From a bacterium 336/3 (GTDB taxonomy: Bacteria > Bacteroidota > Bacteroidia > Cytophagales > Thermonemataceae): a DNA stretch of 64,000 bases. The stretch covers positions 3,185,521 to 3,249,520 of the forward strand of contig LJIE01000001.1 in NCBI GenBank assembly GCA_001281695.1. The letters run 5' to 3'. This document shows positions 1-64,000 of this stretch, one piece after another (the first letter of the stretch is position 1; each line of letters starts with the position of its first letter). The notes under the pieces were generated by a model, which was not told the origin of the DNA, did no database searches, and worked only from the letters and a program-made list of their open reading frames with translations. The position numbers were made by a program, and so were the translations under genes.

Positions 1-577
1 CTCAATAGAAGAACTCATCGATACTTTTTCTGTTGAACGTATTGGCAAGTCTGGTTCTAAATTTGAAATTGACAAAGCTCGTTGGTTCAATCAACAATAT
101 TTAAGAGCTAAGAGCAATGAGGAATTGGTAAATTACTTAAAAGCTGGCTTAGATTCCGCAAGTGTAGATTATGGTATGTTTTCAGATGCTCAATTACAAG
201 AAATCTGTGAAGTCATGAAAGAAAGAGCTACCTTCCCTGATGACCTTTGGAAAGAAGCTCGTTATTTCTTCGAACGCCCCAGCAAATATGATGAAGGTGT
301 TGTAAGCCAGAAATGGAATGCTCAAACACAAGAAGTAATTGTAACTTTGAAAGACCAGTTCGCTAATGAAAGTAATTTTGATGGTACAAAAGCAAAAGAA
401 GCTTTACACCATGAGGCAGAAGCCAAAGGCTTGAAACTGGGTCAAGTAATGCCTGTTTTGCGTGTAGCCCTTACAGGCGTAGGTGCAGGACCTGACCTTG
501 CTGCCATTATGCAGATTTTGGGCAAAACTGAAGTGCTTACCCGCCTCGAAAATGCTCTGAATACGATTAAAGTTTAA
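1..577 (+). CDS. gltX: Glutamyl-tRNA synthetase, C-terminal part (5' end outside window)
   Basis: The frame is open from base 2, so the gene enters from the left; an internal TTG at 125 is not the start. The visible 191 residues match the end of bacterial GluRS just after the catalytic core, with the stretch KSGSKFEIDKARWFNQQYL and then an all-helical anticodon-binding region that finishes near VGAGPDLAAIMQILG. The enzyme charges tRNA-Glu in the cytosol. A strong hairpin terminator follows 24 bases after the stop, so the gene ends its transcript. Family assignment is firm; the catalytic motifs themselves are not in the window. Confidence 0.93.
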   Translation, partial: SIEELIDTFSVERIGKSGSKFEIDKARWFNQQYLRAKSNEELVNYLKAGLDSASVDYGMFSDAQLQEICEVMKERATFPDDLWKEARYFFERPSKYDEGVVSQKWNAQTQEVIVTLKDQFANESNFDGTKAKEALHHEAEAKGLKLGQVMPVLRVALTGVGAGPDLAAIMQILGKTEVLTRLENALNTIKV

Positions 578-600
578 AAATATTTTTTTTATCACTTTGA

Positions 601-630
601 AAAGGCAAAACAGATGTTTTGCCTTTTTTT
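601..630 (+). terminator. Rho-independent terminator after gltX
   Basis: Perfect 11-bp stem AAAGGCAAAAC (601-611) with GTTTTGCCTTT (616-626), a 4-base loop AGAT and a run of T. Its stem and loop closely resemble the terminator at 1889-1919. Confidence 0.85.
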
Positions 631-687
631 ATGGCTTTCAAACAAATAGATGTTTTTTTCGTATAAACTTAAAAAACCTAAAAAGCC

Positions 688-1851
688 ATGAAAAACTATT
701 TTAATGTATCCGCTGCTCTCAAACTACTTGTTTTTATCTTCATTTTTACAAATTGTAAAAAAACTAAAAACGAGACTCAACCCATTTCTAACGAAGAACC
801 TACCATCGAAATAAAAACACTTTTCAGTAATCGGGAAACTATTTGGGGTATGGATTTTCTGCCAAATGGAGAGTTGTTATTTACAGAAAAACGAGGGAAA
901 TTATTCCGATATGCCAATGATGGCAGTATTACAGAAATTACAGGGCTTCCTGCCATTCATACCAGTGGGCAAGGTGGTTTGCTTGATATCAGGATTCATC
1001 CCAAATATGCCAGCAATGGTTTGATTTATATCTGTTATGCCAGTCTGCCCATAGGTTTTAATCAGGCTCAACTGAATTTGATGCGTTTTAAATTAGATGG
1101 AAATACTATCACAGATGCACAAATTATTTTTCAGACAAGTGCAGGAAATACTTGGTATGGGCATTATGGAAGCCGTATAGAGTTTGATAAAAATGGCTTT
1201 TTGTACCTTTCGGTAGGTGAAGGAGGTAGTGGTAGCTATGGAGGACCTACTGCCACCAACAAAAACTCTCAAGATGTAAAAAGTGAATGGGGAAAAGTAC
1301 ACAGAATGAAAGATGATGGTAGCATCCCTACTGACAACCCTGTTTTACAAGGAAATACAACAGCTACAACTATTTTTTCTTACGGGCATAGAAATCCTCA
1401 AGGTTTGATTTTAAATCCGTTTACAGGCGAAATTTGGGAAAGCGAACATGGACCAAAAGGTGGCGATGAAATTAATATTGTCAGAAAAGGAAAAAATTAT
1501 GGCTGGCATTTGGTTTCAAATGGTACAAACTACGACAATACTCAGATTTCTGCAAGCCCTTTGATGGATGGCATGGAAAGCCCCATCCATACATGGACAC
1601 CTTCTATTGGTACTTGTGGTATGGCTTTTATTACAGATAATAAATTTAAGAAATGGAAAGGAAATCTTTTGGTGAGTAGCTTGGCATCAAGGTATTTGAG
1701 TCGTTGTGAAATCAAAGACAACCAAATTGTGCAAGAGTACAAACTACTTGAAAATGAAGGCAGAATCAGGAATGTAAAACAAGCCCCTGATGGCAGTATT
1801 TATGTTTCTGTGGAAAGCCCCGGAAGAATTATTCAGATTATTCCTAAGTAA
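688..1851 (+). CDS. PQQ-dependent sugar dehydrogenase-like lipoprotein (sorbosone/glucose dehydrogenase family)
   Basis: 387 aa beta-propeller enzyme of the soluble glucose dehydrogenase/YliI (aldose sugar dehydrogenase) family, which oxidises sugars with PQQ in the periplasm. Visible family landmarks are WGMDFLPNGELLFTEKRG near residue 53, SGQGGLLDI near 94, YGHRNPQGL near 233 and SEHGPKGGDEIN near 252. The N-terminus is a lipoprotein signal with lipobox FTNC and Cys23, so it is probably membrane-anchored. The length fits the family. It has its own terminator and seems monocistronic. The true substrate cannot be read from sequence. Confidence 0.88.
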   Translation: MKNYFNVSAALKLLVFIFIFTNCKKTKNETQPISNEEPTIEIKTLFSNRETIWGMDFLPNGELLFTEKRGKLFRYANDGSITEITGLPAIHTSGQGGLLDIRIHPKYASNGLIYICYASLPIGFNQAQLNLMRFKLDGNTITDAQIIFQTSAGNTWYGHYGSRIEFDKNGFLYLSVGEGGSGSYGGPTATNKNSQDVKSEWGKVHRMKDDGSIPTDNPVLQGNTTATTIFSYGHRNPQGLILNPFTGEIWESEHGPKGGDEINIVRKGKNYGWHLVSNGTNYDNTQISASPLMDGMESPIHTWTPSIGTCGMAFITDNKFKKWKGNLLVSSLASRYLSRCEIKDNQIVQEYKLLENEGRIRNVKQAPDGSIYVSVESPGRIIQIIPK

Positions 1852-1888
1852 GAATCACTTTGAGAAAATAAAAGCTTTTTTTATATTT

Positions 1889-1919
1889 AAACGGCAAAAC
1901 TGATGTTTTGCCGTTTTTA
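1889..1919 (+). terminator. Rho-independent terminator after the sugar dehydrogenase
   Basis: 12-bp perfect stem AAACGGCAAAAC (1889-1900) with GTTTTGCCGTTT (1905-1916), loop TGAT, then T-rich. It lies just before the start of the next gene. Confidence 0.85.
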
Positions 1920-1932
1920 ATTGAACATAGTT

Positions 1933-2913
1933 ATGAAATTTTCTTTGATAACCATATTACTATTTAATATTTGCTTTAAACTTTCTGCTCAAACCTTTTG
2001 GGGTTTTAATTCATTTGAATATAAGGATCACAAAGACAATCGAGTAAAAAAAGTTGTTATCAAAAGTTATACGGAAAATGCTTATCATAAAATGGATTAT
2101 ACAACCAAAGAAAATTATTTTGATACCTTGGGACGTATCACAAGAAGGGTTTTAATCTTAAATAATTCAAAACACAATATTAATATTATCCATGATTTTA
2201 CTTATGTAATTAATGACAATTATTATAAACAAATTACTTCTAGTATTGATGGGGTTTCTAAGAAGGAAATGAAAGACTCTGTAATCATCATTAAAAAGAA
2301 AAATATCTTTGAAATTAAAAATTATCAAAAAGGTCTATTATTATTTTATCAAATGGAGGAATTTGATTCTCTTCAACGTTTAATTAAACATCAACAGGTG
2401 TTTTACAATAAAGATAAAAATTATATTTTTAAAATTTCTCCAACTCTAAGAAGCTTTGATAGCACTTATAATGAATCTTCATTAGTAATTAAATATAATT
2501 ACCTTGATAGTAATAGAACATATGTAAAAGAAGTTTTTGGGAGTGATAAAAATAATTATTCTGAAGGTTATATTCATTATCAAAATAAGAAACTAAAATT
2601 CAAGGATATTAAAGATTATTATCCTAATAATAAAAGTCCACTTTCTTGTGTACAAATTTATACACATGATTCTGAAAAAAATATAAACAAAGTCTATAGA
2701 TTATCAGAAGAGGATTTTGAGAAACTTCAAAGAGATCCTAATGCAAAAGTTGAATTACATGATTACAAGGAATATAGCTATAATGAAAAAGGACTTATAA
2801 AAGGGAGTATCAGCTTTTTTATGAGTCAAACTCATCTTTATGACATAAAACAGAAAGCTTTCAAAACAGAAATGCGAAAGCTAGTTTCAACTTATGAATA
2901 CGAATACTGGTAA
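1933..2913 (+). CDS. Secreted protein of unknown function
   Basis: 326 aa counted from the ATG at 1933; a TTG four codons earlier is possible, but the ATG gives a clean signal peptide (MKFSLITILLFNICFKLSAQ, cleavage after AQ). The mature part is rich in Lys, Tyr and Asn, with recurring aromatic/charged strand-like stretches of the form YxYNEKGLIKG, reminiscent of the short YD/RHS-like repeats of many Bacteroidota periplasmic proteins. No catalytic motif was recognised. It sits 17 bases before aroQ on the same strand and may share its transcript, with no evident functional link. Confidence 0.75.
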   Translation: MKFSLITILLFNICFKLSAQTFWGFNSFEYKDHKDNRVKKVVIKSYTENAYHKMDYTTKENYFDTLGRITRRVLILNNSKHNINIIHDFTYVINDNYYKQITSSIDGVSKKEMKDSVIIIKKKNIFEIKNYQKGLLLFYQMEEFDSLQRLIKHQQVFYNKDKNYIFKISPTLRSFDSTYNESSLVIKYNYLDSNRTYVKEVFGSDKNNYSEGYIHYQNKKLKFKDIKDYYPNNKSPLSCVQIYTHDSEKNINKVYRLSEEDFEKLQRDPNAKVELHDYKEYSYNEKGLIKGSISFFMSQTHLYDIKQKAFKTEMRKLVSTYEYEYW

Positions 2914-2930
2914 TTAAACATCACAAAATC

Positions 2931-3365
2931 ATGCATATACAAATCATCAATGGAGCAAATTTGAATTTATTGGGCAAGCGAGAACCTGAAATTTATGGTT
3001 CTCTAACATTTGAAGAATATTTTGAAAAGCTCAAAACGCAATACAAAGATATTACGCTTAGTTATTTTCAGTCAAATATTGAGGGAGAACTCATTAATAA
3101 AATTCACGAAATAGGCTTCTTGGCAGATGCAATAATTCTCAATGCTGGTGCTTATACCCACACTTCTATTGCCCTTGCTGATGCCATTAAGGCTGTAAAA
3201 AGCCCTGTGGTAGAGGTTCATATCTCCAATATTTTTGCAAGAGAAGCTTTCAGACATCAGAGTTATGTTTCGGCTGTTTCAGTAGGTATTATTTCAGGAT
3301 TGGGGCTTAAAGGCTACGATTTAGCCATTGAGTATTTGATTACTCAAAAACAAAAAAGCCAGTAA
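2931..3365 (+). CDS. aroQ: 3-dehydroquinate dehydratase, type II
   Basis: 144 aa, the standard size for the dodecameric type II enzyme, which makes 3-dehydroshikimate in the shikimate pathway. Landmarks are INGANLNLLGKREPEIYG at the N-terminus (lid Arg and catalytic Tyr), LNAGAYTHTSIALADA near residue 67 and EVHISN near 95, followed by REAFRHQSY with the conserved His. The gene ends inside a hairpin terminator that serves the convergent gene pair. It is not next to other aro genes here. Confidence 0.95.
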   Translation: MHIQIINGANLNLLGKREPEIYGSLTFEEYFEKLKTQYKDITLSYFQSNIEGELINKIHEIGFLADAIILNAGAYTHTSIALADAIKAVKSPVVEVHISNIFAREAFRHQSYVSAVSVGIISGLGLKGYDLAIEYLITQKQKSQ

Positions 3366-3380
3366 AATACTGGCTTTTTA
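3354..3380. terminator. Terminator hairpin between aroQ and nuoD
   Basis: Perfect 11-bp stem AAAAGCCAGTA (3354-3364) with TACTGGCTTTT (3368-3378), loop AAA. The left arm contains the aroQ stop codon. A-run and T-run flanks allow it to work in both directions for the convergent genes. Confidence 0.85.
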
Positions 3381-3396
3381 CTCTATTTAATATTTT

Positions 3397-4656
3397 TTAC
3401 GCATCCAATTCCCCTGCAATCACATTGAGGCTACTCATAGTCATGATAGCATCAGAGATTAGCTGTCCTTGGCACATTTCGGTGTAAGCTTGGTAATAAA
3501 TGAAGCTTGGTCTTCTGAAGTGCAGACGGTAAGGCGTTCTACCACCATCAGAAATCAAATAGAAGCCTAACTCTCCGTTACCACCCTCTACACAGTGATA
3601 AATTTCACCCACAGGAGCATCTATTTCGCCCATTACAATTTTGAAATGGTAAATAAGGGCTTCCATGTTGTTATAAACGTCTTCTTTTGGAGGCAAATAA
3701 TAACGAGGGTCATCAGCATAATGTTTACCTTCTGCTTTGGGTAGTTTATCCATAGCTTGTTGGATAATACGCAAACTTTGCCACATTTCTTCGTTACGCA
3801 CCATGAAACGGTCGTAAGTGTCACCATGTTGCCCAATAGGAATATCAAATTCAAAATCCTGATAGCTTGAATAAGGCTCATTGACACGAACATCGTAGTC
3901 GATACCACAAGCACGCAAATTAGGACCTGTAAATCCGTAGTTTAAAGCTCTTTCAGCAGAGATAGCCCCTACACCAATGGCTCTATCCATGAAAATTCTG
4001 TTTCTATTGAACAGACGTTCAAATTCTTTGAGAACAACTGGGAATTCTTTAAGTATTTTATTGATACCTGCAATGGCTTTATCTGTAAAGTCTCTTTCTA
4101 AACCACCAATACGACCCATGTTGGTGGTAAGCCTAGCTCCACAAACTTCTTCATAAATGTCATAAATATGCTCTCTCCACTGATAAATATACAAAAATCC
4201 TGTAAATGCTCCACTATCCACACCCAAAATACCATTACAGATAATATGGTCTGAGATACGAGCAAGTTCCATCAATATCACACGCATGTATTGAGCCTTT
4301 TGAGGCACTTGTACACCCAAAAGCTTTTCTACTGTCATCCACCAACCCATGTTGTTGATGGGCGAAGAGCAGTAGTTCATACGATCGGTAAGAGTCGTTA
4401 TTTGATAAAAAGGGCGTTGCTCTGCTATCTTTTCAAAAGCTCTATGAATATAGCCTATGGTAGATTCTCCTGAAATAATCTTTTCTCCATCCATGAGGAG
4501 TATATTCTGAAAAATACCATGTGTTGCAGGGTGTGTTGGACCTAAATTGAGTGTAGTTAGGTCGTTCATATACACTGCATCTTCTACTTTGGGCTTCTTA
4601 GAACCTATCAGGTCTAAGAGTTGGGGGTCTTTTTCAATGGGTACTAAATTTGCCAT
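3397..4656 (-). CDS. nuoD: NADH-quinone oxidoreductase subunit D (complex I 49-kDa subunit)
   Basis: 419 aa, usual length for NuoD, a peripheral-arm subunit that helps form the quinone pocket of complex I. Landmarks include LGPTHPATHGIFQN near residue 36, GYIHRAFEKIAEQRPF near 68, TDRMNYCSSPINNMGWW near 88 and GRIGGLERDF near 182. Its upstream neighbour is divergent and its downstream neighbour convergent, so it is a single-gene unit with no other nuo gene in this window, whereas nuo genes are usually clustered. Nothing in the sequence suggests decay. Confidence 0.95.
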   Translation of the reverse strand: MANLVPIEKDPQLLDLIGSKKPKVEDAVYMNDLTTLNLGPTHPATHGIFQNILLMDGEKIISGESTIGYIHRAFEKIAEQRPFYQITTLTDRMNYCSSPINNMGWWMTVEKLLGVQVPQKAQYMRVILMELARISDHIICNGILGVDSGAFTGFLYIYQWREHIYDIYEEVCGARLTTNMGRIGGLERDFTDKAIAGINKILKEFPVVLKEFERLFNRNRIFMDRAIGVGAISAERALNYGFTGPNLRACGIDYDVRVNEPYSSYQDFEFDIPIGQHGDTYDRFMVRNEEMWQSLRIIQQAMDKLPKAEGKHYADDPRYYLPPKEDVYNNMEALIYHFKIVMGEIDAPVGEIYHCVEGGNGELGFYLISDGGRTPYRLHFRRPSFIYYQAYTEMCQGQLISDAIMTMSSLNVIAGELDA

Positions 4657-4694
4657 GAGTATATCTCTATTTTTAACAATAGCTAAATTAGGTA

Positions 4695-4704
4695 GCTAAT
4701 TAGC
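4695..4704. promoter_or_regulatory. 10-bp palindrome in the nuoD / Crp-Fnr intergenic region
   Basis: GCTAATTAGC is a perfect palindrome about 40 bases upstream of the nuoD start, next to a related direct copy AGCTAAATTAG. It could be an operator; AT-rich DNA also yields such sites by chance. Confidence 0.25.
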
Positions 4705-4838
4705 AATTTTTTAGGAAATCTCTAAATTTTTTTAGCTTTTTTAGCAGTTTTAACACTTTTCAAAAGCAATATGTTTTTATTTTTGTCGTATTTATTAAGT
4801 GTTAATAATAATTTCCGAATACTTTAATTATAGTTGAT

Positions 4839-5420
4839 ATGCATGATAACCTAATTCAGACCTTAAACCATATTGTAACATTAGAATTGAATGAAATAGA
4901 ATTTTTCAAGTCAGCGTTCAAAGAATTTCAAATAAAAAAAGGTGATTTCTTTCTTCAATCAGGAGAAATTAATAATAAACTAGGTTTTATTCAAAAAGGA
5001 CTTATACGATACTTTGTATATAAAAATGAAGAAGAATCAACTTTGGAATTTAGTAGAGAGGGAGAATTTATTGCAGAATATCAAAGTTTAGTTCAAAAAA
5101 GTAAATCTATTCAAAGTATTCAAGCAATTGAAGATACTACAATGTTAGTAATGACAAATGATGATTTACAAAATCTATATGCAAATTTTAAAAATGGTGA
5201 TAAAATTGGACGTATAGTCATTGAACATAGATTTAATGTCTTGGTAAACCAATTAATGTCTATTTATATGCATACTCCTGACCAACGATATTTACATTTC
5301 TTAAAAACTTATCCTGAAATCGTACAAAGAATACCACAATATTACATTGCTTCTTATGTTGGAGTAAAGCCCCAGTCATTGAGTAGAATAAGAAAAAGAT
5401 TTACAAAGGAGATTTATTAA
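4839..5420 (+). CDS. Crp/Fnr-family transcriptional regulator
   Basis: 193 aa with an N-terminal cyclic-nucleotide-binding-like jelly roll (residues about 20-115, with KGDFFLQSGEINNKLGFIQKG at the start) and a C-terminal segment YYIASYVGVKPQSLSRIRKR that fits the recognition helix-turn-helix of the short Bacteroidota Crp-like group. The effector is not predictable. It is divergent from nuoD and lies 64 bases before the lipoprotein hydrolase start at 5485, so it may regulate either neighbour. A TATTTTTG element at 4778-4785 could be its -7 box, but no clear -33 partner is present. Confidence 0.85.
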   Translation: MHDNLIQTLNHIVTLELNEIEFFKSAFKEFQIKKGDFFLQSGEINNKLGFIQKGLIRYFVYKNEEESTLEFSREGEFIAEYQSLVQKSKSIQSIQAIEDTTMLVMTNDDLQNLYANFKNGDKIGRIVIEHRFNVLVNQLMSIYMHTPDQRYLHFLKTYPEIVQRIPQYYIASYVGVKPQSLSRIRKRFTKEIY

Positions 5421-5484
5421 CTTAGGTGTATGATTTTATTTTTTTGACTTGAGTAATTTTACGTCAATCAAATTATATAAAATT

Positions 5485-6303
5485 ATGTATAAATCACTCT
5501 TTTTACTTTTTTGCTTAATTGCATCTGTTTCTTGCAAGAAAAATATTGTAAATCCTAATAATTTTACAACAGCAACAATTATTTTACCAACTCATAAACT
5601 GACTAGCTATTCTATCATTAAAAATACGAAGTATTTAATTGTATTTGAATCAGGTTTGGGTGATGATCATTCTATTTGGAATCAGAAAAACTTACCAACT
5701 AATATCAGTTCTAAACAAGACGTTTTACTATACGACAGAGCTGGTTATGGAAAATCTGAAAAAGGTGCAAAACCAAGAAACATAGTCAAATTAAGTGCTG
5801 AACTTGATAGTGTTATTTCTAAATTTGCAAACAATAGAAAAGTTATATTGGTAGGGCATTCTCTTGCAGGAATGATTATGAGAGATTATGCAATAAAAAA
5901 TCCAACAAAAATAGCTGGGATATTATTAATTGATCCTTCCCATGAAGCATATAACAACCCAACACAAGAACAAGAAGATCTGATTTATAATACATTTTTG
6001 AATAGCAATGGTGCAGATTTTGGTGCAACTATGGAAGCAAAAGAACTAATTGAAGATTCACAATATATGGTTACACTCTCGAATTTACCTAATGTACCTA
6101 CAATTATATTGACAAGTATGAAAGTAGATGCCTCTCACAATACAACAGATAGACAAAATTGGTATAATGCTCATCAATTATTGAAATCTGGCATCACAGA
6201 TTTTATACACATTACAACAAAAAATTCTGGACATTATATTTTTATTGAAGAACCTAATTTAGTTTTAGATAACTTGAATTTACTTCTTTCTAAACTGCCT
6301 TAG
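5485..6303 (+). CDS. Alpha/beta-hydrolase lipoprotein
   Basis: 272 aa from the ATG at 5485, preferred over an upstream TTG because it begins the lipoprotein signal MYKSLFLLFCLIASVSC. The fold is a classical serine hydrolase: oxyanion-region ESGLGDDHSIW, GYGKSEKG, nucleophile elbow GHSLAG, a probable acid Asp in LIDPSH or later, and the catalytic His in NSGHYIFIEEP near the C-terminus. It is likely an outer- or inner-membrane-attached esterase or peptidase. The substrate is unknown. It follows the Crp/Fnr-type regulator closely. Confidence 0.82.
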   Translation: MYKSLFLLFCLIASVSCKKNIVNPNNFTTATIILPTHKLTSYSIIKNTKYLIVFESGLGDDHSIWNQKNLPTNISSKQDVLLYDRAGYGKSEKGAKPRNIVKLSAELDSVISKFANNRKVILVGHSLAGMIMRDYAIKNPTKIAGILLIDPSHEAYNNPTQEQEDLIYNTFLNSNGADFGATMEAKELIEDSQYMVTLSNLPNVPTIILTSMKVDASHNTTDRQNWYNAHQLLKSGITDFIHITTKNSGHYIFIEEPNLVLDNLNLLLSKLP

Positions 6304-6614
6304 AGGGTAGCCCATAACGTTTTGGTCGCACAACTAATTAATATTCTATTTTCTATACAAGTGCTTTCTTGATAAGTTTTTCATAAATTTGTAGTTGTGT
6401 AACAACTATATAAGATCGTAGTAAATTCAATATTTATATTACTATTTCGTTTTTATGTAAAATTCAACCATACACTCTTAAGATATCTTACTATAATTAA
6501 GTTATGAACCATTAAGAATCAAGCACTTAAAAAATATTTTATTTTTTTATGAAATTGCATAGGGGTAATCTAAATTTTGATTGTCTAAGTGCTGTATTTA
6601 CTTCAAATCCATCT
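6304..6614. other. Gene-free leader before the TonB-dependent receptor
   Basis: 311 bases without a convincing ORF. It contains a TAnnTTTG-type -7 element (6384-6391), a 7-3-7 inverted repeat (6392-6408), and a possible long-range stem AGCACTTA (6522-6529) with TAAGTGCT (6586-6593) that would enclose the alternative ATG at 6549. If transcription begins near 6398 the untranslated leader would be about 215 bases. No known riboswitch was recognised. Confidence 0.4.
6384..6408 (+). promoter_or_regulatory. Putative -7 element and operator-like inverted repeat
   Basis: TAAATTTG (6384-6391) matches the Bacteroidota -7 consensus TAnnTTTG. Directly after it is the perfect inverted repeat TAGTTGT-GTA-ACAACTA (6392-6408), where the transcription start would lie, so it could be a repressor site. 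I see no good -33 box at the expected distance. Confidence 0.35.
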
Positions 6615-8981
6615 ATGAGAAAAATTGTTTATGTCTGTTTGCTTTGGATAGCAATTATCCTACAAGCATTTGCCCAAGAAAAATATACCTTGAGTGGTAA
6701 AGTAAAAGATGCCTCCAGTGGTGAGGAACTGATTGGGGCTACTGTTGTTATTAAATCATTGAAAGCAGGAGCTGTTACCAACGAATACGGTTTCTATTCT
6801 ATTACCGTTGAAAAAGGCTCTTATGAGCTTACGGTCAGCTATGTAGGTTTTGTAGATATTGTAAAAAAAGTAGATTTACAGAGTTCCCAAACACTCGATA
6901 TTCTATTAAAACCTGAAGGAAGTGAAATTGAGGCTGTAGAAGTCGTTGGAAAAGAAGATTCTCCACGCCAAAATGTAGAAAGTACAGCTATGGGAACGGT
7001 ACAACTTGAAATGAGAACACTTAAAAAAATGCCTGCCTTGCTTGGTGAAGTAGATGTTTTGAGGTCTTTACAACTTACCCCAGGGGTAAGTACTGTAGGC
7101 GAAGGGTCTGGAGGCTTTAATGTACGTGGTGGAGGTGTAGATCAGAATTTGGTACTTTTGGATGAGGCTGCTGTGTATAATAGCTCGCATTTATTTGGCT
7201 TCTTTTCAGTGTTCAATCCTGATGCTGTAAAAGATGTAAAACTTATCAAAGGGGGCATTCCTGCACAATATGGTGGCAGACTTGCTTCTGTTTTGGATGT
7301 ACGCATGAAAGAAGGTAATAATCAGAAGTTTACGGCTTCGGGAGGTGTAGGAACTGTTTCAAGTCGTTTTGCAGTAGAAGCCCCTATTATCAAAGATAAA
7401 AGTTCGTTTATTGTGGCTGGCAGGCGTTCTTATGCTGATGTATTTTTGAGAGCTTTTGGAAATGAAAGTCAACGCCAAAACCAGTTATATTTTTATGACT
7501 TAACGACCAAAGCCAATTATAAAATCAATGATAAGAACAAAGTGTATGTATCTGGATATTTTGGCAGGGATGTTTTCCAGTTTAGTGATGATTTTAAGAT
7601 TAATTGGGGCAATGCAACAGCAACTGTTCGTTGGAATAAAACTTTCAATCCGAAGCTATTTGCCAATTTTTCAGGCATTTATAGTAATTATGATTATAAT
7701 TTGGGCGTTCCGACAGGTACACAAGCTTTCGATTGGGCATCAAGAATTGAAACATTTCAAGGAAAAGCAGATTTTAGCTATTTTTCATCTCCCAAAAGTA
7801 TTTTCAACTTTGGTGCAACAGCTTTGAGATACAATTTTTACCCTGGTTCTATCAAAGTTGGGAAAGGTTCTATTTTCAATCCATTTACTTTGGACAGACA
7901 AAATGCTTTGGAAACTGCCATTTACTTAGACCACGAACACAAAGTTTCTACAAGATTGCAGTTGCAGTATGGTTTGCGTTATTCTTGGTACAATTTCTTA
8001 GGAAAAGGCACTGTATATGATTATGTAGGCGAAACAGGCAAACGTAAAACTGCCGTTAATCCACGAACATTTACAAGTAATCAATCCATTGCAGATTATG
8101 GAAATTTAGAGCCTCGTTTTTCTATGCGTTATCAATTTGATGAAAGTAGCTCTTTTAAAGCCAGTTACAATAGAACTTCACAGTATATTCACTTGATTTC
8201 AAGTACAACGGCTGCCTCCCCTACTGATGTCTGGTCGCCAACCACCAATAATATCAAGCCAGAACTGGCTGATCAAGTGGCTGCTGGATATTTCAGAAAT
8301 TTCAAAAACAATACTTTTGAAGCCTCTGCTGAAGTGTATTACAAAACCATGACCAACCAAATAGATTATGTAGATGGGGCTTTGTTACTCTTAAATAGAC
8401 AAATGGAAGGTGATTTGTTGTATGGTTTGGGTAGAAGTTATGGAGCAGAGTTTTATGTGAAAAAGAATTCAGGGAAATTAAATGGCTGGTTGAGTTATAC
8501 GCTTTCCAAGTCCGAAAGAAAAATTGATGGTATCAATAATGGAGAGTGGTACAGAGCCAAATATGATAGAACACATAATTTATCATTGGTTCTTATTTAT
8601 GATTTGAACGAAAAATGGTCTTTTTCAAGTAATTTCAATTATGCAACAGGTGTCGCTACTACTTTCCCTAATGCTCGTTATGAGATGGATGGAATTGTTG
8701 TACCACACAACACAGGCAACGTCAGAAACAATTATCGTGTACCTGCTTATCATAGATTTGATTTAGGAGCTACTTATCACAGAAAGAAAACTGGCAGATT
8801 TGAACAGGAGTGGGTTTTCTCTTTGTATAATGTGTATGGTCGTAAAAATCCGTTTACAGTGTATTTCAGGCAAGAGCCTGCCAAAGATGGACAGATACAA
8901 GCTCCTCAAAATACTCAGGCAAGGGAACTTTCTATTTTCGCATCTATTATTCCTTCTGTTACTTGGAACTTTAAATTTTAA
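6615..8981 (+). CDS. TonB-dependent outer-membrane receptor with carboxypeptidase-regulatory domain
   Basis: 788 aa from the ATG at 6615, chosen because it opens a signal peptide MRKIVYVCLLWIAIILQAFAQ; an ATG at 6549 would add 22 polar residues before it. Order: carboxypeptidase-regulatory-like beta domain (GKVKDASSGEELIGATVV to about residue 105), plug domain (LTPGVSTVGEGSGGFNVRGG and GGIPAQYGG around 160-220), then a beta-barrel ending in VTWNFKF. It should import a ligand through the outer membrane with TonB energy. It is followed 6 bases later by its DUF4249 partner. The ligand is unknown. Confidence 0.92.
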   Translation: MRKIVYVCLLWIAIILQAFAQEKYTLSGKVKDASSGEELIGATVVIKSLKAGAVTNEYGFYSITVEKGSYELTVSYVGFVDIVKKVDLQSSQTLDILLKPEGSEIEAVEVVGKEDSPRQNVESTAMGTVQLEMRTLKKMPALLGEVDVLRSLQLTPGVSTVGEGSGGFNVRGGGVDQNLVLLDEAAVYNSSHLFGFFSVFNPDAVKDVKLIKGGIPAQYGGRLASVLDVRMKEGNNQKFTASGGVGTVSSRFAVEAPIIKDKSSFIVAGRRSYADVFLRAFGNESQRQNQLYFYDLTTKANYKINDKNKVYVSGYFGRDVFQFSDDFKINWGNATATVRWNKTFNPKLFANFSGIYSNYDYNLGVPTGTQAFDWASRIETFQGKADFSYFSSPKSIFNFGATALRYNFYPGSIKVGKGSIFNPFTLDRQNALETAIYLDHEHKVSTRLQLQYGLRYSWYNFLGKGTVYDYVGETGKRKTAVNPRTFTSNQSIADYGNLEPRFSMRYQFDESSSFKASYNRTSQYIHLISSTTAASPTDVWSPTTNNIKPELADQVAAGYFRNFKNNTFEASAEVYYKTMTNQIDYVDGALLLLNRQMEGDLLYGLGRSYGAEFYVKKNSGKLNGWLSYTLSKSERKIDGINNGEWYRAKYDRTHNLSLVLIYDLNEKWSFSSNFNYATGVATTFPNARYEMDGIVVPHNTGNVRNNYRVPAYHRFDLGATYHRKKTGRFEQEWVFSLYNVYGRKNPFTVYFRQEPAKDGQIQAPQNTQARELSIFASIIPSVTWNFKF

Positions 8982-8987
8982 TCTCTT

Positions 8988-9848
8988 ATGAAACGTATAT
9001 TTTTGAATTCTATATTTGTATTGGCTATATTTTGGTTATTTTCTTGTGAAAGAACCATAGATGTAAAACTTGACCAAGGTGAAACATTGCTTGCAGTAGA
9101 TGGCTGGATTACAGACGAAAACAAACAACAGTCCATTCGTTTGAGTACGACAGCCCCTTATTTCCAAAATGGCAAGCCCCCAGCCATAACAGATGCCATT
9201 GTTACCCTTTCAGATAGCGATGGAAACACTGAACAACTCACCCATGCAGGAAATGGTATTTATAATATCAATCAAATTGAAGGTATTGTAGGGAATACTT
9301 ACAAACTACAAATCAGATGGCAGGGTGAAACATACGAGGCTCAAACTGAAATTACACCCAATGTACCTCAAATTGATTCTATTGTGGTAAAAAAAGAAAA
9401 ACGTCCCAATATCCCCGCAAGCAAAGGTGAAGGTTATTTTCTGTTCTATAATGGACCCGAAAACGAAGGTGTAGGTGATAATTTTAGGGTAAAAGTGTAT
9501 AGAAATGACTCCCTCATGAATCGCCCTGATAATATTATTATTGCAGAAGACCAGTTTGTCGATGGTAATTATCTGAGTAATTTAGAATTGAATAACGGAG
9601 ACCCTTTCAGAGTAGGTGATAAACTAAAAGTAGAAGTATTATCTATCACTCGTGATGCATTTAATTTTTACAATGAACTGATTTTACAAACCCAAAATGG
9701 AGGTTTATTTGCCAATCCACCTTCCAATGTTCGTACCAATATACTCAATATCAATCCTAAAGGTAAAAAGGCTGTTGGTTATTTTGGTGGAGCAAGCGTG
9801 ATTAGTATGTTGGGGAAAATAGAAGGAGATGGACAAGTGATTAAATAA
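8988..9848 (+). CDS. DUF4249 lipoprotein, partner of the TonB-dependent receptor
   Basis: 286 aa. The N-terminus MKRIFLNSIFVLAIFWLFSC is a lipoprotein signal, followed by the DUF4249 start RTIDVKLDQGETLLAVDGWITDENKQ. Proteins of this family are found next to TonB-dependent receptors in Bacteroidota and are thought to sit at the cell surface as accessory ligand-binding components (family knowledge). The 6-base spacing to the receptor stop and the shared terminator downstream support a two-gene operon. It ends a little shorter than some relatives. Confidence 0.85.
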   Translation: MKRIFLNSIFVLAIFWLFSCERTIDVKLDQGETLLAVDGWITDENKQQSIRLSTTAPYFQNGKPPAITDAIVTLSDSDGNTEQLTHAGNGIYNINQIEGIVGNTYKLQIRWQGETYEAQTEITPNVPQIDSIVVKKEKRPNIPASKGEGYFLFYNGPENEGVGDNFRVKVYRNDSLMNRPDNIIIAEDQFVDGNYLSNLELNNGDPFRVGDKLKVEVLSITRDAFNFYNELILQTQNGGLFANPPSNVRTNILNINPKGKKAVGYFGGASVISMLGKIEGDGQVIK

Positions 9849-9864
9849 AAGTATACTTTATTCA

Positions 9865-9900
9865 ACAGAAAGCCTTTAAAATAGAGGCTTTCTGTTTTTT
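9865..9900 (+). terminator. Terminator of the TonB receptor/DUF4249 operon
   Basis: 11-bp stem ACAGAAAGCCT (9865-9875) with AGGCTTTCTGT (9885-9895), 9-base loop, then TTTTT. Confidence 0.85.
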
Positions 9901-9950
9901 AGGTTTATAAAACCAATGGTATACATTCGTGATTACAAATCACGAATAGC
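9901..9950. repeat. Palindromic intergenic element (REP-like)
   Basis: A perfect 10-bp inverted repeat ATTCGTGATT (9925-9934) and AATCACGAAT (9938-9947) with a 3-base loop ACA, preceded by the near-palindrome GGTTTATAAAACC (9902-9914). There is no T-run after the stem on either strand, so it is not a normal terminator. The layout resembles dispersed palindromic intergenic repeats of Bacteroidota genomes; only one copy is in this window. Confidence 0.5.
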
Positions 9951-9957
9951 GATGTTT

Positions 9958-10326
9958 TTATTTCTTGAATACATTAGGTTTTACAATAGAATCACAATTA
10001 CTCTCAGAAGAAAAATCATGAAATTTCTGAAAAAACTTAGATTCTCCTTTTTTAATAACCAGACATTCATTAAAATCCTTTTTATATATAGAATCTCCCA
10101 CCATTAAGTATTTATCTACTTCTTTGTTAATCCTAAAGATTTTTTTGTATCCTTTGTTAGTTTGAAGCTCATAAACATAGTCACTTTTTATCTTAGATTT
10201 TGTTTCAACTATGCCTTTATATTCTTCATGAGTACGTTCTTTGATATATTCACAATCGTGCCTATTTATTTGGATAAGAAAGCCAAAAATTATAGCAACA
10301 ATAATTAGAAAAATATATTTATTCAT
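9958..10326 (-). CDS. Small membrane-anchored or secreted protein, unknown
   Basis: 122 aa. Residues 1-19 (MNKYIFLIIVAIIFGFLIQ) form an uncleaved anchor or signal; the rest is charged, with a strand-rich part around SDYVYELQTNKGYKKIFRINKEVDKYLMVGDSIYKK. The latter resembles the short beta-rich lipoprotein-like orphans common in Bacteroidota. No family recognised. It lies downstream of the Pnkp-side genes on the same strand but is separated from them by 71 bases. Confidence 0.6.
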   Translation of the reverse strand: MNKYIFLIIVAIIFGFLIQINRHDCEYIKERTHEEYKGIVETKSKIKSDYVYELQTNKGYKKIFRINKEVDKYLMVGDSIYKKDFNECLVIKKGESKFFQKFHDFSSESNCDSIVKPNVFKK

Positions 10327-10397
10327 AGCAGTAGAAATTAAATTTTTCTCTCGTGTTTAGTATTACTACAAACCTAATTAAAATACAAAATCAGCCA

Positions 10398-10946
10398 TTA
10401 TAGGCTATTTATATTTGTGTAAATAATTTCCCTAAAGTTTTGACGGATTTCAAATTTCCTATTTATATTAAAATTTTTGGTTTCAATGGTATTACCATTT
10501 GTATGAGAAAGGGATAGGATAAAATCACTTTTAAAAATAAGTTTTATTCCAAAAGGACTAAACTCATACCTATTCCATCCAAAGAATTGAATATTACTAA
10601 TTTTTCTTGTTATGACATCCTTGAAAGAATTTGAATTAGAAAAATCATAATATTCATATTCATAAGAAAACCACATTTCCTCATCAGATTCTATACTTAT
10701 GCGTTTTTCTATATTTTTATAAAAATCTTCTTCTTGCAAGCATCTAGTGGGTAATTCTTCAAGTGTTACAGCAGGCGATTCCCAATCACTTAAATCTGTT
10801 CCTATTACAATAAGTTGGTTAGGCATTTTATTCATCACCAAGCCTAACTTAACATCAATATCTTCTATTCCATCTGAACACATTATTAGAAATAATCTTT
10901 CTATTGTATCTCCCAAAAGTCTTTTAAGTATTTCTATATAGTTCAT
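10398..10946 (-). CDS. Unknown protein encoded directly behind pnkp
   Basis: 182 aa from the ATG at 10946 (a GTG two codons earlier at 10952 is also possible). The reverse-strand sequence reads TAGGTGAGT then ATG, so the pnkp stop codon overlaps a purine-rich Shine-Dalgarno-like stretch, suggesting translational coupling. The protein is acidic, without signal or membrane segments, with aromatic-rich parts (EEMWFSYEYEYYDF, FFGWNRYEFSPFGIK). No domain was recognised. Its position makes it a candidate third component of the RNA-repair cassette, or an unrelated gene carried with it. Confidence 0.68.
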   Translation of the reverse strand: MNYIEILKRLLGDTIERLFLIMCSDGIEDIDVKLGLVMNKMPNQLIVIGTDLSDWESPAVTLEELPTRCLQEEDFYKNIEKRISIESDEEMWFSYEYEYYDFSNSNSFKDVITRKISNIQFFGWNRYEFSPFGIKLIFKSDFILSLSHTNGNTIETKNFNINRKFEIRQNFREIIYTNINSL

Positions 10947-10952
10947 ACTCAC

Positions 10953-13523
10953 CTACAATCTTGGGTCAATGTCTTCACTCTCAAGGGCTAGGAGTCCAAA
11001 AACACTTTCGTGGGTTTTTCTGAGAGGCTCTTTTCGTACAAAACGCTCCAAAGACTCAATACTCAAAGCAAACTCTCTGAGTGCCAGTGATTGTTTGGCA
11101 TTCAAGGCTCTGTTTTTCAGGCGTTTTAAATTTTCGGGCAAATCGTACTCTGCACCATAAATAATACGTAAATACTCTTTTCCACGACATTTGATAGCTG
11201 GTTGCAGAAAATCAGCTTTTTGGTATGCAATAAAATCGTAAGGTTTTACCACCATTCCCTCTCCTCCTTTGGCAGTGAGTTCGAGCCACCAAGCCACAGC
11301 CTCATCGTAGCTGGCATCATCATGGAAATCTACAATTTTATAGGGCGTTTCAACCATAAAAGAAGGGTTATGTTTGCAGATTTCGGCAATTTGTTGCATG
11401 TGCCATTCATGGGTTTTATCAATGTGTACTTTGCCCTCTGTTGCCAGAATATGAAAAGGAGCAAGTTTATAATCATCAATGCTGTTTACTTCCCAGCAAT
11501 ACTGCTGATAAGCCTTGATATAATGCTGAACAGCACTATTTTTTGCCTTTATTTTTTCATAAAATTTTTCTACACCTTCAATACCTCTTGCAAGTGTCAG
11601 GGCAAGGGCTTTTTCGGCTTCGGGCAGAGCAGCACTGGCAGCAGCCCCTACAGCAGCATATTGCTCTTTGAGCAGGGCTTGGGCTTTGGCAGACCAAGGC
11701 ATCAGTTCAGTATCAAAACACACCCATTCTGTTTGAAATTTCTTCCAGAAATCAGCTTTATCCAAACACTCTTTTACTCTATTCAAAAAAGCCTTTTCGA
11801 GTATCTCATCATTGAAAAAATTTCTACCTGAACGAGTATAACACACTCCTATTCCTTCATTTTCAACACCAAAACGTTTGAGAGCAGCCTCTTCATCTTT
11901 ACAAAGTACTATCACAGCCCTCGAACCCATGTGTTTTTCTTCGCAAATCACCTTCTGAACGTCTTTTTTCTGGTAATAATCCAAAGCTTCTGTAGGATAT
12001 TCCAAGTATTCAGGCAAGCTACTAGTGGCACATGGCGACATAGTAGGTGGCAGGTAAATCAGCCATTTGGGATTTACGGCAAATCTACTCATCACTTCCA
12101 AAGCAGCGATTGAGTTTTCTTCTCGGATAGTAATATTGCTTCTAAGCCTTGTCTGGATAATTCTTTTGCCTATTACCTCTTCTACATCCAATACATCATC
12201 GTATTCTTGTTGAGCATTTAAAGCATTTTCTTCTGATAAAAATGGCTTTCTGGGGGTATAATATTCTTTTTTAGCTTTTACAGATACCAATTGATCTTCG
12301 GGATACCTTAACGCTGTGAGCTTTCCACCAAAAACGCAACCTGTATCAATATCAATGGTTCTGTTGAGCCACTCTGCTTCGGGTACAGGCGTATGTCCAT
12401 AGACTACTTTGGCTTTTCCTTTGTAGTCTTTTGCCCAATTGTAACGAACAGGCAAACCAAATTCATCTATTTCGCCTGTTGTTTCGCCATACATACAAAA
12501 AGCCCTGATAGCTCCAGAGCCACGTCCCTGCATTTCTTCTCGGATGCCTGCATGAGCTACTACCAGTCTGCCTTCATCAAATACATAATGGCTTACTAAT
12601 TTGTATAAAAACTTCTCTAATTTTTGTTTGAATTCGTCTGTTTCTTTTTCAAGTTGCTCAACAGTTGTTTCCAAACCATGTTTGAGTTGTACTTTTTTGC
12701 CTGCTAAATGCTTTTGAAGCTTGGAATCGTGGTTTCCACAAACACAATAGGCTGTGCCTGCGTGTACCATGCTCATTACGAGCTTTAAAACACTTGGAGA
12801 ATCAGGTCCTCGGTCTGTCAAATCGCCTACAAAAACGGCTTTTCGGTTTTCAGGAGGAGTTACAGCAAACCCAAAATTTGTTTCGTCTTCGTCTACTTTT
12901 TCAATTTTGTAACCCAACTCTGCGAGGAGTTCTGTCAGTTCCTCGAAACAGCCATGTACATCGCCAATAATATCAAGAGGTGATGTTTCGTGTTTTTTAT
13001 CGTTGTAAAGTTTTTCACGGATAATATCTTCTACATTTTCTATCTCCTCTACGGTTTTGAGATGATAGACATGCGAAAAACCTTCTTCTTTGATACTTCT
13101 AAGGTTCTTTTTGAGTTGTTGTGATTGATTTCTGATGACATGATGTCCAAAATTTCTATCTTCTCTTTTTTTATTTCTTTCTGCACAAACTGATTCAGGA
13201 ACATCTAAAATAATAGCTATCGGTAAAACATGATAATTTCGGGCTAAATCTATGAGTGTTTTACGAGACTCTCTCTGAACGCTGGTTGCATCAATAACTG
13301 TAAGCAAACCATTTTTGAGGCGTTTTCCTGCCATAAAATGAAGCAACTCAAAGGCATCAGGGGTAGCAGCCTGATTGTTTTCATCATCAGAAATTAAGGC
13401 TCTACATTCATCAGAAGAGATGATTTCTGTTCTTTTGAAATACTTTTTAGCAAAACTACTTTTTCCAGAGCCAGAAACCCCTATTAAAACCACCAACGAC
13501 AATTCAGGAACTTTTATATGCAT
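10953..13523 (-). CDS. pnkp: Polynucleotide kinase-phosphatase, RNA-repair enzyme Pnkp
   Basis: 856 aa from the ATG at 13523; a longer TTG-started reading would add an odd hydrophobic leader and was not used. Three modules as in Clostridium thermocellum Pnkp: 5'-kinase with P-loop GVSGSGKSS (15-23); 2',3'-phosphatase of the metallophosphoesterase type with GDVHG (187-191), GDLTDRGP (233-240), GNHD (263-266) and YGHTP (375-379); ligase-like adenylyltransferase with EEKHMGSR (528-535), K530 being the expected AMP-acceptor. It heals both ends of broken RNA and, with Hen1, seals them. hen1 lies upstream on the same strand, 111 bases away. All key motifs are intact. Confidence 0.95.
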   Translation of the reverse strand: MHIKVPELSLVVLIGVSGSGKSSFAKKYFKRTEIISSDECRALISDDENNQAATPDAFELLHFMAGKRLKNGLLTVIDATSVQRESRKTLIDLARNYHVLPIAIILDVPESVCAERNKKREDRNFGHHVIRNQSQQLKKNLRSIKEEGFSHVYHLKTVEEIENVEDIIREKLYNDKKHETSPLDIIGDVHGCFEELTELLAELGYKIEKVDEDETNFGFAVTPPENRKAVFVGDLTDRGPDSPSVLKLVMSMVHAGTAYCVCGNHDSKLQKHLAGKKVQLKHGLETTVEQLEKETDEFKQKLEKFLYKLVSHYVFDEGRLVVAHAGIREEMQGRGSGAIRAFCMYGETTGEIDEFGLPVRYNWAKDYKGKAKVVYGHTPVPEAEWLNRTIDIDTGCVFGGKLTALRYPEDQLVSVKAKKEYYTPRKPFLSEENALNAQQEYDDVLDVEEVIGKRIIQTRLRSNITIREENSIAALEVMSRFAVNPKWLIYLPPTMSPCATSSLPEYLEYPTEALDYYQKKDVQKVICEEKHMGSRAVIVLCKDEEAALKRFGVENEGIGVCYTRSGRNFFNDEILEKAFLNRVKECLDKADFWKKFQTEWVCFDTELMPWSAKAQALLKEQYAAVGAAASAALPEAEKALALTLARGIEGVEKFYEKIKAKNSAVQHYIKAYQQYCWEVNSIDDYKLAPFHILATEGKVHIDKTHEWHMQQIAEICKHNPSFMVETPYKIVDFHDDASYDEAVAWWLELTAKGGEGMVVKPYDFIAYQKADFLQPAIKCRGKEYLRIIYGAEYDLPENLKRLKNRALNAKQSLALREFALSIESLERFVRKEPLRKTHESVFGLLALESEDIDPRL

Positions 13524-13555
13524 ATTTTTTGAGATATTAGATTTGAGACAGTTTG

Positions 13556-13602
13556 GAAAAAAGAGTATGGAAAAAGGAATAAGGATAAAAAACTCTTTTT
13601 TC
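13556..13602 (-). other. Hairpin and polypurine tract between hen1 and pnkp
   Basis: Perfect 11-bp inverted repeat GAAAAAAGAGT (13556-13566) with ACTCTTTTTTC (13592-13602) and a 25-base loop. On the coding (minus) strand it is preceded by an unbroken purine run (13593-13620). It could attenuate or process the hen1-pnkp message; the arm is A/T-rich, so it may also be weak. Confidence 0.4.
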
Positions 13603-13634
13603 TTTTTTCCTTCCTCCTTTATCAAAAAAAGAAT

Positions 13635-15032
13635 TTATAACTTATCCTTAAAAACCACTCCTTGGCTGGGTGAGCCTATATTTTCAGCTTCATCACCAAT
13701 ATAAAAAATGGAATAGGTGTAATTATATTTTTCTGAAATCTGCTCTACCCAAGCTTTAAATTCTTCTCTGTTCCACTCGAATCGGTGGTCTTCGTGTCGC
13801 ATAGTTTCAGCATCCAGTTTTTCCCACATGACATTGTATTCCTGATTGGGAGTAGTGAGTACAATGGTTTTGGGGCGGGCAAACTCAAACAATACTCTTT
13901 CAAAAGCTTTGAGTCTGTTAAGTTCCAGATGTTCTATCACTTCTACTACAGCAGCAGCCTCGAAGCCTTCAAAACGTTTATCTCTGTACATCAAAGAACC
14001 TTGAAATAATTGTATGCGTTCTTTTTGTTTGGGAGCCATTTCATCATAACGCAGTTTATCTTTAGCCCTCAGTAACTCCTGATATGATACGTCCATCCCT
14101 GAAATTTGCGTAATTTGGCTTTCTTTCATCAGGAGTTTAATCAGTTTACCCTCTCCACAACCCAAATCGAGTACTGTGATAGCACCAGATGCTATAATTT
14201 TTTCAGAAACCAGTTGCAAACGCTTGTCGTGGAGTGTTTCTCTTTTTACTTTCAGTTCTGTTTGTTCTTCTATTTCAGTACTTTCCAAATCTATTTCTTC
14301 TTCTTTCATAATTTGGATGGCTTTTCTAGAAAGACCATACAAGCCCAGCAAATAACGTTGTACAATTTGCTCACGTTCAGGGTGTTCTCTGAGCCACTCA
14401 CCACCTTTTTCAAGGAGTTTTTCAATTTCACTGTTATCTATAAAATAGTGTTTGTCATTATCCAAAGCAGGAATTAACACATATAAATGTGAAAGCACTT
14501 CCTGAGTAGTTTTAAAACCTTTGAGTGTAAGGCTGTAATATCGGCTTTCTCCCCAGTCAAATTTGGTATCAAGAGGGTGTCTTGTAAGGCTTACTTCATA
14601 GCCTAATGGCTCAAAAAATTTACGAATAAGCTTTTCACCACCTTTTGGAGAAGGCAATGAAGCAATTGAAATTTCAAAAGGCATTACCACTTCTACCAAT
14701 TCGGGTTTATCTTTGCATTTGCCATTGAGAGCCGTAGAAAAAGCCTTGGCAATAGCCACACTCATAAATGAAGAAGCCACATAAGGACGATCATTTACGT
14801 ACTGCCTTAACGAAAAACCATCTCCCATCATATTTTTTGAGCCTCTAACCATATCAATGGGGTCAATATCAAGCATCAACGAAATGGTCGTTCGTTCATC
14901 GCTTTTTTCGGGGTAAAAGATATGAGCTTTCCCTACCGAAAGTTCGATGGTCTGGAATTTATCAGGGTGTTTATGAAGCAAATACCCCAAATCAGTAGCA
15001 GGGTAATGAGTTGTTGAGATGTTTAAAAGCAT
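13635..15032 (-). CDS. hen1: 3'-terminal RNA ribose 2'-O-methyltransferase Hen1
   Basis: 465 aa, the bacterial Hen1 size. The N-terminal half (1-245) is the bacterial-specific region that supports Pnkp ligase activity, starting MLLNISTTHYPATDLGYLLHKHP and containing the conserved SLRQYVNDRPYVASSFMSVA. The C-terminal half is a methyltransferase with SAM motif DLGCGEGK (289-296) and the metal-binding set E364, E367, H368 in EVIEHL and H413 in MRHEDH. It methylates the 2'-OH at the repair site before sealing, which protects the RNA from being cut again. It is followed by pnkp on the same strand. Confidence 0.95.
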   Translation of the reverse strand: MLLNISTTHYPATDLGYLLHKHPDKFQTIELSVGKAHIFYPEKSDERTTISLMLDIDPIDMVRGSKNMMGDGFSLRQYVNDRPYVASSFMSVAIAKAFSTALNGKCKDKPELVEVVMPFEISIASLPSPKGGEKLIRKFFEPLGYEVSLTRHPLDTKFDWGESRYYSLTLKGFKTTQEVLSHLYVLIPALDNDKHYFIDNSEIEKLLEKGGEWLREHPEREQIVQRYLLGLYGLSRKAIQIMKEEEIDLESTEIEEQTELKVKRETLHDKRLQLVSEKIIASGAITVLDLGCGEGKLIKLLMKESQITQISGMDVSYQELLRAKDKLRYDEMAPKQKERIQLFQGSLMYRDKRFEGFEAAAVVEVIEHLELNRLKAFERVLFEFARPKTIVLTTPNQEYNVMWEKLDAETMRHEDHRFEWNREEFKAWVEQISEKYNYTYSIFYIGDEAENIGSPSQGVVFKDKL

Positions 15033-15079
15033 TGTTGTTTACAATTATTGCCTTAATCTATAAATTTCTTGGTAAATTT

Positions 15080-16408
15080 CTAAGGAGTTTGTGTAGTTTC
15101 AATATATGGAGAGTTTTTATCCAATACATACCAACCTATTTCTGGTTTAAGGGCTTTGGTTTGTTTGTTTTGAGTCATGCCAATAAACCCAGCTCCAAAC
15201 TCCATATTTGCCCTTAAATTAATACGAGGGTCTATCCATACAAAATCGAAACTGGAAAGCCCCGAAGGAAAATCTTTAAGTACCAAATTTGAATTATGAT
15301 AAGCATTTCCTTTCAGAAAAGCATTGCGTATATATTTCTTTTGTCCTCTTATACCAGAATTATTTTTTCTGTCTTCCAAATAAGGATATAATTTTAATAT
15401 CCAACCATTTATAAGTTTTGGACCGTAGCGTCTAACATTATTTTTAAACATATTTTGCCAAAAATCCACATCAATATTGCCTTTAGAGGCTTCTACAAAT
15501 TGGTCTAAAATAGGTATCAGGTTATCTACCCATTCATTCAAATCATATTTTCGGAAACCTTCAATTTTGTTTCGTATTTTTACCCAGTCTTCTGTTTTAC
15601 CTTCCAGTGTAATATAAGGAATACCACAACCATACATTCCATAATTAAAGTATTCTTGCATAGTTTCCATCAGTGTTACCTGATAGGCAATGGTAGCATT
15701 GAGGTCTGTTGTACTAAAAGAATCCACTATCAGCCCATAGGCATCTTCTTTGACATACTTTTTGATGCTATCTTGCCACTGAACAATGGCTTCTTCCCAA
15801 GGATTTTGTTTACCTTTTTTGAAGTCCTTTGGTACAATATCAAGTCTTTTTTTACCCTGATGAGCCACCAGAAATTTTCTGTATTTGTTGGGGTTTGTGT
15901 TGATATGTTTGGAAAATCCTTGGCAAAGTGTTAGCCAAATCATATCAGGAGAAATGACAAATGGATGATGATTGACATAGGCAATCTGCATAGAAGCTAC
16001 TAAACTACTGGCAGGAACAAGTTTTTTGGTTTTTGCATCTATTCTCGAATAGCCTTCTATACGTTTATTCAAAGCTTTTTCTATGGCTTTTACATACGAA
16101 AATTCTTGTTGTAACTTTCTGGTGGTATCTATGGTACACACTCTAAACGAAATACCTGAGTCTGTTTGGATAATTTGAGCATTCTTGGCTTTGTATATCT
16201 CTAAACCATCACTTTGTATTTTAGTAGAAAAAGTTCCATCACTTGTTTGATTGCGTTCATAATCTACAACTTCTCTATCTTCTTTTGTTAAAATAGCTTT
16301 CTGAGAAAGTTTTGACGTATCTTTTTTTACAGTTTTTTCTTCCTTGGAAGGCTTTGTATTACAAGCCATTATACCAAACATTAATAAAAATAAGATATAT
16401 GTTTTCAT
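15080..16408 (-). CDS. DUF4419 lipoprotein
   Basis: 442 aa from the ATG at 16408; the TTG three codons upstream lies in the spacer repeat. Lipoprotein signal MKTYILFLLMFGIMAC, then a linker and the DUF4419 core with ASSLVASMQIAYVNHHP near residue 125, SPDMIWLTLCQGFSKHI and the run FWQNMFKNNVRRYGPKLINGW. The biochemical role of DUF4419 is not known. It is the last gene of a three-gene run with 12-base spacers, behind two paralogous lipoproteins. Confidence 0.82.
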   Translation of the reverse strand: MKTYILFLLMFGIMACNTKPSKEEKTVKKDTSKLSQKAILTKEDREVVDYERNQTSDGTFSTKIQSDGLEIYKAKNAQIIQTDSGISFRVCTIDTTRKLQQEFSYVKAIEKALNKRIEGYSRIDAKTKKLVPASSLVASMQIAYVNHHPFVISPDMIWLTLCQGFSKHINTNPNKYRKFLVAHQGKKRLDIVPKDFKKGKQNPWEEAIVQWQDSIKKYVKEDAYGLIVDSFSTTDLNATIAYQVTLMETMQEYFNYGMYGCGIPYITLEGKTEDWVKIRNKIEGFRKYDLNEWVDNLIPILDQFVEASKGNIDVDFWQNMFKNNVRRYGPKLINGWILKLYPYLEDRKNNSGIRGQKKYIRNAFLKGNAYHNSNLVLKDFPSGLSSFDFVWIDPRINLRANMEFGAGFIGMTQNKQTKALKPEIGWYVLDKNSPYIETTQTP

Positions 16409-16548
16409 AGTATTCAAACTTTAATATTGAGTCTTCTCAAACTGTTCTAAATTAATTTGCCCTGTATATTCATTGGAAATATTTTTACCCAACCGAACTC
16501 TTAATTTAGTTGTAAAATCGCCTTTATAAATGGGAATGGGTATTATTA
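16402..16548. repeat. Near-identical direct repeat, copy 1
   Basis: About 147 bases spanning the start of the DUF4419 gene, the 12-base spacer and the 3' end of the middle lipoprotein gene. It matches 17119-17265 at a constant offset of 717 bases with only about ten differences, mostly silent. Confidence 0.85.
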
Positions 16549-17125
16549 CTAAATATCCTGCTGGTATATTTATGGTATTGGCAACAGTTGCACAAAAACG
16601 TTTAAAATCATTATTTTGTATTGATTTCCAAACGCCTTTTTTATCTTGAGCCTCTATTATCAAATCTGGAGTTTCCAAAACTGAGATAGTTTTAGAAGAT
16701 ACATTCTTAATTATCAAAGGATAGCTTTTATATGCTACCATTTTGCTTTTTACATTTTCTGCATTAATCTCTTTTATATCTACTCCTTTAGCTATACCAT
16801 AATCATAGATATTTTGGGTGGTATCTATCAAAATTTTTATAGCACCTGAATCCATAAGGCTATTTCTTGTTGAGATTTGTTTACTACTATCTTCCAAAAA
16901 TGCCTCCAAACAACAAAGATGATTAGGTATAAAAATAGTATCCTGTTCTTTTCCTGCATATTTAACATGATAATAAAATAGAGTTTGTTCTTTTTCGATT
17001 CTTTCATGTATAGGCATTTTTTTTAGATTTGTTGTATCTATAATAACTGACATTTTGTTCGTTTCCAAAGAATTACAGCTCAATAAAAAGATGAGCAGAA
17101 AAAACACAATCACATAAATTTTCAT
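16421..17125 (-). CDS. Lipoprotein of unknown function, tandem paralogue A
   Basis: 234 aa from the ATG at 17125. Lipoprotein signal MKIYVIVFFLLIFLLSC. The middle is divergent from its upstream neighbour, but the last 43 residues, from VIIPIPIYKGDFTTKLRVRLG to QFEKTQY, are the same apart from one Ile/Val change. Both share the layout: lipobox, SVIIDTTNL-type segment (VVLDTTKL in the neighbour), YPLIIKN, EAQDKKGVW/EAQDSKGNW, PIPIYKGDF. This indicates tandem duplication with later gene conversion or selection on the C-terminus. No known family recognised. Confidence 0.75.
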   Translation of the reverse strand: MKIYVIVFFLLIFLLSCNSLETNKMSVIIDTTNLKKMPIHERIEKEQTLFYYHVKYAGKEQDTIFIPNHLCCLEAFLEDSSKQISTRNSLMDSGAIKILIDTTQNIYDYGIAKGVDIKEINAENVKSKMVAYKSYPLIIKNVSSKTISVLETPDLIIEAQDKKGVWKSIQNNDFKRFCATVANTINIPAGYLVIIPIPIYKGDFTTKLRVRLGKNISNEYTGQINLEQFEKTQY

Positions 17126-17265
17126 AGTATTCAAACTTTAATATTGAGTCTTCTCAAACTGTTCTAAATTAATTTGCCCTGTATATTCATTAGAAACATT
17201 TTTACCCAATCGAACTCTTAATTTAGTGGTAAAATCCCCTTTGTAAATAGGAATGGGTACTATAA
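17119..17265. repeat. Near-identical direct repeat, copy 2
   Basis: Partner of 16402-16548. It covers the start of paralogue A, the 12-base spacer and the 3' end of paralogue B. Confidence 0.85.
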
Positions 17266-17830
17266 TTATATGATTAGGTAACCATTTAGCTATTGAACCT
17301 GCTGTACCACATCCAAATCTAATCATCTTTTTTTCCGTTATCCAATTGCCTTTGGAGTCTTGGGCTTCCATACTTAAATCAATATCATTCCCTACATAAA
17401 AATCATTTTTTGTTTGGTTCTTGATGATTAATGGATAGCATGGAAATGTTGTTTTCGTTAAATCTTGATTAGGTATTATCACTATTACTCTTAAAAAGGA
17501 TTTAGAATATATCCTTCTGTTGGTATCTATGAATAGGTTTGTTTTTAAAGAATCATCAAAACTAAAAGCATTTTGAGGCAAGGATGGCAAGTATGTTTCT
17601 TGAAATTTACGTTTATTAGATGTGTCTGGCAATAATATAGTATCCTTTATTTGCCCCACATACATAATTCGATAATCAAAAAACTGCCTATAGCTACTAT
17701 CCAGTTTTTCAATTTTTGTTAGATGTAGTTTTGTGGTGTCTAGTACCACAGGCATTGTATTTTTTTGGTGTGGTGACTTGCAAGTTGCTAAAAGTCCAAC
17801 AAATAATATTAAAATCAGATAAATTTTCAT
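17138..17830 (-). CDS. Lipoprotein of unknown function, tandem paralogue B
   Basis: 230 aa with lipoprotein signal MKIYLILILFVGLLATC. Paralogue of the next gene downstream (16421-17125), with almost the same 43-residue C-terminus and the shared blocks YPLIIKN, MEAQDSKGNW and PIPIYKGDF. It begins the three-gene lipoprotein run that ends with DUF4419. The spacer to the J-domain-like gene upstream is 31 bases, so that gene may head the same transcript. Confidence 0.75.
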   Translation of the reverse strand: MKIYLILILFVGLLATCKSPHQKNTMPVVLDTTKLHLTKIEKLDSSYRQFFDYRIMYVGQIKDTILLPDTSNKRKFQETYLPSLPQNAFSFDDSLKTNLFIDTNRRIYSKSFLRVIVIIPNQDLTKTTFPCYPLIIKNQTKNDFYVGNDIDLSMEAQDSKGNWITEKKMIRFGCGTAGSIAKWLPNHIIIVPIPIYKGDFTTKLRVRLGKNVSNEYTGQINLEQFEKTQY

Positions 17831-17861
17831 AGTTCATAATCATTTGATTTTAAGAAATTTC

Positions 17862-19004
17862 TTATTTCTTTTTCTTCTTTTTGGGGTCTTTGATTTGTAT
17901 ATTCATCATCTCCATCATTTCTAACATCATATCAAAATCTATCATGTTCTTGTCATCTATATCTGTATTTTTTAGTCTTTTTTTGACAATGGCTACATCA
18001 TCAGCTTCCATCACCATAGTTTTAAGCGAAAGTACTTCATCTTTCATGCCTTTTTCTTCTTGCTTCACCTTCCTTTCAAAATTTTTCTGTCCTGCCCATT
18101 CCATCATAGGCGAAAAATTTGCGAAGCGTTTGAGGTGTATTTGGTCTTCTAAATCTTTGATTTGCTCATTGAGATGCACAATGTAGAGTTTGATTTGCTC
18201 CTCAGCAATGGCATCAAGTTTATTTTCTCCCTCTTGGGCATATTTGATATGCAAATTGAGCAATGCAAACACATCATTTTGCTCGTAAGCAGTGGTTACT
18301 TGGTGCATCAGCTCTGTTTTTTCTTGCTTTTTATCATCATTATGTTCCAAATCTGGGTGCAAAATTTTTGCCAAGTCTGTATAAAGAGCTTTTACAGTTT
18401 TATTCAATATTTTATTTTGTTCAGCTTCTTTTTGTTCTTTTTCTAATTGTTTGGGTGTTTTCTTACGTTTTGCCTGTTTTTCTTCTTGTTTTTTCTGCAA
18501 TTCTTCTGCTTGCTCTGCCATAGATGCCATAAAACTATTGGGATCGTCCAAATCTACGTTCTCAAAATCAAAACCAAACTTTTCAGCTTGTTTCTTCATC
18601 ATGTTTTTCTGCATTTCTTTTGCTTTTGCTCGTTCTTCTTCAAAAGAAAGTGTATCTGTATGCATATTATAAAGTTCTATGGCTCTTGGCGTTTCTTCAT
18701 TTTCTAAAACGATAGACATATACTCACAAATAACCGTTGAAATTTTCTTTTTTTCTGCTTTTGTAAATTGATTATCAAAGAAATAATTATTCAACTTTTC
18801 AGCAAATTCCATACGAATTTTATTAGATTCTTTGATAAGCGGAAAAATAGATATTGTAAGTCTTTTACGTAAAAAAATCTCATGTTCTTCTATCAAATTA
18901 AGCAGAAGTTTTAACTCATCTATTTGTTTAATCTTCTGATTAAAGCTGGTTTGTGTTTTAGAAAGCTGATTTTGAACTTGCTGAGTAATAATGGGTAGAG
19001 CCAT
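17862..19004 (-). CDS. J-domain-like coiled-coil protein
   Basis: 380 aa, highly charged, with no signal or membrane segment. A J-domain-like segment lies near residues 205-260: VKALYTDLAKILHPDLEHN carries the HPD tripeptide that stimulates Hsp70, followed by a helix KTELMHQVTTAYEQNDVFALLNL. Unlike true DnaJ it has no Gly/Phe or zinc-finger region, and the rest is helical, with a Lys/Glu/Gln-rich stretch (EELQKKQEEKQAKRK) before and coiled coil after. It ends in KKKKKK. It is likely a cytosolic chaperone-linked adaptor with an unknown client. Confidence 0.7.
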   Translation of the reverse strand: MALPIITQQVQNQLSKTQTSFNQKIKQIDELKLLLNLIEEHEIFLRKRLTISIFPLIKESNKIRMEFAEKLNNYFFDNQFTKAEKKKISTVICEYMSIVLENEETPRAIELYNMHTDTLSFEEERAKAKEMQKNMMKKQAEKFGFDFENVDLDDPNSFMASMAEQAEELQKKQEEKQAKRKKTPKQLEKEQKEAEQNKILNKTVKALYTDLAKILHPDLEHNDDKKQEKTELMHQVTTAYEQNDVFALLNLHIKYAQEGENKLDAIAEEQIKLYIVHLNEQIKDLEDQIHLKRFANFSPMMEWAGQKNFERKVKQEEKGMKDEVLSLKTMVMEADDVAIVKKRLKNTDIDDKNMIDFDMMLEMMEMMNIQIKDPKKKKKK

Positions 19005-19034
19005 TGGATGATATTTAATAAGATAATGAGATTG

Positions 19035-22004
19035 TTATGGATTTACAATCGATTCATAGACAATATCTTGTATTTTTCGGCGTGTATGTTGACGTACTAT
19101 TCGAGGGTTGTCGTTAGGGTGTACCCGATTAGAAAGAAATATAATAATCAGCTCTTTTTCAGGCTCTATCCACGCTACTGTACCTGTATAACCTGAATGC
19201 CCATACGATTTATCTGTGGCATATTTAGAAATATAACCATAAATCGCATTTTTATCAGGTTTATCCCAACCCAAACCTCTTCTATTGAGGCTATCTGTCT
19301 GAGATGTAAATAATTGTATTGTCTCTGGAACAAGATAACGAATACCTCCATAATACCCTCCTTGCATATTCATTTGAAAGAGTTTAGCTAGGTCATTGGC
19401 ATTACCAAATAAACCTGCATGCCCACCTACTCCCCCCAACATAGCAGCCGTAGGGTCGTGTACTGTACCTCTCAGAAGCTCTCTTCTAAAATATTTATCA
19501 TTTTCAGTGGGTACAATCTCATCAGCTTTAAAGCACTCTAAAGGTTTATAACACAAACTATTAGCTCCTAAAGTAAGATAAAAATTATTACGTAAAAACT
19601 TATCCAAAGGTTCATTAAGTTGCTTTTCGGCTATGCGTTTGAGTATAAAAAAACTCAAATCGCTGTATTCGTAAGGGTAACGTTTGCCCTTTTTCTTGAG
19701 CATATCAGAGTCTATTGTCCATTTCCATATCAAATCTTCCATGTCTTTTCGAGCAAACAAACTTGGTGCAACTTGTAATGAAAATGTATCATCTGGTGCA
19801 TATCTATAAAACTTGGGAGAAGGTTCTCTTAATTTTCCAAAAGTTTTTCTGAAAAATAAAATATATGGTTGTAAACCCGCCTGATGCAAAATAATGTCAT
19901 GAACAATGATATTCTTCTTGTTGCTTTTTTCAAGTTCAGGAAGATACACAGAGGCTTTCAGCGATAAATCCAATTTCCCAACATCAAATAAAAACATCAA
20001 GGCTTGTGTTGTACCTGCAACCTTACTGATAGAGGCTAAATCATAAATACTCTGGGTTGTTACTTTTTGTTCACCCTGATAATCAAAATGACCATAAGCT
20101 TTTTCCCAAATTACTTTTCCTTTTCTGGCTACAAGCACCTGACAACCAGGGAATACCCTGTTGATGATAGCACTTTTGATGAGTGTATCCATTTTTTGAA
20201 GTGTATCGGTACTCATACCTACACTTTCAGGACTAAAACCATACTGCAAACGCATCACAGAAGCACTTTGTATGCCTGTACCAGCCTTGATGCCATTTAC
20301 AGAAACAGGCAAAGTACCTTTTACACCTATTGCCCCAAAAATCATTTGAGGAATGTACTTAATTGTAAAAGCATTTTCTTCGTAGGCTATGATGGCATTA
20401 CGGGTATTTGGGAAGAATTTTAAGGCATACGGATTGCCAAACAAACACAATAAGTTTTTAGGATGCTTTTTCTGTAAATCTGCTACCAAACGAATGGTTG
20501 CTGAATCTATCCCAAATTTTTTAGTAGCAAGTCTGCTCATTCCAAAAACAGAGATAATGAGTGTTTTTGAACTATCTAATTTATCAATGGTTTGGAGACG
20601 AGTTTCGATATTGTATGTCTGTGGACTGATACTAAAACGCTTTATATCAGTGTATTTACTTAAAATATCGTGGTAATAATTTGCATCTTTTTCTTGAGCA
20701 TTGATACAAACGGAAGCTATTTGATATTTATCCAAATACTTGAAAGGTAATAAACTATCCTGATTTTGTGGGATGGTTACAGCATTTTCATAAATTTTTT
20801 CTAAAAGTGTATAGTACTCTCTTTTGTGTAAGTCTTTTTGAATGTTTTGTAATTCAATAGGTTTATATTCATGCAAACCTAGTTGATATTTAGCTCTCAA
20901 GATTTTTTTTACTCTGTTTTCAAAATCTTGAGGCTTAATTTTTTTCTTTTTTAATATTTTTTTAATGGCTTTAACAGCAATAGGCACATCACCCGAAAAA
21001 AGCAATACATCATTTCCTGCAAGCAAAGCAAGAACATCCACTTCACCTGGTTTAAAGAAACTGCTTACACCTTTCATATTCAAAGCATCTGTAAATATCA
21101 ATCCCTTAAAATTCATTTTCTTGATAAGCAAATCAGTTACAACTGCCGAAGAAAGTGTTGTAGCATAATTGGGGCGTTTTTCGTAAGCAGGAATGTTTAA
21201 ATGAGCCACCATCATGCCTTGTACGCCTGCTTCAATAAGTTTTTGAAAAGGATACAACTCCAAACTATCCAAACGCTGAACATCATGTTTGAGCACAGGC
21301 AAAGCATAATGCGAATCGGCATCTGTATCCCCATGCCCCGGAAAATGCTTTGCCACAGCCATCACACCATTTTTTTGCATACCTTTCATGTAGGCTATTC
21401 CTTTTTGGGCTACTTTTTCTTTATTTTCACCAAAAGAACGAAACCCAATCACAGGATTATTAGGATTGCTATTAATATCTACGACAGGAGCAAAGTTGAC
21501 ATGAATTCCCAACCTCTTACATTGGTCAGCTATTTGGCTACCCATTTCTTCAATGAGGCTATCTTCTTTGATAGCACCAAGTGTGATTTGATAAGGATAT
21601 GAAATGGTACTATCTAATCGCATACCCAGTCCCCATTCGCCATCAATAGCAATAAGCAAAGGTATTTTGGCTTTAGTATGATAACGGTTGGTTAATTCGG
21701 CTTGTTTATAGGGCGTTCCTTGAAAAAAAATCAGCCCACCCACATGATGCTCTTTTACAAGATGATCTATTTCTTTATAATGATTTTCATCTTTGTTAGA
21801 ATAGGCTGCAACCATGAAAAGTTGTCCTATTTTTTCATCCAAACTCATGGTTTTATAAACGCTATCTACCCACTGCTCTTGTTTAAAGTAATTTATAGGG
21901 TTTACAAAAAGTGTTCTTTCTTGTGGTGAAACCTGAGGTTCTATATAATTGGATAAATGATAAACAATTGGTAATAATGCAAATAAAATTAGTTTTCTAT
22001 ACAT
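19035..22004 (-). CDS. GH3 beta-N-acetylglucosaminidase (NagZ-like) fused to a serine beta-lactamase-like domain
   Basis: 989 aa. Residues 1-20 are a signal or anchor. The GH3 domain spans about 45-380 with the NagZ signature KHFPGHGDTDADSH (219-232, H232 the likely acid/base) and the nucleophile Asp306 in FTDALNMKG. A GH3 C-terminal-like region follows to about 580. The last 390 residues are a class C beta-lactamase/penicillin-binding-like domain with SISK (658-661), YSD and GHSGYTG as the third motif. NagZ enzymes cut GlcNAc from muropeptides, so the fusion suggests a periplasmic cell-wall enzyme with two activities. Confidence 0.9.
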   Translation of the reverse strand: MYRKLILFALLPIVYHLSNYIEPQVSPQERTLFVNPINYFKQEQWVDSVYKTMSLDEKIGQLFMVAAYSNKDENHYKEIDHLVKEHHVGGLIFFQGTPYKQAELTNRYHTKAKIPLLIAIDGEWGLGMRLDSTISYPYQITLGAIKEDSLIEEMGSQIADQCKRLGIHVNFAPVVDINSNPNNPVIGFRSFGENKEKVAQKGIAYMKGMQKNGVMAVAKHFPGHGDTDADSHYALPVLKHDVQRLDSLELYPFQKLIEAGVQGMMVAHLNIPAYEKRPNYATTLSSAVVTDLLIKKMNFKGLIFTDALNMKGVSSFFKPGEVDVLALLAGNDVLLFSGDVPIAVKAIKKILKKKKIKPQDFENRVKKILRAKYQLGLHEYKPIELQNIQKDLHKREYYTLLEKIYENAVTIPQNQDSLLPFKYLDKYQIASVCINAQEKDANYYHDILSKYTDIKRFSISPQTYNIETRLQTIDKLDSSKTLIISVFGMSRLATKKFGIDSATIRLVADLQKKHPKNLLCLFGNPYALKFFPNTRNAIIAYEENAFTIKYIPQMIFGAIGVKGTLPVSVNGIKAGTGIQSASVMRLQYGFSPESVGMSTDTLQKMDTLIKSAIINRVFPGCQVLVARKGKVIWEKAYGHFDYQGEQKVTTQSIYDLASISKVAGTTQALMFLFDVGKLDLSLKASVYLPELEKSNKKNIIVHDIILHQAGLQPYILFFRKTFGKLREPSPKFYRYAPDDTFSLQVAPSLFARKDMEDLIWKWTIDSDMLKKKGKRYPYEYSDLSFFILKRIAEKQLNEPLDKFLRNNFYLTLGANSLCYKPLECFKADEIVPTENDKYFRRELLRGTVHDPTAAMLGGVGGHAGLFGNANDLAKLFQMNMQGGYYGGIRYLVPETIQLFTSQTDSLNRRGLGWDKPDKNAIYGYISKYATDKSYGHSGYTGTVAWIEPEKELIIIFLSNRVHPNDNPRIVRQHTRRKIQDIVYESIVNP

Positions 22005-22113
22005 AATAATTCAGGCAAAATATTCAAAATAAAGTCGTGATATGTTTAAAATTTTATAAATGAATGTGTGAATAAATATTTAAAAACTCAATCATTCATA
22101 GCTCATTCATTTT

Positions 22114-22335
22114 TTATTTTATTTCTTCATAATCTGTGTATTCTCCGCCCTGAAACGATTTTTTCTTATTTTTTTCTTCAGGAATAAAAACTTTCATTGT
22201 TCCTGCTTTTTCGGGTTTTTGGGGTTTAGACTGTGGTTTTTCACCACTACTTTCTTTCAGAAATTGTAATATTTTACCTAATACGCTTGAGAGAAAATAC
22301 ACCAATAAAACGATGATTAATAATGTTTTCCACAT
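22114..22335 (-). CDS. DUF4834-like small membrane protein
   Basis: 73 aa. One N-terminal membrane helix (MWKTLLIIVLLVYFLSSVLGKIL), then a Pro/Lys-rich linker and the C-terminal tail GGEYTDYEEIK, which is the conserved end of the DUF4834 family of Bacteroidota. The function is unknown. It starts 14 bases after the RMD1-family gene ends, so the two are probably co-transcribed. Confidence 0.72.
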   Translation of the reverse strand: MWKTLLIIVLLVYFLSSVLGKILQFLKESSGEKPQSKPQKPEKAGTMKVFIPEEKNKKKSFQGGEYTDYEEIK

Positions 22336-22349
22336 AAATTTTTTCTAAT

Positions 22350-23180
22350 TTATTTTCCAATCCAATCAAAAGCTTTTTTGAGCGAATCACCCAAAAATAC
22401 ATTTAAAATCTCTACCAAAATCAAAATAATAATAATCCATTCCAGTCTGGAACTTTCTCGGTGTTGAAGTAAATCTGTAAACAATACCAAGTTTTCTTCA
22501 ACAATTCGCAAACGATAGTCCAAATCTTTGAAACGAGGGTTTATATCGAATGTTTCTTTGAGTTGTTTGTTAATTTTTTCAAGTTCTTCATTATCCCAAA
22601 CAATATTGGGATCATCCAAAATATACAAATTATCTATGATACTATTTTTAATATTTTTAATTTTTCCAATCAGTTTAAGTAAGTTTTTTTTAGAAATTTT
22701 TACTTTACCAAACTGTTCAAGTTCATCAATATGCTTTTTACTACTCTTAAGCATTTCAAGGCTCAAGGAGTCATAATAATCTAAAGATACTGATTGAGCT
22801 ACATTGAGTGTGATAATCCGAATGGTATCATATTCTAAATGAGACAGAGTAATAGAATTATTTTTTACAATTGGTTTTCGAATGGTAGCATCCAAGTGAA
22901 TGGTAAAATCCTCATTTACATCAGTATTGATATATCCTTGCGAAAATTGGCTCAAAAACTTGATAAACTCATTTTTTTCTGCGATTTCATAGCCTACAAA
23001 AACCACTACTCCATGCCCAAAAACATGGATAAATCGCTGTTTATCATCTACATAAAAAGCATCCCAAATTGTTGCATATATAGGTACTTGTACATAACTT
23101 GCCCTAAATTGTTTCAAATTGATGGTTTCTGCGATTTGGTGCGACTCTAAGAGCATATAGTTTTTTCCAAAATTAGCCAT
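22350..23180 (-). CDS. RMD1/YagE (DUF155) family protein
   Basis: 276 aa. The core IWDAFYVDD, FGHGVVVFVGYE, LDYYDSLSLEMLKSS and the helical pair NLYILDDPNIVWDNEELE, LDYRLRIVEENLVLF are typical of the Rmd1/YagE family. A single C-terminal membrane helix (EWIIIILILVEILNVFLG) anchors it, with the bulk facing the cytosol. Eukaryotic members are mitochondrial inner-membrane proteins; the bacterial role is poorly known. It is divergent from cdd. Confidence 0.85.
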   Translation of the reverse strand: MANFGKNYMLLESHQIAETINLKQFRASYVQVPIYATIWDAFYVDDKQRFIHVFGHGVVVFVGYEIAEKNEFIKFLSQFSQGYINTDVNEDFTIHLDATIRKPIVKNNSITLSHLEYDTIRIITLNVAQSVSLDYYDSLSLEMLKSSKKHIDELEQFGKVKISKKNLLKLIGKIKNIKNSIIDNLYILDDPNIVWDNEELEKINKQLKETFDINPRFKDLDYRLRIVEENLVLFTDLLQHRESSRLEWIIIILILVEILNVFLGDSLKKAFDWIGK

Positions 23181-23266
23181 TTATCACTTAATCTACAAAA
23201 TTAGCTATAAGTAAGTTTGGAGACTGTGGGTATTTTTACTAAATTTCAATCCTTAATTTCCGAAAA

Positions 23267-23752
23267 ATGATAGAAGAACGCCAGTTTATCACCTCTTATA
23301 AATTTTATGCCAACGAAGAGTTTTTAACAGAATCTGAAAGAAAACTCATTCAAAAAGCCAAATCTATTAGTGAAAAAGCTTATGCCCCTTATTCCAATTT
23401 TTTAGTTTCAGCTTGCCTGCAATTAGAAAATGGAGAAATAGTAGAAGGCGTAAATCAAGAAAATGCTGCTTACCCTTCAGGGCTTTGTGCTGAAAGAGTG
23501 GCATTTTTCAGTGCTGGAGTACTTTATAAAGATGTTAAAATATTGCAGGTGGCTATTGTCGCAAAAAAACGTGATGGAAAGTATAATTTTACCCCTCCTT
23601 GTGGCTCTTGTAGACAAGTGATGTTGGAGTTTGAACAACGCCAAAACAGCCCAATTGAAGTGCTTTTAATAGATGCTGAAGGGAAAATTTTCAAAATTCC
23701 TTCTATTGCTCAACTGCTTCCTTTTTCGTTTGAAGCAAGCAATTTACTTTAG
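23267..23752 (+). CDS. cdd: Cytidine deaminase
   Basis: 161 aa, homotetrameric-type CDA that turns cytidine and deoxycytidine into uridine forms in pyrimidine salvage. Substrate-binding YAPYSNFLVSACL, catalytic CAER (zinc Cys plus Glu) near residue 77 and PCGSCRQ with the other two zinc Cys near 109 are all present, ending LLPFSFEASNL. It has a short N-terminal extension. It is divergent from the RMD1-family gene and separated from tetR by 97 bases. Confidence 0.95.
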   Translation: MIEERQFITSYKFYANEEFLTESERKLIQKAKSISEKAYAPYSNFLVSACLQLENGEIVEGVNQENAAYPSGLCAERVAFFSAGVLYKDVKILQVAIVAKKRDGKYNFTPPCGSCRQVMLEFEQRQNSPIEVLLIDAEGKIFKIPSIAQLLPFSFEASNLL

Positions 23753-23798
23753 TTTCAATAACTTCTCTTAAATATTTTTCAATAAAATTTATTTTCTA

Positions 23799-23830
23799 TT
23801 TGGATATATCTAAAATTTATTTCACTTTTG
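23799..23830 (+). promoter_or_regulatory. Putative Bacteroidota-type promoter of the TetR gene
   Basis: TTTG (23799-23802), 20 bases, then CACTTTTG (23823-23830), one base off the TAnnTTTG -7 consensus. The start point would fall at about 23837, inside the operator-like repeat. Confidence 0.5.
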
Positions 23831-23832
23831 TG

Positions 23833-23848
23833 GAGTGATTAGTCAGTC
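23833..23848. promoter_or_regulatory. Operator-like palindrome, copy 1 (TetR gene)
   Basis: GAGTGATTAGTCAGTC, one mismatch from the copy at 24433-24448. The arms GACTGA and TCAGTC flank a TTAG centre. It overlaps the predicted transcription start and ends one base before the ATG, as expected for autorepression. Confidence 0.7.
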
Positions 23849-23849
23849 T

Positions 23850-24413
23850 ATGATAGATAAAAGAAAAGAAATATTACAAGCGGCTTTGCGTTTATTTGTA
23901 GAACAAGGGTTTCATGGCACAGCCACGAGCAAAATAGCTCAAGAGGCTGGTGTAGCCAATGGAACGCTGTTTCATCATTTCAAAACCAAAGACGATTTAA
24001 TTATTCGATTATATCTTGACATCAAAAAACAATTATTAGATTTTACTGAAAATCAAGCTCAAACACAAAAAAACACCAAAGAGAAAGTAAAGACTCATTA
24101 TATTTATACTTTGTATTGGGCTTTAGACCATCCTTTGGAGTTTCATTTTATGCAACAAGTGAGCCTCTCTCCTTTTGCAAACCAAATACCCTTGGACGAA
24201 ATTCAAGAACAAAAGAAGGCAGCTATAGAGCTTATTGAAGAAGCTATGGAAGGTGGATATATTCAAAAACTACCCATAGACTTTATTCATAGCCTGATTG
24301 GTATTCATATTTTTGGTGTGTATCAGTATATTTCAAAAAAAGAATTAGGTGAAAAACCGAAGAAAGAACTCATTGAGCAATCTTTTGAGCTTCTTTGGAA
24401 AATGCTTACATAA
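23850..24413 (+). CDS. TetR/AcrR-family transcriptional repressor
   Basis: 187 aa from the ATG at 23850; an earlier GTG at 23835 would place the operator inside the coding region. The N-terminal HTH is typical: ILQAALRLFVEQGFHGTATSKIAQEAGVANGTLFHHFKTKDDLI. The C-terminal half is an all-helical ligand-binding domain with unknown effector. Matching 16-base palindromes directly before this gene and before the MBL-fold gene suggest that it represses itself and that gene. Confidence 0.92.
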   Translation: MIDKRKEILQAALRLFVEQGFHGTATSKIAQEAGVANGTLFHHFKTKDDLIIRLYLDIKKQLLDFTENQAQTQKNTKEKVKTHYIYTLYWALDHPLEFHFMQQVSLSPFANQIPLDEIQEQKKAAIELIEEAMEGGYIQKLPIDFIHSLIGIHIFGVYQYISKKELGEKPKKELIEQSFELLWKMLT

Positions 24414-24432
24414 AAAATTTATCACTCAATCC

Positions 24433-24448
24433 GACTGATTAGTCAGTC
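24433..24448. promoter_or_regulatory. Operator-like palindrome, copy 2 (MBL gene)
   Basis: GACTGATTAGTCAGTC with perfect 6-bp arms, 15 bases before the start of the MBL-fold gene. Confidence 0.7.
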
Positions 24449-24463
24449 TAAAATATTTACATC

Positions 24464-25582
24464 ATGAAAAAATTCTTTAAATACACTTTTCTCTCCATAC
24501 TCATTTTAATTATTGTTTTAACTATTTCTGTTATGATATTTACGCAACAAACAAAATTCGGAAAACTGCCTAGTGGCAAAAGGCTTGAAAGAATTGAAAA
24601 ATCGCCTCATTATAAAGACGGCAAATTCCAAAACCTAAGCCATACCCCCGACCTTGCCGAAGGGGCAAGCTATCCAAAAGTAATGTGGGATTTCTTTTTT
24701 GGCAGAAGTAAACGTTCCACTCCAAAAAATATTTTGCCTTCTAAAAAAGTAGATTTGAAAAATTTACCCAAAAATCAGGATATTTTGGTATGGTTCGGTC
24801 ATTCATCTTATTTTATTCAAACAGATGGAAAAACATTTCTTGTGGACCCCGTATTGAGTGGAGCAGCTTCGCCTATTAAGTTTACCACTCGTAGTTTTAA
24901 AGGAGCAGATGTTTATAGCCCTGATGATTTCCCTGAAATCGATTATTTACTCATTTCTCATGACCATTGGGATCATTTGGATTATGAAACGGTATTGGCT
25001 TTAAAACCTAAAATCAAACATATTGTAACAGGTTTGGGTACAGGTGAGCATTTTGAACATTGGGGCTTTGATGTAAAAAACATCTATGAAGGTGATTGGT
25101 ACGAAAAGTTTGATTTTGAAGATAATTTTACCATTCATGTCACTCCTGCAAGGCATTTTTCAGGAAGAGGTTTATCAAGAAATAAAGCTCTTTGGGCATC
25201 TTTTGTGCTTCAAACACCTACCAAAAAATTATATATAGGTGGAGATAGTGGCTATGACAAGCATTTTGCAGAAATTGGCTCTAAGTTTGGTGAGTTTGAT
25301 TTGGTTATTTTGGAAGCAGGACAATACAACGAATATTGGAAATATATCCACATGCTCCCACACGAAATTGTGAAAGCAGCTCAAGATTTAAAAGCCAAAA
25401 AACTTATGCCTGTACATTGGGGTAAATTTGTCCTTGCTCTTCATGCTTGGGATGAACCTATTCTAAAAGTATCAGAATATGGTTTAGAACAAAAAATGCC
25501 ACTTCTTACCCCCATGATAGGCGAAGGGGTAGACTTTATGCAAACACAAACTTTTGAAACTTGGTGGAAAAAGGTGGATTAA
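24464..25582 (+). CDS. Metallo-beta-lactamase-fold hydrolase (UlaG/NAPE-PLD-like)
   Basis: 372 aa. Residues 1-27 form a membrane anchor (FFKYTFLSILILIIVLTISVMIF). The MBL core carries WFGHSSYFIQTDGKTFLVDP, the zinc motif HDHWDHLD near residue 168, a further His in ARHFSGRG, GGDSGYDKHF with the bridging Asp, and the last His in PVHWGKF. Overall it resembles the NAPE-PLD-like group that cleaves phosphodiesters of lipids. It lies behind the TetR gene with a copy of its operator, so it is probably the regulated target. Confidence 0.88.
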   Translation: MKKFFKYTFLSILILIIVLTISVMIFTQQTKFGKLPSGKRLERIEKSPHYKDGKFQNLSHTPDLAEGASYPKVMWDFFFGRSKRSTPKNILPSKKVDLKNLPKNQDILVWFGHSSYFIQTDGKTFLVDPVLSGAASPIKFTTRSFKGADVYSPDDFPEIDYLLISHDHWDHLDYETVLALKPKIKHIVTGLGTGEHFEHWGFDVKNIYEGDWYEKFDFEDNFTIHVTPARHFSGRGLSRNKALWASFVLQTPTKKLYIGGDSGYDKHFAEIGSKFGEFDLVILEAGQYNEYWKYIHMLPHEIVKAAQDLKAKKLMPVHWGKFVLALHAWDEPILKVSEYGLEQKMPLLTPMIGEGVDFMQTQTFETWWKKVD

Positions 25583-25709
25583 TTTATTACAAACCAAAAT
25601 ATTAATAATATTATTTCAGCAAAATCGTTTGTTATTTTATATAAAGTTGCACTGGTTATGGTTTTATATATCAAAAAAATATAATTTTACATTCAGTAAA
25701 TTGATGAAA

Positions 25710-25725
25710 AATAACAAGTGTTATT
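25710..25725. promoter_or_regulatory. Short inverted repeat upstream of the M16 peptidase gene
   Basis: AATAACA-AG-TGTTATT, perfect 7-bp arms, 85 bases before the start codon. It is operator-like, but the region is very AT-rich. Confidence 0.25.
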
Positions 25726-25810
25726 GACTTCTAATATCATCATAAAGAAATGAACAATACTTCGTTTATATAATTTCATTACAACTATTCACTATCTATC
25801 GTAAAAAAAA

Positions 25811-28756
25811 ATGTTCAAACAGAATTTGCTAAAAAAATTGTTTGTACTTGGACTTTGGGCTTCTACACTTTATTTACCCAACAATACCCAAGCACAAACC
25901 CAAACTGTTACAGAAGATAATTACACTTATCAGACTGTACAAGGAGATCCTACAAAAACACGTATATATACACTCAAAAATGGTTTGCGTGTATATATGA
26001 CCGTGTATAAAAATGCACCACGTATCCAGACTTATATTGCTGTAAGAGCAGGTAGTAAAAACGACCCTGCTGATGCAACAGGTTTGGCTCATTACTTGGA
26101 ACACATGGTTTTCAAAGGTACTACACAATTTGGAACTTCAGATTGGGCAAGCGAAAAGCCTTTATTAGATAAAATAGAGCAACTTTTTGAAACTTATCGT
26201 CAAACCAAAGATGAGGCAAAACGCAAAGCAATTTATGCGGAAATAGATAAAGTTTCAAACCAAGCTTCAAAATTTGCTATTGGTAACGAATATGATCAAA
26301 TGTTAGGGGCTATTGGTGCAACAGGCACAAATGCTTACACTTGGTATGAACAAACTGTATATGTCAATGATATTCCTACTAATCAACTTGAAAAGTGGCT
26401 TAAAATAGAATCTAATCGCTTTTCGGATATGGTACCACGTATTTTTCATACAGAATTAGAAGCTGTGTATGAAGAAAAAAATATTTCCCTTGACAATGAT
26501 GGTAGAAAAATGTCAGAACTGATGTTTGCAACACTTTTTCCTAATCATCAATACGGAACACAAACTACTATAGGTACGATAGAGCACTTAAAAAACCCTT
26601 CTCTAACTGAAATTAAAAAGTATTTTAACACTTATTATGTGCCTAATAATATGGCAATTTGTCTAAGTGGTGATTTAAACCCTACTGAAACCATTGCTTA
26701 CATTGACAAATATTTTGGTGGAATGTCCCAAAAACCTGTTCCTGTTTTTTCTGTGAAAGCGGAACCACTTTTGACCAAAGTAATTGAAAAAGAGGTAACT
26801 GGTCCTGATGCTGAAAATCTCCAAATTGGATTTCGTTTACCTTCTTACAACACACGTGAAATGCAACTTGCCACTATGCTTGATATGGTACTTAGCAACA
26901 GCCAAGCAGGGCTTATTGACCTAAATCTGAATCAAACTCAAAAAGTACAAGGAGCATATTCTTCTGTATATCGTCTTAGAGATTATGGTATACATTTCTT
27001 AGGTGGAAGAGCAAAAGAAGGACAAAAACTAGAAGAAGTAAAAGATTTACTTTTAGGACAATTAGATTTGGTAAAACAAGGCAAATTTGAAGACTGGCTT
27101 CTTCCTGCTATTCTAAATGACTTTAAGAAAACTAAAATGTTACAAATGGAAAGTAACGATGCAAGAGCTGATGCTTTTGTAACTGCATTTATTTATGGTG
27201 TAGAATGGCAAGATATGGTCAATGAAATCAATGAGTTAGCGACCATTACCAAAGAAGAGTTGGTACAATTTGCAAATCGTTATTATGCCCAAAATTATGT
27301 AGTAGTTTATAAACGCAAAGGTGAAAAGAAGAGTCTTAAAGTAGATAAACCTACTATTACACCTGTTGAATTGAACAGAGATAAACGCTCCCCTTTTGTA
27401 AAAAACATATTAGAAACAGAAGCTAAAAAGATGTCTCCAGTATTTTTGGATTATGCCAAAGACATTACTACAAAAGACCTCTCAGGTAAAAATGTACAAG
27501 TTTTATACAAAAAAAATACGGAAAATGGATTGTTTTCTATACAGTATGTATTAGAAATGGGAACTCTACACAATAAAAAACTTGGGCTTGCAGTAGATTA
27601 TTTGAGTTTCTTAGGTGACGATAAATATTCTGCACAAGATTTCAAAAAAGAGCTTTACAAATTAGGTTGTAGTTTCAATGTATTCTCAGGAAATGAAAGA
27701 ATATATGTAAGCCTTTCAGGTTTGAATGAAAACTTTGAAAAAGCACTTATTTTATTTGAAAATCTTTTAGCTAATGCAAAACCTGATCAGGAGGCTTTTG
27801 ATAATGTTGTAAAAAGAATATTGAAATCACGCAAAGATGCTAAACTCAACAAGGGTGCAATATTACGTTCTGGTTTGCAGAATTATGCTCAATATGGTGA
27901 AAAAAATCCTTTTAATGATATTATTCCTGAAAGTGAATTAAAAGCTATCAATCCAAAAGAGCTTACTGATCTGGTAAAGAATATTCTTCAATACCCACAC
28001 AGAATTCTGTATTATGGTGGTGAAAGTATTGAAAATGTTACCAAAACTTTACAGAAAAATCATAAATTACCTAAAAAATTCCTTACAATTCCTGCACCAA
28101 GAGAATACAAGCAACTTCCTATTACAGAAAATAAAGTGTATTGGGCAGAATATGATATGGTGCAAGCTGAAATTTTGAGCCTTACAGAAGGTATCAAATA
28201 CAACAAAGACCTATCACCAACTATCCAACTTTACAATGAATATTTTGGTGGAGGTATGAGTTCAGTCGTATTCCAAGAAATCAGAGAGTCAAAAGCTTTG
28301 GCATATAGCACTTATGCATTTTTCGGACAAGCTAACGATTTGAAGAAGCAAAGCTATTTTGCTTCATACATAGGCACACAAGCAGATAAATTGTCTGATG
28401 CACTCACTGCAATGGACAATATTGTCAATAATATTCCATCAGGAGATAGACAATTTGCAAATGCAAAAAGTCAAATTATCAGTAATTTGGAAACACAACG
28501 TGTTACAAAATCTGACATTTTGTTTGATTATATCTCTAGCCAACAACTTGGACTTACAGAAGATCCACGTAAAAATGCTTATAGTAAAATCCCTAATTTG
28601 AAATGGGAGGATATTTTGAATTTCCAACAAAAATATGTTAAAGGAAAACCTCGTATTACACTTGTAGTGGGCAAAAAAGAAAATTTAAATTTTGATGCAC
28701 TCAAAAAATATGGTAAAGTAGAACAAATTTCTCTTGAAAAGCTGTTCGGTTATTAA
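25811..28756 (+). CDS. M16 (insulinase/pitrilysin) family zinc peptidase
   Basis: 981 aa, a full-length protein with two M16 halves. Signal peptide 1-29 ending TQAQ. The inverted zinc motif HYLEH is at 94-98, with the downstream Glu in AVYEEKN. The second half (about 540-960) is the inactive partner domain, with GGGMSSVVFQEIRESKALAYS. It is periplasmic or surface-exposed and probably degrades peptides. A 228-base upstream region separates it from the MBL gene, and a strong terminator follows. Confidence 0.93.
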   Translation: MFKQNLLKKLFVLGLWASTLYLPNNTQAQTQTVTEDNYTYQTVQGDPTKTRIYTLKNGLRVYMTVYKNAPRIQTYIAVRAGSKNDPADATGLAHYLEHMVFKGTTQFGTSDWASEKPLLDKIEQLFETYRQTKDEAKRKAIYAEIDKVSNQASKFAIGNEYDQMLGAIGATGTNAYTWYEQTVYVNDIPTNQLEKWLKIESNRFSDMVPRIFHTELEAVYEEKNISLDNDGRKMSELMFATLFPNHQYGTQTTIGTIEHLKNPSLTEIKKYFNTYYVPNNMAICLSGDLNPTETIAYIDKYFGGMSQKPVPVFSVKAEPLLTKVIEKEVTGPDAENLQIGFRLPSYNTREMQLATMLDMVLSNSQAGLIDLNLNQTQKVQGAYSSVYRLRDYGIHFLGGRAKEGQKLEEVKDLLLGQLDLVKQGKFEDWLLPAILNDFKKTKMLQMESNDARADAFVTAFIYGVEWQDMVNEINELATITKEELVQFANRYYAQNYVVVYKRKGEKKSLKVDKPTITPVELNRDKRSPFVKNILETEAKKMSPVFLDYAKDITTKDLSGKNVQVLYKKNTENGLFSIQYVLEMGTLHNKKLGLAVDYLSFLGDDKYSAQDFKKELYKLGCSFNVFSGNERIYVSLSGLNENFEKALILFENLLANAKPDQEAFDNVVKRILKSRKDAKLNKGAILRSGLQNYAQYGEKNPFNDIIPESELKAINPKELTDLVKNILQYPHRILYYGGESIENVTKTLQKNHKLPKKFLTIPAPREYKQLPITENKVYWAEYDMVQAEILSLTEGIKYNKDLSPTIQLYNEYFGGGMSSVVFQEIRESKALAYSTYAFFGQANDLKKQSYFASYIGTQADKLSDALTAMDNIVNNIPSGDRQFANAKSQIISNLETQRVTKSDILFDYISSQQLGLTEDPRKNAYSKIPNLKWEDILNFQQKYVKGKPRITLVVGKKENLNFDALKKYGKVEQISLEKLFGY

Positions 28757-28775
28757 TCTTTTAGTATTTTGATTT

Positions 28776-28820
28776 TATGCAGATATACAATGTTTTGTTG
28801 TGTATCTGCATATTATTTTT
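28776..28820 (+). terminator. Terminator after the M16 peptidase gene
   Basis: 15-bp stem (28776-28790 with 28798-28812, one G-T pair), 7-base loop, then ATT and TTTTT. It overlaps the stop codon of the convergent gene. Confidence 0.8.
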
Positions 28821-29532
28821 TGTAATACATTGCAGGCTGTGCTAAAAATGAGAAAAATGAATTGCTAAGAGCTAATGCAATATGTACCACCACTGCTACC
28901 CAGATATCACCTGTTTTGAGAGTTAAATAGGATAATAACATTCCTAAAGGAATGGCTCCAACAGCTTCTTTTTGTCCTTTGGGTACATGAGCAATAGCAT
29001 AAATAGCTACATTGACAAGCATTGCTGTCCAAGCTCCTGCTACTCTATATACACCAAATAATAAAAATCCCCTGAAAAGCAACTCATAAGCTAATAAATA
29101 GGCTATCCAACTGCTATATTCATGTATAAAAACCTTTATGGTCCAATATTTAGAACGTATTTGTGGATATACAAGTAAATTATCTGCTTTTTTAGCATTA
29201 AAATAGTTAATGGGAAGAATCAAACTTACAAGCCCCAATATCCACCATAGGGTTTCAAGACTTTCAGGACTTTTTACACCATAGTCTGCCCATGATTTTC
29301 CCAAAAAAACAAACATTATAATAATAGGTAATATGCCTAAAAAAACAACTCCTGTATAACGCTGAAAAAGAACAAAATACAATATTTGCTTATCAGGATT
29401 TGGATAACGAGCCGAAAAATAATTCTCCATAATTGCTGATTGGCTAATAAACCAATAAGCAATAAAACCCACTGTTACACTCACTAAAGCCAATACAGCC
29501 TCCAGTGATTTAGCATCTAATTCAAAATTCAA
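28813..29532 (-). CDS. CPBP-family intramembrane glutamic protease
   Basis: 239 aa with about seven membrane segments. The abi/CPBP motifs are present: YELLFRGFLLFGVYR (the usual EExxxR has Tyr in place of the first Glu), AIYAIAHVPKG with the conserved His, and VHIALALSNSF. These proteins cleave or process membrane substrates, and some are linked to bacteriocin immunity. The substitution of the first Glu occurs in part of the family, so activity is uncertain. Confidence 0.82.
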   Translation of the reverse strand: MNFELDAKSLEAVLALVSVTVGFIAYWFISQSAIMENYFSARYPNPDKQILYFVLFQRYTGVVFLGILPIIIMFVFLGKSWADYGVKSPESLETLWWILGLVSLILPINYFNAKKADNLLVYPQIRSKYWTIKVFIHEYSSWIAYLLAYELLFRGFLLFGVYRVAGAWTAMLVNVAIYAIAHVPKGQKEAVGAIPLGMLLSYLTLKTGDIWVAVVVHIALALSNSFFSFLAQPAMYYKK

Positions 29533-29583
29533 AATTTAAGTTGTTTAAATGTTAATGATTAAATACGTTACTATTGATTATTT

Positions 29584-30294
29584 TTATAAGTCCCCTAATT
29601 GTGGTCTAATCAATATTTCTTCCACGACGGTTTGTTCTGACATTTGATAAGCTCCCCATACACCCAAAGCTACATCTTCAGGCTTCATAAAACGTTCAGG
29701 AGGCAAATCTACACCCGCCCAACTATCTGTAAGGGTTGCTCCTGGAAGAATAGCTGTAACCCTAATTCCTTTAGGCTTCATTTCTTCTCTCAAAACTTTT
29801 GTCATACCATATAGAGCAAATTTTGAGATACAATACGACCCGCCATTTACATAAGGTGTAATGCTGGCAGTTGAGCAAATAGTAAATATATGCCCATTCT
29901 GGAAAGTTAACATCATATCCAATACACCTCTTGTTAAGTGATAAGCACTATACAAATTGGTTTCTATTTGGCTTTCAAGTACTCCTTCTACTTCATTGTG
30001 TACCTGCCCAGGCATAAATACACCTGTATTGTTTACAAGCACATGAACTCTTTGAGTTCTTGATTTTATAAATGTAACGAAACGTTGTACTTCAGTTTTA
30101 ATGGATAAATCGGCTGATATAGCCGAAATTTGAGCATCGGGATAGTTTTTTTCTATATGTTTTGTAAGTTCCTCTACATTCTCAGGCTTACGAGAGCAAG
30201 TAAATACATGAAAACCTTCTTTAGCAAAATGCTCTACTATAGCCCTTCCAATACCTTTTGTACCTCCTGTTACTACTATTATCTTTTTTTCCAT
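29584..30294 (-). CDS. Short-chain dehydrogenase/reductase
   Basis: 236 aa classical SDR. NADP(H)-binding TGGTKGIGRA near residue 9, NNTG near 90 (the common NNAG with Thr), catalytic Ser in ICSTASI and the YxxxK pair in YCISK. The Asn-Ser-Tyr-Lys set is complete. Substrate unknown. It is 51 bases from the CPBP gene on the same strand. Confidence 0.92.
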   Translation of the reverse strand: MEKKIIVVTGGTKGIGRAIVEHFAKEGFHVFTCSRKPENVEELTKHIEKNYPDAQISAISADLSIKTEVQRFVTFIKSRTQRVHVLVNNTGVFMPGQVHNEVEGVLESQIETNLYSAYHLTRGVLDMMLTFQNGHIFTICSTASITPYVNGGSYCISKFALYGMTKVLREEMKPKGIRVTAILPGATLTDSWAGVDLPPERFMKPEDVALGVWGAYQMSEQTVVEEILIRPQLGDL

Positions 30295-30385
30295 AGATTC
30301 ATACGTTTTTTACAAATATAAACGAGTCTTTCAAAAATGTATGTTTTTTGAAAAAAAAAGTTAAAAATTAGCTATCTCATTATTT

Positions 30386-31495
30386 TTATTTACTCATCAA
30401 AGCTTTTAAAGCAAAAGTAGCTAGCCAATGCTCTCCTTCATAGTGATTATTAATAATATAAGGTAACGATTGTAACAAATGTTTTTCAGCAATGGGTTTT
30501 AAATGTGCTAATTCAGTATGTTGGCTAGATAAATCGTATAAATTCCAAGCTCTGCTAAAATTTAAACCATCCAAATGCACCAAAAATGTATCTGTCTGTT
30601 CAGAAACATGATAAGCCATTTCCCAAGAAAAATCTTTCTTAAACAATTCAGGAGCGAATTGTTTTGCCCATTCTAAAAACATTTTTTTATTTAGAATTTT
30701 ATTCATCAAAGTCATTTCTTCCAAACAAGGTGAAAGAAAATCTGTACCACTGGTTTCCCATTTAAAAGGGCAATTTTTATCATTAAAAAAAAGTCTTTTG
30801 GCTTCTTTTTTTAGTTGTTGTTGATAGCTTTTATCTTGTATGCTCACAACATAATCCCAAGCCAAGTTCATTCCAAAAGCTGTATTATTATGTGCACCTA
30901 CACGAATAGGATATTGTAATTGAGGTAAATACTGAAAAAACCTTCCTATAAGTAAATTTGTAAGAGGTTGTAAATTTTTAGCTAAATTATTAATTTCAGG
31001 TTCTGGATGAGTGTCTAACTCTTGCTGAAGTTGGAAAAGCCAAACCCAACCATAAGGTCTTTCAAAAGAATATTCATGTGACTTTTTTAAATAAGCAATT
31101 TCTTGTTTTATATTTTCTGCACTCAGATTTTGAATAAATACTTTTACAATCCACTTCTTTTGAGCTATTTGAGGATAAGCCCTTAACAACACAGCCAAAG
31201 TCCAATATCCATGTACAGACGAATGCCAATCGTAACAACCATAAAAAGCAGGATGTAATTGTTTGGGAGTTCCTAAATCTGATGCCTCATGAAGTACCTG
31301 ATTGGTAGAATTGGGGTATTCTCTCTGTAAACAATTTAAAGGTAAATTGGCAAGCCTTTCAGCTTGTTTGCTATCTATTTTGATACTTTTTTGTTTGGGA
31401 AGTTTAGTCTTTTCTTCCTGACAAGACCATAAAAGTAAATAAACAAAAAACAACAAATACCTATAAATCAATATTTTACTTATTTTATTATTCAA
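30386..31495 (-). CDS. DUF2891 lipoprotein
   Basis: 369 aa. The lipoprotein signal ends LLLWSC. The DUF2891 core begins LANLPLNCLQREYPN and continues HPAFYGCYDWHSSVHGYWTLAVLLR, with VGAHNNTAFGMNLAWDY and SGTDFLSPCLEE further on. The layout suggests an alpha/alpha-barrel enzyme. Its activity is not established. It is followed upstream by the LRR gene with 14 bases between them. Confidence 0.85.
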   Translation of the reverse strand: MNNKISKILIYRYLLFFVYLLLWSCQEEKTKLPKQKSIKIDSKQAERLANLPLNCLQREYPNSTNQVLHEASDLGTPKQLHPAFYGCYDWHSSVHGYWTLAVLLRAYPQIAQKKWIVKVFIQNLSAENIKQEIAYLKKSHEYSFERPYGWVWLFQLQQELDTHPEPEINNLAKNLQPLTNLLIGRFFQYLPQLQYPIRVGAHNNTAFGMNLAWDYVVSIQDKSYQQQLKKEAKRLFFNDKNCPFKWETSGTDFLSPCLEEMTLMNKILNKKMFLEWAKQFAPELFKKDFSWEMAYHVSEQTDTFLVHLDGLNFSRAWNLYDLSSQHTELAHLKPIAEKHLLQSLPYIINNHYEGEHWLATFALKALMSK

Positions 31496-31509
31496 AATTA
31501 TTTTTTGAT

Positions 31510-32187
31510 TTAGAAAATTACTTCACAATTGGGTAATAGTTTCTTTATTTTTTCTTCTTCTGTATCACTAAAATTATTGCCACTAAGCGTAAGCGTTTTC
31601 AAAAATTCTAAATTCTTTATTTCTTCTGGCAGACTGGTTAGTTTATTGTTGGAAAGATTTATCCAAGTCAGTTTTTTTAACTGCCCGATTTCTTTGGGCA
31701 AAGAAATAATTTGATTCCCTTCACAATTCAACTCTTTTAATTCACTCAATTCGCCTATTGTAGCGGGCAAACTTGTAAGTTTATTGATTTGGCAATCTAG
31801 TACTTGCAAATTCTTTAATTGTCCTATTTCTTTGGGTAAGGAGGTGAGTTCGTTTTGACCATAATAGAAATATTGCAAATTTTTTAATTCCCATATTTCC
31901 TTCGGTAAAATTGTAATTTTATTGCCATGACAAGAAAACCATTGCAAATTTTTTAATTGCCCTATTTCTTTAGGTAGCTTTGTTAATTTTGGGGAGCGAA
32001 ACAATATGTTTTCAGGATTGATGTCTAATGCATAAACGTCAAGTGGTTTTTTGAGTGCATCTCTAAGATTTCTATATGTTTTTTGGCTTACAAGTGTTTC
32101 TTTGTCCAATAATTCTCCTTGTGCTTGTACATACGCATACATACACATCAATAAGAGAGAAAAGAGTATTTTTTTCATTTTTTTCAT
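31510..32187 (-). CDS. Secreted leucine-rich-repeat protein
   Basis: 225 aa from the ATG at 32187 (MKKMKK) or 32178; the longer reading adds a second hydrophobic run and was not used. The signal peptide ends YVQAQ. Six LRRs of 23 residues follow from about residue 70, with the pattern LPKEIGQLKNLQ...GNKIT, the bacterial and plant-like LPxxI type. It is probably a periplasmic or surface binding protein. The repeats are very regular, so recent expansion is likely. Confidence 0.85.
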   Translation of the reverse strand: MKKMKKILFSLLLMCMYAYVQAQGELLDKETLVSQKTYRNLRDALKKPLDVYALDINPENILFRSPKLTKLPKEIGQLKNLQWFSCHGNKITILPKEIWELKNLQYFYYGQNELTSLPKEIGQLKNLQVLDCQINKLTSLPATIGELSELKELNCEGNQIISLPKEIGQLKKLTWINLSNNKLTSLPEEIKNLEFLKTLTLSGNNFSDTEEEKIKKLLPNCEVIF

Positions 32188-32370
32188 CTTAATAAGTAAA
32201 AAGAGCAATTTAATTGATAATACTATTAGAAACAATATTCAATTTTATATTTGAAATTCTGAATTTTTATTGTTATATTTTTAATCTGTTTTATGATTTT
32301 AAAATCTGAATAAAAAATCAAAAATAATTTTTATTTTTACAATAGTTTTAACACATAAAAATTATCAATC

Positions 32371-32481
32371 ATGGCAAAAGGTCAGAATGCACAAAAAGAA
32401 AAAAAGAAGGAACCTCTAAAGACCACAAAAGAGAAAAAAGAGGAAAAAAAGCAGAAGAAAAATGCTTCTAAAAGAGATTAA
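32371..32481 (+). CDS. Tiny Lys/Glu-rich basic protein
   Basis: 36 aa, MAKGQNAQKEKKKEPLK followed by Lys/Glu repeats and ending ASKRD. The start MAKGQ and the KKKEPLKT segment resemble small cytosolic Lys-rich proteins annotated as hypothetical in several Bacteroidota. It is unstructured and possibly nucleic-acid binding. It is too short for default gene callers. A structured hairpin follows its stop codon. Confidence 0.5.
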   Translation: MAKGQNAQKEKKKEPLKTTKEKKEEKKQKKNASKRD

Positions 32482-32512
32482 CGAAAAAACTCATTTCTAC
32501 TTGATTGGTCTT

Positions 32513-32563
32513 CTAACCACAAGTGTTGGAAAGATACATAAAAACTTTCCTCCTTGTGGTTGG
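32513..32563. repeat. Nested hairpin after the tiny basic gene
   Basis: Outer stem AACCACAAG (32515-32523) with CTTGTGGTT (32553-32561), inner stem GGAAAG (32528-32533) with CTTTCC (32545-32550), 11-base apical loop. The two-level structure is more than a simple terminator. No T-run follows. Confidence 0.55.
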
Positions 32564-32677
32564 TATATTATCATCCAAAAACTTAAAAACTCGCAAGCAC
32601 ACTTACTATTGGGAAACACTTGTGATGATTGACAAGTAAATAGCTATTTTAATTTTAAACCTAAATATAAATTCAGC

Positions 32678-33112
32678 ATGGCAAATAATTGGTATGTTTA
32701 TCAAGAGGATATACATGGCGTAAATGGTTTATTGGCACACTCTTCTAAAGAGCTTCTAATAGATTATATCGTAAGTGAAGACTTCGTAGAAATTTGTATG
32801 CCTGATGGCATTTTAAAATCCGACATCATAAAAATTGAAGACTTGTCTCAGCAATTTTTGTCTAATAAAATTACACATATCCAATATGCAGCAGAATTGC
32901 TCAAGGTTATAGAAAATAATGCTGGAGATATTACGACTTTGTATATTGAAGATTTTGAAAGTTTGTGTGAAGGGAACAGCGATTTTGGTAAAATGGCAGT
33001 TACCTATTTCTATGAAATCAATAAGCTAAAACCTCTTGATCAAATTTCTAATGAGTTAAAAGACACTTTTAGAGATTTTCTTGACAATGCTGATGGTGTT
33101 TGGGTTGGCTAA
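32678..33112 (+). CDS. Acidic cytosolic protein, unknown
   Basis: 144 aa, acidic, with no signal or membrane segment. The start MANNWYVYQEDIHGVNG is aromatic-rich and the rest is helical, with LKDTFRDFLDNADGVWVG at the end. Unrecognised. It is the only plus-strand member of an orphan pocket that continues on the minus strand. It is followed by an inverted repeat that probably terminates it. Confidence 0.65.
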   Translation: MANNWYVYQEDIHGVNGLLAHSSKELLIDYIVSEDFVEICMPDGILKSDIIKIEDLSQQFLSNKITHIQYAAELLKVIENNAGDITTLYIEDFESLCEGNSDFGKMAVTYFYEINKLKPLDQISNELKDTFRDFLDNADGVWVG

Positions 33113-33131
33113 AAACTTCTTAAATTCCACA

Positions 33132-33165
33132 TTCTGGTTGGTAATATCCAACCAGAAATAAAAAA
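33132..33165. terminator. Inverted-repeat terminator, GGTTGG element copy
   Basis: Perfect 10-bp stem TTCTGGTTGG (33132-33141) with CCAACCAGAA (33148-33157), 6-base loop TAATAT. It sits between convergent genes. A closely related sequence recurs at 34969-34993. Confidence 0.6.
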
Positions 33166-33193
33166 AATCATTTATCTCCAAATAGTTTTTTTT

Positions 33194-33868
33194 CTAAATA
33201 GTAACCTCCACCCCAGTCACAGCTACCATCATTAACTGTTTTTTTTCTCCTTTGTACTCTATCACATAAGTATCTGATGTCGTACAACAACAAGTTCTCA
33301 CATAATTTGATTCTACTTCAAAACGCCTTATATTTTCAATATCCTGAGTGGTAAGTTCCTTAGATTTATCTCCCCAAACAATTGAGTATTTATCATTTTC
33401 TCTTTTGATAATTATGAATTTTTTAAATGAATGATAGCAACCAACTGAAGAAAAACAGATAGAATAGCTATCATTTTCACCAAGTTGGTCAATAATTGGT
33501 TTATATTTTTCTTTTGAGTAATCTATAAAATCAGCACATATTGTTAAAAAATACATCTCAGCTTTCGTAATATTTAAAGTTATGGTGTTCTCCTTTCCAA
33601 TAAAAGTTTTATACATAAAAGTATATGTTCCAAACTCCAAATCTTTGAGAAATTCCATACTTATGCCTCTTAATTCAGACGTTAATGTCATATAGTATGT
33701 GTTGTTTTTATATATTTTCAACTCTGAAACATAAGTAAAAGCCGAATCTCTATGACATTCTTGAATCACTATGGTTAATTCAGCTTTATTTTGTGCATTT
33801 GTTTGAAAGCAAAGAAGCGTAAGAAAACAAATTAAGATTATATTATAGGCAGAATTCAATATTTTCAT
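33194..33868 (-). CDS. Secreted protein, unknown
   Basis: 224 aa with signal peptide MKILNSAYNIILICFLTLLCFQTNAQ. The mature part is beta-rich (AELTIVIQECHRDS, EFGTYTFMYKTFIGKENTITLNITKAEMYFL), with a Cys-rich segment TCCCTTSDTYVIEYKGEKKQ near residue 198. The pattern resembles small periplasmic beta-sandwich proteins. No family recognised. It is part of the minus-strand orphan pocket. Confidence 0.65.
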   Translation of the reverse strand: MKILNSAYNIILICFLTLLCFQTNAQNKAELTIVIQECHRDSAFTYVSELKIYKNNTYYMTLTSELRGISMEFLKDLEFGTYTFMYKTFIGKENTITLNITKAEMYFLTICADFIDYSKEKYKPIIDQLGENDSYSICFSSVGCYHSFKKFIIIKRENDKYSIVWGDKSKELTTQDIENIRRFEVESNYVRTCCCTTSDTYVIEYKGEKKQLMMVAVTGVEVTI

Positions 33869-33930
33869 ATAGTTATTGTTAATATTTCTAATAAAAATAC
33901 AATATTAATCTACTGTAGTTCAAAATTTTA

Positions 33931-34353
33931 TCATTTCATTATCCAAAATCTAGCTATTCGATAAGGTAATAAAACTACTGAAATGAATAAAGATGCATAA
34001 AAAGCGAAATTAGAAAATGCAAACAAAACTGGTATATATTTTATATAGTCTTTATCTATCCACAATTCTAAGTTTAAACTCATACATAATATTGGGTCAT
34101 TACACCAAGATGAGTATCGTAAGTCTATAGTAAAAAATTTATACCAAAAAATTAAATTGAGACATATCAATAGTAATGTACTAAATCTATTTCGATAACA
34201 AACAATCAAAATATAGCTTAGTAAAAAAATATTTCGCATAGCAAATAGTCCTCTATAATCTTTCTCCTGTACACTCACCATCATATTAGAGACCAAAAAC
34301 GATACAAGTAAAATAGCAACAACATAAGTAAAAAAGAGCTCAAAATATTTCAT
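33931..34353 (-). CDS. Small integral membrane protein, unknown
   Basis: 140 aa, with about three to four hydrophobic helices (LFFTYVVAILLVSFLVSNMM, FLLSYILIVCY, LLLICLNLIFWYKFF, VLFAFSNFAFYASLFISVVLL). No family recognised. It lies between the two secreted orphans. A second 140-aa membrane protein in this window (49172-49594) has a similar build but no obvious sequence similarity. Confidence 0.6.
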   Translation of the reverse strand: MKYFELFFTYVVAILLVSFLVSNMMVSVQEKDYRGLFAMRNIFLLSYILIVCYRNRFSTLLLICLNLIFWYKFFTIDLRYSSWCNDPILCMSLNLELWIDKDYIKYIPVLFAFSNFAFYASLFISVVLLPYRIARFWIMK

Positions 34354-34467
34354 CTTGGTGTTTTGCCTAGTGTATTTTCAAAAAACTTTTCTAAAGCATT
34401 TATTTTATCTTCACACATATCTTTATCCATTCCTAAATAAATTTAAAGTATGTTTAAAATGTTTACA

Positions 34468-34929
34468 CTAAAAACATATTTCCAAATATCCTAGTACTTT
34501 ATCATTTTTACCATAAAAAATCATTGCATGGTGTGGTGCATAACTACAATTTTCATCAAAATATACTTCTAAATGGTCTCCTTTTTTATTACCATACAAT
34601 ATCTCTAAAAGGTCTTTCTTTTGTTGATTGTATAAATTTTGGGTCTTATAAAATATCTTTGGGTGATTCCAGTATTGAACATCAGGTTTATTATTTTTCC
34701 AATCCCAAATTTGTATTTCACTTCCTAAAGAAACATATCTATCTTTTTTTAATTCTACCAAATTTTTAAAACTTACAATCAATATTTTTTCAGTTTCTCT
34801 CACAAGAAAAATTGTATCTGAAACTTGTACTTTTTTACAATGATGATGGGAAGCTTTCTTAAAATTCTGTCCATTAGTATTATAAAAGAAAAAAAGTGTA
34901 ATAACTAAAATGATTATTTTATTTTTCAT
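34468..34929 (-). CDS. Secreted protein, unknown
   Basis: 153 aa with signal peptide MKNKIIILVITLFFFYNTNG. Mature part includes FKKASHHHCKKVQVSDTIFLV and ENCSYAPHHAMIFYGKND near the end, where the His pair and Cys could bind metal. No family recognised. It ends LGYLEICF. Confidence 0.62.
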   Translation of the reverse strand: MKNKIIILVITLFFFYNTNGQNFKKASHHHCKKVQVSDTIFLVRETEKILIVSFKNLVELKKDRYVSLGSEIQIWDWKNNKPDVQYWNHPKIFYKTQNLYNQQKKDLLEILYGNKKGDHLEVYFDENCSYAPHHAMIFYGKNDKVLGYLEICF

Positions 34930-34968
34930 AGATTAATAATTTTAATGTACATGAATCATTTTCCTTCT

Positions 34969-34993
34969 TTTGGTTGGTAATATCCAGCCAGAA
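34969..34993. repeat. Second GGTTGG inverted-repeat element
   Basis: TTTGGTTGG, loop TAATAT, CCAGCCAGAA: the same loop and nearly the same arms as 33132-33157. It lies downstream of the 120-aa minus-strand gene and may end its message. Confidence 0.55.
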
Positions 34994-35009
34994 ATTTAAT
35001 TCAGTTTAA

Positions 35010-35372
35010 TTACTCCCACTGTTCCCATGCCAAGAGTGTAGTATCACATACCCCTGATAATTCTCCATACAAACCAAAATAATTAGACAAGGCTACTTCA
35101 TCTTGTTTTTGAATAAGCATATTTATCAATTTTTCTAAAACATCTGCATATTTCAATTCAAACCAGCGAAAATCATTTCTACTATTATCTTTTACTCGAA
35201 ATCGAAGTGTTTTATTTTGTTCAAAAATACATATTGCAAGCTCTTGTTGTTTTGTAGAAGTATAAGTGAAATAATAATTTGCATTTTGGCTCACTTTTTC
35301 TTGTAAAGGATTATTTGAATGGCTTTCCCAAGCATTTTGGATTAGTTTTTCAATAAGATTATTTGGTTCCAT
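35010..35372 (-). CDS. Small cytosolic protein, unknown
   Basis: 120 aa, acidic, no signal. LIEKLIQNAWESHSNNP starts it and WEQWE ends it; a beta-rich centre TKQQELAICIFEQNKTLRFRVKD follows. The size and acidity resemble immunity-type or adaptor proteins, but no toxin neighbour is visible. Unrecognised. Confidence 0.6.
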   Translation of the reverse strand: MEPNNLIEKLIQNAWESHSNNPLQEKVSQNANYYFTYTSTKQQELAICIFEQNKTLRFRVKDNSRNDFRWFELKYADVLEKLINMLIQKQDEVALSNYFGLYGELSGVCDTTLLAWEQWE

Positions 35373-35435
35373 GATTTATTTCGTTTGAGATTACTTTTAT
35401 CAAATTACAATTTTTTCAATTCTCATACAAACAAA

Positions 35436-35468
35436 AAATCCCTTTTTGGTAGTACCAAGAAGGGATTT
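35436..35468 (-). terminator. Terminator of the isocitrate dehydrogenase gene
   Basis: Stem AAATCCC (35436-35442) with GGGATTT (35462-35468), extended by the inner pair TTGGTA/TACCAA, and a T-run on the minus strand. Confidence 0.85.
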
Positions 35469-35486
35469 AACTCTAAACTGAAAGGA

Positions 35487-36929
35487 TTAAGCACCTTGTC
35501 CTGCGGAGAAGGCTTCTACACCATCAAACTTACATAAGTTTTCAGTCTTGATGATTGTATAACCTGCTTCCATTACTTTTTTCTGTAATTCAATAAAATC
35601 CGAGTATTTTACATCACCACCATTTCCTTTATAACGGCAACGCCAGTGGTCAGTGCAGAAAGTTTCTGGCAAACCATTAGGATATACTTTTACCCCACGA
35701 TTGGTTATCATAGTCAGGTGTAAATCACCCGATTTAATATTTTCTAAAGCTTTTCCAAGTTTATTGGCATCTCTATCATCACAATATAAAAATAGATCAT
35801 AACCTATAGTTTCTATTTTTGTAGGCTGTGCAGGGCGTACTTTTACTTTGATAGCTTCTTTCGCCTGAGAATAATCTACTGCTTTTAATTTAACAGGGCG
35901 TTGTCCTATTCTTGCAACAACTGCATCAGCAAACTCTTTTGTACCCACTTTTTCTGTACTTACACCTTCTTTAAAAATATCATAAGTATGGATTCCATCT
36001 TCAAGAGCTTTTATCCAAGCATTGTGTACTTTCTCAGCAACATCACCTTGCCCAATATGCACCAACATCTGAATAGCTCCTAAAAGTAATCCAGAAGGGT
36101 TTGCTAAATTTTGTCCAGCTCTACGAGGTGCAGAACCATGAATTGCCTCAAACATGGATACTTCTTCACCAATATTAGCAGAACCTGCAAGTCCTACAGA
36201 ACCTGCGATTTGAGCAGCTACATCTGAAAGAATATCACCATATAAATTTGGCATTACAATGACATCAAATGCTTCAGGAGTATCAGCCAATTTAGCTGCT
36301 CCAATATCTACAATCCAATGTTCTTTTTCTAATTCTGGATATTCTTCTCCAATTTCATCAAATATTTTATGAAACAGACCATCTGTTTGTTTCATGATGT
36401 TGTCTTTGGTAAAACAAGTTACTTTTTTTCTACCATACTGACGAGCATACTCAAATGCATAACGAACGATTTTTTCTGTACCAGGGCGAGTAATGATTTT
36501 CAAGCATTGTACTACTTCAGGAGTTTGTTGATGTTCAATGCCAGCATATAAATCTTCTTCATTCTCACGAACAATAATTACATCCATCACAGGGTGTTTG
36601 GTATCTACATAAGGAGCATACGAAACACATGGACGAATATTAGCAAATAAACCCAACATTTTGCGAGTAGTTACATTCAAACTCTTGAAACCACCACCCT
36701 GAGGAGTCGTAATAGGAGCTTTTAAGAAAACTTTTGTTCTACGAAGCGATTCCCAAGCACTTTCGTCAATACCTGCAGTATTTCCACTTAAATATACTTT
36801 TTCGCCAATTTCAATAACCTCTGGCTTAATTTTGGCACCTGCTGCCATTAAAATTTTTAATGTAGCCTCCATAATTTCGGGACCGATACCATCGCCATAG
36901 GCAACTGTAATAGGAGTTAATTCTTGCAT
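35487..36929 (-). CDS. icd: Isocitrate dehydrogenase, long form with C-terminal extension
   Basis: 480 aa member of the beta-decarboxylating dehydrogenases. YGDGIGPEIMEAT near residue 11, RENEEDLYAGIEHQ near 140, TKDNIMKQTDG near 185 and NLYGDILSD near 234 line the substrate and Mg sites. HGSAPRRAG and ANPSGLLLGA are typical coenzyme-side segments. Beyond about residue 340 there is an extra domain of roughly 130 residues (GYDLFLYCDDRDANKLGKAL) as in Thermus-type enzymes, longer than the about 420-aa E. coli type. It acts in the TCA cycle; NADP use is likely but not proven. Confidence 0.93.
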   Translation of the reverse strand: MQELTPITVAYGDGIGPEIMEATLKILMAAGAKIKPEVIEIGEKVYLSGNTAGIDESAWESLRRTKVFLKAPITTPQGGGFKSLNVTTRKMLGLFANIRPCVSYAPYVDTKHPVMDVIIVRENEEDLYAGIEHQQTPEVVQCLKIITRPGTEKIVRYAFEYARQYGRKKVTCFTKDNIMKQTDGLFHKIFDEIGEEYPELEKEHWIVDIGAAKLADTPEAFDVIVMPNLYGDILSDVAAQIAGSVGLAGSANIGEEVSMFEAIHGSAPRRAGQNLANPSGLLLGAIQMLVHIGQGDVAEKVHNAWIKALEDGIHTYDIFKEGVSTEKVGTKEFADAVVARIGQRPVKLKAVDYSQAKEAIKVKVRPAQPTKIETIGYDLFLYCDDRDANKLGKALENIKSGDLHLTMITNRGVKVYPNGLPETFCTDHWRCRYKGNGGDVKYSDFIELQKKVMEAGYTIIKTENLCKFDGVEAFSAGQGA

Positions 36930-37210
36930 AACAGATTGTGTTAGATTAAAAAAATAGTAAAACTATCATAGAAAACCCTCTATTTATTAAAAAGTTCAGA
37001 AATTTTGTTTTTTTTTATATAATTTTTTTATATAATCCTCATTTTATGCATTTTACAAGTTAATAATTCATTTTTTTAGTAAAACACACCTTAGTAAAAG
37101 CTTACTCATTTAACTATATATATGTATGATTTATACAAATCATCTCTGAGTTCTTGTAATATAAAAAGCTTTATTACAATAAAATCATCATGTGTATAAA
37201 ACTAAAGAAT

Positions 37211-37381
37211 ATGGAAATCATAAACATATTGGAGTAAGCATAAAATAAAGGAGAATACACAATTTTAACTGATTGTGATTTGTTTTTTGAGGAAGGCAAA
37301 CAAGATGAATTGGTAGAACGTTTACAACAGAAACTTGGGAAAACAAGAGATGAAATTATTAAATTAATTAGTGGTGTATAA
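37211..37381 (+). pseudogene. Broken CsbD-family stress protein gene
   Basis: The second part reads [20 protein letters not shown] and continues [19 protein letters not shown] to a TAA at 37379, a good match to the CsbD pattern (LTDxDL, GKxDELxxRLQ, KTxEE). The first part has two in-frame stops (37235 and 37241), while another frame gives YWSKHKIK, which joins it if one A is restored in the run at 37247-37249. The ATG at 37211 fits the expected start. The remaining gap back to icd (36930-37210) shows nothing else. It appears to be a small general-stress gene killed by indels. Confidence 0.6.
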
Positions 37382-37481
37382 TTATTATTTAAGTATTTAC
37401 CTTTAAATAACAGGAATCATAAGATTTCTATGATAATTTTATTTGTCTGATTTTATAGTTTTATTTTATAATTTACTGGTT

Positions 37482-38069
37482 TTAGTCCCAACTCCCAATA
37501 GTTACAATAATCTCATTTCTTCTATTAAATAATTGGTAAGGACGATTATAGCTCAAAAAACGAAAATTACCATAATAAGCATAACCTTGGTCTTGTAAAA
37601 TATGTTCCAATACTTTGATTTGTTCTCTGATTTTTTCATCAGAAGCAAAACCTGAAAATCTGATAGCTGCCACATATTCTCCAGAAATCACTTTGATAAT
37701 GATATTGGAATCATTGGGAATAGGTAAGTTTTCTTTTGTATATGTTGTAGGCATGAGAAAACTCATCATGGAAGTAGATTCTCCTATATCCATGTGAATA
37801 GGGCCTATGATATTGATTCGTTTATTTTCTTTATTTGAACCAGATACATAATTGGCTAACTTACTAAAACCTATTCGACTCAAGTCTGTATAAGATTTTG
37901 TGGAAGAATGTATCCCAGCCATTGTAACCAATGGATAATATCTTATTTCAAAATTTTCTTTAGATTTAACTAAGTTATAATTTTTAGATTGATGGATAAC
38001 AGCAAGGTAAACTTGAAATATAGCAAATATACCTACTAATATACTCACTCCAATAATGAAGGTTTTCAT
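37482..38069 (-). CDS. SOUL heme-binding family protein
   Basis: 195 aa. N-terminal membrane anchor (FIIGVSILVGIFAIFQVYLAV), then the SOUL/HBP core: ENFEIRYYPLVTMAG, FSKLANYVSG, KRINIIGPIHMDIG, MSFLMPTTYTKENLPIP, and FRFLSYNRPYQLFNRRNEI. SOUL proteins bind heme or porphyrin. It sits in the stress-type cluster between the two CsbD-like loci, possibly in the periplasm. Confidence 0.9.
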   Translation of the reverse strand: MKTFIIGVSILVGIFAIFQVYLAVIHQSKNYNLVKSKENFEIRYYPLVTMAGIHSSTKSYTDLSRIGFSKLANYVSGSNKENKRINIIGPIHMDIGESTSMMSFLMPTTYTKENLPIPNDSNIIIKVISGEYVAAIRFSGFASDEKIREQIKVLEHILQDQGYAYYGNFRFLSYNRPYQLFNRRNEIIVTIGSWD

Positions 38070-38292
38070 GATTTTATTTTTAAAATTTGACTTATCAATA
38101 AACCAAAATATTTTTTACACTTTTTTCTATGAGTTACAAAAGTAAATTTTTAGAAGATAGGAAGTATTACACCATTCTCAAAAAAAATTACATAATTCAT
38201 TTATTTTCAGCAATATCCAAATAATATTTTATAAGTATGATATGTGTAAGCTTTAGCTTTAGATGTGTAATGCTTTATCTATGAAATACACC

Positions 38293-38300
38293 TAAATTTG
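38293..38300 (+). promoter_or_regulatory. Putative -7 element before the 71-aa gene
   Basis: TAAATTTG fits TAnnTTTG and lies 40 bases before the ATG at 38341. No clear -33 box at the right distance. Confidence 0.3.
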
Positions 38301-38340
38301 TATTGTTCAATTATCAAATCACACTTTTAATCAAACAATC

Positions 38341-38556
38341 ATGAACCATAGACTTAATACTCCTTTCACAAAGAATGGTTTTCAACAAGAATTAGAAGAG
38401 CGTAAGATTTTCAGAAAGATTAAACAACTGATTTCTTTTTTACTTAATTCAGCAAATCGTCTCCGTTTAACTGTAATGGGCTCTAATTTTAATCAAAAAC
38501 CAAAAAATATAAATGGACATGTAGTTATGATGAAGAAACCTTCTGAGAGTAAATAA
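38341..38556 (+). CDS. Small basic protein, unknown
   Basis: 71 aa, MNHRLNTPFTKNG start, a helix QELEERKIFRKIKQLISFLLNSANRL, and a basic tail (MMKKPSESK). It is Lys/Arg-rich and has no signal. It begins a plus-strand run with the small lipoprotein, the cupin and the AraC-type regulator. A real gene is plausible because of the -7 box and short spacing to the next gene, but homologues are not recognised. Confidence 0.5.
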   Translation: MNHRLNTPFTKNGFQQELEERKIFRKIKQLISFLLNSANRLRLTVMGSNFNQKPKNINGHVVMMKKPSESK

Positions 38557-38592
38557 AAGTTATAATCATTTTATACTAAACATTTTATAATT

Positions 38593-38904
38593 ATGAAAAC
38601 TAAATGGATAAAACCTCTTTTATGGTATTTTTGTATAAGTATTCTACTAATAGGAACGATAAGCTGTGAAATATCCTCTAATCAAGATAACAAAAAAGAA
38701 AATAGTTCAGCCTTACTATTCCAACCTATTTTAGATTCCATTTATAACTATCATAACAAACAAGTTTTGGATAGTTCTAAAAAAGAGCCAACACTCAATA
38801 TCATGCAAGAGGTTCGAACTATTTATCAAAAATATGAACAGAACATCCTAGATACACAACAAAAAAATAAAACCATAACAGATAGTTTAGAAAGTATGAA
38901 TTGA
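38593..38904 (+). CDS. Small lipoprotein, unknown
   Basis: 103 aa with a lipoprotein signal ending IGTISC (Cys26). The mature part is helical and polar (QPILDSIYNYHNKQVLDSSKK, IYQKYEQNILDTQQKNK). No family recognised. It is in the same orientation as the cupin and AraC genes and 44 bases before the cupin start. Confidence 0.65.
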   Translation: MKTKWIKPLLWYFCISILLIGTISCEISSNQDNKKENSSALLFQPILDSIYNYHNKQVLDSSKKEPTLNIMQEVRTIYQKYEQNILDTQQKNKTITDSLESMN

Positions 38905-38948
38905 AAAATTCGTGCTTTTTTCGAATATAGACATAAATATTTATCACT

Positions 38949-39317
38949 ATGACAAAAATTCATGATAATACCGAAGCAGAAAAAGCAAAAGCACATATTA
39001 TTATTGAGTTGATAGAGTATCTACCCAAGTCTGTAGTGAGTAGAACAATTATTAAAAAAACTACAGGGAATATTGCCCTCGTTTCTTTTGATGTGGGTGA
39101 GGAAATGGAAGAAAAAATATCTCCTTTTGACACATATATTCAAATTATTGATGGAGTAGCTTCTATTACCATTCAGGACAAAAATTATACGCTTACTTTA
39201 GGTGAAGGAATTATCATTCCAGCCCATGCAAAACATCATTTCAATGCCGATGAGCAGTTCAAAATGATTTCTACAACTATTAAAAGTGGATACGAAGACT
39301 TAAAAATACTTAGTTAG
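38949..39317 (+). CDS. Cupin-domain protein
   Basis: 122 aa single cupin. ALVSFDVGEEMEEKISPFDTYIQIIDG covers the first motif region and LTLGEGIIIPAHAKHHF the second. Compared with metal cupins, the first motif lacks the usual HxH pair, so it may bind a small ligand without a metal, or another metal. It comes just before the AraC-type regulator and probably helps sense or protect in the stress cluster. Confidence 0.85.
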   Translation: MTKIHDNTEAEKAKAHIIIELIEYLPKSVVSRTIIKKTTGNIALVSFDVGEEMEEKISPFDTYIQIIDGVASITIQDKNYTLTLGEGIIIPAHAKHHFNADEQFKMISTTIKSGYEDLKILS

Positions 39318-39426
39318 TGATATGAATATCATGAAGCAATATTTATTCTATTATTTTTGTTATTTGATAATGAAGCTATTTCTATGAAAAAATTAAGCCT
39401 GATTCAAGTATTTATTTTTAAACTTT

Positions 39427-39987
39427 ATGAAATTATATGTAAAATACATGGTAAGCCTTCGTTGCAAGATGGTTGTAAAATCTGAACTTGAAAAATTAGG
39501 TTTTCACCTAATTTCAGTTGATTTAGGAGTAGCAGAAATATTTGAAGATATCTCATCTGATCAGAGAGAACAGCTCAAAGTAAATTTGATGAAGTACGGT
39601 TTAGAATTATTAGAGGATAAAAAAAGCATTCTGATTGAAAAAATAAAAAATGTTATTGTTGAGATGATTCATTATTTAGATGAAATTCCTAAGGTCAATT
39701 ACTCTGAATACATTAGTGAAAAACTAGATTATGATTATGTTTATCTTGCCAACATTTTTTCAGAAGTGAAAGGTATTACCATCCAACATTACATCATCAT
39801 GCACAAAATAGAGAAAGTCAAGGAACTTCTTTTATATGATGAACTTAACCTTACAGAGATTTCCTACAAAATGCACTATAGTAGTGTAGCTCATTTATCT
39901 AATCAATTTAAGAAAATAACAGGATTATCTCCCTCATTCTACAAAAAGCTTAAAAAGAAAAGAAAAAAAAATCTTGAAAATATTTAA
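39427..39987 (+). CDS. AraC-type HTH regulator with HMA-like N-terminal domain
   Basis: 186 aa. The N-terminus MKLYVKYMVSLRCKMVVKSE followed by LEKLGFHLISVDLGVAEI has the shape of a heavy-metal-associated (ferredoxin-like) domain, with one Cys (C13) where CxxC is usual. The C-terminal third is an AraC HTH: IMHKIEKVKELLLYDELNLTEISYKM, then YSSVAHLSNQFKKITGLSPSFYKK. Such proteins are common in Bacteroidota. It may control the adjacent stress genes, but the sequence does not prove it. Confidence 0.82.
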   Translation: MKLYVKYMVSLRCKMVVKSELEKLGFHLISVDLGVAEIFEDISSDQREQLKVNLMKYGLELLEDKKSILIEKIKNVIVEMIHYLDEIPKVNYSEYISEKLDYDYVYLANIFSEVKGITIQHYIIMHKIEKVKELLLYDELNLTEISYKMHYSSVAHLSNQFKKITGLSPSFYKKLKKKRKKNLENI

Positions 39988-39995
39988 TAAAATAT

Positions 39996-40022
39996 AAAAC
40001 AGCATTTGTAATGCTGTTTTAT
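39996..40022. terminator. Bidirectional terminator after the AraC-type gene
   Basis: 10-bp stem AAAACAGCAT (39996-40005) with ATGCTGTTTT (40011-40020), loop TTGTA. A- and T-runs on either side suit both the AraC gene and the convergent small ORF. Confidence 0.8.
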
Positions 40023-40050
40023 TGGAGATATATAATTACTTTGCCTCTGT

Positions 40051-40215
40051 CTACATATTAGTAAGAATGCTTTTTTTAGTAAGCCTTGTTTCTATTGGTT
40101 TTAACAATTCTTCATCTTTTATCAGTTGTGGAAAATTTTTCTGAAGTCCTTTTGACAATACTTCCCAATTTCCTGTAATTTTAAAATCTTCGTTTGATTT
40201 AGTTGGTACATTCAT
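40051..40215 (-). CDS. Short CsbD-like protein
   Basis: 54 aa from ATG at 40215 to TAG at 40051. KITGNWEVLSKGLQKNFPQL corresponds to the N-terminal half of Bacteroidota CsbD-like stress proteins (TGNWN..K..LK..FPQLT). After FPQL the usual LTxxDLxxxxGKE segment is missing and the sequence continues DEELLKPIETRLTKKS, so it appears to have lost about 12 residues. It may be a small functional variant or a decaying copy. Its size put it below usual gene-calling limits. Confidence 0.55.
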   Translation of the reverse strand: MNVPTKSNEDFKITGNWEVLSKGLQKNFPQLIKDEELLKPIETRLTKKSILTNM

Positions 40216-40351
40216 GGTTTGTAGAATTTAAAATGTGAACTATTACAATGTAAACCTACATACCTTTTCTCAATAAATTCTTACATCTATTCTTTATAAA
40301 CTTATGTATATCCTACTTTTTCTTTTTTTAGTATTTAAGTATTGTATTAAT

Positions 40352-41113
40352 TTATTTTTTTGTTTCTCTCCACAATTCCCTCATTTTTATATATTTGCAA
40401 AAAGTTGCAAAAGCTGATATGGCACAAACCAAAAACCCTTTGTAACCATCCAAAAAACCTAATCGGAAGAAATAACTGTATATAAACTTCCAAACAGGAT
40501 TGATAAAAACCTTATATAAAGGTGCTTTTTTTCCCTTCTGTACTGCTTCTTTTGCACCTATTTCTGTAAACTTATTAAATTGAGCAATATGCTGATGAAT
40601 AGAATAATAACTATAATGTAAAATATCTCCTTTAAGTTTTATAAGTTTAGCATCATCATGAATTGTTAGTTGTTCATGAAGGCTTTGACCTTGCCATTGT
40701 GCTTTTTTTCGATTATATAACCTGATCTTCCTATCAGGATACCAGTCTGTATGTCGAATCCACTTACCAATATAGTTTGTCATTCGAGGCATTTCGTAGG
40801 CATCTGCTGTGAGAGTATTTTTGATAGCAAGAATTTCTTTTTTTAATTTTTCTGAAAGCTCTTCATCAGCATCTAATGAAAGAATCCAGTCATTTTCAGC
40901 TTGGGCATCTGCAAAGTTTTTTTGTTCTACATAACCCAAAAAAGTTTGCTCTATAAATTTCACACCATATTGCAGACAAATATCTTTGGTTTTATCTATG
41001 GAAAAAGAATCTACAACTACAACTTCATCAGCAACTCCTTTCACAGATTCAAGACATCTGGCTATATTCTTTTCTTCGTTGAGGGTAATTATACTAACCG
41101 AAATTTTTATCAT
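40352..41113 (-). CDS. Glycosyltransferase family 2 (WaaE/KdtX-like)
   Basis: 253 aa from the ATG at 41113. GT-A start VSIITLNEEKNIARCLESV, DxD-type SLDADEEL near residue 84, and the downstream DWYPDRKIRLYNRKKAQWQG, LHEQL and YSYYSIHQHI that characterise the WaaE-like group, which adds sugars to the LPS core. A short hydrophobic C-terminal part may associate with the membrane. It is divergent from the subtilisin gene. Confidence 0.9.
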   Translation of the reverse strand: MIKISVSIITLNEEKNIARCLESVKGVADEVVVVDSFSIDKTKDICLQYGVKFIEQTFLGYVEQKNFADAQAENDWILSLDADEELSEKLKKEILAIKNTLTADAYEMPRMTNYIGKWIRHTDWYPDRKIRLYNRKKAQWQGQSLHEQLTIHDDAKLIKLKGDILHYSYYSIHQHIAQFNKFTEIGAKEAVQKGKKAPLYKVFINPVWKFIYSYFFRLGFLDGYKGFLVCAISAFATFCKYIKMRELWRETKK

Positions 41114-41194
41114 AATCAAAAATCAGCTTACTTTTTAAGTACTTTTGGTATAAATTGATAGATTTACAAAATGCTTTTATTAAAGTACAATACT

Positions 41195-44100
41195 ATGAAT
41201 AAAATCGTTACGATTCTTGCCTTTTTTTTGATAAATGTAGCCATAGCTCAAAATATACATCCATCTCAAATTGTTTTGAAGGTTCGTACACAAGGTGTAT
41301 TACCCCATCAGATTTCGTGGTTGAGTAATGAAGTTCCAAAAAAAGCTTTCCCAAAACATCAATCTCCTGACCCTAAAGCAAAAAGCAGAAGTGGTAAGCC
41401 TTTGGTCGATTTATCACGCATATACTATCTCAATCTCAAAAATAATATAACTGTTGACCAAGCTTTATCTGTTTTAAAAGGAGATAAAACTTTAGAATAT
41501 GTATCGCCCATTCATATTCCACAGCCTTTATTTATGCCTAATGACCCAAGTATTACTTCTACAGACCCCGATTATAGCCAATATTATCTTGAAAAAATCA
41601 AGGCTTATGAAGCATGGGATATTCAACAAAGTAATCCTTCTACAGTGATTGGTATTATTGATTATGGTTTCAGAACTACTCACGAAGATTTAATTGGTAA
41701 TCTGCATCCAGATTATATAGATTTAGGCAATAATGATTTCAATTTGAGCTTACCCCACCCTTTTAGTTATCATGGTGGAGCTGTGGCAGGAGTGGCTGCT
41801 GCCACTCCCAACAATGGCATTGGTATTGCTGGTGTGGGCTATAATAGCCGTTATTTGCCTGTAAAAGCCATTACTGATGCTCTAAATATTTTTCGTTTTG
41901 ATGCTGCTGTCATTTATTTGGCAGACAGAGGGGTACAAGTTATCAATATGTCATTTGGATATGCTGGCAATCCTGATGAATATTGGGAAGATATTGTAAA
42001 CTATGCTGTTATCAATAAAGATGTTGTGATGGTGGCTGCTGCTGGTAATGATGGAAATACAGGTCGTTATTGGCCTGCAAGTTACAAAAACGTGATTTCT
42101 GTAGCAGGAACAACCTCTTCGGATACCAAATGGAGTGGAAGTAATTACAATTATGAAGTAGATATCACTGCACCAAGCGAATTTATTCATACTACTTATT
42201 ATAATTGTTGTGCATATTCAGGAGCATTCAATAATAATAACTCATATATCCCTGCTTTGAGCTTCAATATGAGTGGAACGTCTTTTGCTGCCCCACAAGT
42301 ATCTGGAGCTATTGCACTTATGCGTACACAGTTTCCAAGTTTGGATGCTTTTCAGGCTATGGAACGAATCATTGCCACTTCTGACAATATTGATGCCTTG
42401 AATCCCAGTTTCGCAGGACAAATGGGAAAAGGCAGATTAAATGTTTTTAGAGCCGTTTCAGAAACCAATGTAAAGGCTATACATTCAGAAAATCAAAGGT
42501 TTATCAACAATACTGACCCTTTTGCTTCATTTCAGGCTGATTTGGCAATGGATTTTAAAAATTTGCTCTCTCCTACTTCCAATTTAACAGCCACTCTGAG
42601 TAGTCTTTCACCTTTTGTAACAGTAATTTCTAGTACTGTCAATTTAGGTGTGATGAATGCCAATGAAATAAAAAACAATATCACAACACCATTTAGAATC
42701 CAAGTTGCCCCTAACACCCCTTACAATACTGAGATTGTTTTAAGAATAGATTATCAGGATGGGGCTTTTACAAATTATGAATACTTTAAAATCGTTGTCA
42801 ATCCCGATTATGCTCATATAGACATCAATGATTTGACGCTTCATGTAGGTAGAATGGGGAAAATCGCAGAATATTTCTATCCATACAGAAAAAGTGTAGG
42901 CTACAACAATGCTGGTGATTATACTACCATTGCATACGCAGGAGGTTTGATACTCAGCACACACCAAGATTCTCTTGTTAATTCTGTTCCCAATTATACA
43001 GGTGGTACTACATCAGACTTTGATACCTCTGGAGTTAATTCATTTACTATTTTTAAAGACAATACTTATCAAGAAATAAAGGCAAATTTTAAAGACAATA
43101 TTGCAAATCGTCCCAAGCTCAAAATTCAGAAAAAGGCTTATGCCTACCAAGCAAGCCCTAACAATAAGTTTATCATTGTCGAATATGATATAACCAACGA
43201 TTCCACCCGAACCATTCAAAACTTGTATGCTTCTGTATTCACCGATTTTGATTTATCTACTTATACTCAAAACAGAGCAGATTGGGACAATACACTCAAA
43301 TTGGGTTATGCCTATCATAGTTCAGGAAATTTGTATGCGGGTATCAAGCTTTTGACTACTCAAACACCTAATTATTATGCATTTAACAATAATGGTAGTA
43401 GCAGTTCTTTGAATTTGTATGATGGTTTTACTAAAACAGAAAAACATACAGCCGTTTCAAATGGATTGGCTCGTACACAGGCAGGTACAAGCGGATTGGG
43501 TACGGATGTTTCTCTTGCTACAGGAGGTACTATTACCAATTTAGCACCCAATGAAACACGCAAAATTGCCTTTGCGTATGTAGTGGGAGATAATCTTACA
43601 GAGCTACAAGAAAACGCTCAATTTGCACAAGATAAATTTATTGAAGTAAATACCACTCCACTGCCCAATATAGCCAGTTTGCTTACAGTTTGTAATCAGG
43701 GAAGTATTACTTTAGCACCCAATAATGGTGTTTTATTTGATTTTTATGATAGTTTTCCGCTTACTACACCTATTTTTTCAGGAAGTAGTTTAACATTAAA
43801 TAATCTTATTAATAATCAAACCATTTATATTGTTGGTAAAGATAAACTTTATCCCAGTACTACCAAAACAGTCAATATTCAAGTAGCACCTCTACACAAA
43901 GCCCAAATTGTTGCTACTCCATATTTAAGAACCGAATGGTTTTTTGAAGATTACAGTACCAATGCTACAAATTCTATTTGGGATTTTGGAGATGGCTCAA
44001 CGGGCACAGGTAAATATGTAAGGCATACTTTTCCAACTACTCAAAATTATACCATTAAATTAATCAGTTCTAACACTTTGGGATGTATAGATTCTACAAC

Positions 44101-44356
44101 CAAAACCATTAGTGTGGTAGCTTCATTGGATAAAGATTTAGAAAACATTATTGTTTATCCAAATCCTACTGAAAACAAAGTATTTATAAAAGGAATTGTG
44201 AATATTCAGTGGCAATTGCAAAATGTGTGGGGAAATATTGTACTAAAAGGCAGAGAAAATGAGTTTGATTTAAAAGTATTACCTTCTGGCTTGTATTATT
44301 TACAGATTAAAAATCTTTCAGGTAGTATAAAAACATTTAAAATTGTGAAAAAATAA
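41195..44356 (+). CDS. Subtilisin-like S8 peptidase, T9SS cargo
   Basis: 1053 aa from the ATG at 41195; the preceding MLLLKYNT from an earlier ATG is not needed. Signal peptide ending VAIAQ. Propeptide, then the S8 triad: Asp in IGIIDYGFRTTHED near 155, His in YHGGAVAGVAAATPN near 200, Ser in SGTSFAAPQVSG near 370. A PKD-like segment (IWDFGDGSTG) precedes a type A T9SS sorting domain with VYPNPTENKV and GLYYLQIKN. It is secreted to the surface and is likely a broad protease. Confidence 0.93.
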   Translation: MNKIVTILAFFLINVAIAQNIHPSQIVLKVRTQGVLPHQISWLSNEVPKKAFPKHQSPDPKAKSRSGKPLVDLSRIYYLNLKNNITVDQALSVLKGDKTLEYVSPIHIPQPLFMPNDPSITSTDPDYSQYYLEKIKAYEAWDIQQSNPSTVIGIIDYGFRTTHEDLIGNLHPDYIDLGNNDFNLSLPHPFSYHGGAVAGVAAATPNNGIGIAGVGYNSRYLPVKAITDALNIFRFDAAVIYLADRGVQVINMSFGYAGNPDEYWEDIVNYAVINKDVVMVAAAGNDGNTGRYWPASYKNVISVAGTTSSDTKWSGSNYNYEVDITAPSEFIHTTYYNCCAYSGAFNNNNSYIPALSFNMSGTSFAAPQVSGAIALMRTQFPSLDAFQAMERIIATSDNIDALNPSFAGQMGKGRLNVFRAVSETNVKAIHSENQRFINNTDPFASFQADLAMDFKNLLSPTSNLTATLSSLSPFVTVISSTVNLGVMNANEIKNNITTPFRIQVAPNTPYNTEIVLRIDYQDGAFTNYEYFKIVVNPDYAHIDINDLTLHVGRMGKIAEYFYPYRKSVGYNNAGDYTTIAYAGGLILSTHQDSLVNSVPNYTGGTTSDFDTSGVNSFTIFKDNTYQEIKANFKDNIANRPKLKIQKKAYAYQASPNNKFIIVEYDITNDSTRTIQNLYASVFTDFDLSTYTQNRADWDNTLKLGYAYHSSGNLYAGIKLLTTQTPNYYAFNNNGSSSSLNLYDGFTKTEKHTAVSNGLARTQAGTSGLGTDVSLATGGTITNLAPNETRKIAFAYVVGDNLTELQENAQFAQDKFIEVNTTPLPNIASLLTVCNQGSITLAPNNGVLFDFYDSFPLTTPIFSGSSLTLNNLINNQTIYIVGKDKLYPSTTKTVNIQVAPLHKAQIVATPYLRTEWFFEDYSTNATNSIWDFGDGSTGTGKYVRHTFPTTQNYTIKLISSNTLGCIDSTTKTISVVASLDKDLENIIVYPNPTENKVFIKGIVNIQWQLQNVWGNIVLKGRENEFDLKVLPSGLYYLQIKNLSGSIKTFKIVKK

Positions 44357-44363
44357 AAGAAGT

Positions 44364-44891
44364 ATGACATACTTGCCCCGTATAGCCTCTTTGGAGGATG
44401 AATCTAAGATTTTGACACTTTATAAAACTGTTGCAAGGATTTCAGGTGGTATTGCTCGTATAGAATCAGAAATCACAGAAAGTTATATCAAAAATAATTT
44501 AGAAAAATCTTTAAAAACAGGTGTTTGTTTGGTTATCCCTCACCCAGAAAACGAAAAAGAGCTGATAGCTGAAATACATTGTTCTAAATTAGAACCTCAG
44601 CTTTTCAAACATACACTTTCAGATTTAACCATTGCTGTTCATCCTGATTTTCAAGGGAAAGGTGTAGGGAAAGCTATCTTTATGCATTTACTTAATCATA
44701 TAGAAAACTCTCGAACTGATATTTTGAGAGTAGAGCTTATCACAAGAGAGAGTAATCAGAAAGCTATTACATTCTATCAAAAAATTGGATTCAAAATTGA
44801 AGGCAGATTTGAAAATAAGATTATCAATCCTGATGGTACTTTTGAAGCTGACCTTCCTATGGCTTGGATGAATAAGAATTTTAAAATATAA
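44364..44891 (+). CDS. GNAT-family N-acetyltransferase
   Basis: 175 aa. Motif A PDFQGKGVGKAIFMHLL (acetyl-CoA pyrophosphate loop) near residue 93 and motif B ELITRESNQKAITFYQKIGFKIEGRFENKI with the usual NxxAxxFYxKxGF pattern. The substrate is not evident; the ending resembles ribosomal-protein or amino-acid acetyltransferases. It starts 7 bases after the subtilisin stop. Confidence 0.9.
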   Translation: MTYLPRIASLEDESKILTLYKTVARISGGIARIESEITESYIKNNLEKSLKTGVCLVIPHPENEKELIAEIHCSKLEPQLFKHTLSDLTIAVHPDFQGKGVGKAIFMHLLNHIENSRTDILRVELITRESNQKAITFYQKIGFKIEGRFENKIINPDGTFEADLPMAWMNKNFKI

Positions 44892-44955
44892 TAAAAATCC
44901 TCTTTTCATCAAACAAATTTGCTCTCTGATAGTTACCTTAAAAAAACTGTCAGTT

Positions 44956-47900
44956 ATGCTAAAAAAAATAATTGTAATACTATCGTCCATTTTATTATTC
45001 TTCATTTTAGCAATAGGTGGTATTTCTTGGTATTTATATAAAAATCAAGAAGTTATTGCAGATTATGTACTCAAAGAACTGAATAGTAAACAAAAGGGTT
45101 ATACAAAATTAGAGAAAGTCAATGTAGATTTGCTTACCAACTTTCCTTATATCTCTATTGACCTCAGAAATGTAGTTTTCTATCCTTCTAAACAAGATAC
45201 ACTGAAACCTATCTATAAAATTCAGGATATATATTTGGGTTTTAGTTATACAGATGTAGCTGCTGGAAATTATAATGTCAAAAGAATTACAGTCAAAAAA
45301 GGTGAATTACATATTGAACGCTACGAAGATGGAAGTATTAATTTGTTATTAGCCAAAGCCATTGATAATCAGAAAACTGACACTAGTAAAATTGGCAAAA
45401 AACTCTCTTTTGATATCAAAAAAATCACTTTAGAAGATCTTAAAATTACTAAAAAAGATTTTGGACAAAAGTCTTTTGTAGCTGTTCATTTTCAAAAATT
45501 AAAATCATCTGTGAAACTTACTGATAAAATGGTTTCTAATCATATTGAAACAAAGTTTGAGCTTTTAAAGCTCGAAATTGAAGATTCTATTTGGTTCAAA
45601 AACAAACATTTGCATTGGGAAACAGATTTAGATTATCATTTTGATAAAAAATTTCTCACCATTCGCCCCAGTCAGTTTGAGTTGGAAGAAGCAGAATTTG
45701 CCATCAAAGGAACTGTAGATTTAGCCAAAAACGCATTTTTAGACCTCGATATTTCGGGAAAAAAACCTGATTTCAAGCTTATTACATCTTTTGCTCCACC
45801 CAACATTTATGAAAAACTCAAAAATTATAAAAATGAAGGAGAAGTTTATTTTAAGGGTAAAATTGTGGGAGAAGCCATCAATGGTATGCCTAAAATAGAT
45901 TTGGAGTTTGGGTGTAAAAATGCCCAATTTATCAATCCTGACATAAAAAATAATAGTATCAAAGATTTAAATATATCAGGTTTTTTCACGAATGGAGCTA
46001 AACGAGATTTAACCACCTGTGAATTGTATGTAAAACAAATGAGTGCTAATCCTTCTGATGGTACTTTCAAAGGTAGTTTTCATATCAAGAATTTTGCAAA
46101 CCCCTATGTTTCTGTAGATGTTCATTCTAATTTAGATTTATCTACGCTTCAAAATTTCTTCGATATTCCTGCACTGAAAGGCTTGCAAGGCAGACTTATC
46201 ATAGATATGACCGTAGATGAACTTTTAGACTATAATGATGTTCCAACTACTTTAGGAAAATTAAAAGATGGTACAGATAGTCGTCTGATTCTCAAGAATA
46301 TCAAATACAAGCCTTCTTTCTATCCCTATCCCATTTTATTAGATGGAGAAGTAGATATTATGGATGGCAAATTGGTTTTAAAAGAGTTTATCACTAAAAT
46401 TGGAACATCAGACTTCAATATTAAGGGTGATATTAGCAATCTCGCAGCATTTTTACATGGACAGGAAGCTGAAATAGATATGAATTTGATGGGTTCATCC
46501 AAACTGATAGACTTTACAGCACTGACAGGCAACAAAATAGATGAGCAATTACAAGACTTAAAGTATAATTTAGAGTTCAAAACGTCTTCCAAGTATTTAA
46601 AAGGTACACATGGTATTCCTCAAGGAGAATTTTTTGTTAAAGATTTATTTTTCAAACTCAAAAATTATCCCCATGCCATTCACGATTGGCATATTGATAT
46701 TATCATAGATGAACAAGAAATGAAAATGAAACTCTTTGAAGGTGAATTAGATGAAACAGATTTTCACTTGTTTGGTTATATCAAAAATTATAATGCTTTG
46801 TTTAATGAAGAAAAGAAACAAGAATTGATAGACGCCTCTCTAAGTTTTAAATCTAATCATATCAAGTTTAAAGATTTATTCACCTACAAAAACACCAACT
46901 TTTTGCCCAAAGATTACCAATCTGAAACCATTGATAATTTTATTTTGGATGCTTCTTTGAAAATACCAGCAAATAATATATTGAATAACAAATACTTTGA
47001 AAATACCACATTGAGTCTTCGAAAATTTGATGGCGTTTTTAAAGTTCATAATTATGGTCTCAGAGAAATTGGGGGCGATTTTATAGCCAAAGCAGGAGGC
47101 ATGAAAATCAGTAATTTTCATGGTAAAATTGGTAAAAGCGATTTTGTCATTGACGTTGATATAGAAAGTGTGGCAAAACTCATGGCTTCTGATTTTAAAG
47201 GAAAGAAAGTAATTCAACTGAAGTCTAACATCATGGATTTGGATGAACTTATGGAAATTCAAGGAAAAACATCTCAAACCACAGAACAGCCCAAAACAAC
47301 AGAACAACATGCAAAGGCTTTCAATATTTTTGATATTCCTTTTCCAAATTTAGATATCAAAACCAATATTGGAAGATTTAAATACAAAAAGTACAATTTT
47401 TCTCAGTTCAATACAACCTTACGCATACAACCCAATCATTATGTTTATGTAGATCAATTAGATATGCAAACAGCAGGTGGTCAGGTAAATATCAATGGTT
47501 ATTTCAATGGTTCAGACCCTAAGAAAATCTATTTTAAGAGTACCATCAAAGCAGGTAACTTAGACTTGGATAGAGTTTTCTATAAAATGGATAATTTTGG
47601 ACAAGATTATTTGGTCAGTGAAAATGTACATGGAAAAATTACAGGCACTATTCAGTCTAAAGTACTCATGCACCCCGATTTAGTTATCAATCTGCGTGAT
47701 ACAGAAGCTCATATCGAAGCAACTATCAAAGATGGTAAACTTACGAACTTTCCACCCTTCAAAATGATGGATAAATTTATGGGGGATAAGAATTTAGAAG
47801 ATGTTCGCTTTGGAGAATTAAAAAATATTTTAGATGTAAAAAATGGAAATATTTCTATTCCTAAAATGGAGATTAGTTCTACTTTGGGCTATATGATGAT

Positions 47901-48162
47901 TTCAGGAAATCAAAACTTTGATAAAGATTTAGCCATGAAATACACTGTTGAAGTGCCTTCGTTTGTCATTAAAGATGCTATGTGGAATTATCTGTTCAAA
48001 CGTAAGAAAAAGCCAAGCAGAAACGATATTGAAGAAGTAACCGAAGGTTCAATTATTTCATCTGAAGACAAAAAAAGTAAACGTTCGGCTGTTGTAGATA
48101 TTTTTGGTAATCCTGATAAATTTGATTTTGATTTTCAGGGATTTAAAAAGAATAAAAATTAA
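44956..48162 (+). CDS. AsmA-like inner-membrane/periplasmic protein
   Basis: 1068 aa. N-terminal helix (IIVILSSILLFFILAIGGISWYLY) then a very long beta-rich periplasmic part. AsmA-family features are visible: YTKLEKVNVDLLTNFPYISIDLRNVVF at the start, and near the C-terminus GKLTNFPPFKMMDKFMGDKNLEDVRFGELKN and KMEISSTLGYMMISGNQNF. Members take part in lipid transfer or outer-membrane biogenesis. It ends 5 bases before the convergent esterase gene. Confidence 0.92.
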   Translation: MLKKIIVILSSILLFFILAIGGISWYLYKNQEVIADYVLKELNSKQKGYTKLEKVNVDLLTNFPYISIDLRNVVFYPSKQDTLKPIYKIQDIYLGFSYTDVAAGNYNVKRITVKKGELHIERYEDGSINLLLAKAIDNQKTDTSKIGKKLSFDIKKITLEDLKITKKDFGQKSFVAVHFQKLKSSVKLTDKMVSNHIETKFELLKLEIEDSIWFKNKHLHWETDLDYHFDKKFLTIRPSQFELEEAEFAIKGTVDLAKNAFLDLDISGKKPDFKLITSFAPPNIYEKLKNYKNEGEVYFKGKIVGEAINGMPKIDLEFGCKNAQFINPDIKNNSIKDLNISGFFTNGAKRDLTTCELYVKQMSANPSDGTFKGSFHIKNFANPYVSVDVHSNLDLSTLQNFFDIPALKGLQGRLIIDMTVDELLDYNDVPTTLGKLKDGTDSRLILKNIKYKPSFYPYPILLDGEVDIMDGKLVLKEFITKIGTSDFNIKGDISNLAAFLHGQEAEIDMNLMGSSKLIDFTALTGNKIDEQLQDLKYNLEFKTSSKYLKGTHGIPQGEFFVKDLFFKLKNYPHAIHDWHIDIIIDEQEMKMKLFEGELDETDFHLFGYIKNYNALFNEEKKQELIDASLSFKSNHIKFKDLFTYKNTNFLPKDYQSETIDNFILDASLKIPANNILNNKYFENTTLSLRKFDGVFKVHNYGLREIGGDFIAKAGGMKISNFHGKIGKSDFVIDVDIESVAKLMASDFKGKKVIQLKSNIMDLDELMEIQGKTSQTTEQPKTTEQHAKAFNIFDIPFPNLDIKTNIGRFKYKKYNFSQFNTTLRIQPNHYVYVDQLDMQTAGGQVNINGYFNGSDPKKIYFKSTIKAGNLDLDRVFYKMDNFGQDYLVSENVHGKITGTIQSKVLMHPDLVINLRDTEAHIEATIKDGKLTNFPPFKMMDKFMGDKNLEDVRFGELKNILDVKNGNISIPKMEISSTLGYMMISGNQNFDKDLAMKYTVEVPSFVIKDAMWNYLFKRKKKPSRNDIEEVTEGSIISSEDKKSKRSAVVDIFGNPDKFDFDFQGFKKNKN

Positions 48163-48167
48163 TTTTC

Positions 48168-49046
48168 TTACTGAAAACATTTGGCAAAAAACGCCTTCAA
48201 AGGCTCTGTAATGGCTGTTTCGTTGGGTGCTCCAATGGCATCATTAATACCCTCGTGGTCGTATTGGCTGCCATTGACCTGACTGACGTCCACACCAACC
48301 GAACTTAATTTACTGATGAAGGTATCTGCAAAACCTATTCTGGTTGCTGAACCTCGTTTAGCTACAAAAAACTTTGGATATACTCTACCTGTAAATAAAT
48401 GATTAATGGGTGACGCTTCCTGCCATGTAGCAGAATTATTGCCAAATGCATTCAGATAGACAGCCTCCCCTTCATTTCCTTGTATAGATACATCATAGCC
48501 TTCTGTGTCTATACTGGCAACACCTTTTAGTGTATTAACAGGCAAACCTAAAGAGGGTAAAAACTGATTGCTTGTACCTGTCAGAGATACCAAATGAGCA
48601 CCAGCACTATGCCCTAAAAGAGCTATTTTGTTTTTATCTCCACCATAATTCCCAATATTATCATACACCCATTTAACAGCATCAGCTACATCTATATTAT
48701 GGATTGGATATTTGATACTAGCACTTGTGCTGAGTCTGTAATTAATACTTACAAAAATATACCCTAAAGAGTTAAACAAGTTTACTTTATTGGTAATTTG
48801 GTTGGCTTTATCTCCTACTTGCCATGCTCCGCCATGTACATACACTACAATAGGCTTATTAGAAGGCTCTTGAGAGTAATAGTATAAATCCAAACTTAGT
48901 AGATTTGCATCTACTCCATTTATTGATTTGTAAGCAATTGTAGTTTTAGTATAAGTTGTTGGGGTGGGTATAGGGTCTGGTGTTTCTTTTTTCGTACAAG
49001 CTATTAATAAGCTCAATATTCCAATCAAGAAGTATGTATATCTCAT
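48168..49046 (-). CDS. Lipoprotein carboxylesterase-like alpha/beta hydrolase
   Basis: 292 aa from the ATG at 49046, which opens the lipoprotein signal MRYTYFLIGILSLLIAC; upstream in-frame ATGs add a long polar leader. HGGAW (oxyanion hole) near residue 82, nucleophile GHSAGA near 155, Asp and His in the last third (DHEGIND). Hormone-sensitive-lipase/BD-FAE-like group, acting on small esters at the membrane. Confidence 0.88.
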   Translation of the reverse strand: MRYTYFLIGILSLLIACTKKETPDPIPTPTTYTKTTIAYKSINGVDANLLSLDLYYYSQEPSNKPIVVYVHGGAWQVGDKANQITNKVNLFNSLGYIFVSINYRLSTSASIKYPIHNIDVADAVKWVYDNIGNYGGDKNKIALLGHSAGAHLVSLTGTSNQFLPSLGLPVNTLKGVASIDTEGYDVSIQGNEGEAVYLNAFGNNSATWQEASPINHLFTGRVYPKFFVAKRGSATRIGFADTFISKLSSVGVDVSQVNGSQYDHEGINDAIGAPNETAITEPLKAFFAKCFQ

Positions 49047-49171
49047 AAACTGAAAAAGGGAAAATGATACATTTTTTATACATAAGACTTCTTTTTGGAA
49101 AAAAGGTTTAATCAATTTGATAACTTTTCTTTGCATCATAATGAGATACAACCTAAAACTCACATCAGTAT

Positions 49172-49594
49172 TTATAATTTAATTCCTTGCTTTAAAAACT
49201 TTAACTTTATTACTTCATAAAAAAAGATAAACATAAAAATTAAACTTGTTAGTATATTATATACCCCCAATGTTTTATCCATTGAAGCATAAAAATATGT
49301 ATAAAAATAATATTCTGAAAAAATCAAACAGGATAACAATAAAATGAAAAATACTCCCTTTTCTATTTTTATTATAAAATAATAAGGTAAAATGAAAATT
49401 AAAATAAGTGGTATAGTATGAAATAATACAAAAGTTATATAACCCAATGTGTTCATTAGTATCTCAAACGAAGTGTCTGAATTTTCAATCACATTTGTAA
49501 AGAACCTATTATCCATAAATGCGATAATAAAGAAGAATGCAAGGTACTTTATGATTAAAAATAGAAGCGTGTTTTTTAAATTAATTTTAAACAT
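49172..49594 (-). CDS. Small integral membrane protein, unknown
   Basis: 140 aa, four hydrophobic segments (LLFLIIKYLAFFFIIAF, LGYITFVLFHTIPLILIFILPYYF, GVFFILLLSCLIFSEYYF, ILTSLIFMFIFFYEVI). No family recognised. Confidence 0.6.
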   Translation of the reverse strand: MFKINLKNTLLFLIIKYLAFFFIIAFMDNRFFTNVIENSDTSFEILMNTLGYITFVLFHTIPLILIFILPYYFIIKIEKGVFFILLLSCLIFSEYYFYTYFYASMDKTLGVYNILTSLIFMFIFFYEVIKLKFLKQGIKL

Positions 49595-49638
49595 TAGTTT
49601 ATTTTATAAAAGATAGCATTATAAATTAGAAAGATATT

Positions 49639-50094
49639 TTAATCAATTCGATAACTTTTCTTTGCACTTTCAATTTGCCCTATTTCAGTTGTTGTTTCAG
49701 GGTACAACCAATAGCTGGGTGCTATAATTTTCTCTACTTTTAGAATATCTATTTCAATTACTGCCAAAACAGGAAAACGTTCTGTAGCTATTTCTAAAAG
49801 AGGCTTAGCTTTTTCTAAAAATAAGGAATGTGTTTTTTCATAAACTTGAGCCAATCCTTTGAGTTTATAGCCTTTCTGAACCAACACATCGACAAAGCTT
49901 ACACAAACTTTGTTGTTTTGCTTGATATTCTTGATACTCTGAGGGGATGCAATATGAGCTATCAGCAACGTATTATGCTCTGAATAGGTGAAAACTTCTT
50001 TGGGAGAGACATTTGGGAAGTTATCTGTGTCAGTAGTAGCAAGCCAACACAAAACACTCTTATGAATGTATTTTTTTACTTCTTCGTTCAGCAT
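49639..50094 (-). CDS. Pyridoxamine 5'-phosphate oxidase-like flavin-binding protein
   Basis: 151 aa with a split-barrel start ATTDTDNFPNVSPKEVF, TLLIAHIASPQSIKNIKQNNKVCVSF and GYKLKGLAQVYE, typical of the general-stress-type PNPOx group that binds FMN, F420 or heme. The substrate is unknown. It follows the GNAT gene by 12 bases and likely shares its transcript. Confidence 0.85.
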   Translation of the reverse strand: MLNEEVKKYIHKSVLCWLATTDTDNFPNVSPKEVFTYSEHNTLLIAHIASPQSIKNIKQNNKVCVSFVDVLVQKGYKLKGLAQVYEKTHSLFLEKAKPLLEIATERFPVLAVIEIDILKVEKIIAPSYWLYPETTTEIGQIESAKKSYRID

Positions 50095-50106
50095 ACATCA
50101 TTTATT

Positions 50107-50568
50107 TTAAAGATTATCCCAAAAATAAAAATTGTGTTCTGTATCCAATACAAAATCTGTTGCTGGGTATAATTGATTTCCAACTGTATTGTCTTTGGCT
50201 GTTTCAAGCATCAAGCCACAAGCATTTGTTTCTATACAAAGAGTTTTACTGGCTTCTATCAGCATTTTAGAAATCCCAGTATTTCTATATTCTTGTTTTA
50301 CATATAAGTCGTTGAGTAACCATAACCTTTGCATACGAGTAGAAGAAAACAAAGGATATAATTGTACAAAACCTACAATTTGTTCTTCTTGATTATCAAA
50401 AGCAATATAAATCACAGACTCGTTGTTTTCCAAACGAGCCTTCAAAAACTGTTTAGCTTGTTCTATATCTGACTCTTTTTTATAGAAGATTCTATACAAA
50501 TCAAACACATGAGCTAAATTTTCCAAATGATTTATCGTAGCTTTCTGAATGTTTATCATTTTTAGCAT
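50107..50568 (-). CDS. GNAT-family N-acetyltransferase
   Basis: 153 aa (or 150 from the ATG at 50559). LLNDLYVKQEYRNTGISKMLIEAS carries the acetyl-CoA loop with N in place of the more common G at one position; ETAKDNTVGNQLYPATDF replaces the usual NxxAxxFY block, and FYFW ends it. Substrate unknown. It begins 9 bases after the membrane protein stop. Confidence 0.88.
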   Translation of the reverse strand: MLKMINIQKATINHLENLAHVFDLYRIFYKKESDIEQAKQFLKARLENNESVIYIAFDNQEEQIVGFVQLYPLFSSTRMQRLWLLNDLYVKQEYRNTGISKMLIEASKTLCIETNACGLMLETAKDNTVGNQLYPATDFVLDTEHNFYFWDNL

Positions 50569-50577
50569 GAATTACAT

Positions 50578-52473
50578 TTAATTTCTTGTAAAAAAAGATA
50601 TTTTGTCATTATCAAATATGAAATCCTCTTTCACCATCTCCTGAAGATGTTTAGGCAATCTTAAATCTTTGGGTGTAATAATGTAGTCTATTTTATTTTC
50701 ATGGATAAAATCCTTTTGACTTTGATTGATGGTTAAAAAATGCCCCATTTTTTTTTGATTTTCTACATATTTATAAAAAGAGCTATTAGTCAATAATTCG
50801 TAGTCCGACAAAGCATATTTTTGAGAAGTATCAATGTTCATTTGATGAATGGAGATATCTATTGTATCTGCATTGGGAAATAAGTAAAGGATATACTGCC
50901 CCAAGAAAGAAAGTGTCGTATTTTTACTAAAATATGAATTGTAATTTTTAGCATGATTGAACGAAACAGCTATTTTGTTTTTATCAACTATTTTATTTTT
51001 TAGGTATTCAAATTGAGCTGTGTTTATTGGGTTATTTATCTTTTTTTCATATATTTTAAAAACCCCTACCATACAAATCATCATTATGCCCACCTGAAAT
51101 ATAATTTTATAACGAGATTTTGACACTTGTTTGTATGCATATACAAGAATAATCATCATCAATGTATTGCAAATAGGCAAAGCTATATTGGAAAACAGTT
51201 GAACACTGTCAGGAATTTTATAAAAAAATGCCCAAGTAAATAACGAAAACAGTAAAATAATAGGAATAATAATTGTATAAGCTGAATCTATAAAAAAACT
51301 TTTTATCCTTTTTATAAAAATAAAACCCATCAAACAAAAAGGTAGATATAAAATAAACATCTGAATAAGCGTTCCAGCAATAATATTAAATCTAGTTTTC
51401 AAACCTGAAAATATATCAATAGAAGCTGATACACTTTGGATGGTATCAGAAAATAATCCATAAAATACCAACAAACTTATAATTATGATACTCGAAGCAA
51501 TAATTTTTTGAATAATAAAATAGTGATGGCTTTTATAAACAAAAAAAACTATACATAGATAAAACATTAAAGAACTAAGTATGGCTGGAGCTGTAGGCGT
51601 ATATAAAATTGGCAGACACAATAGCCAAAAAAATGCTTGATTAGGCTTATTTTTAATTACCTGTAACATGCAAGCAATCAGAAAAATAAATACAATGGTT
51701 AGTTTATTCTGATTCCAAATACTAATGTTAAAGGTACTGGCATATTTTAAAACATGAATGTCTTTATACACATCAAAATAAAAACCTTTTAAAAACAAAC
51801 ACAAAAAACAAATAACTGATAACCAATAACTTATTTGAGGATGTATGTATTCAGCAATAGCACAAAAGCCCAACCATGTTACAAAAATGAGTAACGGATA
51901 TGTAATGAATAACAATGTATGCAAGTGGGATAGTTGAAATATATATGATATACTACCATTCAGCCAAAGTTCAAAATAATGATAAGGTGTAACTTTTTCA
52001 TTTGGGAAAAGAGGGTCTGCCCAATAGTTTTCAACACCATGATGCACCAAACTATAAGAAACTTTTGAGTAATAAATGTAGTCAGCAGTATAAGGGATAA
52101 AAATATTAGAGCCTTGATGAGTTTCAAGACCAATTAAAACAAATATAAAACTAAGTATCAGAAAAGCATATATAAATCTTATGGGCTTAGGGTCATATAT
52201 TTTGTCTTCTAAAGGTGTGTCTATTCTTCTTCTAAAAAAATAAATGAAAACAAGTAGTGGTATGAGTGCAACTAATACAGTTTTTCCTTTTGTAAATACA
52301 ATGCTGCTGATAAGTGTAAAAACAACTATCCCTATGAATATCTTAAAAAAAATGCCATAAGAAGTATAATTTTCAAAAGGTGTTTTAATCAATTTAATGG
52401 CTGTAAGACCTAAGAAATAAAACACAAATACACATAATAATAAGATAAAATAGTATTTTATTAATAAAAACAT
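50578..52473 (-). CDS. Polytopic membrane protein, possible GT-C-type glycosyltransferase or oligosaccharide-related
   Basis: 631 aa with about 11-13 hydrophobic helices throughout most of its length (FYFILLLCVFVFYFLGLTAI to GIMMICMVGVFKIYE) and a soluble C-terminal tail of about 150 residues (ISIHQMNIDTSQKYALSDYE). The layout of many helices plus a terminal soluble domain matches GT-C-like or EPS-related membrane proteins, but no diagnostic catalytic motif was identified. It may start a run with the GNAT and PNPOx genes. Confidence 0.65.
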   Translation of the reverse strand: MFLLIKYYFILLLCVFVFYFLGLTAIKLIKTPFENYTSYGIFFKIFIGIVVFTLISSIVFTKGKTVLVALIPLLVFIYFFRRRIDTPLEDKIYDPKPIRFIYAFLILSFIFVLIGLETHQGSNIFIPYTADYIYYSKVSYSLVHHGVENYWADPLFPNEKVTPYHYFELWLNGSISYIFQLSHLHTLLFITYPLLIFVTWLGFCAIAEYIHPQISYWLSVICFLCLFLKGFYFDVYKDIHVLKYASTFNISIWNQNKLTIVFIFLIACMLQVIKNKPNQAFFWLLCLPILYTPTAPAILSSLMFYLCIVFFVYKSHHYFIIQKIIASSIIIISLLVFYGLFSDTIQSVSASIDIFSGLKTRFNIIAGTLIQMFILYLPFCLMGFIFIKRIKSFFIDSAYTIIIPIILLFSLFTWAFFYKIPDSVQLFSNIALPICNTLMMIILVYAYKQVSKSRYKIIFQVGIMMICMVGVFKIYEKKINNPINTAQFEYLKNKIVDKNKIAVSFNHAKNYNSYFSKNTTLSFLGQYILYLFPNADTIDISIHQMNIDTSQKYALSDYELLTNSSFYKYVENQKKMGHFLTINQSQKDFIHENKIDYIITPKDLRLPKHLQEMVKEDFIFDNDKISFFTRN

Positions 52474-52579
52474 TGATATTGTAATAATTTTGATATTATT
52501 TGTAAAAGTAATACTATTTTATTAGCCGTCAAGTTCATTCATCGTGAAAAACAATTATTTCATCGAATATTATAAAAAT

Positions 52580-53761
52580 TTATTCTACATACAACACTAA
52601 ACCTTTAAGGTACTCTCCTTCAGGGTGATAGATATTGATAGGATGGTCTGTGGGTTGAGTGAGTTGGTGAATGATGCGTACATTTCTGCCTACATCAGCA
52701 GCAGCTCCAAATACAATTTTTCTAAACAAATCCCTATCCACACTTCCCGAACAAGAAAATGTAAAAACCAATCCTCCTTTTTTTACTTTCTTAAATCCCC
52801 ACATATTAATTTCCTTGTAGCCACGTGAGGCATTGGGTACATTTTGGGCTGTTTTGGCAAAAGCTGGTGGATCAAGAACTAAAATATCAAAATAATTATC
52901 AGGCATATTTTTCAGATATGCAAAACAGTCTTCTGTAACTGTCTGATGATTTGGATATTCAGAAAAATTGAGTCGTACATTTTTCTCCGCCATTTCACTG
53001 GCATCCTTAGAAATATCTGCTGAAACTACTTCTTTTGCCTCTCCTGCTACTGCATATACACTAAAACCACCTGTATAGCCAAAAGCATTCAAGACAACTT
53101 TATCTTTAGAATATTTTTTGAGTAAATCACGATTCTCTCTTTGATCTAAGAAAAACCCTGTTTTCTGTCCTTTTTCTACATTTACCCAAAACTTTAAACC
53201 ATTTTCTGTAATCAAAATATCCTCTGTATAAGGCTCAGTAGCCCAGCCTTGTGGTACATTGATTTGCTCTAAACGTCTGCTGTTATCTTTGGTTTTCAGG
53301 TAAATATGTTTGATGCCTATTTCTAAAAGTGTATCTATCAATACTTGATAAAACAACTCTACTCCTTTATGCAATACTTGTACCGAAGCCGTATGATCAT
53401 ACACATCTACTATCAACCCTGGCAAAGAATCCCCTTCAGCATGTAATAATCTATAAGCATTGGTATGACTATTTATCAGATATTTTTTTCGTAAATCATA
53501 AGCTTTGAGTATCTTATCACGCCAAAAAGCATTATTTATCTCAATTTCTTGTGATCCAAAATAAAATAATCGGGCAACTATCTGATTTTTAGGAGCATAA
53601 AAACCATACGCCAACAAATTGTTTTTATTATCTGTAACTCTGATAATATCACCCAAATCAGCATTTTCAGGCAATTCTTTCACAGCCCCAGAGTAAATCC
53701 AAGCATGTTGGTTGAGGATAGAGCGTTCTCTTCCAGATTTTAAAACAAGTGTAGGATACAT
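52580..53761 (-). CDS. rlmI: 23S rRNA methyltransferase of the RlmI type
   Basis: 393 aa from the ATG at 53761. N-terminal PUA domain (LKSGRERSILNQHAWIYSGAV, GFYAPKNQIVARL), an EEHEE-like middle and a C-terminal Rossmann MTase with KTGFFLDQRENR near 203, LNAFGYTGGFSVYA near 222 and the DPPAF motif (NPPY/DPPxF) near 300. It makes m5C in 23S rRNA. Followed upstream by hisH, 47 bases away. Confidence 0.92.
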   Translation of the reverse strand: MYPTLVLKSGRERSILNQHAWIYSGAVKELPENADLGDIIRVTDNKNNLLAYGFYAPKNQIVARLFYFGSQEIEINNAFWRDKILKAYDLRKKYLINSHTNAYRLLHAEGDSLPGLIVDVYDHTASVQVLHKGVELFYQVLIDTLLEIGIKHIYLKTKDNSRRLEQINVPQGWATEPYTEDILITENGLKFWVNVEKGQKTGFFLDQRENRDLLKKYSKDKVVLNAFGYTGGFSVYAVAGEAKEVVSADISKDASEMAEKNVRLNFSEYPNHQTVTEDCFAYLKNMPDNYFDILVLDPPAFAKTAQNVPNASRGYKEINMWGFKKVKKGGLVFTFSCSGSVDRDLFRKIVFGAAADVGRNVRIIHQLTQPTDHPINIYHPEGEYLKGLVLYVE

Positions 53762-53808
53762 ATTCAATGATCAATTGCTAAATTATTTAATGGTGAATAG
53801 TTCAATAA

Positions 53809-54402
53809 CTATTCATTGTTCAATGACAAAAAGTTATCTAAGATTTTCTCACCTACTTTTCCGCTTTTTTCAGGGTGAAATTGTACTGCATAAAAATTAT
53901 TTTTGTGTAAAGCAGCACTGTATGGGTGTACATAATGGGTTTGTGCAATCGTATCTACGCCCAATTCTGCATAAAAACTATGAACATAATACACATAGTC
54001 GTTTTCTTGTATATTGGAAAATAAAGGTGATTTGAGGGCGTGAATATCATTCCAGCCTACATGAGGTACTTTATGATTATCCGAAGAAAATTTACAAACT
54101 TTCAAATCAAAAATCCCCAAACAATTGGTATTATTTTCTTCAGAATGTTTACACATCAGTTGCAAACCCAAACATATTCCAAGTACTGGTTGTTTAAGAC
54201 TTTTAATGATATTGTCCAAATTCTTGGCTTGTAGAAAATGCATAGCAGAGCTTGCCTCCCCTACACCAGGGAATATCACTTTATCAGCCTTAGAAAGCTC
54301 TTCTTGGTTATTTGTTAAAATAGCCTCAACCCCTAAGCGTTCTAAAGCGTATAAAACAGACTGGACATTTCCTGCATTGTATTGAACAATTGCGACCTTC
54401 AT
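53809..54402 (-). CDS. hisH: Imidazole glycerol phosphate synthase, glutamine amidotransferase subunit
   Basis: 197 aa, usual size for HisH, which makes ammonia for HisF in histidine synthesis. The triad is visible: nucleophile Cys in LGICLGLQLM near residue 77, His and Glu in VQFHPEKSG near 176-178. Substrate contacts are in QYNAGNVQSV and PGVGEAS. No other his gene occurs in this window, so it is away from its operon here. Confidence 0.94.
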   Translation of the reverse strand: MKVAIVQYNAGNVQSVLYALERLGVEAILTNNQEELSKADKVIFPGVGEASSAMHFLQAKNLDNIIKSLKQPVLGICLGLQLMCKHSEENNTNCLGIFDLKVCKFSSDNHKVPHVGWNDIHALKSPLFSNIQENDYVYYVHSFYAELGVDTIAQTHYVHPYSAALHKNNFYAVQFHPEKSGKVGEKILDNFLSLNNE

Positions 54403-54508
54403 AAAATCAGGAAAAATGAAATAAAACTTAAAAAATATTTAGCAAAAAAACAGTATATTTTCACAATCTCCAAATTAGAAACAAAAACCTTTAGAAATTA
54501 TAAAATCA

Positions 54509-55189
54509 ATGATAGAAATTTTTGAGACAAAAGATGGCTCTAAAACATTGCTAAACACAGCATTGAATGAAACCTATCATTCTCGTTTTGGGGCAATACA
54601 AGAGTCTATCCATGTGTTTATTGAAGCAGGACTAAAGACTTATTTACAACAATTTCCTGAAAATCAAAGTGTTCATATTTTAGAAGTTGGTTTTGGAACA
54701 GGCTTAAATGCTATTCTTACGTTGCAAGCTATTCAAAACACTTCTTATTCTGTATATTACGAAACGCTTGAAACCTACCCACTTCCATTAGAACAAGTAG
54801 AAGAATTGGGTTATATTGAGCAAATTGGTGATAAAAGTCTAAATGATTATTTTCAGAAAATACATACTTGCAATTGGGATGAGCCAGTCCAGATTCATGA
54901 GCAATTTATCCTTCACAAAAAAAAGCAACATTTAGAAACTTACCAAACTGAAAAAGACTTTCATATAGTCTATTTTGATGCTTTTGCACCCAATGTACAA
55001 CCTGAACTTTGGACACTAGAAGCTTTACAAAACTCTACTCAAAAGCTTCTTGAAAATGGTATATTTGTAACTTATTGTGCCAAAGGGCAACTCAAAAGAG
55101 ATTTAAAAGCCTTGCAATTTCGAGTAGAAAGCCTTGCAGGTCCTCCAGGTAAAAGAGAAATGACTCGTGGTATAAAAATTGTTGTATAA
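54509..55189 (+). CDS. mnmD: tRNA mnm5s2U34 methyltransferase-like protein MnmD
   Basis: 226 aa. SAM-binding HILEVGFGTGLNAILTL near residue 51, VYFDAFAPNVQPELWT near 155 (the MnmC methyltransferase catalytic block) and YCAKGQLKRDL, ending PPGKREMTRGIK. This is the stand-alone methyltransferase half of MnmC, which finishes the wobble uridine of certain tRNAs. No FAD oxidase domain is attached, as in many Bacteroidota. Confidence 0.9.
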   Translation: MIEIFETKDGSKTLLNTALNETYHSRFGAIQESIHVFIEAGLKTYLQQFPENQSVHILEVGFGTGLNAILTLQAIQNTSYSVYYETLETYPLPLEQVEELGYIEQIGDKSLNDYFQKIHTCNWDEPVQIHEQFILHKKKQHLETYQTEKDFHIVYFDAFAPNVQPELWTLEALQNSTQKLLENGIFVTYCAKGQLKRDLKALQFRVESLAGPPGKREMTRGIKIVV

Positions 55190-55267
55190 ATGTTATCTAA
55201 ACAAGAAATTATAAACTAGCAAGATTTTTGCTATAAAACAATTCACTATAAAATTATATTAAACCTT

Positions 55268-55828
55268 ATGAAAGTATTTTTTTCTATTTTATTCATTAGC
55301 TTTTCATTTTCCCTATTAGCTCAAAAGTTAGATAAACAAGAAGCGAAAGTGTGGAAAGAAAAACTCAAAAATATGAGTATTGAAGAGTTCAAAAGCTTAA
55401 ATGAAAATATAAGCCGAGATGAAGCCAAACTTGCTCAATATCAAAAAACAACACAAGAGAATAATACACAGGCTCTTTCCAAAGATGATGAGTTGAGTGT
55501 ATTAAAACAGAAAATCAAGCAACTTGAAAAAGAAACTGCCGAAGTAGATGCTTCAGACAAATCAGACAAAGGGATTGTTTTTAAAGTACAAATTGGAGCA
55601 TTTGAAAAAGTAGATATTACTGCACAAGCCAATAGCAAAAAAACTGATCTGACAGCTGAAAGAGATAATAACGTAAAAAAATATACTGTTGGATATTTTA
55701 GAGATTACTGGCAAGCTGATAAATTCAAAAAATGCCTTCAAAATCAAGGTATTACAGATGCTTGGATTGTTGCCTACAAAGATGGGAAAAGAGTAGATAT
55801 CAAAGATGTATTAAAAGAAGTTATCTAA
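55268..55828 (+). CDS. Secreted coiled-coil protein with SPOR-like C-terminus, paralogue 1
   Basis: 186 aa. Signal peptide ending SLLAQ, coiled coil (residues 20-95, with EAKVWKEKLKNMSIEEFKSL), then a C-terminal SPOR-like domain FKVQIGAFEK ... KYTVGYFRDYWQADKFKKCL ... GITDAWIVAYKDGKRV. In Cytophagales such proteins are often annotated as Ezrin/radixin/moesin-like. SPOR domains bind peptidoglycan. The next gene is a paralogue. It probably acts in the periplasm near the cell wall. Confidence 0.78.
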   Translation: MKVFFSILFISFSFSLLAQKLDKQEAKVWKEKLKNMSIEEFKSLNENISRDEAKLAQYQKTTQENNTQALSKDDELSVLKQKIKQLEKETAEVDASDKSDKGIVFKVQIGAFEKVDITAQANSKKTDLTAERDNNVKKYTVGYFRDYWQADKFKKCLQNQGITDAWIVAYKDGKRVDIKDVLKEVI

Positions 55829-55874
55829 ATCTTTATTTATCATTTATTTATCAAAACCAGATTTACCTACCATT

Positions 55875-56402
55875 ATGAAATTTATATTCTCACTTTCATT
55901 ATTATTGTTCATTAGTCATATTACATTTGCTCAGAAGCTTACAAAAGAAGAAAAAGCTGTTCAGAAAGAGTGGGAAAAACGTAAAAAATCCATGACTCCT
56001 GAAGAGTTTAAAGCTCTAACTGAGAAAAGAACAAAATTAGATGAGACGCTTAAACAAACAGAAGCTGCTTCTTTGGAAAGTGAACAAGCTTTGGCTCAAA
56101 AAACAGCTGAATTAATTACTTTACGTAATAGAGCTACAGAACTTGAAAAAGCTAAAGAAGCTGCAAAAGAGCAACAAAGTATTGCTCAAGTTTCTCCAGA
56201 AGATGCTAAAGGTACTTTTTATAAAGTTCAGATTTTTTCTTGTGATGGCAACCCAGACGAAGAAACCGCTAGAAAATATACTTTGGGGCGTTTTAATACT
56301 TTAGGTGAAGCACAAAGATTTTTAAAATCTGTACAAAAAATGCAAATAAACAATGCAAGAGTAGTTACTTATAAGAATGGTAAAGCAACCATCAATCCAT
56401 AA
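55875..56402 (+). CDS. Secreted coiled-coil protein with SPOR-like C-terminus, paralogue 2
   Basis: 175 aa, same plan as its upstream neighbour: signal peptide ending ITFAQ, coiled coil with WEKRKKSMTPEEFKALTEKR, then KGTFYKVQIFSCD ... KYTLGRFNTLGEAQRFLKSV ... INNARVVTYKNGKAT. The SPOR-like part is shorter and has Cys in the first strand. The next gene starts 2 bases after its stop, a coupled arrangement. Confidence 0.78.
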   Translation: MKFIFSLSLLLFISHITFAQKLTKEEKAVQKEWEKRKKSMTPEEFKALTEKRTKLDETLKQTEAASLESEQALAQKTAELITLRNRATELEKAKEAAKEQQSIAQVSPEDAKGTFYKVQIFSCDGNPDEETARKYTLGRFNTLGEAQRFLKSVQKMQINNARVVTYKNGKATINP

Positions 56403-56404
56403 TA

Positions 56405-57214
56405 ATGTTTATTAGATTAGCCATTATCTTTGTTTTCTGTTTCAATGTTTTGAGTGTTTCATGCCAAAATGTTAAAAAAACAGGAAAAACAATCAAAGAA
56501 CGCTTTGAAGTGCCCGCAGGATTTGTACGCATTGAAGCCACAGCAGGCACTTTTGGGGCTTATCTCCAAAATTTTGTCCTTAAACCAGATGGTTCTGAAG
56601 TGTATTTATTCAACAATACTCTTAAACCAAACCAAGATGTACATGTTGCCGTACTCGATATTGATAGAGGTGATAAAGATTTACAGCAATGTGCTGATGC
56701 TGTCATGCGATTAAGAGCTGAATATCTGTATAATTCTAAACAAACTGACAAAGTTGGTTTCAAAAACTTTGCAGGCACTAACATGGATTGGGTTCGATAT
56801 GCACAAGGCTATAGAGTAACACAAAAGGGTTATCAGAAAATTTCTAAACCTGATAACACCAAAACAGCTTTCAGAAAGTATTTGGATATGGTTTTTAGTT
56901 ATGCCAATACTTATACGCTTTCTAAAGAAATGCAGGAAGTTAACCTTTCTAAAATGCAAATAGGAGATGTTTTTATCGTAGGTTATCCCAATAAATTTGG
57001 ACACGCTGTAATCGTAATGGATATGGCAGAAAACCCAAAAACCAAAGAAAAAGTGTTTCTACTTGCTCAGAGTTATATGCCTGCTCAGGATATTCATATC
57101 TTAAAAAATGCCAACGATACTAAAAACCCTTATTGGTACAGCCTCCAAGCCGTCCAAGAAACTCTCCAAACTCCTGAATGGGATTTCCCTGCCAGTTCGT
57201 TGAAAAGGTTTTAA
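56405..57214 (+). CDS. DUF4846 secreted protein
   Basis: 269 aa with signal peptide (IFVFCFNVLSVSC, lipoprotein-like Cys20). The DUF4846 core is visible: FVRIEATAGTFGAYLQNF near residue 40, VYLFNNTLKPNQDVHVAVLDID near 66, GDKDLQQCADAVMRLRAEYLY near 90 and a C-terminal GDVFIVGYPNKFGHAVIVMDMA. Members are likely periplasmic. It overlaps the convergent 94-aa gene by 4 bases at the stops, and shares the transcript with the two SPOR-like genes. Confidence 0.85.
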   Translation: MFIRLAIIFVFCFNVLSVSCQNVKKTGKTIKERFEVPAGFVRIEATAGTFGAYLQNFVLKPDGSEVYLFNNTLKPNQDVHVAVLDIDRGDKDLQQCADAVMRLRAEYLYNSKQTDKVGFKNFAGTNMDWVRYAQGYRVTQKGYQKISKPDNTKTAFRKYLDMVFSYANTYTLSKEMQEVNLSKMQIGDVFIVGYPNKFGHAVIVMDMAENPKTKEKVFLLAQSYMPAQDIHILKNANDTKNPYWYSLQAVQETLQTPEWDFPASSLKRF

Positions 57215-57495
57215 AGTTCATTGAGTTTCTTCGACTTTATGAATTCCCAGAAATCCTTTTCCATCCATCCTGTTTTGCTATCAATATCTAATGGAGAAAT
57301 GAACAATCTGCCTCCACCTTGTACAAACTTAATAAGCCTGCCCTGCCACTTACTAGCATCAGATGATGTATAAACTAAATAAATCTTGTCATCATACCTA
57401 TACCAGTCAAGTGCTAAACTCATTTTTTCCTCAATATCATTTTGAGTAACACCTTGTTTAGGATTAATATAAATATGTAAGAATTTTTTTTTCAT
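57211..57495 (-). CDS. Small alpha/beta protein, unknown
   Basis: 94 aa, MKKKFLHIYINPKQGVTQND. Predicted order beta-alpha-beta-alpha-beta-alpha (FLHIYIN, EKMSLALDWY, KIYLVYTS, WQGRLIKFVQ, RLFISPLD, KDFWEFIK), a ferredoxin-like plan seen in SinR/Cas2-like small proteins. No known family could be assigned. It follows the membrane coiled-coil gene with 6 bases between them, so they form a two-gene unit, and its stop overlaps that of DUF4846. Confidence 0.6.
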   Translation of the reverse strand: MKKKFLHIYINPKQGVTQNDIEEKMSLALDWYRYDDKIYLVYTSSDASKWQGRLIKFVQGGGRLFISPLDIDSKTGWMEKDFWEFIKSKKLNEL

Positions 57496-57501
57496 TGTTT
57501 A

Positions 57502-57924
57502 TTAGTTTTGGTCTGGTGTAGTATCATCTATATCATTGATATTTATACTCTGATTATTTTCTTGAGTTATTGAGTTTTCACTTAGGCGATGATTTCCTTT
57601 ATCTTTTTGAGCTGCAATAATCTCTTTTTTCATATTTTCAAGTTTGTCATCTATATTTTTAGGAACAGAAGTTATTGATTTCGCACTTTCCTCAATTTTC
57701 TTAACAACATCACTTAATCTTGCAAAATTTTCAGAAGATTGTTGATTTGTTACTATAGAGTAAAATATTGCTATTAGACCCAATACTAAAGATATTAAAG
57801 TTGCCGCATTATTGATATAATTAGCTAACTCTTTATTATCTCTTGTTATAAGTATGAAGCCAAAAATTGCAAACAATACTATTACAATAATAACAACCAC
57901 ATAAACTTTTATACTTTTCTCCAT
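57502..57924 (-). CDS. Two-helix membrane protein with coiled coil, unknown
   Basis: 140 aa from the ATG at 57924; the longer TTG reading that begins beside the T9SS stop is less likely. Two N-terminal membrane helices (VYVVVIIVIVLFAIFGFILI and LISLVLGLIAIFYSIV), then a cytosolic or periplasmic helical part (VVKKIEESAKSITSVPKNIDDKLENMKKEI) likely to form a coiled coil, and a polar Asn-rich tail. Partner is the 94-aa gene downstream. No family recognised. Confidence 0.62.
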   Translation of the reverse strand: MEKSIKVYVVVIIVIVLFAIFGFILITRDNKELANYINNAATLISLVLGLIAIFYSIVTNQQSSENFARLSDVVKKIEESAKSITSVPKNIDDKLENMKKEIIAAQKDKGNHRLSENSITQENNQSININDIDDTTPDQN

Positions 57925-57984
57925 TATACTATAATTTATTTCAACTACTGATCCATAAGATAAAAAATCTATCTGTTCCAAACT

Positions 57985-59808
57985 CTACTCTCCTACAATC
58001 AATTTCGTTCTTACAACTTTTCCTTGTTTTGTTTCAATATTTACAATATACAAGCCTTTGGGAAGGTTAAAATGAAGCTTTTGATTGTCTTGTTGCCAAA
58101 AACTTACTTGAGTTTTGCCTTGCGTGTCCATTATCCAAACATTTTGTATCTGCTCTCCTTCTATTTTTACAGAATTTTGGGCTGGATTTGGATAAATTTT
58201 AAACATTTTCTCTAAATCTTTATCCTCTAAAGCTGTTATTACACTATTTTTAAATACAGGACGTATCATTAAACTCCCCTTAATATTTAAGTCTTGCTCC
58301 CAAATACCACTTGTATTGAAGTAAATCTGTGAACTATTATCATTATTAGCATCAAAACCTATGGCTATTAAATCTTCTGTGGTCTGTTGTATACCTACAA
58401 AAATAGTGTCTTTCACCTTTAATACTTGAGAACTATCTACAGATATACGAATAAACCCATTAGGAGTATTAGGATAACGAACTTGTACAGAACGTTGAAA
58501 AAGCACTTCTTGGTTTCTTCCTCCTACAGTTTTCCATACCGAAAGTACAAAAGTCTGACTAGTTAAATCTTTTACAAAAGGAACGATATTGATATCCACA
58601 TCTGTGAGTTGAGCTTCTTGAGCTATTGGAAATTTTACAGCTATTCTACCCAAACGTTGATTCACGCCTGCTACATACTCAGCTTCACCATCATCATAGG
58701 CATAATAATCGTCTAAAACAGTTGTATGCACAATTGTATCATTATTTCTAAAATCTATGGGTGGAATAAAGGTATTATTATCGCTCGTATTTACCTCCAA
58801 ACGAGTTTTTAAAATTGCTTTGGTTGTATTGGCAGGCAATGTTGGCATTTGTGGAGTTGCTTCTAGTCTAAAATCTTCATTGGTGAAAATAAGAGGAGCA
58901 TTAGAAGAAAGTGCTGTCAGTGGTAAAGTAGCCACTGTGGTATTGGTAATAGCGTCCAATACTCTACACTGATACGACAATACTCTAAATGTAGCATCCA
59001 AGTTTTTCAGTCTAAAAGTAATTTTGTTATTTAAAAACTGATTAGGATTGCTATTTTCAAAAAAGTGTTTTGCTGGTATGGCAGTATAGCCTTTAAAATA
59101 AGACCCTATACTTTGTGTAGTAGCTATATCGGGGTATGTAGTATCTGTAAGACTTCTATTTTTATTCAAATAAACATAATCTATATGCCACACATCAAAA
59201 TTTCCTGAAAGTTTTCCATAACGAACGAAACGAAATTGAAATTTATCATGAAAAAATGTCGTTTGATTAATAGGCAAAACTACTTGTTCAAAATTGGGAG
59301 TAGGAGGGTTATTTCCCTCTTTTTGCCAAATTGTTTGCCAAGTATTATCAGCATTTTTAGCCTCCAAACGCAAGAAATCCTCAGGGTCAGGTTGTTCGCC
59401 TAAGCCTTGAGCTTGCCAAAAAAAACTCAAGTGTAGATTGTCACTAACTGTAGAGGTACTTAAATCTATCTCTTGGGTTGCCAAAGTGTCAGAAAAACCT
59501 ATGGCTTGTGGAGAAGTAAAATTATATACTCTGCCAAATTGATTATAACTATCCAATGTTGCTACTCCTCTACTTATAGGGTTGAGAGCCACACCATTGG
59601 TAATAGTTGTTCCTTTATTGACCCATAAATTTCCATTTATACTATTTCCCAAAAAATCATCAAAAAATGGAAGTACAAGTGGTGTTGCTCTCTCCACAAT
59701 ATTCTTATTCAACACTTGGGAGTTTTGTGTAAAAGAATGTAATTTAATCTGACATTCAGCTACAATACCTTTAAAAATAAGCAATACTACAATATATATA
59801 ATTTTCAT
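57985..59808 (-). CDS. Large secreted protein with T9SS type A sorting domain
   Basis: 607 aa. Signal peptide (IIYIVVLLIFKGIVAEC), then a beta-sandwich region (VLPFFDDFLGNSINGNLWVNKG, LHLSFFWQAQGLGEQPDPEDFLRLEAK, DVWHIDYVYLNKN) typical of cell-surface jellyroll proteins, and the sorting end IYPNPAQNSVKIEG ... GLYIVNIETKQGKVVRTKLIV. It is exported by T9SS and probably cell-surface attached. Function unknown. Confidence 0.88.
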   Translation of the reverse strand: MKIIYIVVLLIFKGIVAECQIKLHSFTQNSQVLNKNIVERATPLVLPFFDDFLGNSINGNLWVNKGTTITNGVALNPISRGVATLDSYNQFGRVYNFTSPQAIGFSDTLATQEIDLSTSTVSDNLHLSFFWQAQGLGEQPDPEDFLRLEAKNADNTWQTIWQKEGNNPPTPNFEQVVLPINQTTFFHDKFQFRFVRYGKLSGNFDVWHIDYVYLNKNRSLTDTTYPDIATTQSIGSYFKGYTAIPAKHFFENSNPNQFLNNKITFRLKNLDATFRVLSYQCRVLDAITNTTVATLPLTALSSNAPLIFTNEDFRLEATPQMPTLPANTTKAILKTRLEVNTSDNNTFIPPIDFRNNDTIVHTTVLDDYYAYDDGEAEYVAGVNQRLGRIAVKFPIAQEAQLTDVDINIVPFVKDLTSQTFVLSVWKTVGGRNQEVLFQRSVQVRYPNTPNGFIRISVDSSQVLKVKDTIFVGIQQTTEDLIAIGFDANNDNSSQIYFNTSGIWEQDLNIKGSLMIRPVFKNSVITALEDKDLEKMFKIYPNPAQNSVKIEGEQIQNVWIMDTQGKTQVSFWQQDNQKLHFNLPKGLYIVNIETKQGKVVRTKLIVGE

Positions 59809-59949
59809 GGAGTTTTATAGATAATATACAAATCGTAAAATTAAGAATTTCTACGGTTTTAGAGCAATTTTTACGCCAAATAAAAAACTGAAAAAAATTG
59901 TGTTTTATTAGAAAAAAAAGTACATTACACAAAAAAACATAACAGCTTT

Positions 59950-60345
59950 ATGGACATCATCAAATCCTTACAGAAAATAGCAGACGAACTAGGTGGTAGT
60001 TTCACCGAGTACTCTAACAACAATTTAATTGTAACTGTGCCTACAAGTGATGGAAGATTTCAAGGCATCACTACATATATTTTGGAGCATGAAGGAAAAA
60101 AAGTATTGGAAATAGCCTCTCGTGTATGTGATGCGGACTTACCAGACATCAATTATAAAAGTCTTTTGGAAATGAACCAAGACTTGACTTATTCTAAAAT
60201 TGTTATTTTTGATGGCTATATTCAACTTGCTTCAGAGGTAATTGTTGAGCATATCAATGAAGTAATATTAAAAGACATTGTTGAAGAAATTGGTCATACA
60301 GCTGATACAATTGAGTTTAAACTTACAGGTAAAGATGTTCATTAA
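59950..60345 (+). CDS. YbjN/secretion-chaperone-like small protein
   Basis: 131 aa, no signal. MDIIKSLQKIADELGG, FQGITTYILEHEGKKVLEIASRV, YKSLLEMNQDLTYSKIVIFDGYIQLASEV fit the YbjN/type III secretion chaperone-like fold. The role is not known. It is divergent from the T9SS gene. Confidence 0.65.
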   Translation: MDIIKSLQKIADELGGSFTEYSNNNLIVTVPTSDGRFQGITTYILEHEGKKVLEIASRVCDADLPDINYKSLLEMNQDLTYSKIVIFDGYIQLASEVIVEHINEVILKDIVEEIGHTADTIEFKLTGKDVH

Positions 60346-60372
60346 CTAAATTTTTCATATTCTTAATTTTTT

Positions 60373-60418
60373 ATCGAAAACACTTTCTTAACACTTAGGA
60401 AAGTGTTTTCGATTTTTT
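60373..60418 (+). terminator. Strong terminator after the YbjN-like gene
   Basis: 15-bp perfect stem (60373-60387 with 60399-60413), 11-base loop, then a T-run of five. Confidence 0.9.
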
Positions 60419-60554
60419 GTTTAGTTTTTTATTAAAAAAGTTAAACAAAAAAATCAAACCTCATGTTTAAATGTATAGAGTTTAGAATATATGACAGTCA
60501 ATTAAAAATAGCACGTTTTTTGTAAAATCTTTGTTGTAGAAATTAAACACCTAA

Positions 60555-60962
60555 ATGAAAGTAAAAGTATCTCGAAAAGAACATTTCAATGCTGCACACC
60601 GTCTCCATAATCCTGCTTGGGATGAGCAGAAAAACATGGAAGTTTTTGGAAAATGTAACAATCAATACTATCACGGTCATAATTACGAATTGATTATAGA
60701 AGTGGTAGGAGAAATTAGCCCAGAAACAGGTTATGTCATAGATATGAAAGTATTATCCGACATTATCAAGGAACATGTAACCGACCGATTTGACCATAAA
60801 AATCTAAACTTAGAATTAAATGAATTTAAGAACCTTAACCCCACTGCCGAAAATATTGCAGTGGTTATTTGGAATATTTTAAGACAACACATTCAACCAC
60901 CATACGAACTCAAGGTAAAACTTTATGAAACAGAACGAAACTTCGTTGAATACCCTGCCTAA
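60555..60962 (+). CDS. queD: 6-pyruvoyltetrahydropterin synthase/QueD-like enzyme
   Basis: 135 aa. Zinc-binding and catalytic residues: FNAAHRL (His15) and YYHGHNYEL (two His near 39-41), NQYYHGHN, and the C-terminal ETERNFVEY with the conserved Glu. The family includes queuosine-path CPH4 synthase and PTPS. Its stop overlaps folE by 38 bases, so it forms an operon with folE. QueD is most likely because folE is next to it. Confidence 0.9.
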   Translation: MKVKVSRKEHFNAAHRLHNPAWDEQKNMEVFGKCNNQYYHGHNYELIIEVVGEISPETGYVIDMKVLSDIIKEHVTDRFDHKNLNLELNEFKNLNPTAENIAVVIWNILRQHIQPPYELKVKLYETERNFVEYPA

Positions 60963-61629
60963 AAATTGGACGACCGAAGACTTGGGCGATAACCATGTAG
61001 CTACTTCTTTAGAGACACCTCTCAGAGAAGACGCTTTTGAACTAGATGATGACCTAAAAATAGAATTAATAGAGAAGCACTTTAAAGAGATTATGCATAT
61101 TTTAGGTCTAGACTTAACAGATGATAGCCTAAGCGGGACTCCACACAGAGTTGCAAAAATGTATATCAAAGAGATCTTTAGTGGTTTAAACCCAGCCAAT
61201 AAACCAAAAATCTCTCTTTTTGAGAATAAATACCAATATAATCAAATGCTTGTTGAAAAAGATATTACATTCTTTTCAAACTGCGAACATCATTTCGTAC
61301 CCATTGTAGGGAAAGCTCATATTGCTTATATTTCTAATGGACAAGTGATTGGTTTATCCAAACTCAATAGAATTGTGCAATATTATGCAAAACGTCCACA
61401 AGTACAAGAACGCCTTACCATGCAAATAGGTAAAGAGTTACAAGACATTTTACAAACTGACAATGTAGCTGTTGTAATTGATGCTAAACATTTGTGTGTA
61501 TCTTCAAGAGGTGTACAAGATGTAAATAGTGCAACTATTACAGCATTTTACGAAGGAAAATTCAAAGAAGAAGCTACCAAAAACGAATTTTTAAAGTATT
61601 TATCTCTGGGAACAGAATACGGAATATAA
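60925..61629 (+). CDS. folE: GTP cyclohydrolase I
   Basis: 234 aa from the ATG at 60925, which lies within queD. Zinc site: Cys and His in NCEHHFVPIVGKAHIAYIS and the second Cys in HLCVSSRGV. GTP-binding loop RPQVQERLTMQI. Makes 7,8-dihydroneopterin triphosphate, the shared precursor of folate and queuosine-type 7-deazapurines. Paired with queD here; the N-terminal 45 residues are a loose leader, so a later start cannot be ruled out. Confidence 0.95.
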   Translation: MKQNETSLNTLPKNWTTEDLGDNHVATSLETPLREDAFELDDDLKIELIEKHFKEIMHILGLDLTDDSLSGTPHRVAKMYIKEIFSGLNPANKPKISLFENKYQYNQMLVEKDITFFSNCEHHFVPIVGKAHIAYISNGQVIGLSKLNRIVQYYAKRPQVQERLTMQIGKELQDILQTDNVAVVIDAKHLCVSSRGVQDVNSATITAFYEGKFKEEATKNEFLKYLSLGTEYGI

Positions 61630-61633
61630 AAAG

Positions 61634-61662
61634 AAGAAGGGGACAAAAATCCCCTTCTTTTA
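61634..61662 (+). terminator. Terminator of queD-folE
   Basis: 10-bp stem AAGAAGGGGA (61634-61643) with TCCCCTTCTT (61650-61659), loop CAAAAA. Confidence 0.85.
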
Positions 61663-61684
61663 TGCTTTACATTGTTTTTACGAT

Positions 61685-62338
61685 TTAACACAAGCTGATC
61701 AACCATAAATACAATATTAATCCTATTATAAACGCTCCTATAACACCCCATAGCAAGAATAACCCTCCTAAAGATATCCCTATCAGAGCTAAAATCCCCC
61801 AGTAAACCAGAAAACTAAATAATCCACATAAAAAAATAAAGGTAACCAATCCCGAAACTCCTAAGGAGATGAAGACTGTAATAATTGCAAAAAGAGGAAC
61901 AATATAAATTACATATAAGATAATTAAAAATGGATTTTTCGGAGGTTTAGTAAGTTCAAACATTTCGACACCCAAAACAATAAATTCCAATGGCTCTTTC
62001 AAGAAACAACCTAGTCTTAGAGCTTTCCCTCTTTTGGAATTTATTTTTGGTGCAGGAGTATCAATAGCAATTGATTTCTTCCATTTTAAATGCTTAAGAA
62101 ATCTTTTATTGTGAATGCTCTTTTGTTGCGGTTTTAATTCAGTATATACTTCATTTTGAGAAGCTTGTACAGACTTAAGAATATTAGCTTTAGATGATTG
62201 GGGATAAGATGTTGGGGTTACAGAAATTGTATCTAAAAAAATTTGTTGTGTTTCTCCTGTACGAGATTGTGATTCTATGTGTTGAGCCTGTAAAGAATAA
62301 CATAAAAAGCCACAAAATATTAATAAAATAATTTTCAT
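61685..62338 (-). CDS. Secreted N-terminus, C-terminal membrane-domain protein, unknown
   Basis: 217 aa. A signal peptide (MKIILLIFCGFLCYSLQAQ) precedes a polar segment of about 80 residues and then three to four hydrophobic helices (FLIILYVIYIVPLFAIITVFISLG, VTFIFLCGLFSFLVYWGILALIG, LFLLWGVIGAFIIGLILYLW). The layout resembles small Bacteroidota envelope proteins. No family recognised. Confidence 0.6.
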   Translation of the reverse strand: MKIILLIFCGFLCYSLQAQHIESQSRTGETQQIFLDTISVTPTSYPQSSKANILKSVQASQNEVYTELKPQQKSIHNKRFLKHLKWKKSIAIDTPAPKINSKRGKALRLGCFLKEPLEFIVLGVEMFELTKPPKNPFLIILYVIYIVPLFAIITVFISLGVSGLVTFIFLCGLFSFLVYWGILALIGISLGGLFLLWGVIGAFIIGLILYLWLISLC

Positions 62339-62393
62339 ACGTTGTATCTTATAGACATATTGCTCAATATAATATTATGTTTTCTAAAAAACA

Positions 62394-62428
62394 AAAAAGC
62401 CCTAACATTTTTTATATTAGGGCTTTTT
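62394..62428 (-). terminator. Terminator of the T9SS/PKD gene at the right edge
   Basis: 12-bp perfect stem AAAAAGCCCTAA (62394-62405) with TTAGGGCTTTTT (62417-62428), 11-base loop, T-run on the minus strand. Confidence 0.85.
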
Positions 62429-62442
62429 GCATCATAAACTTT

Positions 62443-64000
62443 TTATTTTATAATTTGAATACGTTTAGTTATCATTTTATCTTCTGTTTTAATTGCCAAA
62501 ATGTACATACCTTGAGGCATTTTGATAGATAAAGATTCTTCTTGGCTCACATTGTTTTTTGTCCATATTACTTTACCCAATAAATCACGAACCTCAATAT
62601 GAGTATTTCCAGCAGTTTGTTCTTTCATACGTACTGTAAATGAGCCTGTATTTGGATTTGGATAAATTTCTGCATAACGGTTGGCTTCATCTTCAATGGC
62701 TAATGGAGTTACTGTAATGCTTGCATTAGTTGTACCGTTTGCACAGCCTTGTGAAGAAGTGGCTGTAAGTGTTACGGTATAAGTACCTGCATTGGCATAA
62801 GTGTAAGTAGGATTTGCATCTGTGGATGTTCCACCATCACCAAAATTCCAAGTATAAGTACCCGCACCAGTAGATGTATTGGTAAATGTTACTTGCAGAT
62901 TATTGATAGCACTTGTAAATGATGCAGTAGCATCAGGTTTTTGTGTAATTACTACATCATCTGTTTTGGTTACACTATTTTTGGTTACTGAAACAACATA
63001 AGTACCTGCTTGTGTTACAGAAAGAGTTTGTGTATTGCCTCCAATAGGTGAACCATTTCGTGTCCAAGCGTATGTAGTTGCTCCTGTAACATTTGCATTT
63101 AATACAATAGGGAAACCTGTACTACACACACTTTGATCTGCTCCCAAATTTACTGTAAATGCTCCCACTACTACCCCTGTAATGTTGATATCATCTAAAT
63201 GAAAATCATAGTCTTGTGTATCAACAACTGTACCTGTACTACCTACAAAAGCAATTTGAATAATTTGCCCATTATATGCTGATAAATCAACTGTTCTTGT
63301 ATTATCATTCAAAGTATTATCAGGAACATTGCTATTGGCTACACTAATTGTAAGTAAAGTAGTCTGTGTAACACCACAATTTGTAAGAACTATAACCTTA
63401 AATGAATCATCGGAACCCATATTATCAGCCGAAGTATTCAAGTAATCTGTCAAAGCTACCTTAAAAGTCAAGTTTCCCCCACTACCCATCAAGATGAGAG
63501 GACTTACAATCATGTCATTCTTATGAAAATCGGGATTAGGGGTTGCATCAGAAAAAAGATTAATAACTGCATTTGTACCATTGGTTGCATTAAAACGTGA
63601 TGTTTGCGTCCAATAAGAACCTACTCCATCACCAGGAGTAGGATAATTCACATCATTTCTTTTTTCATACCAGCCTGCAAATGTACTACTCAAATTAGTT
63701 GTGGTACCTGTATATCCTGTAAAATTCACACTAGTTATAGGGGTAGAAGAAGCTCCACCATTCACTGAGACATTTGCAACTGTATTGTTAGAGGTATCCT
63801 CATCACCTGTAACTGTAATACTTGGAGCAAACAGATATGTTCCTTGTGTGGTCATATTTACTTGTCCTACTGTAACTTGCTGGCTTTGTCCCGCTGCCAA
63901 AGAGGTTACTGTTTGTGAAAGTGTCTGTGTTACAGGACCTGTTACGTTTACTGTAACCTGAATATTAGAAAGTGAACTACTTCCTGAATTTCTGATGGTT
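62443..64000 (-). CDS. Large PKD/adhesin-like protein with T9SS type A sorting domain (5' end outside window)
   Basis: At least 518 aa visible; the frame is open to the window edge (the internal TTG at 63900 is not a real start). Outermost part IRNSGSSSLSNIQVTVNV is CARDB-like; then a jellyroll-type region (GSYWTQTSRFNATNGTNAVINL), an Ig-like repeat (SVTQAGTYVVSVTKN), a PKD domain (YTWNFGDGGTSTDANPTYTY) and the sorting end IYPNPNTGSFTVRM ... GMYILAIKTEDKMITKRIQI. Exported by T9SS, probably surface-bound. Confidence 0.9.
   Translation of the reverse strand, partial: TIRNSGSSSLSNIQVTVNVTGPVTQTLSQTVTSLAAGQSQQVTVGQVNMTTQGTYLFAPSITVTGDEDTSNNTVANVSVNGGASSTPITSVNFTGYTGTTTNLSSTFAGWYEKRNDVNYPTPGDGVGSYWTQTSRFNATNGTNAVINLFSDATPNPDFHKNDMIVSPLILMGSGGNLTFKVALTDYLNTSADNMGSDDSFKVIVLTNCGVTQTTLLTISVANSNVPDNTLNDNTRTVDLSAYNGQIIQIAFVGSTGTVVDTQDYDFHLDDINITGVVVGAFTVNLGADQSVCSTGFPIVLNANVTGATTYAWTRNGSPIGGNTQTLSVTQAGTYVVSVTKNSVTKTDDVVITQKPDATASFTSAINNLQVTFTNTSTGAGTYTWNFGDGGTSTDANPTYTYANAGTYTVTLTATSSQGCANGTTNASITVTPLAIEDEANRYAEIYPNPNTGSFTVRMKEQTAGNTHIEVRDLLGKVIWTKNNVSQEESLSIKMPQGMYILAIKTEDKMITKRIQIIK

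Follow-up and report, generated by a model that had tools for sequence, protein, structure and literature searches.

PE_PGRS17 and PE_PGRS18 are, in the accessible portion of the paper that describes them (PMC1762029), a duplicated pair of genes in the same orientation between whose copies a tract was transferred; the transfer was shown by strain comparison and is put down by the authors to gene conversion by homologous recombination, and the copies are separated by two other genes. In concerted evolution in prokaryotes, as outlined in the accessible part of a second paper (PMC6053082), the paralogues of one genome are more alike than their history predicts. Variation of the Mycoplasma Vpma lipoproteins is ascribed, in the extract available of a third paper (PMC5634654), to Xer1-mediated site-specific recombination. 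The two tandem genes that we describe here, A and B, most likely constitute, as judged from their sequences, a further case of a known kind, namely a tandem paralogue pair with partial gene conversion. They are adjacent homologous genes, and they show a local excess of identity that includes silent and noncoding sites. As far as the available text allows the comparison, A and B resemble PE_PGRS17/PE_PGRS18 (PMC1762029) in being a same-orientation duplicated pair with a tract moved between the copies, but they are adjacent, their divergence outside the tract is much greater, and the putative event is read from one genome. Likewise, they match the partial account of concerted evolution (PMC6053082) in being paralogues more alike than history predicts, but only their 3' ends are homogenized, and long-lasting recurrence is not evident from one genome.

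The locus occupies part of a 64-kb window, by which we mean the whole stretch of DNA that was analyzed (64,000 nucleotides), and all of its genes lie on the minus strand. Gene A, the upstream paralogue (17141..17830, 230 amino acids, stop codon at 17138-17140), is separated by a 12-bp spacer from gene B, the downstream paralogue (16424..17125, 234 amino acids, stop codon at 16421-16423), to which it is 41% identical overall; gene C (15083..16408, 442 amino acids) follows. By inspection of the translations, all three open like putative lipoproteins, with a hydrophobic N-terminus and then a cysteine; the lipobox of A reads LATC, presumably an atypical form under the lipobox rule. A and B both carry the same C-terminal "PIYKGDF" domain. 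The initial annotation had read the three genes as tandem lipoprotein paralogues, and this reading stands for the kinship of A and B and for the three lipoprotein-like starts but fails for C, which is a DUF4419 protein (PF14388, 255.3 bits, gathering cut-off 25); no other DUF4419 match occurs in this genome. C did not appear when the organism's own genome was searched with B (E up to 1) or with A (E up to 0.001), and all that it has in common with the A/B repeat is its start, ATGAAAA, which may be chance. No Pfam model matched A or B above its cut-off; the weaker matches, to two models for B (best E 0.023, this one overlapping the domain) and to one model besides DUF4419 for C (E 0.013), were taken as chance. 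NCBIfam returned only one match, for C and far below its cut-off.

Repeat search and pairwise comparison define a 147-bp direct repeat on the minus strand. Copy 1 (17119..17265) contains the end of A, its stop codon, the 12-bp spacer, and the first 7 bp of B, and copy 2 (16402..16548) contains the end of B, its stop codon, a 12-bp spacer, and the first 7 bp of C. The tract is thus mainly a 3' end and a spacer: each copy, read on the minus strand, comprises the last 41 to 42 codons of one gene, the stop codon, the spacer, and the ATGAAAA of the next gene, so that coordinates and reading frames bear out the earlier description of a repeat spanning a gene end, a spacer, and the next gene's start. 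Its near identity was also correctly described, with 138 of 147 bases the same. The offset between the copies is 717 bp, made up of B with its stop codon (705 bp) and the 12-bp spacer. Seven of the nine mismatches fall at third codon positions, and they are distributed unevenly, with none in the 73 bp at the low-coordinate end and nine in the other 74 bp. The unbroken identical stretch (17119..17191, minus strand, the same as 16402-16474) is perhaps, on this comparison, the youngest piece of the homogenized tract. Identity between the copies drops immediately beyond either edge, and automated repeat detection stretches the pair to 158 bp at 92%.

This is the sole near-identical direct repeat reported in the window (at least 45 bp, exact seed of 14), the other repeat family reported there reaching 71% over 45 bp. 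When the 158-bp sequence was searched against the genome, with 40 of 51 candidates scored, two copies were found, and the next match was one of 26 bp at E 0.03. The longest identical run in the A/B alignment covers 66 columns, a length reached by none of 20,000 shuffles of its columns (coding part, stop codon, and spacer included), the longest shuffled run being 29. The only other adjacent paralogues found in the window, a pair on the plus strand at about 55220-56399 that is 31% identical, have no near-identical block reported by that repeat search.

Homogenization of the 3' ends is evident at the level of codons. Synonymous sites outside the tail are near saturation, at 0.67 differences per site between A and B (73.25/109.8), in comparison to 0.26 in the last 43 codons (7/27.2). 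Where A and B share a residue that has more than one codon, they use the same codon at 33 of 39 positions in the tail versus 30 of 56 elsewhere (p 0.0013); the codon usage of 18 window open reading frames predicts only 19.4 of the 39, and none of 200,000 draws reached 33. The stop codon and the 12-bp spacer are identical between the two genes. Taken alone, the longest run of identical codons is of modest significance (p 0.013). Homogenization varies along the tail: the last 23 codons have hardly changed (same codon at 21 of 22 shared residues), and the first 20 are partly homogenized (12 of 17, with 7.7 expected), which suggests, on codon comparison, tracts of different age. The proteins agree at 39 of 43 residues in the tail versus 19 of 62 in the preceding part, so the statement that the paralogues keep the same last 43 residues holds as near identity rather than as identity, with 39 of the 41 residues wholly inside the repeat matching. 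An RNA element was rejected as the reason for conservation of the tract on the basis of the 96 nucleotides folded, 196 of 200 shuffles of which folded at least as well. Between positions 15000 and 19100, the numbers of promoter-like sites (15, versus an expected 19.1) and of terminator-like sites (2, versus 1.8) are at chance level.

The best explanation of these data, and one that we hold to be probable, is that an old tandem duplication was followed by divergence and then by conversion of the 3' ends, with an unequal or single crossover as an equivalent route. The duplicated unit would have been one gene together with its 12-bp spacer, giving rise to A and B, which then would have diverged to the near saturation seen outside the tail. 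Later, RecA-type homologous recombination between the 3' ends would have copied ~150 bp from one gene to the other in a tract running through the stop codon and the spacer to the next start codon. The homogenization is observed directly; the process, the enzyme, and the direction of copying we infer from one genome. Given the uneven mismatches, there may have been more than one conversion tract. The tail is additionally held by protein-level selection, being the best conserved part of a domain common, by sequence, to other Bacteroidota proteins, some of them with WG repeats. The products of this history are likely two envelope proteins, both anchored in the membrane, that differ in their heads and have one domain in common. 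Recombination between the repeat copies would excise gene B, exactly 717 bp with its spacer, and place an intact A in front of C; such a loss would be expected as a rare by-product rather than as a programmed switch.

An unlikely alternative is that B was already divergent when one homologous crossover within the tail brought it in, whether from a circle, from a sister chromosome, or from transferred DNA, so that the repeats flanking it would be hybrids. Such an entry would fit the observation that B and its spacer are exactly the unit separating the copies, and A and B indeed had no match in any of seven sampled relatives from the family (three genomes of the same genus and four others) when either was used as a single query. 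That absence says little, however, because the flanking genes are patchy too: among the three same-genus genomes, the neighboring J-domain-like protein was matched in one and Hen1 in none. The two 700-bp bins over A/B have a G+C content of 0.28-0.30; of 17 further bins within 9500-22799, 14 fall at 0.316-0.416, but the remaining three are equally low (0.269-0.303). Furthermore, protein and DNA searches of the genome revealed no donor or second locus, and no match was obtained with protein B in viral contigs, with protein A in phages, or among plasmids in a search for near-identical DNA.

A, B, and C share their strand with the J-domain-like gene upstream (17865-19004, minus strand, a DnaJ match below the cut-off) and with a bacterial RNA-repair pair directly downstream (10956-15032, minus strand), which consists of Hen1 (Hen1_L, 335 bits) and Pnkp with a ligase domain (578 bits). 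In a set of 19 genomes, the J-domain-like protein was matched in 5 and Hen1 in 6, with this genome contributing to both counts. In one same-genus genome, the gene after the J-domain-like relative is of a different kind and lies on the opposite strand, as read from its translation. The A/B region is possibly an accessory block, and any transfer of it is only putative. A mobile or phage origin for A and B was rejected: in addition to the negative searches of viral contigs with B, of plasmids for near-identical DNA, and of phages with A, A, B, and C have no relative in PHROGs. PADLOC gave no match for the three genes, and there are no tRNA genes in the 64-kb window.

Functional constraint on the tail might also account for the pattern, the DNA identity merely following from it, although we consider this very improbable as the whole explanation. 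In a set of 37 rows of relatives, some of them redundant, the mean identity of A is 0.35 over the tail against 0.19 in the 62 residues before it, and that of B is 0.35 against 0.21. The tail thus is the best conserved part of this Bacteroidota domain, and it is for this reason that protein-level selection can be said, on alignment evidence, to act on it. Selection alone would nevertheless be insufficient, because the synonymous sites, the stop codon, and the spacer are homogenized as well and because similarly diverged relatives have tails that are less alike: in the 324 of 666 pairs from the same set with identities of 0.30-0.50 in the preceding part, the mean tail identity is 0.40 and the maximum is 0.67. 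Codon bias, too, predicts far fewer shared codons than are found. The earlier proposal of gene conversion or selection on the tail therefore holds in both its parts, which seem to apply together, the tail being best conserved and the DNA homogenized beyond constraint.

The arrangement had further been likened to recombination-prone sets of variable surface lipoproteins, a resemblance that our results do not support; we give very little credence to a locus with phase or antigenic variation driven by exchange of cassettes or by changes in copy number. Direct repeats of this 147-bp size are open to homologous recombination, and here they are in frame with a spacing that is exactly gene-sized. In Vpma and Vsp genes, it is the 5' end that is shared, not the 3' end. 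Where a variable set would be a multigene family with silent or alternative cassettes, this genome contains two repeat copies (40 of 51 candidates scored) and two family members at E 0.001 or better, the next match being at E 0.22; no third member was found at that threshold, C is unrelated to A and B, and none of the four inverted repeats of at least 20 bp listed at 14000-20000 touches the repeat. No other of the 42 genomes carrying the domain, out of 390 from the order, has two listed matches close together, counting same-contig pairs among the best six candidates scored per genome; nor, as stated above, do A and B find a match among the seven family relatives. In the partial accounts available of them, the Mycoplasma Vpma/Vsp systems are like A/B in being lipoprotein gene sets with recombination suspected or shown, but A/B comprises two genes, with no sign of switching found in one genome. 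Finally, a collapsed or misjoined repeat can be practically dismissed, for while 147 bp is close to a short-read length and the genome is in 13 contigs, the copies differ at nine positions and flank different unique sequences inside a 4.1-Mb contig, and the three reading frames are all open.

The domain common to A and B spans ~110 residues with the motif PIYKGDFKTKLR...YSN...G.INLxQF, and it occurs in Bacteroidota in lipoprotein-like proteins or after WG repeats. We also located it at L008, L010, L011, L020, L031, L032, L036, and L037. Pfam had no model above its cut-off over the domain, whether in A, in B, or in 12 members taken from other genomes, and WG repeats were matched in 5 of these 12. 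Used as single queries, A or B matched 8 of 98 genomes, this one included. A five-row profile, with the best six candidates per genome scored at most, found the domain at E 1e-6 or better in the 42 order genomes given above, a count that includes this one, and in 14 of 395 genomes drawn from the phylum, again including this one. Eight other genomes of the order had two or three matches among those listed, which lay far apart or on separate contigs. A pattern scan of genome contigs gave 28 matches, 2 of which were relatives, both from Flammeovirga (L020 and L021). One relative of A/B (L080:4536-5357) lies beside McrB-like and McrC-like genes and near integrase-like genes, as read from their translations.

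In the draw from the phylum, one other genome (G588) encodes two neighboring WG-repeat proteins carrying the domain (L105:1637-5313). In this pair, a putative parallel to A and B, a 107-nucleotide block near the 5' end matches at 88% and a 44-nucleotide block in the tail at 80%; the longer of the two lies in the region where similarity within the pair is highest in any case (48% over 163 residues).

The predicted structure of full-length A has a mean pLDDT of 42.8, and that of the domain alone, predicted as mostly beta strands, has a pLDDT of 60.6. Foldseek comparison of the domain model with the PDB returned no match at E 0.001 or better; we claim no fold for the domain, since the best match was only at E 0.07. 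A profile search of PDB sequences gave nothing better than E 0.041. A fixed partnership between the domain and DUF4419 was rejected: of the 390 genomes of the order, 8 have DUF4419 (this one among them), and 4 genomes are listed with both, side by side in this one only. Two neighboring DUF4419 matches (L056 and L060) were observed in another genome of the order (G043:C1:2575969-2578344). DUF4419 figures in the literature in an amoeba genome paper, as far as its accessible text goes. Among the papers found on gene conversion, on concerted evolution of paralogues, on adjacent paralogues, and on WG repeats, no title or abstract opening names the pair or the domain, which we do not claim to be undescribed in print.

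A and B could represent a "variable head, common tail" pair, in which the heads diversify for different partners and the domain, perhaps a docking module that WG-repeat proteins use as well, is actively kept alike by recurrent conversion; on this reading, which we regard as doubtful, the L105 pair would hint at local homogenization having occurred more than once in the family. A study of Porphyromonas gingivalis surface proteins (PMC5266723) reportedly describes domain rearrangement and allelic exchange and may be relevant. The common domain could be described as a family. Most likely, from the comparisons made here, A and B represent an old tandem duplication of an ordinary sort whose 3' ends were homogenized at a later date, and the chief interest of the pair is as a neat illustration of patchy homogenization between old tandem duplicates.
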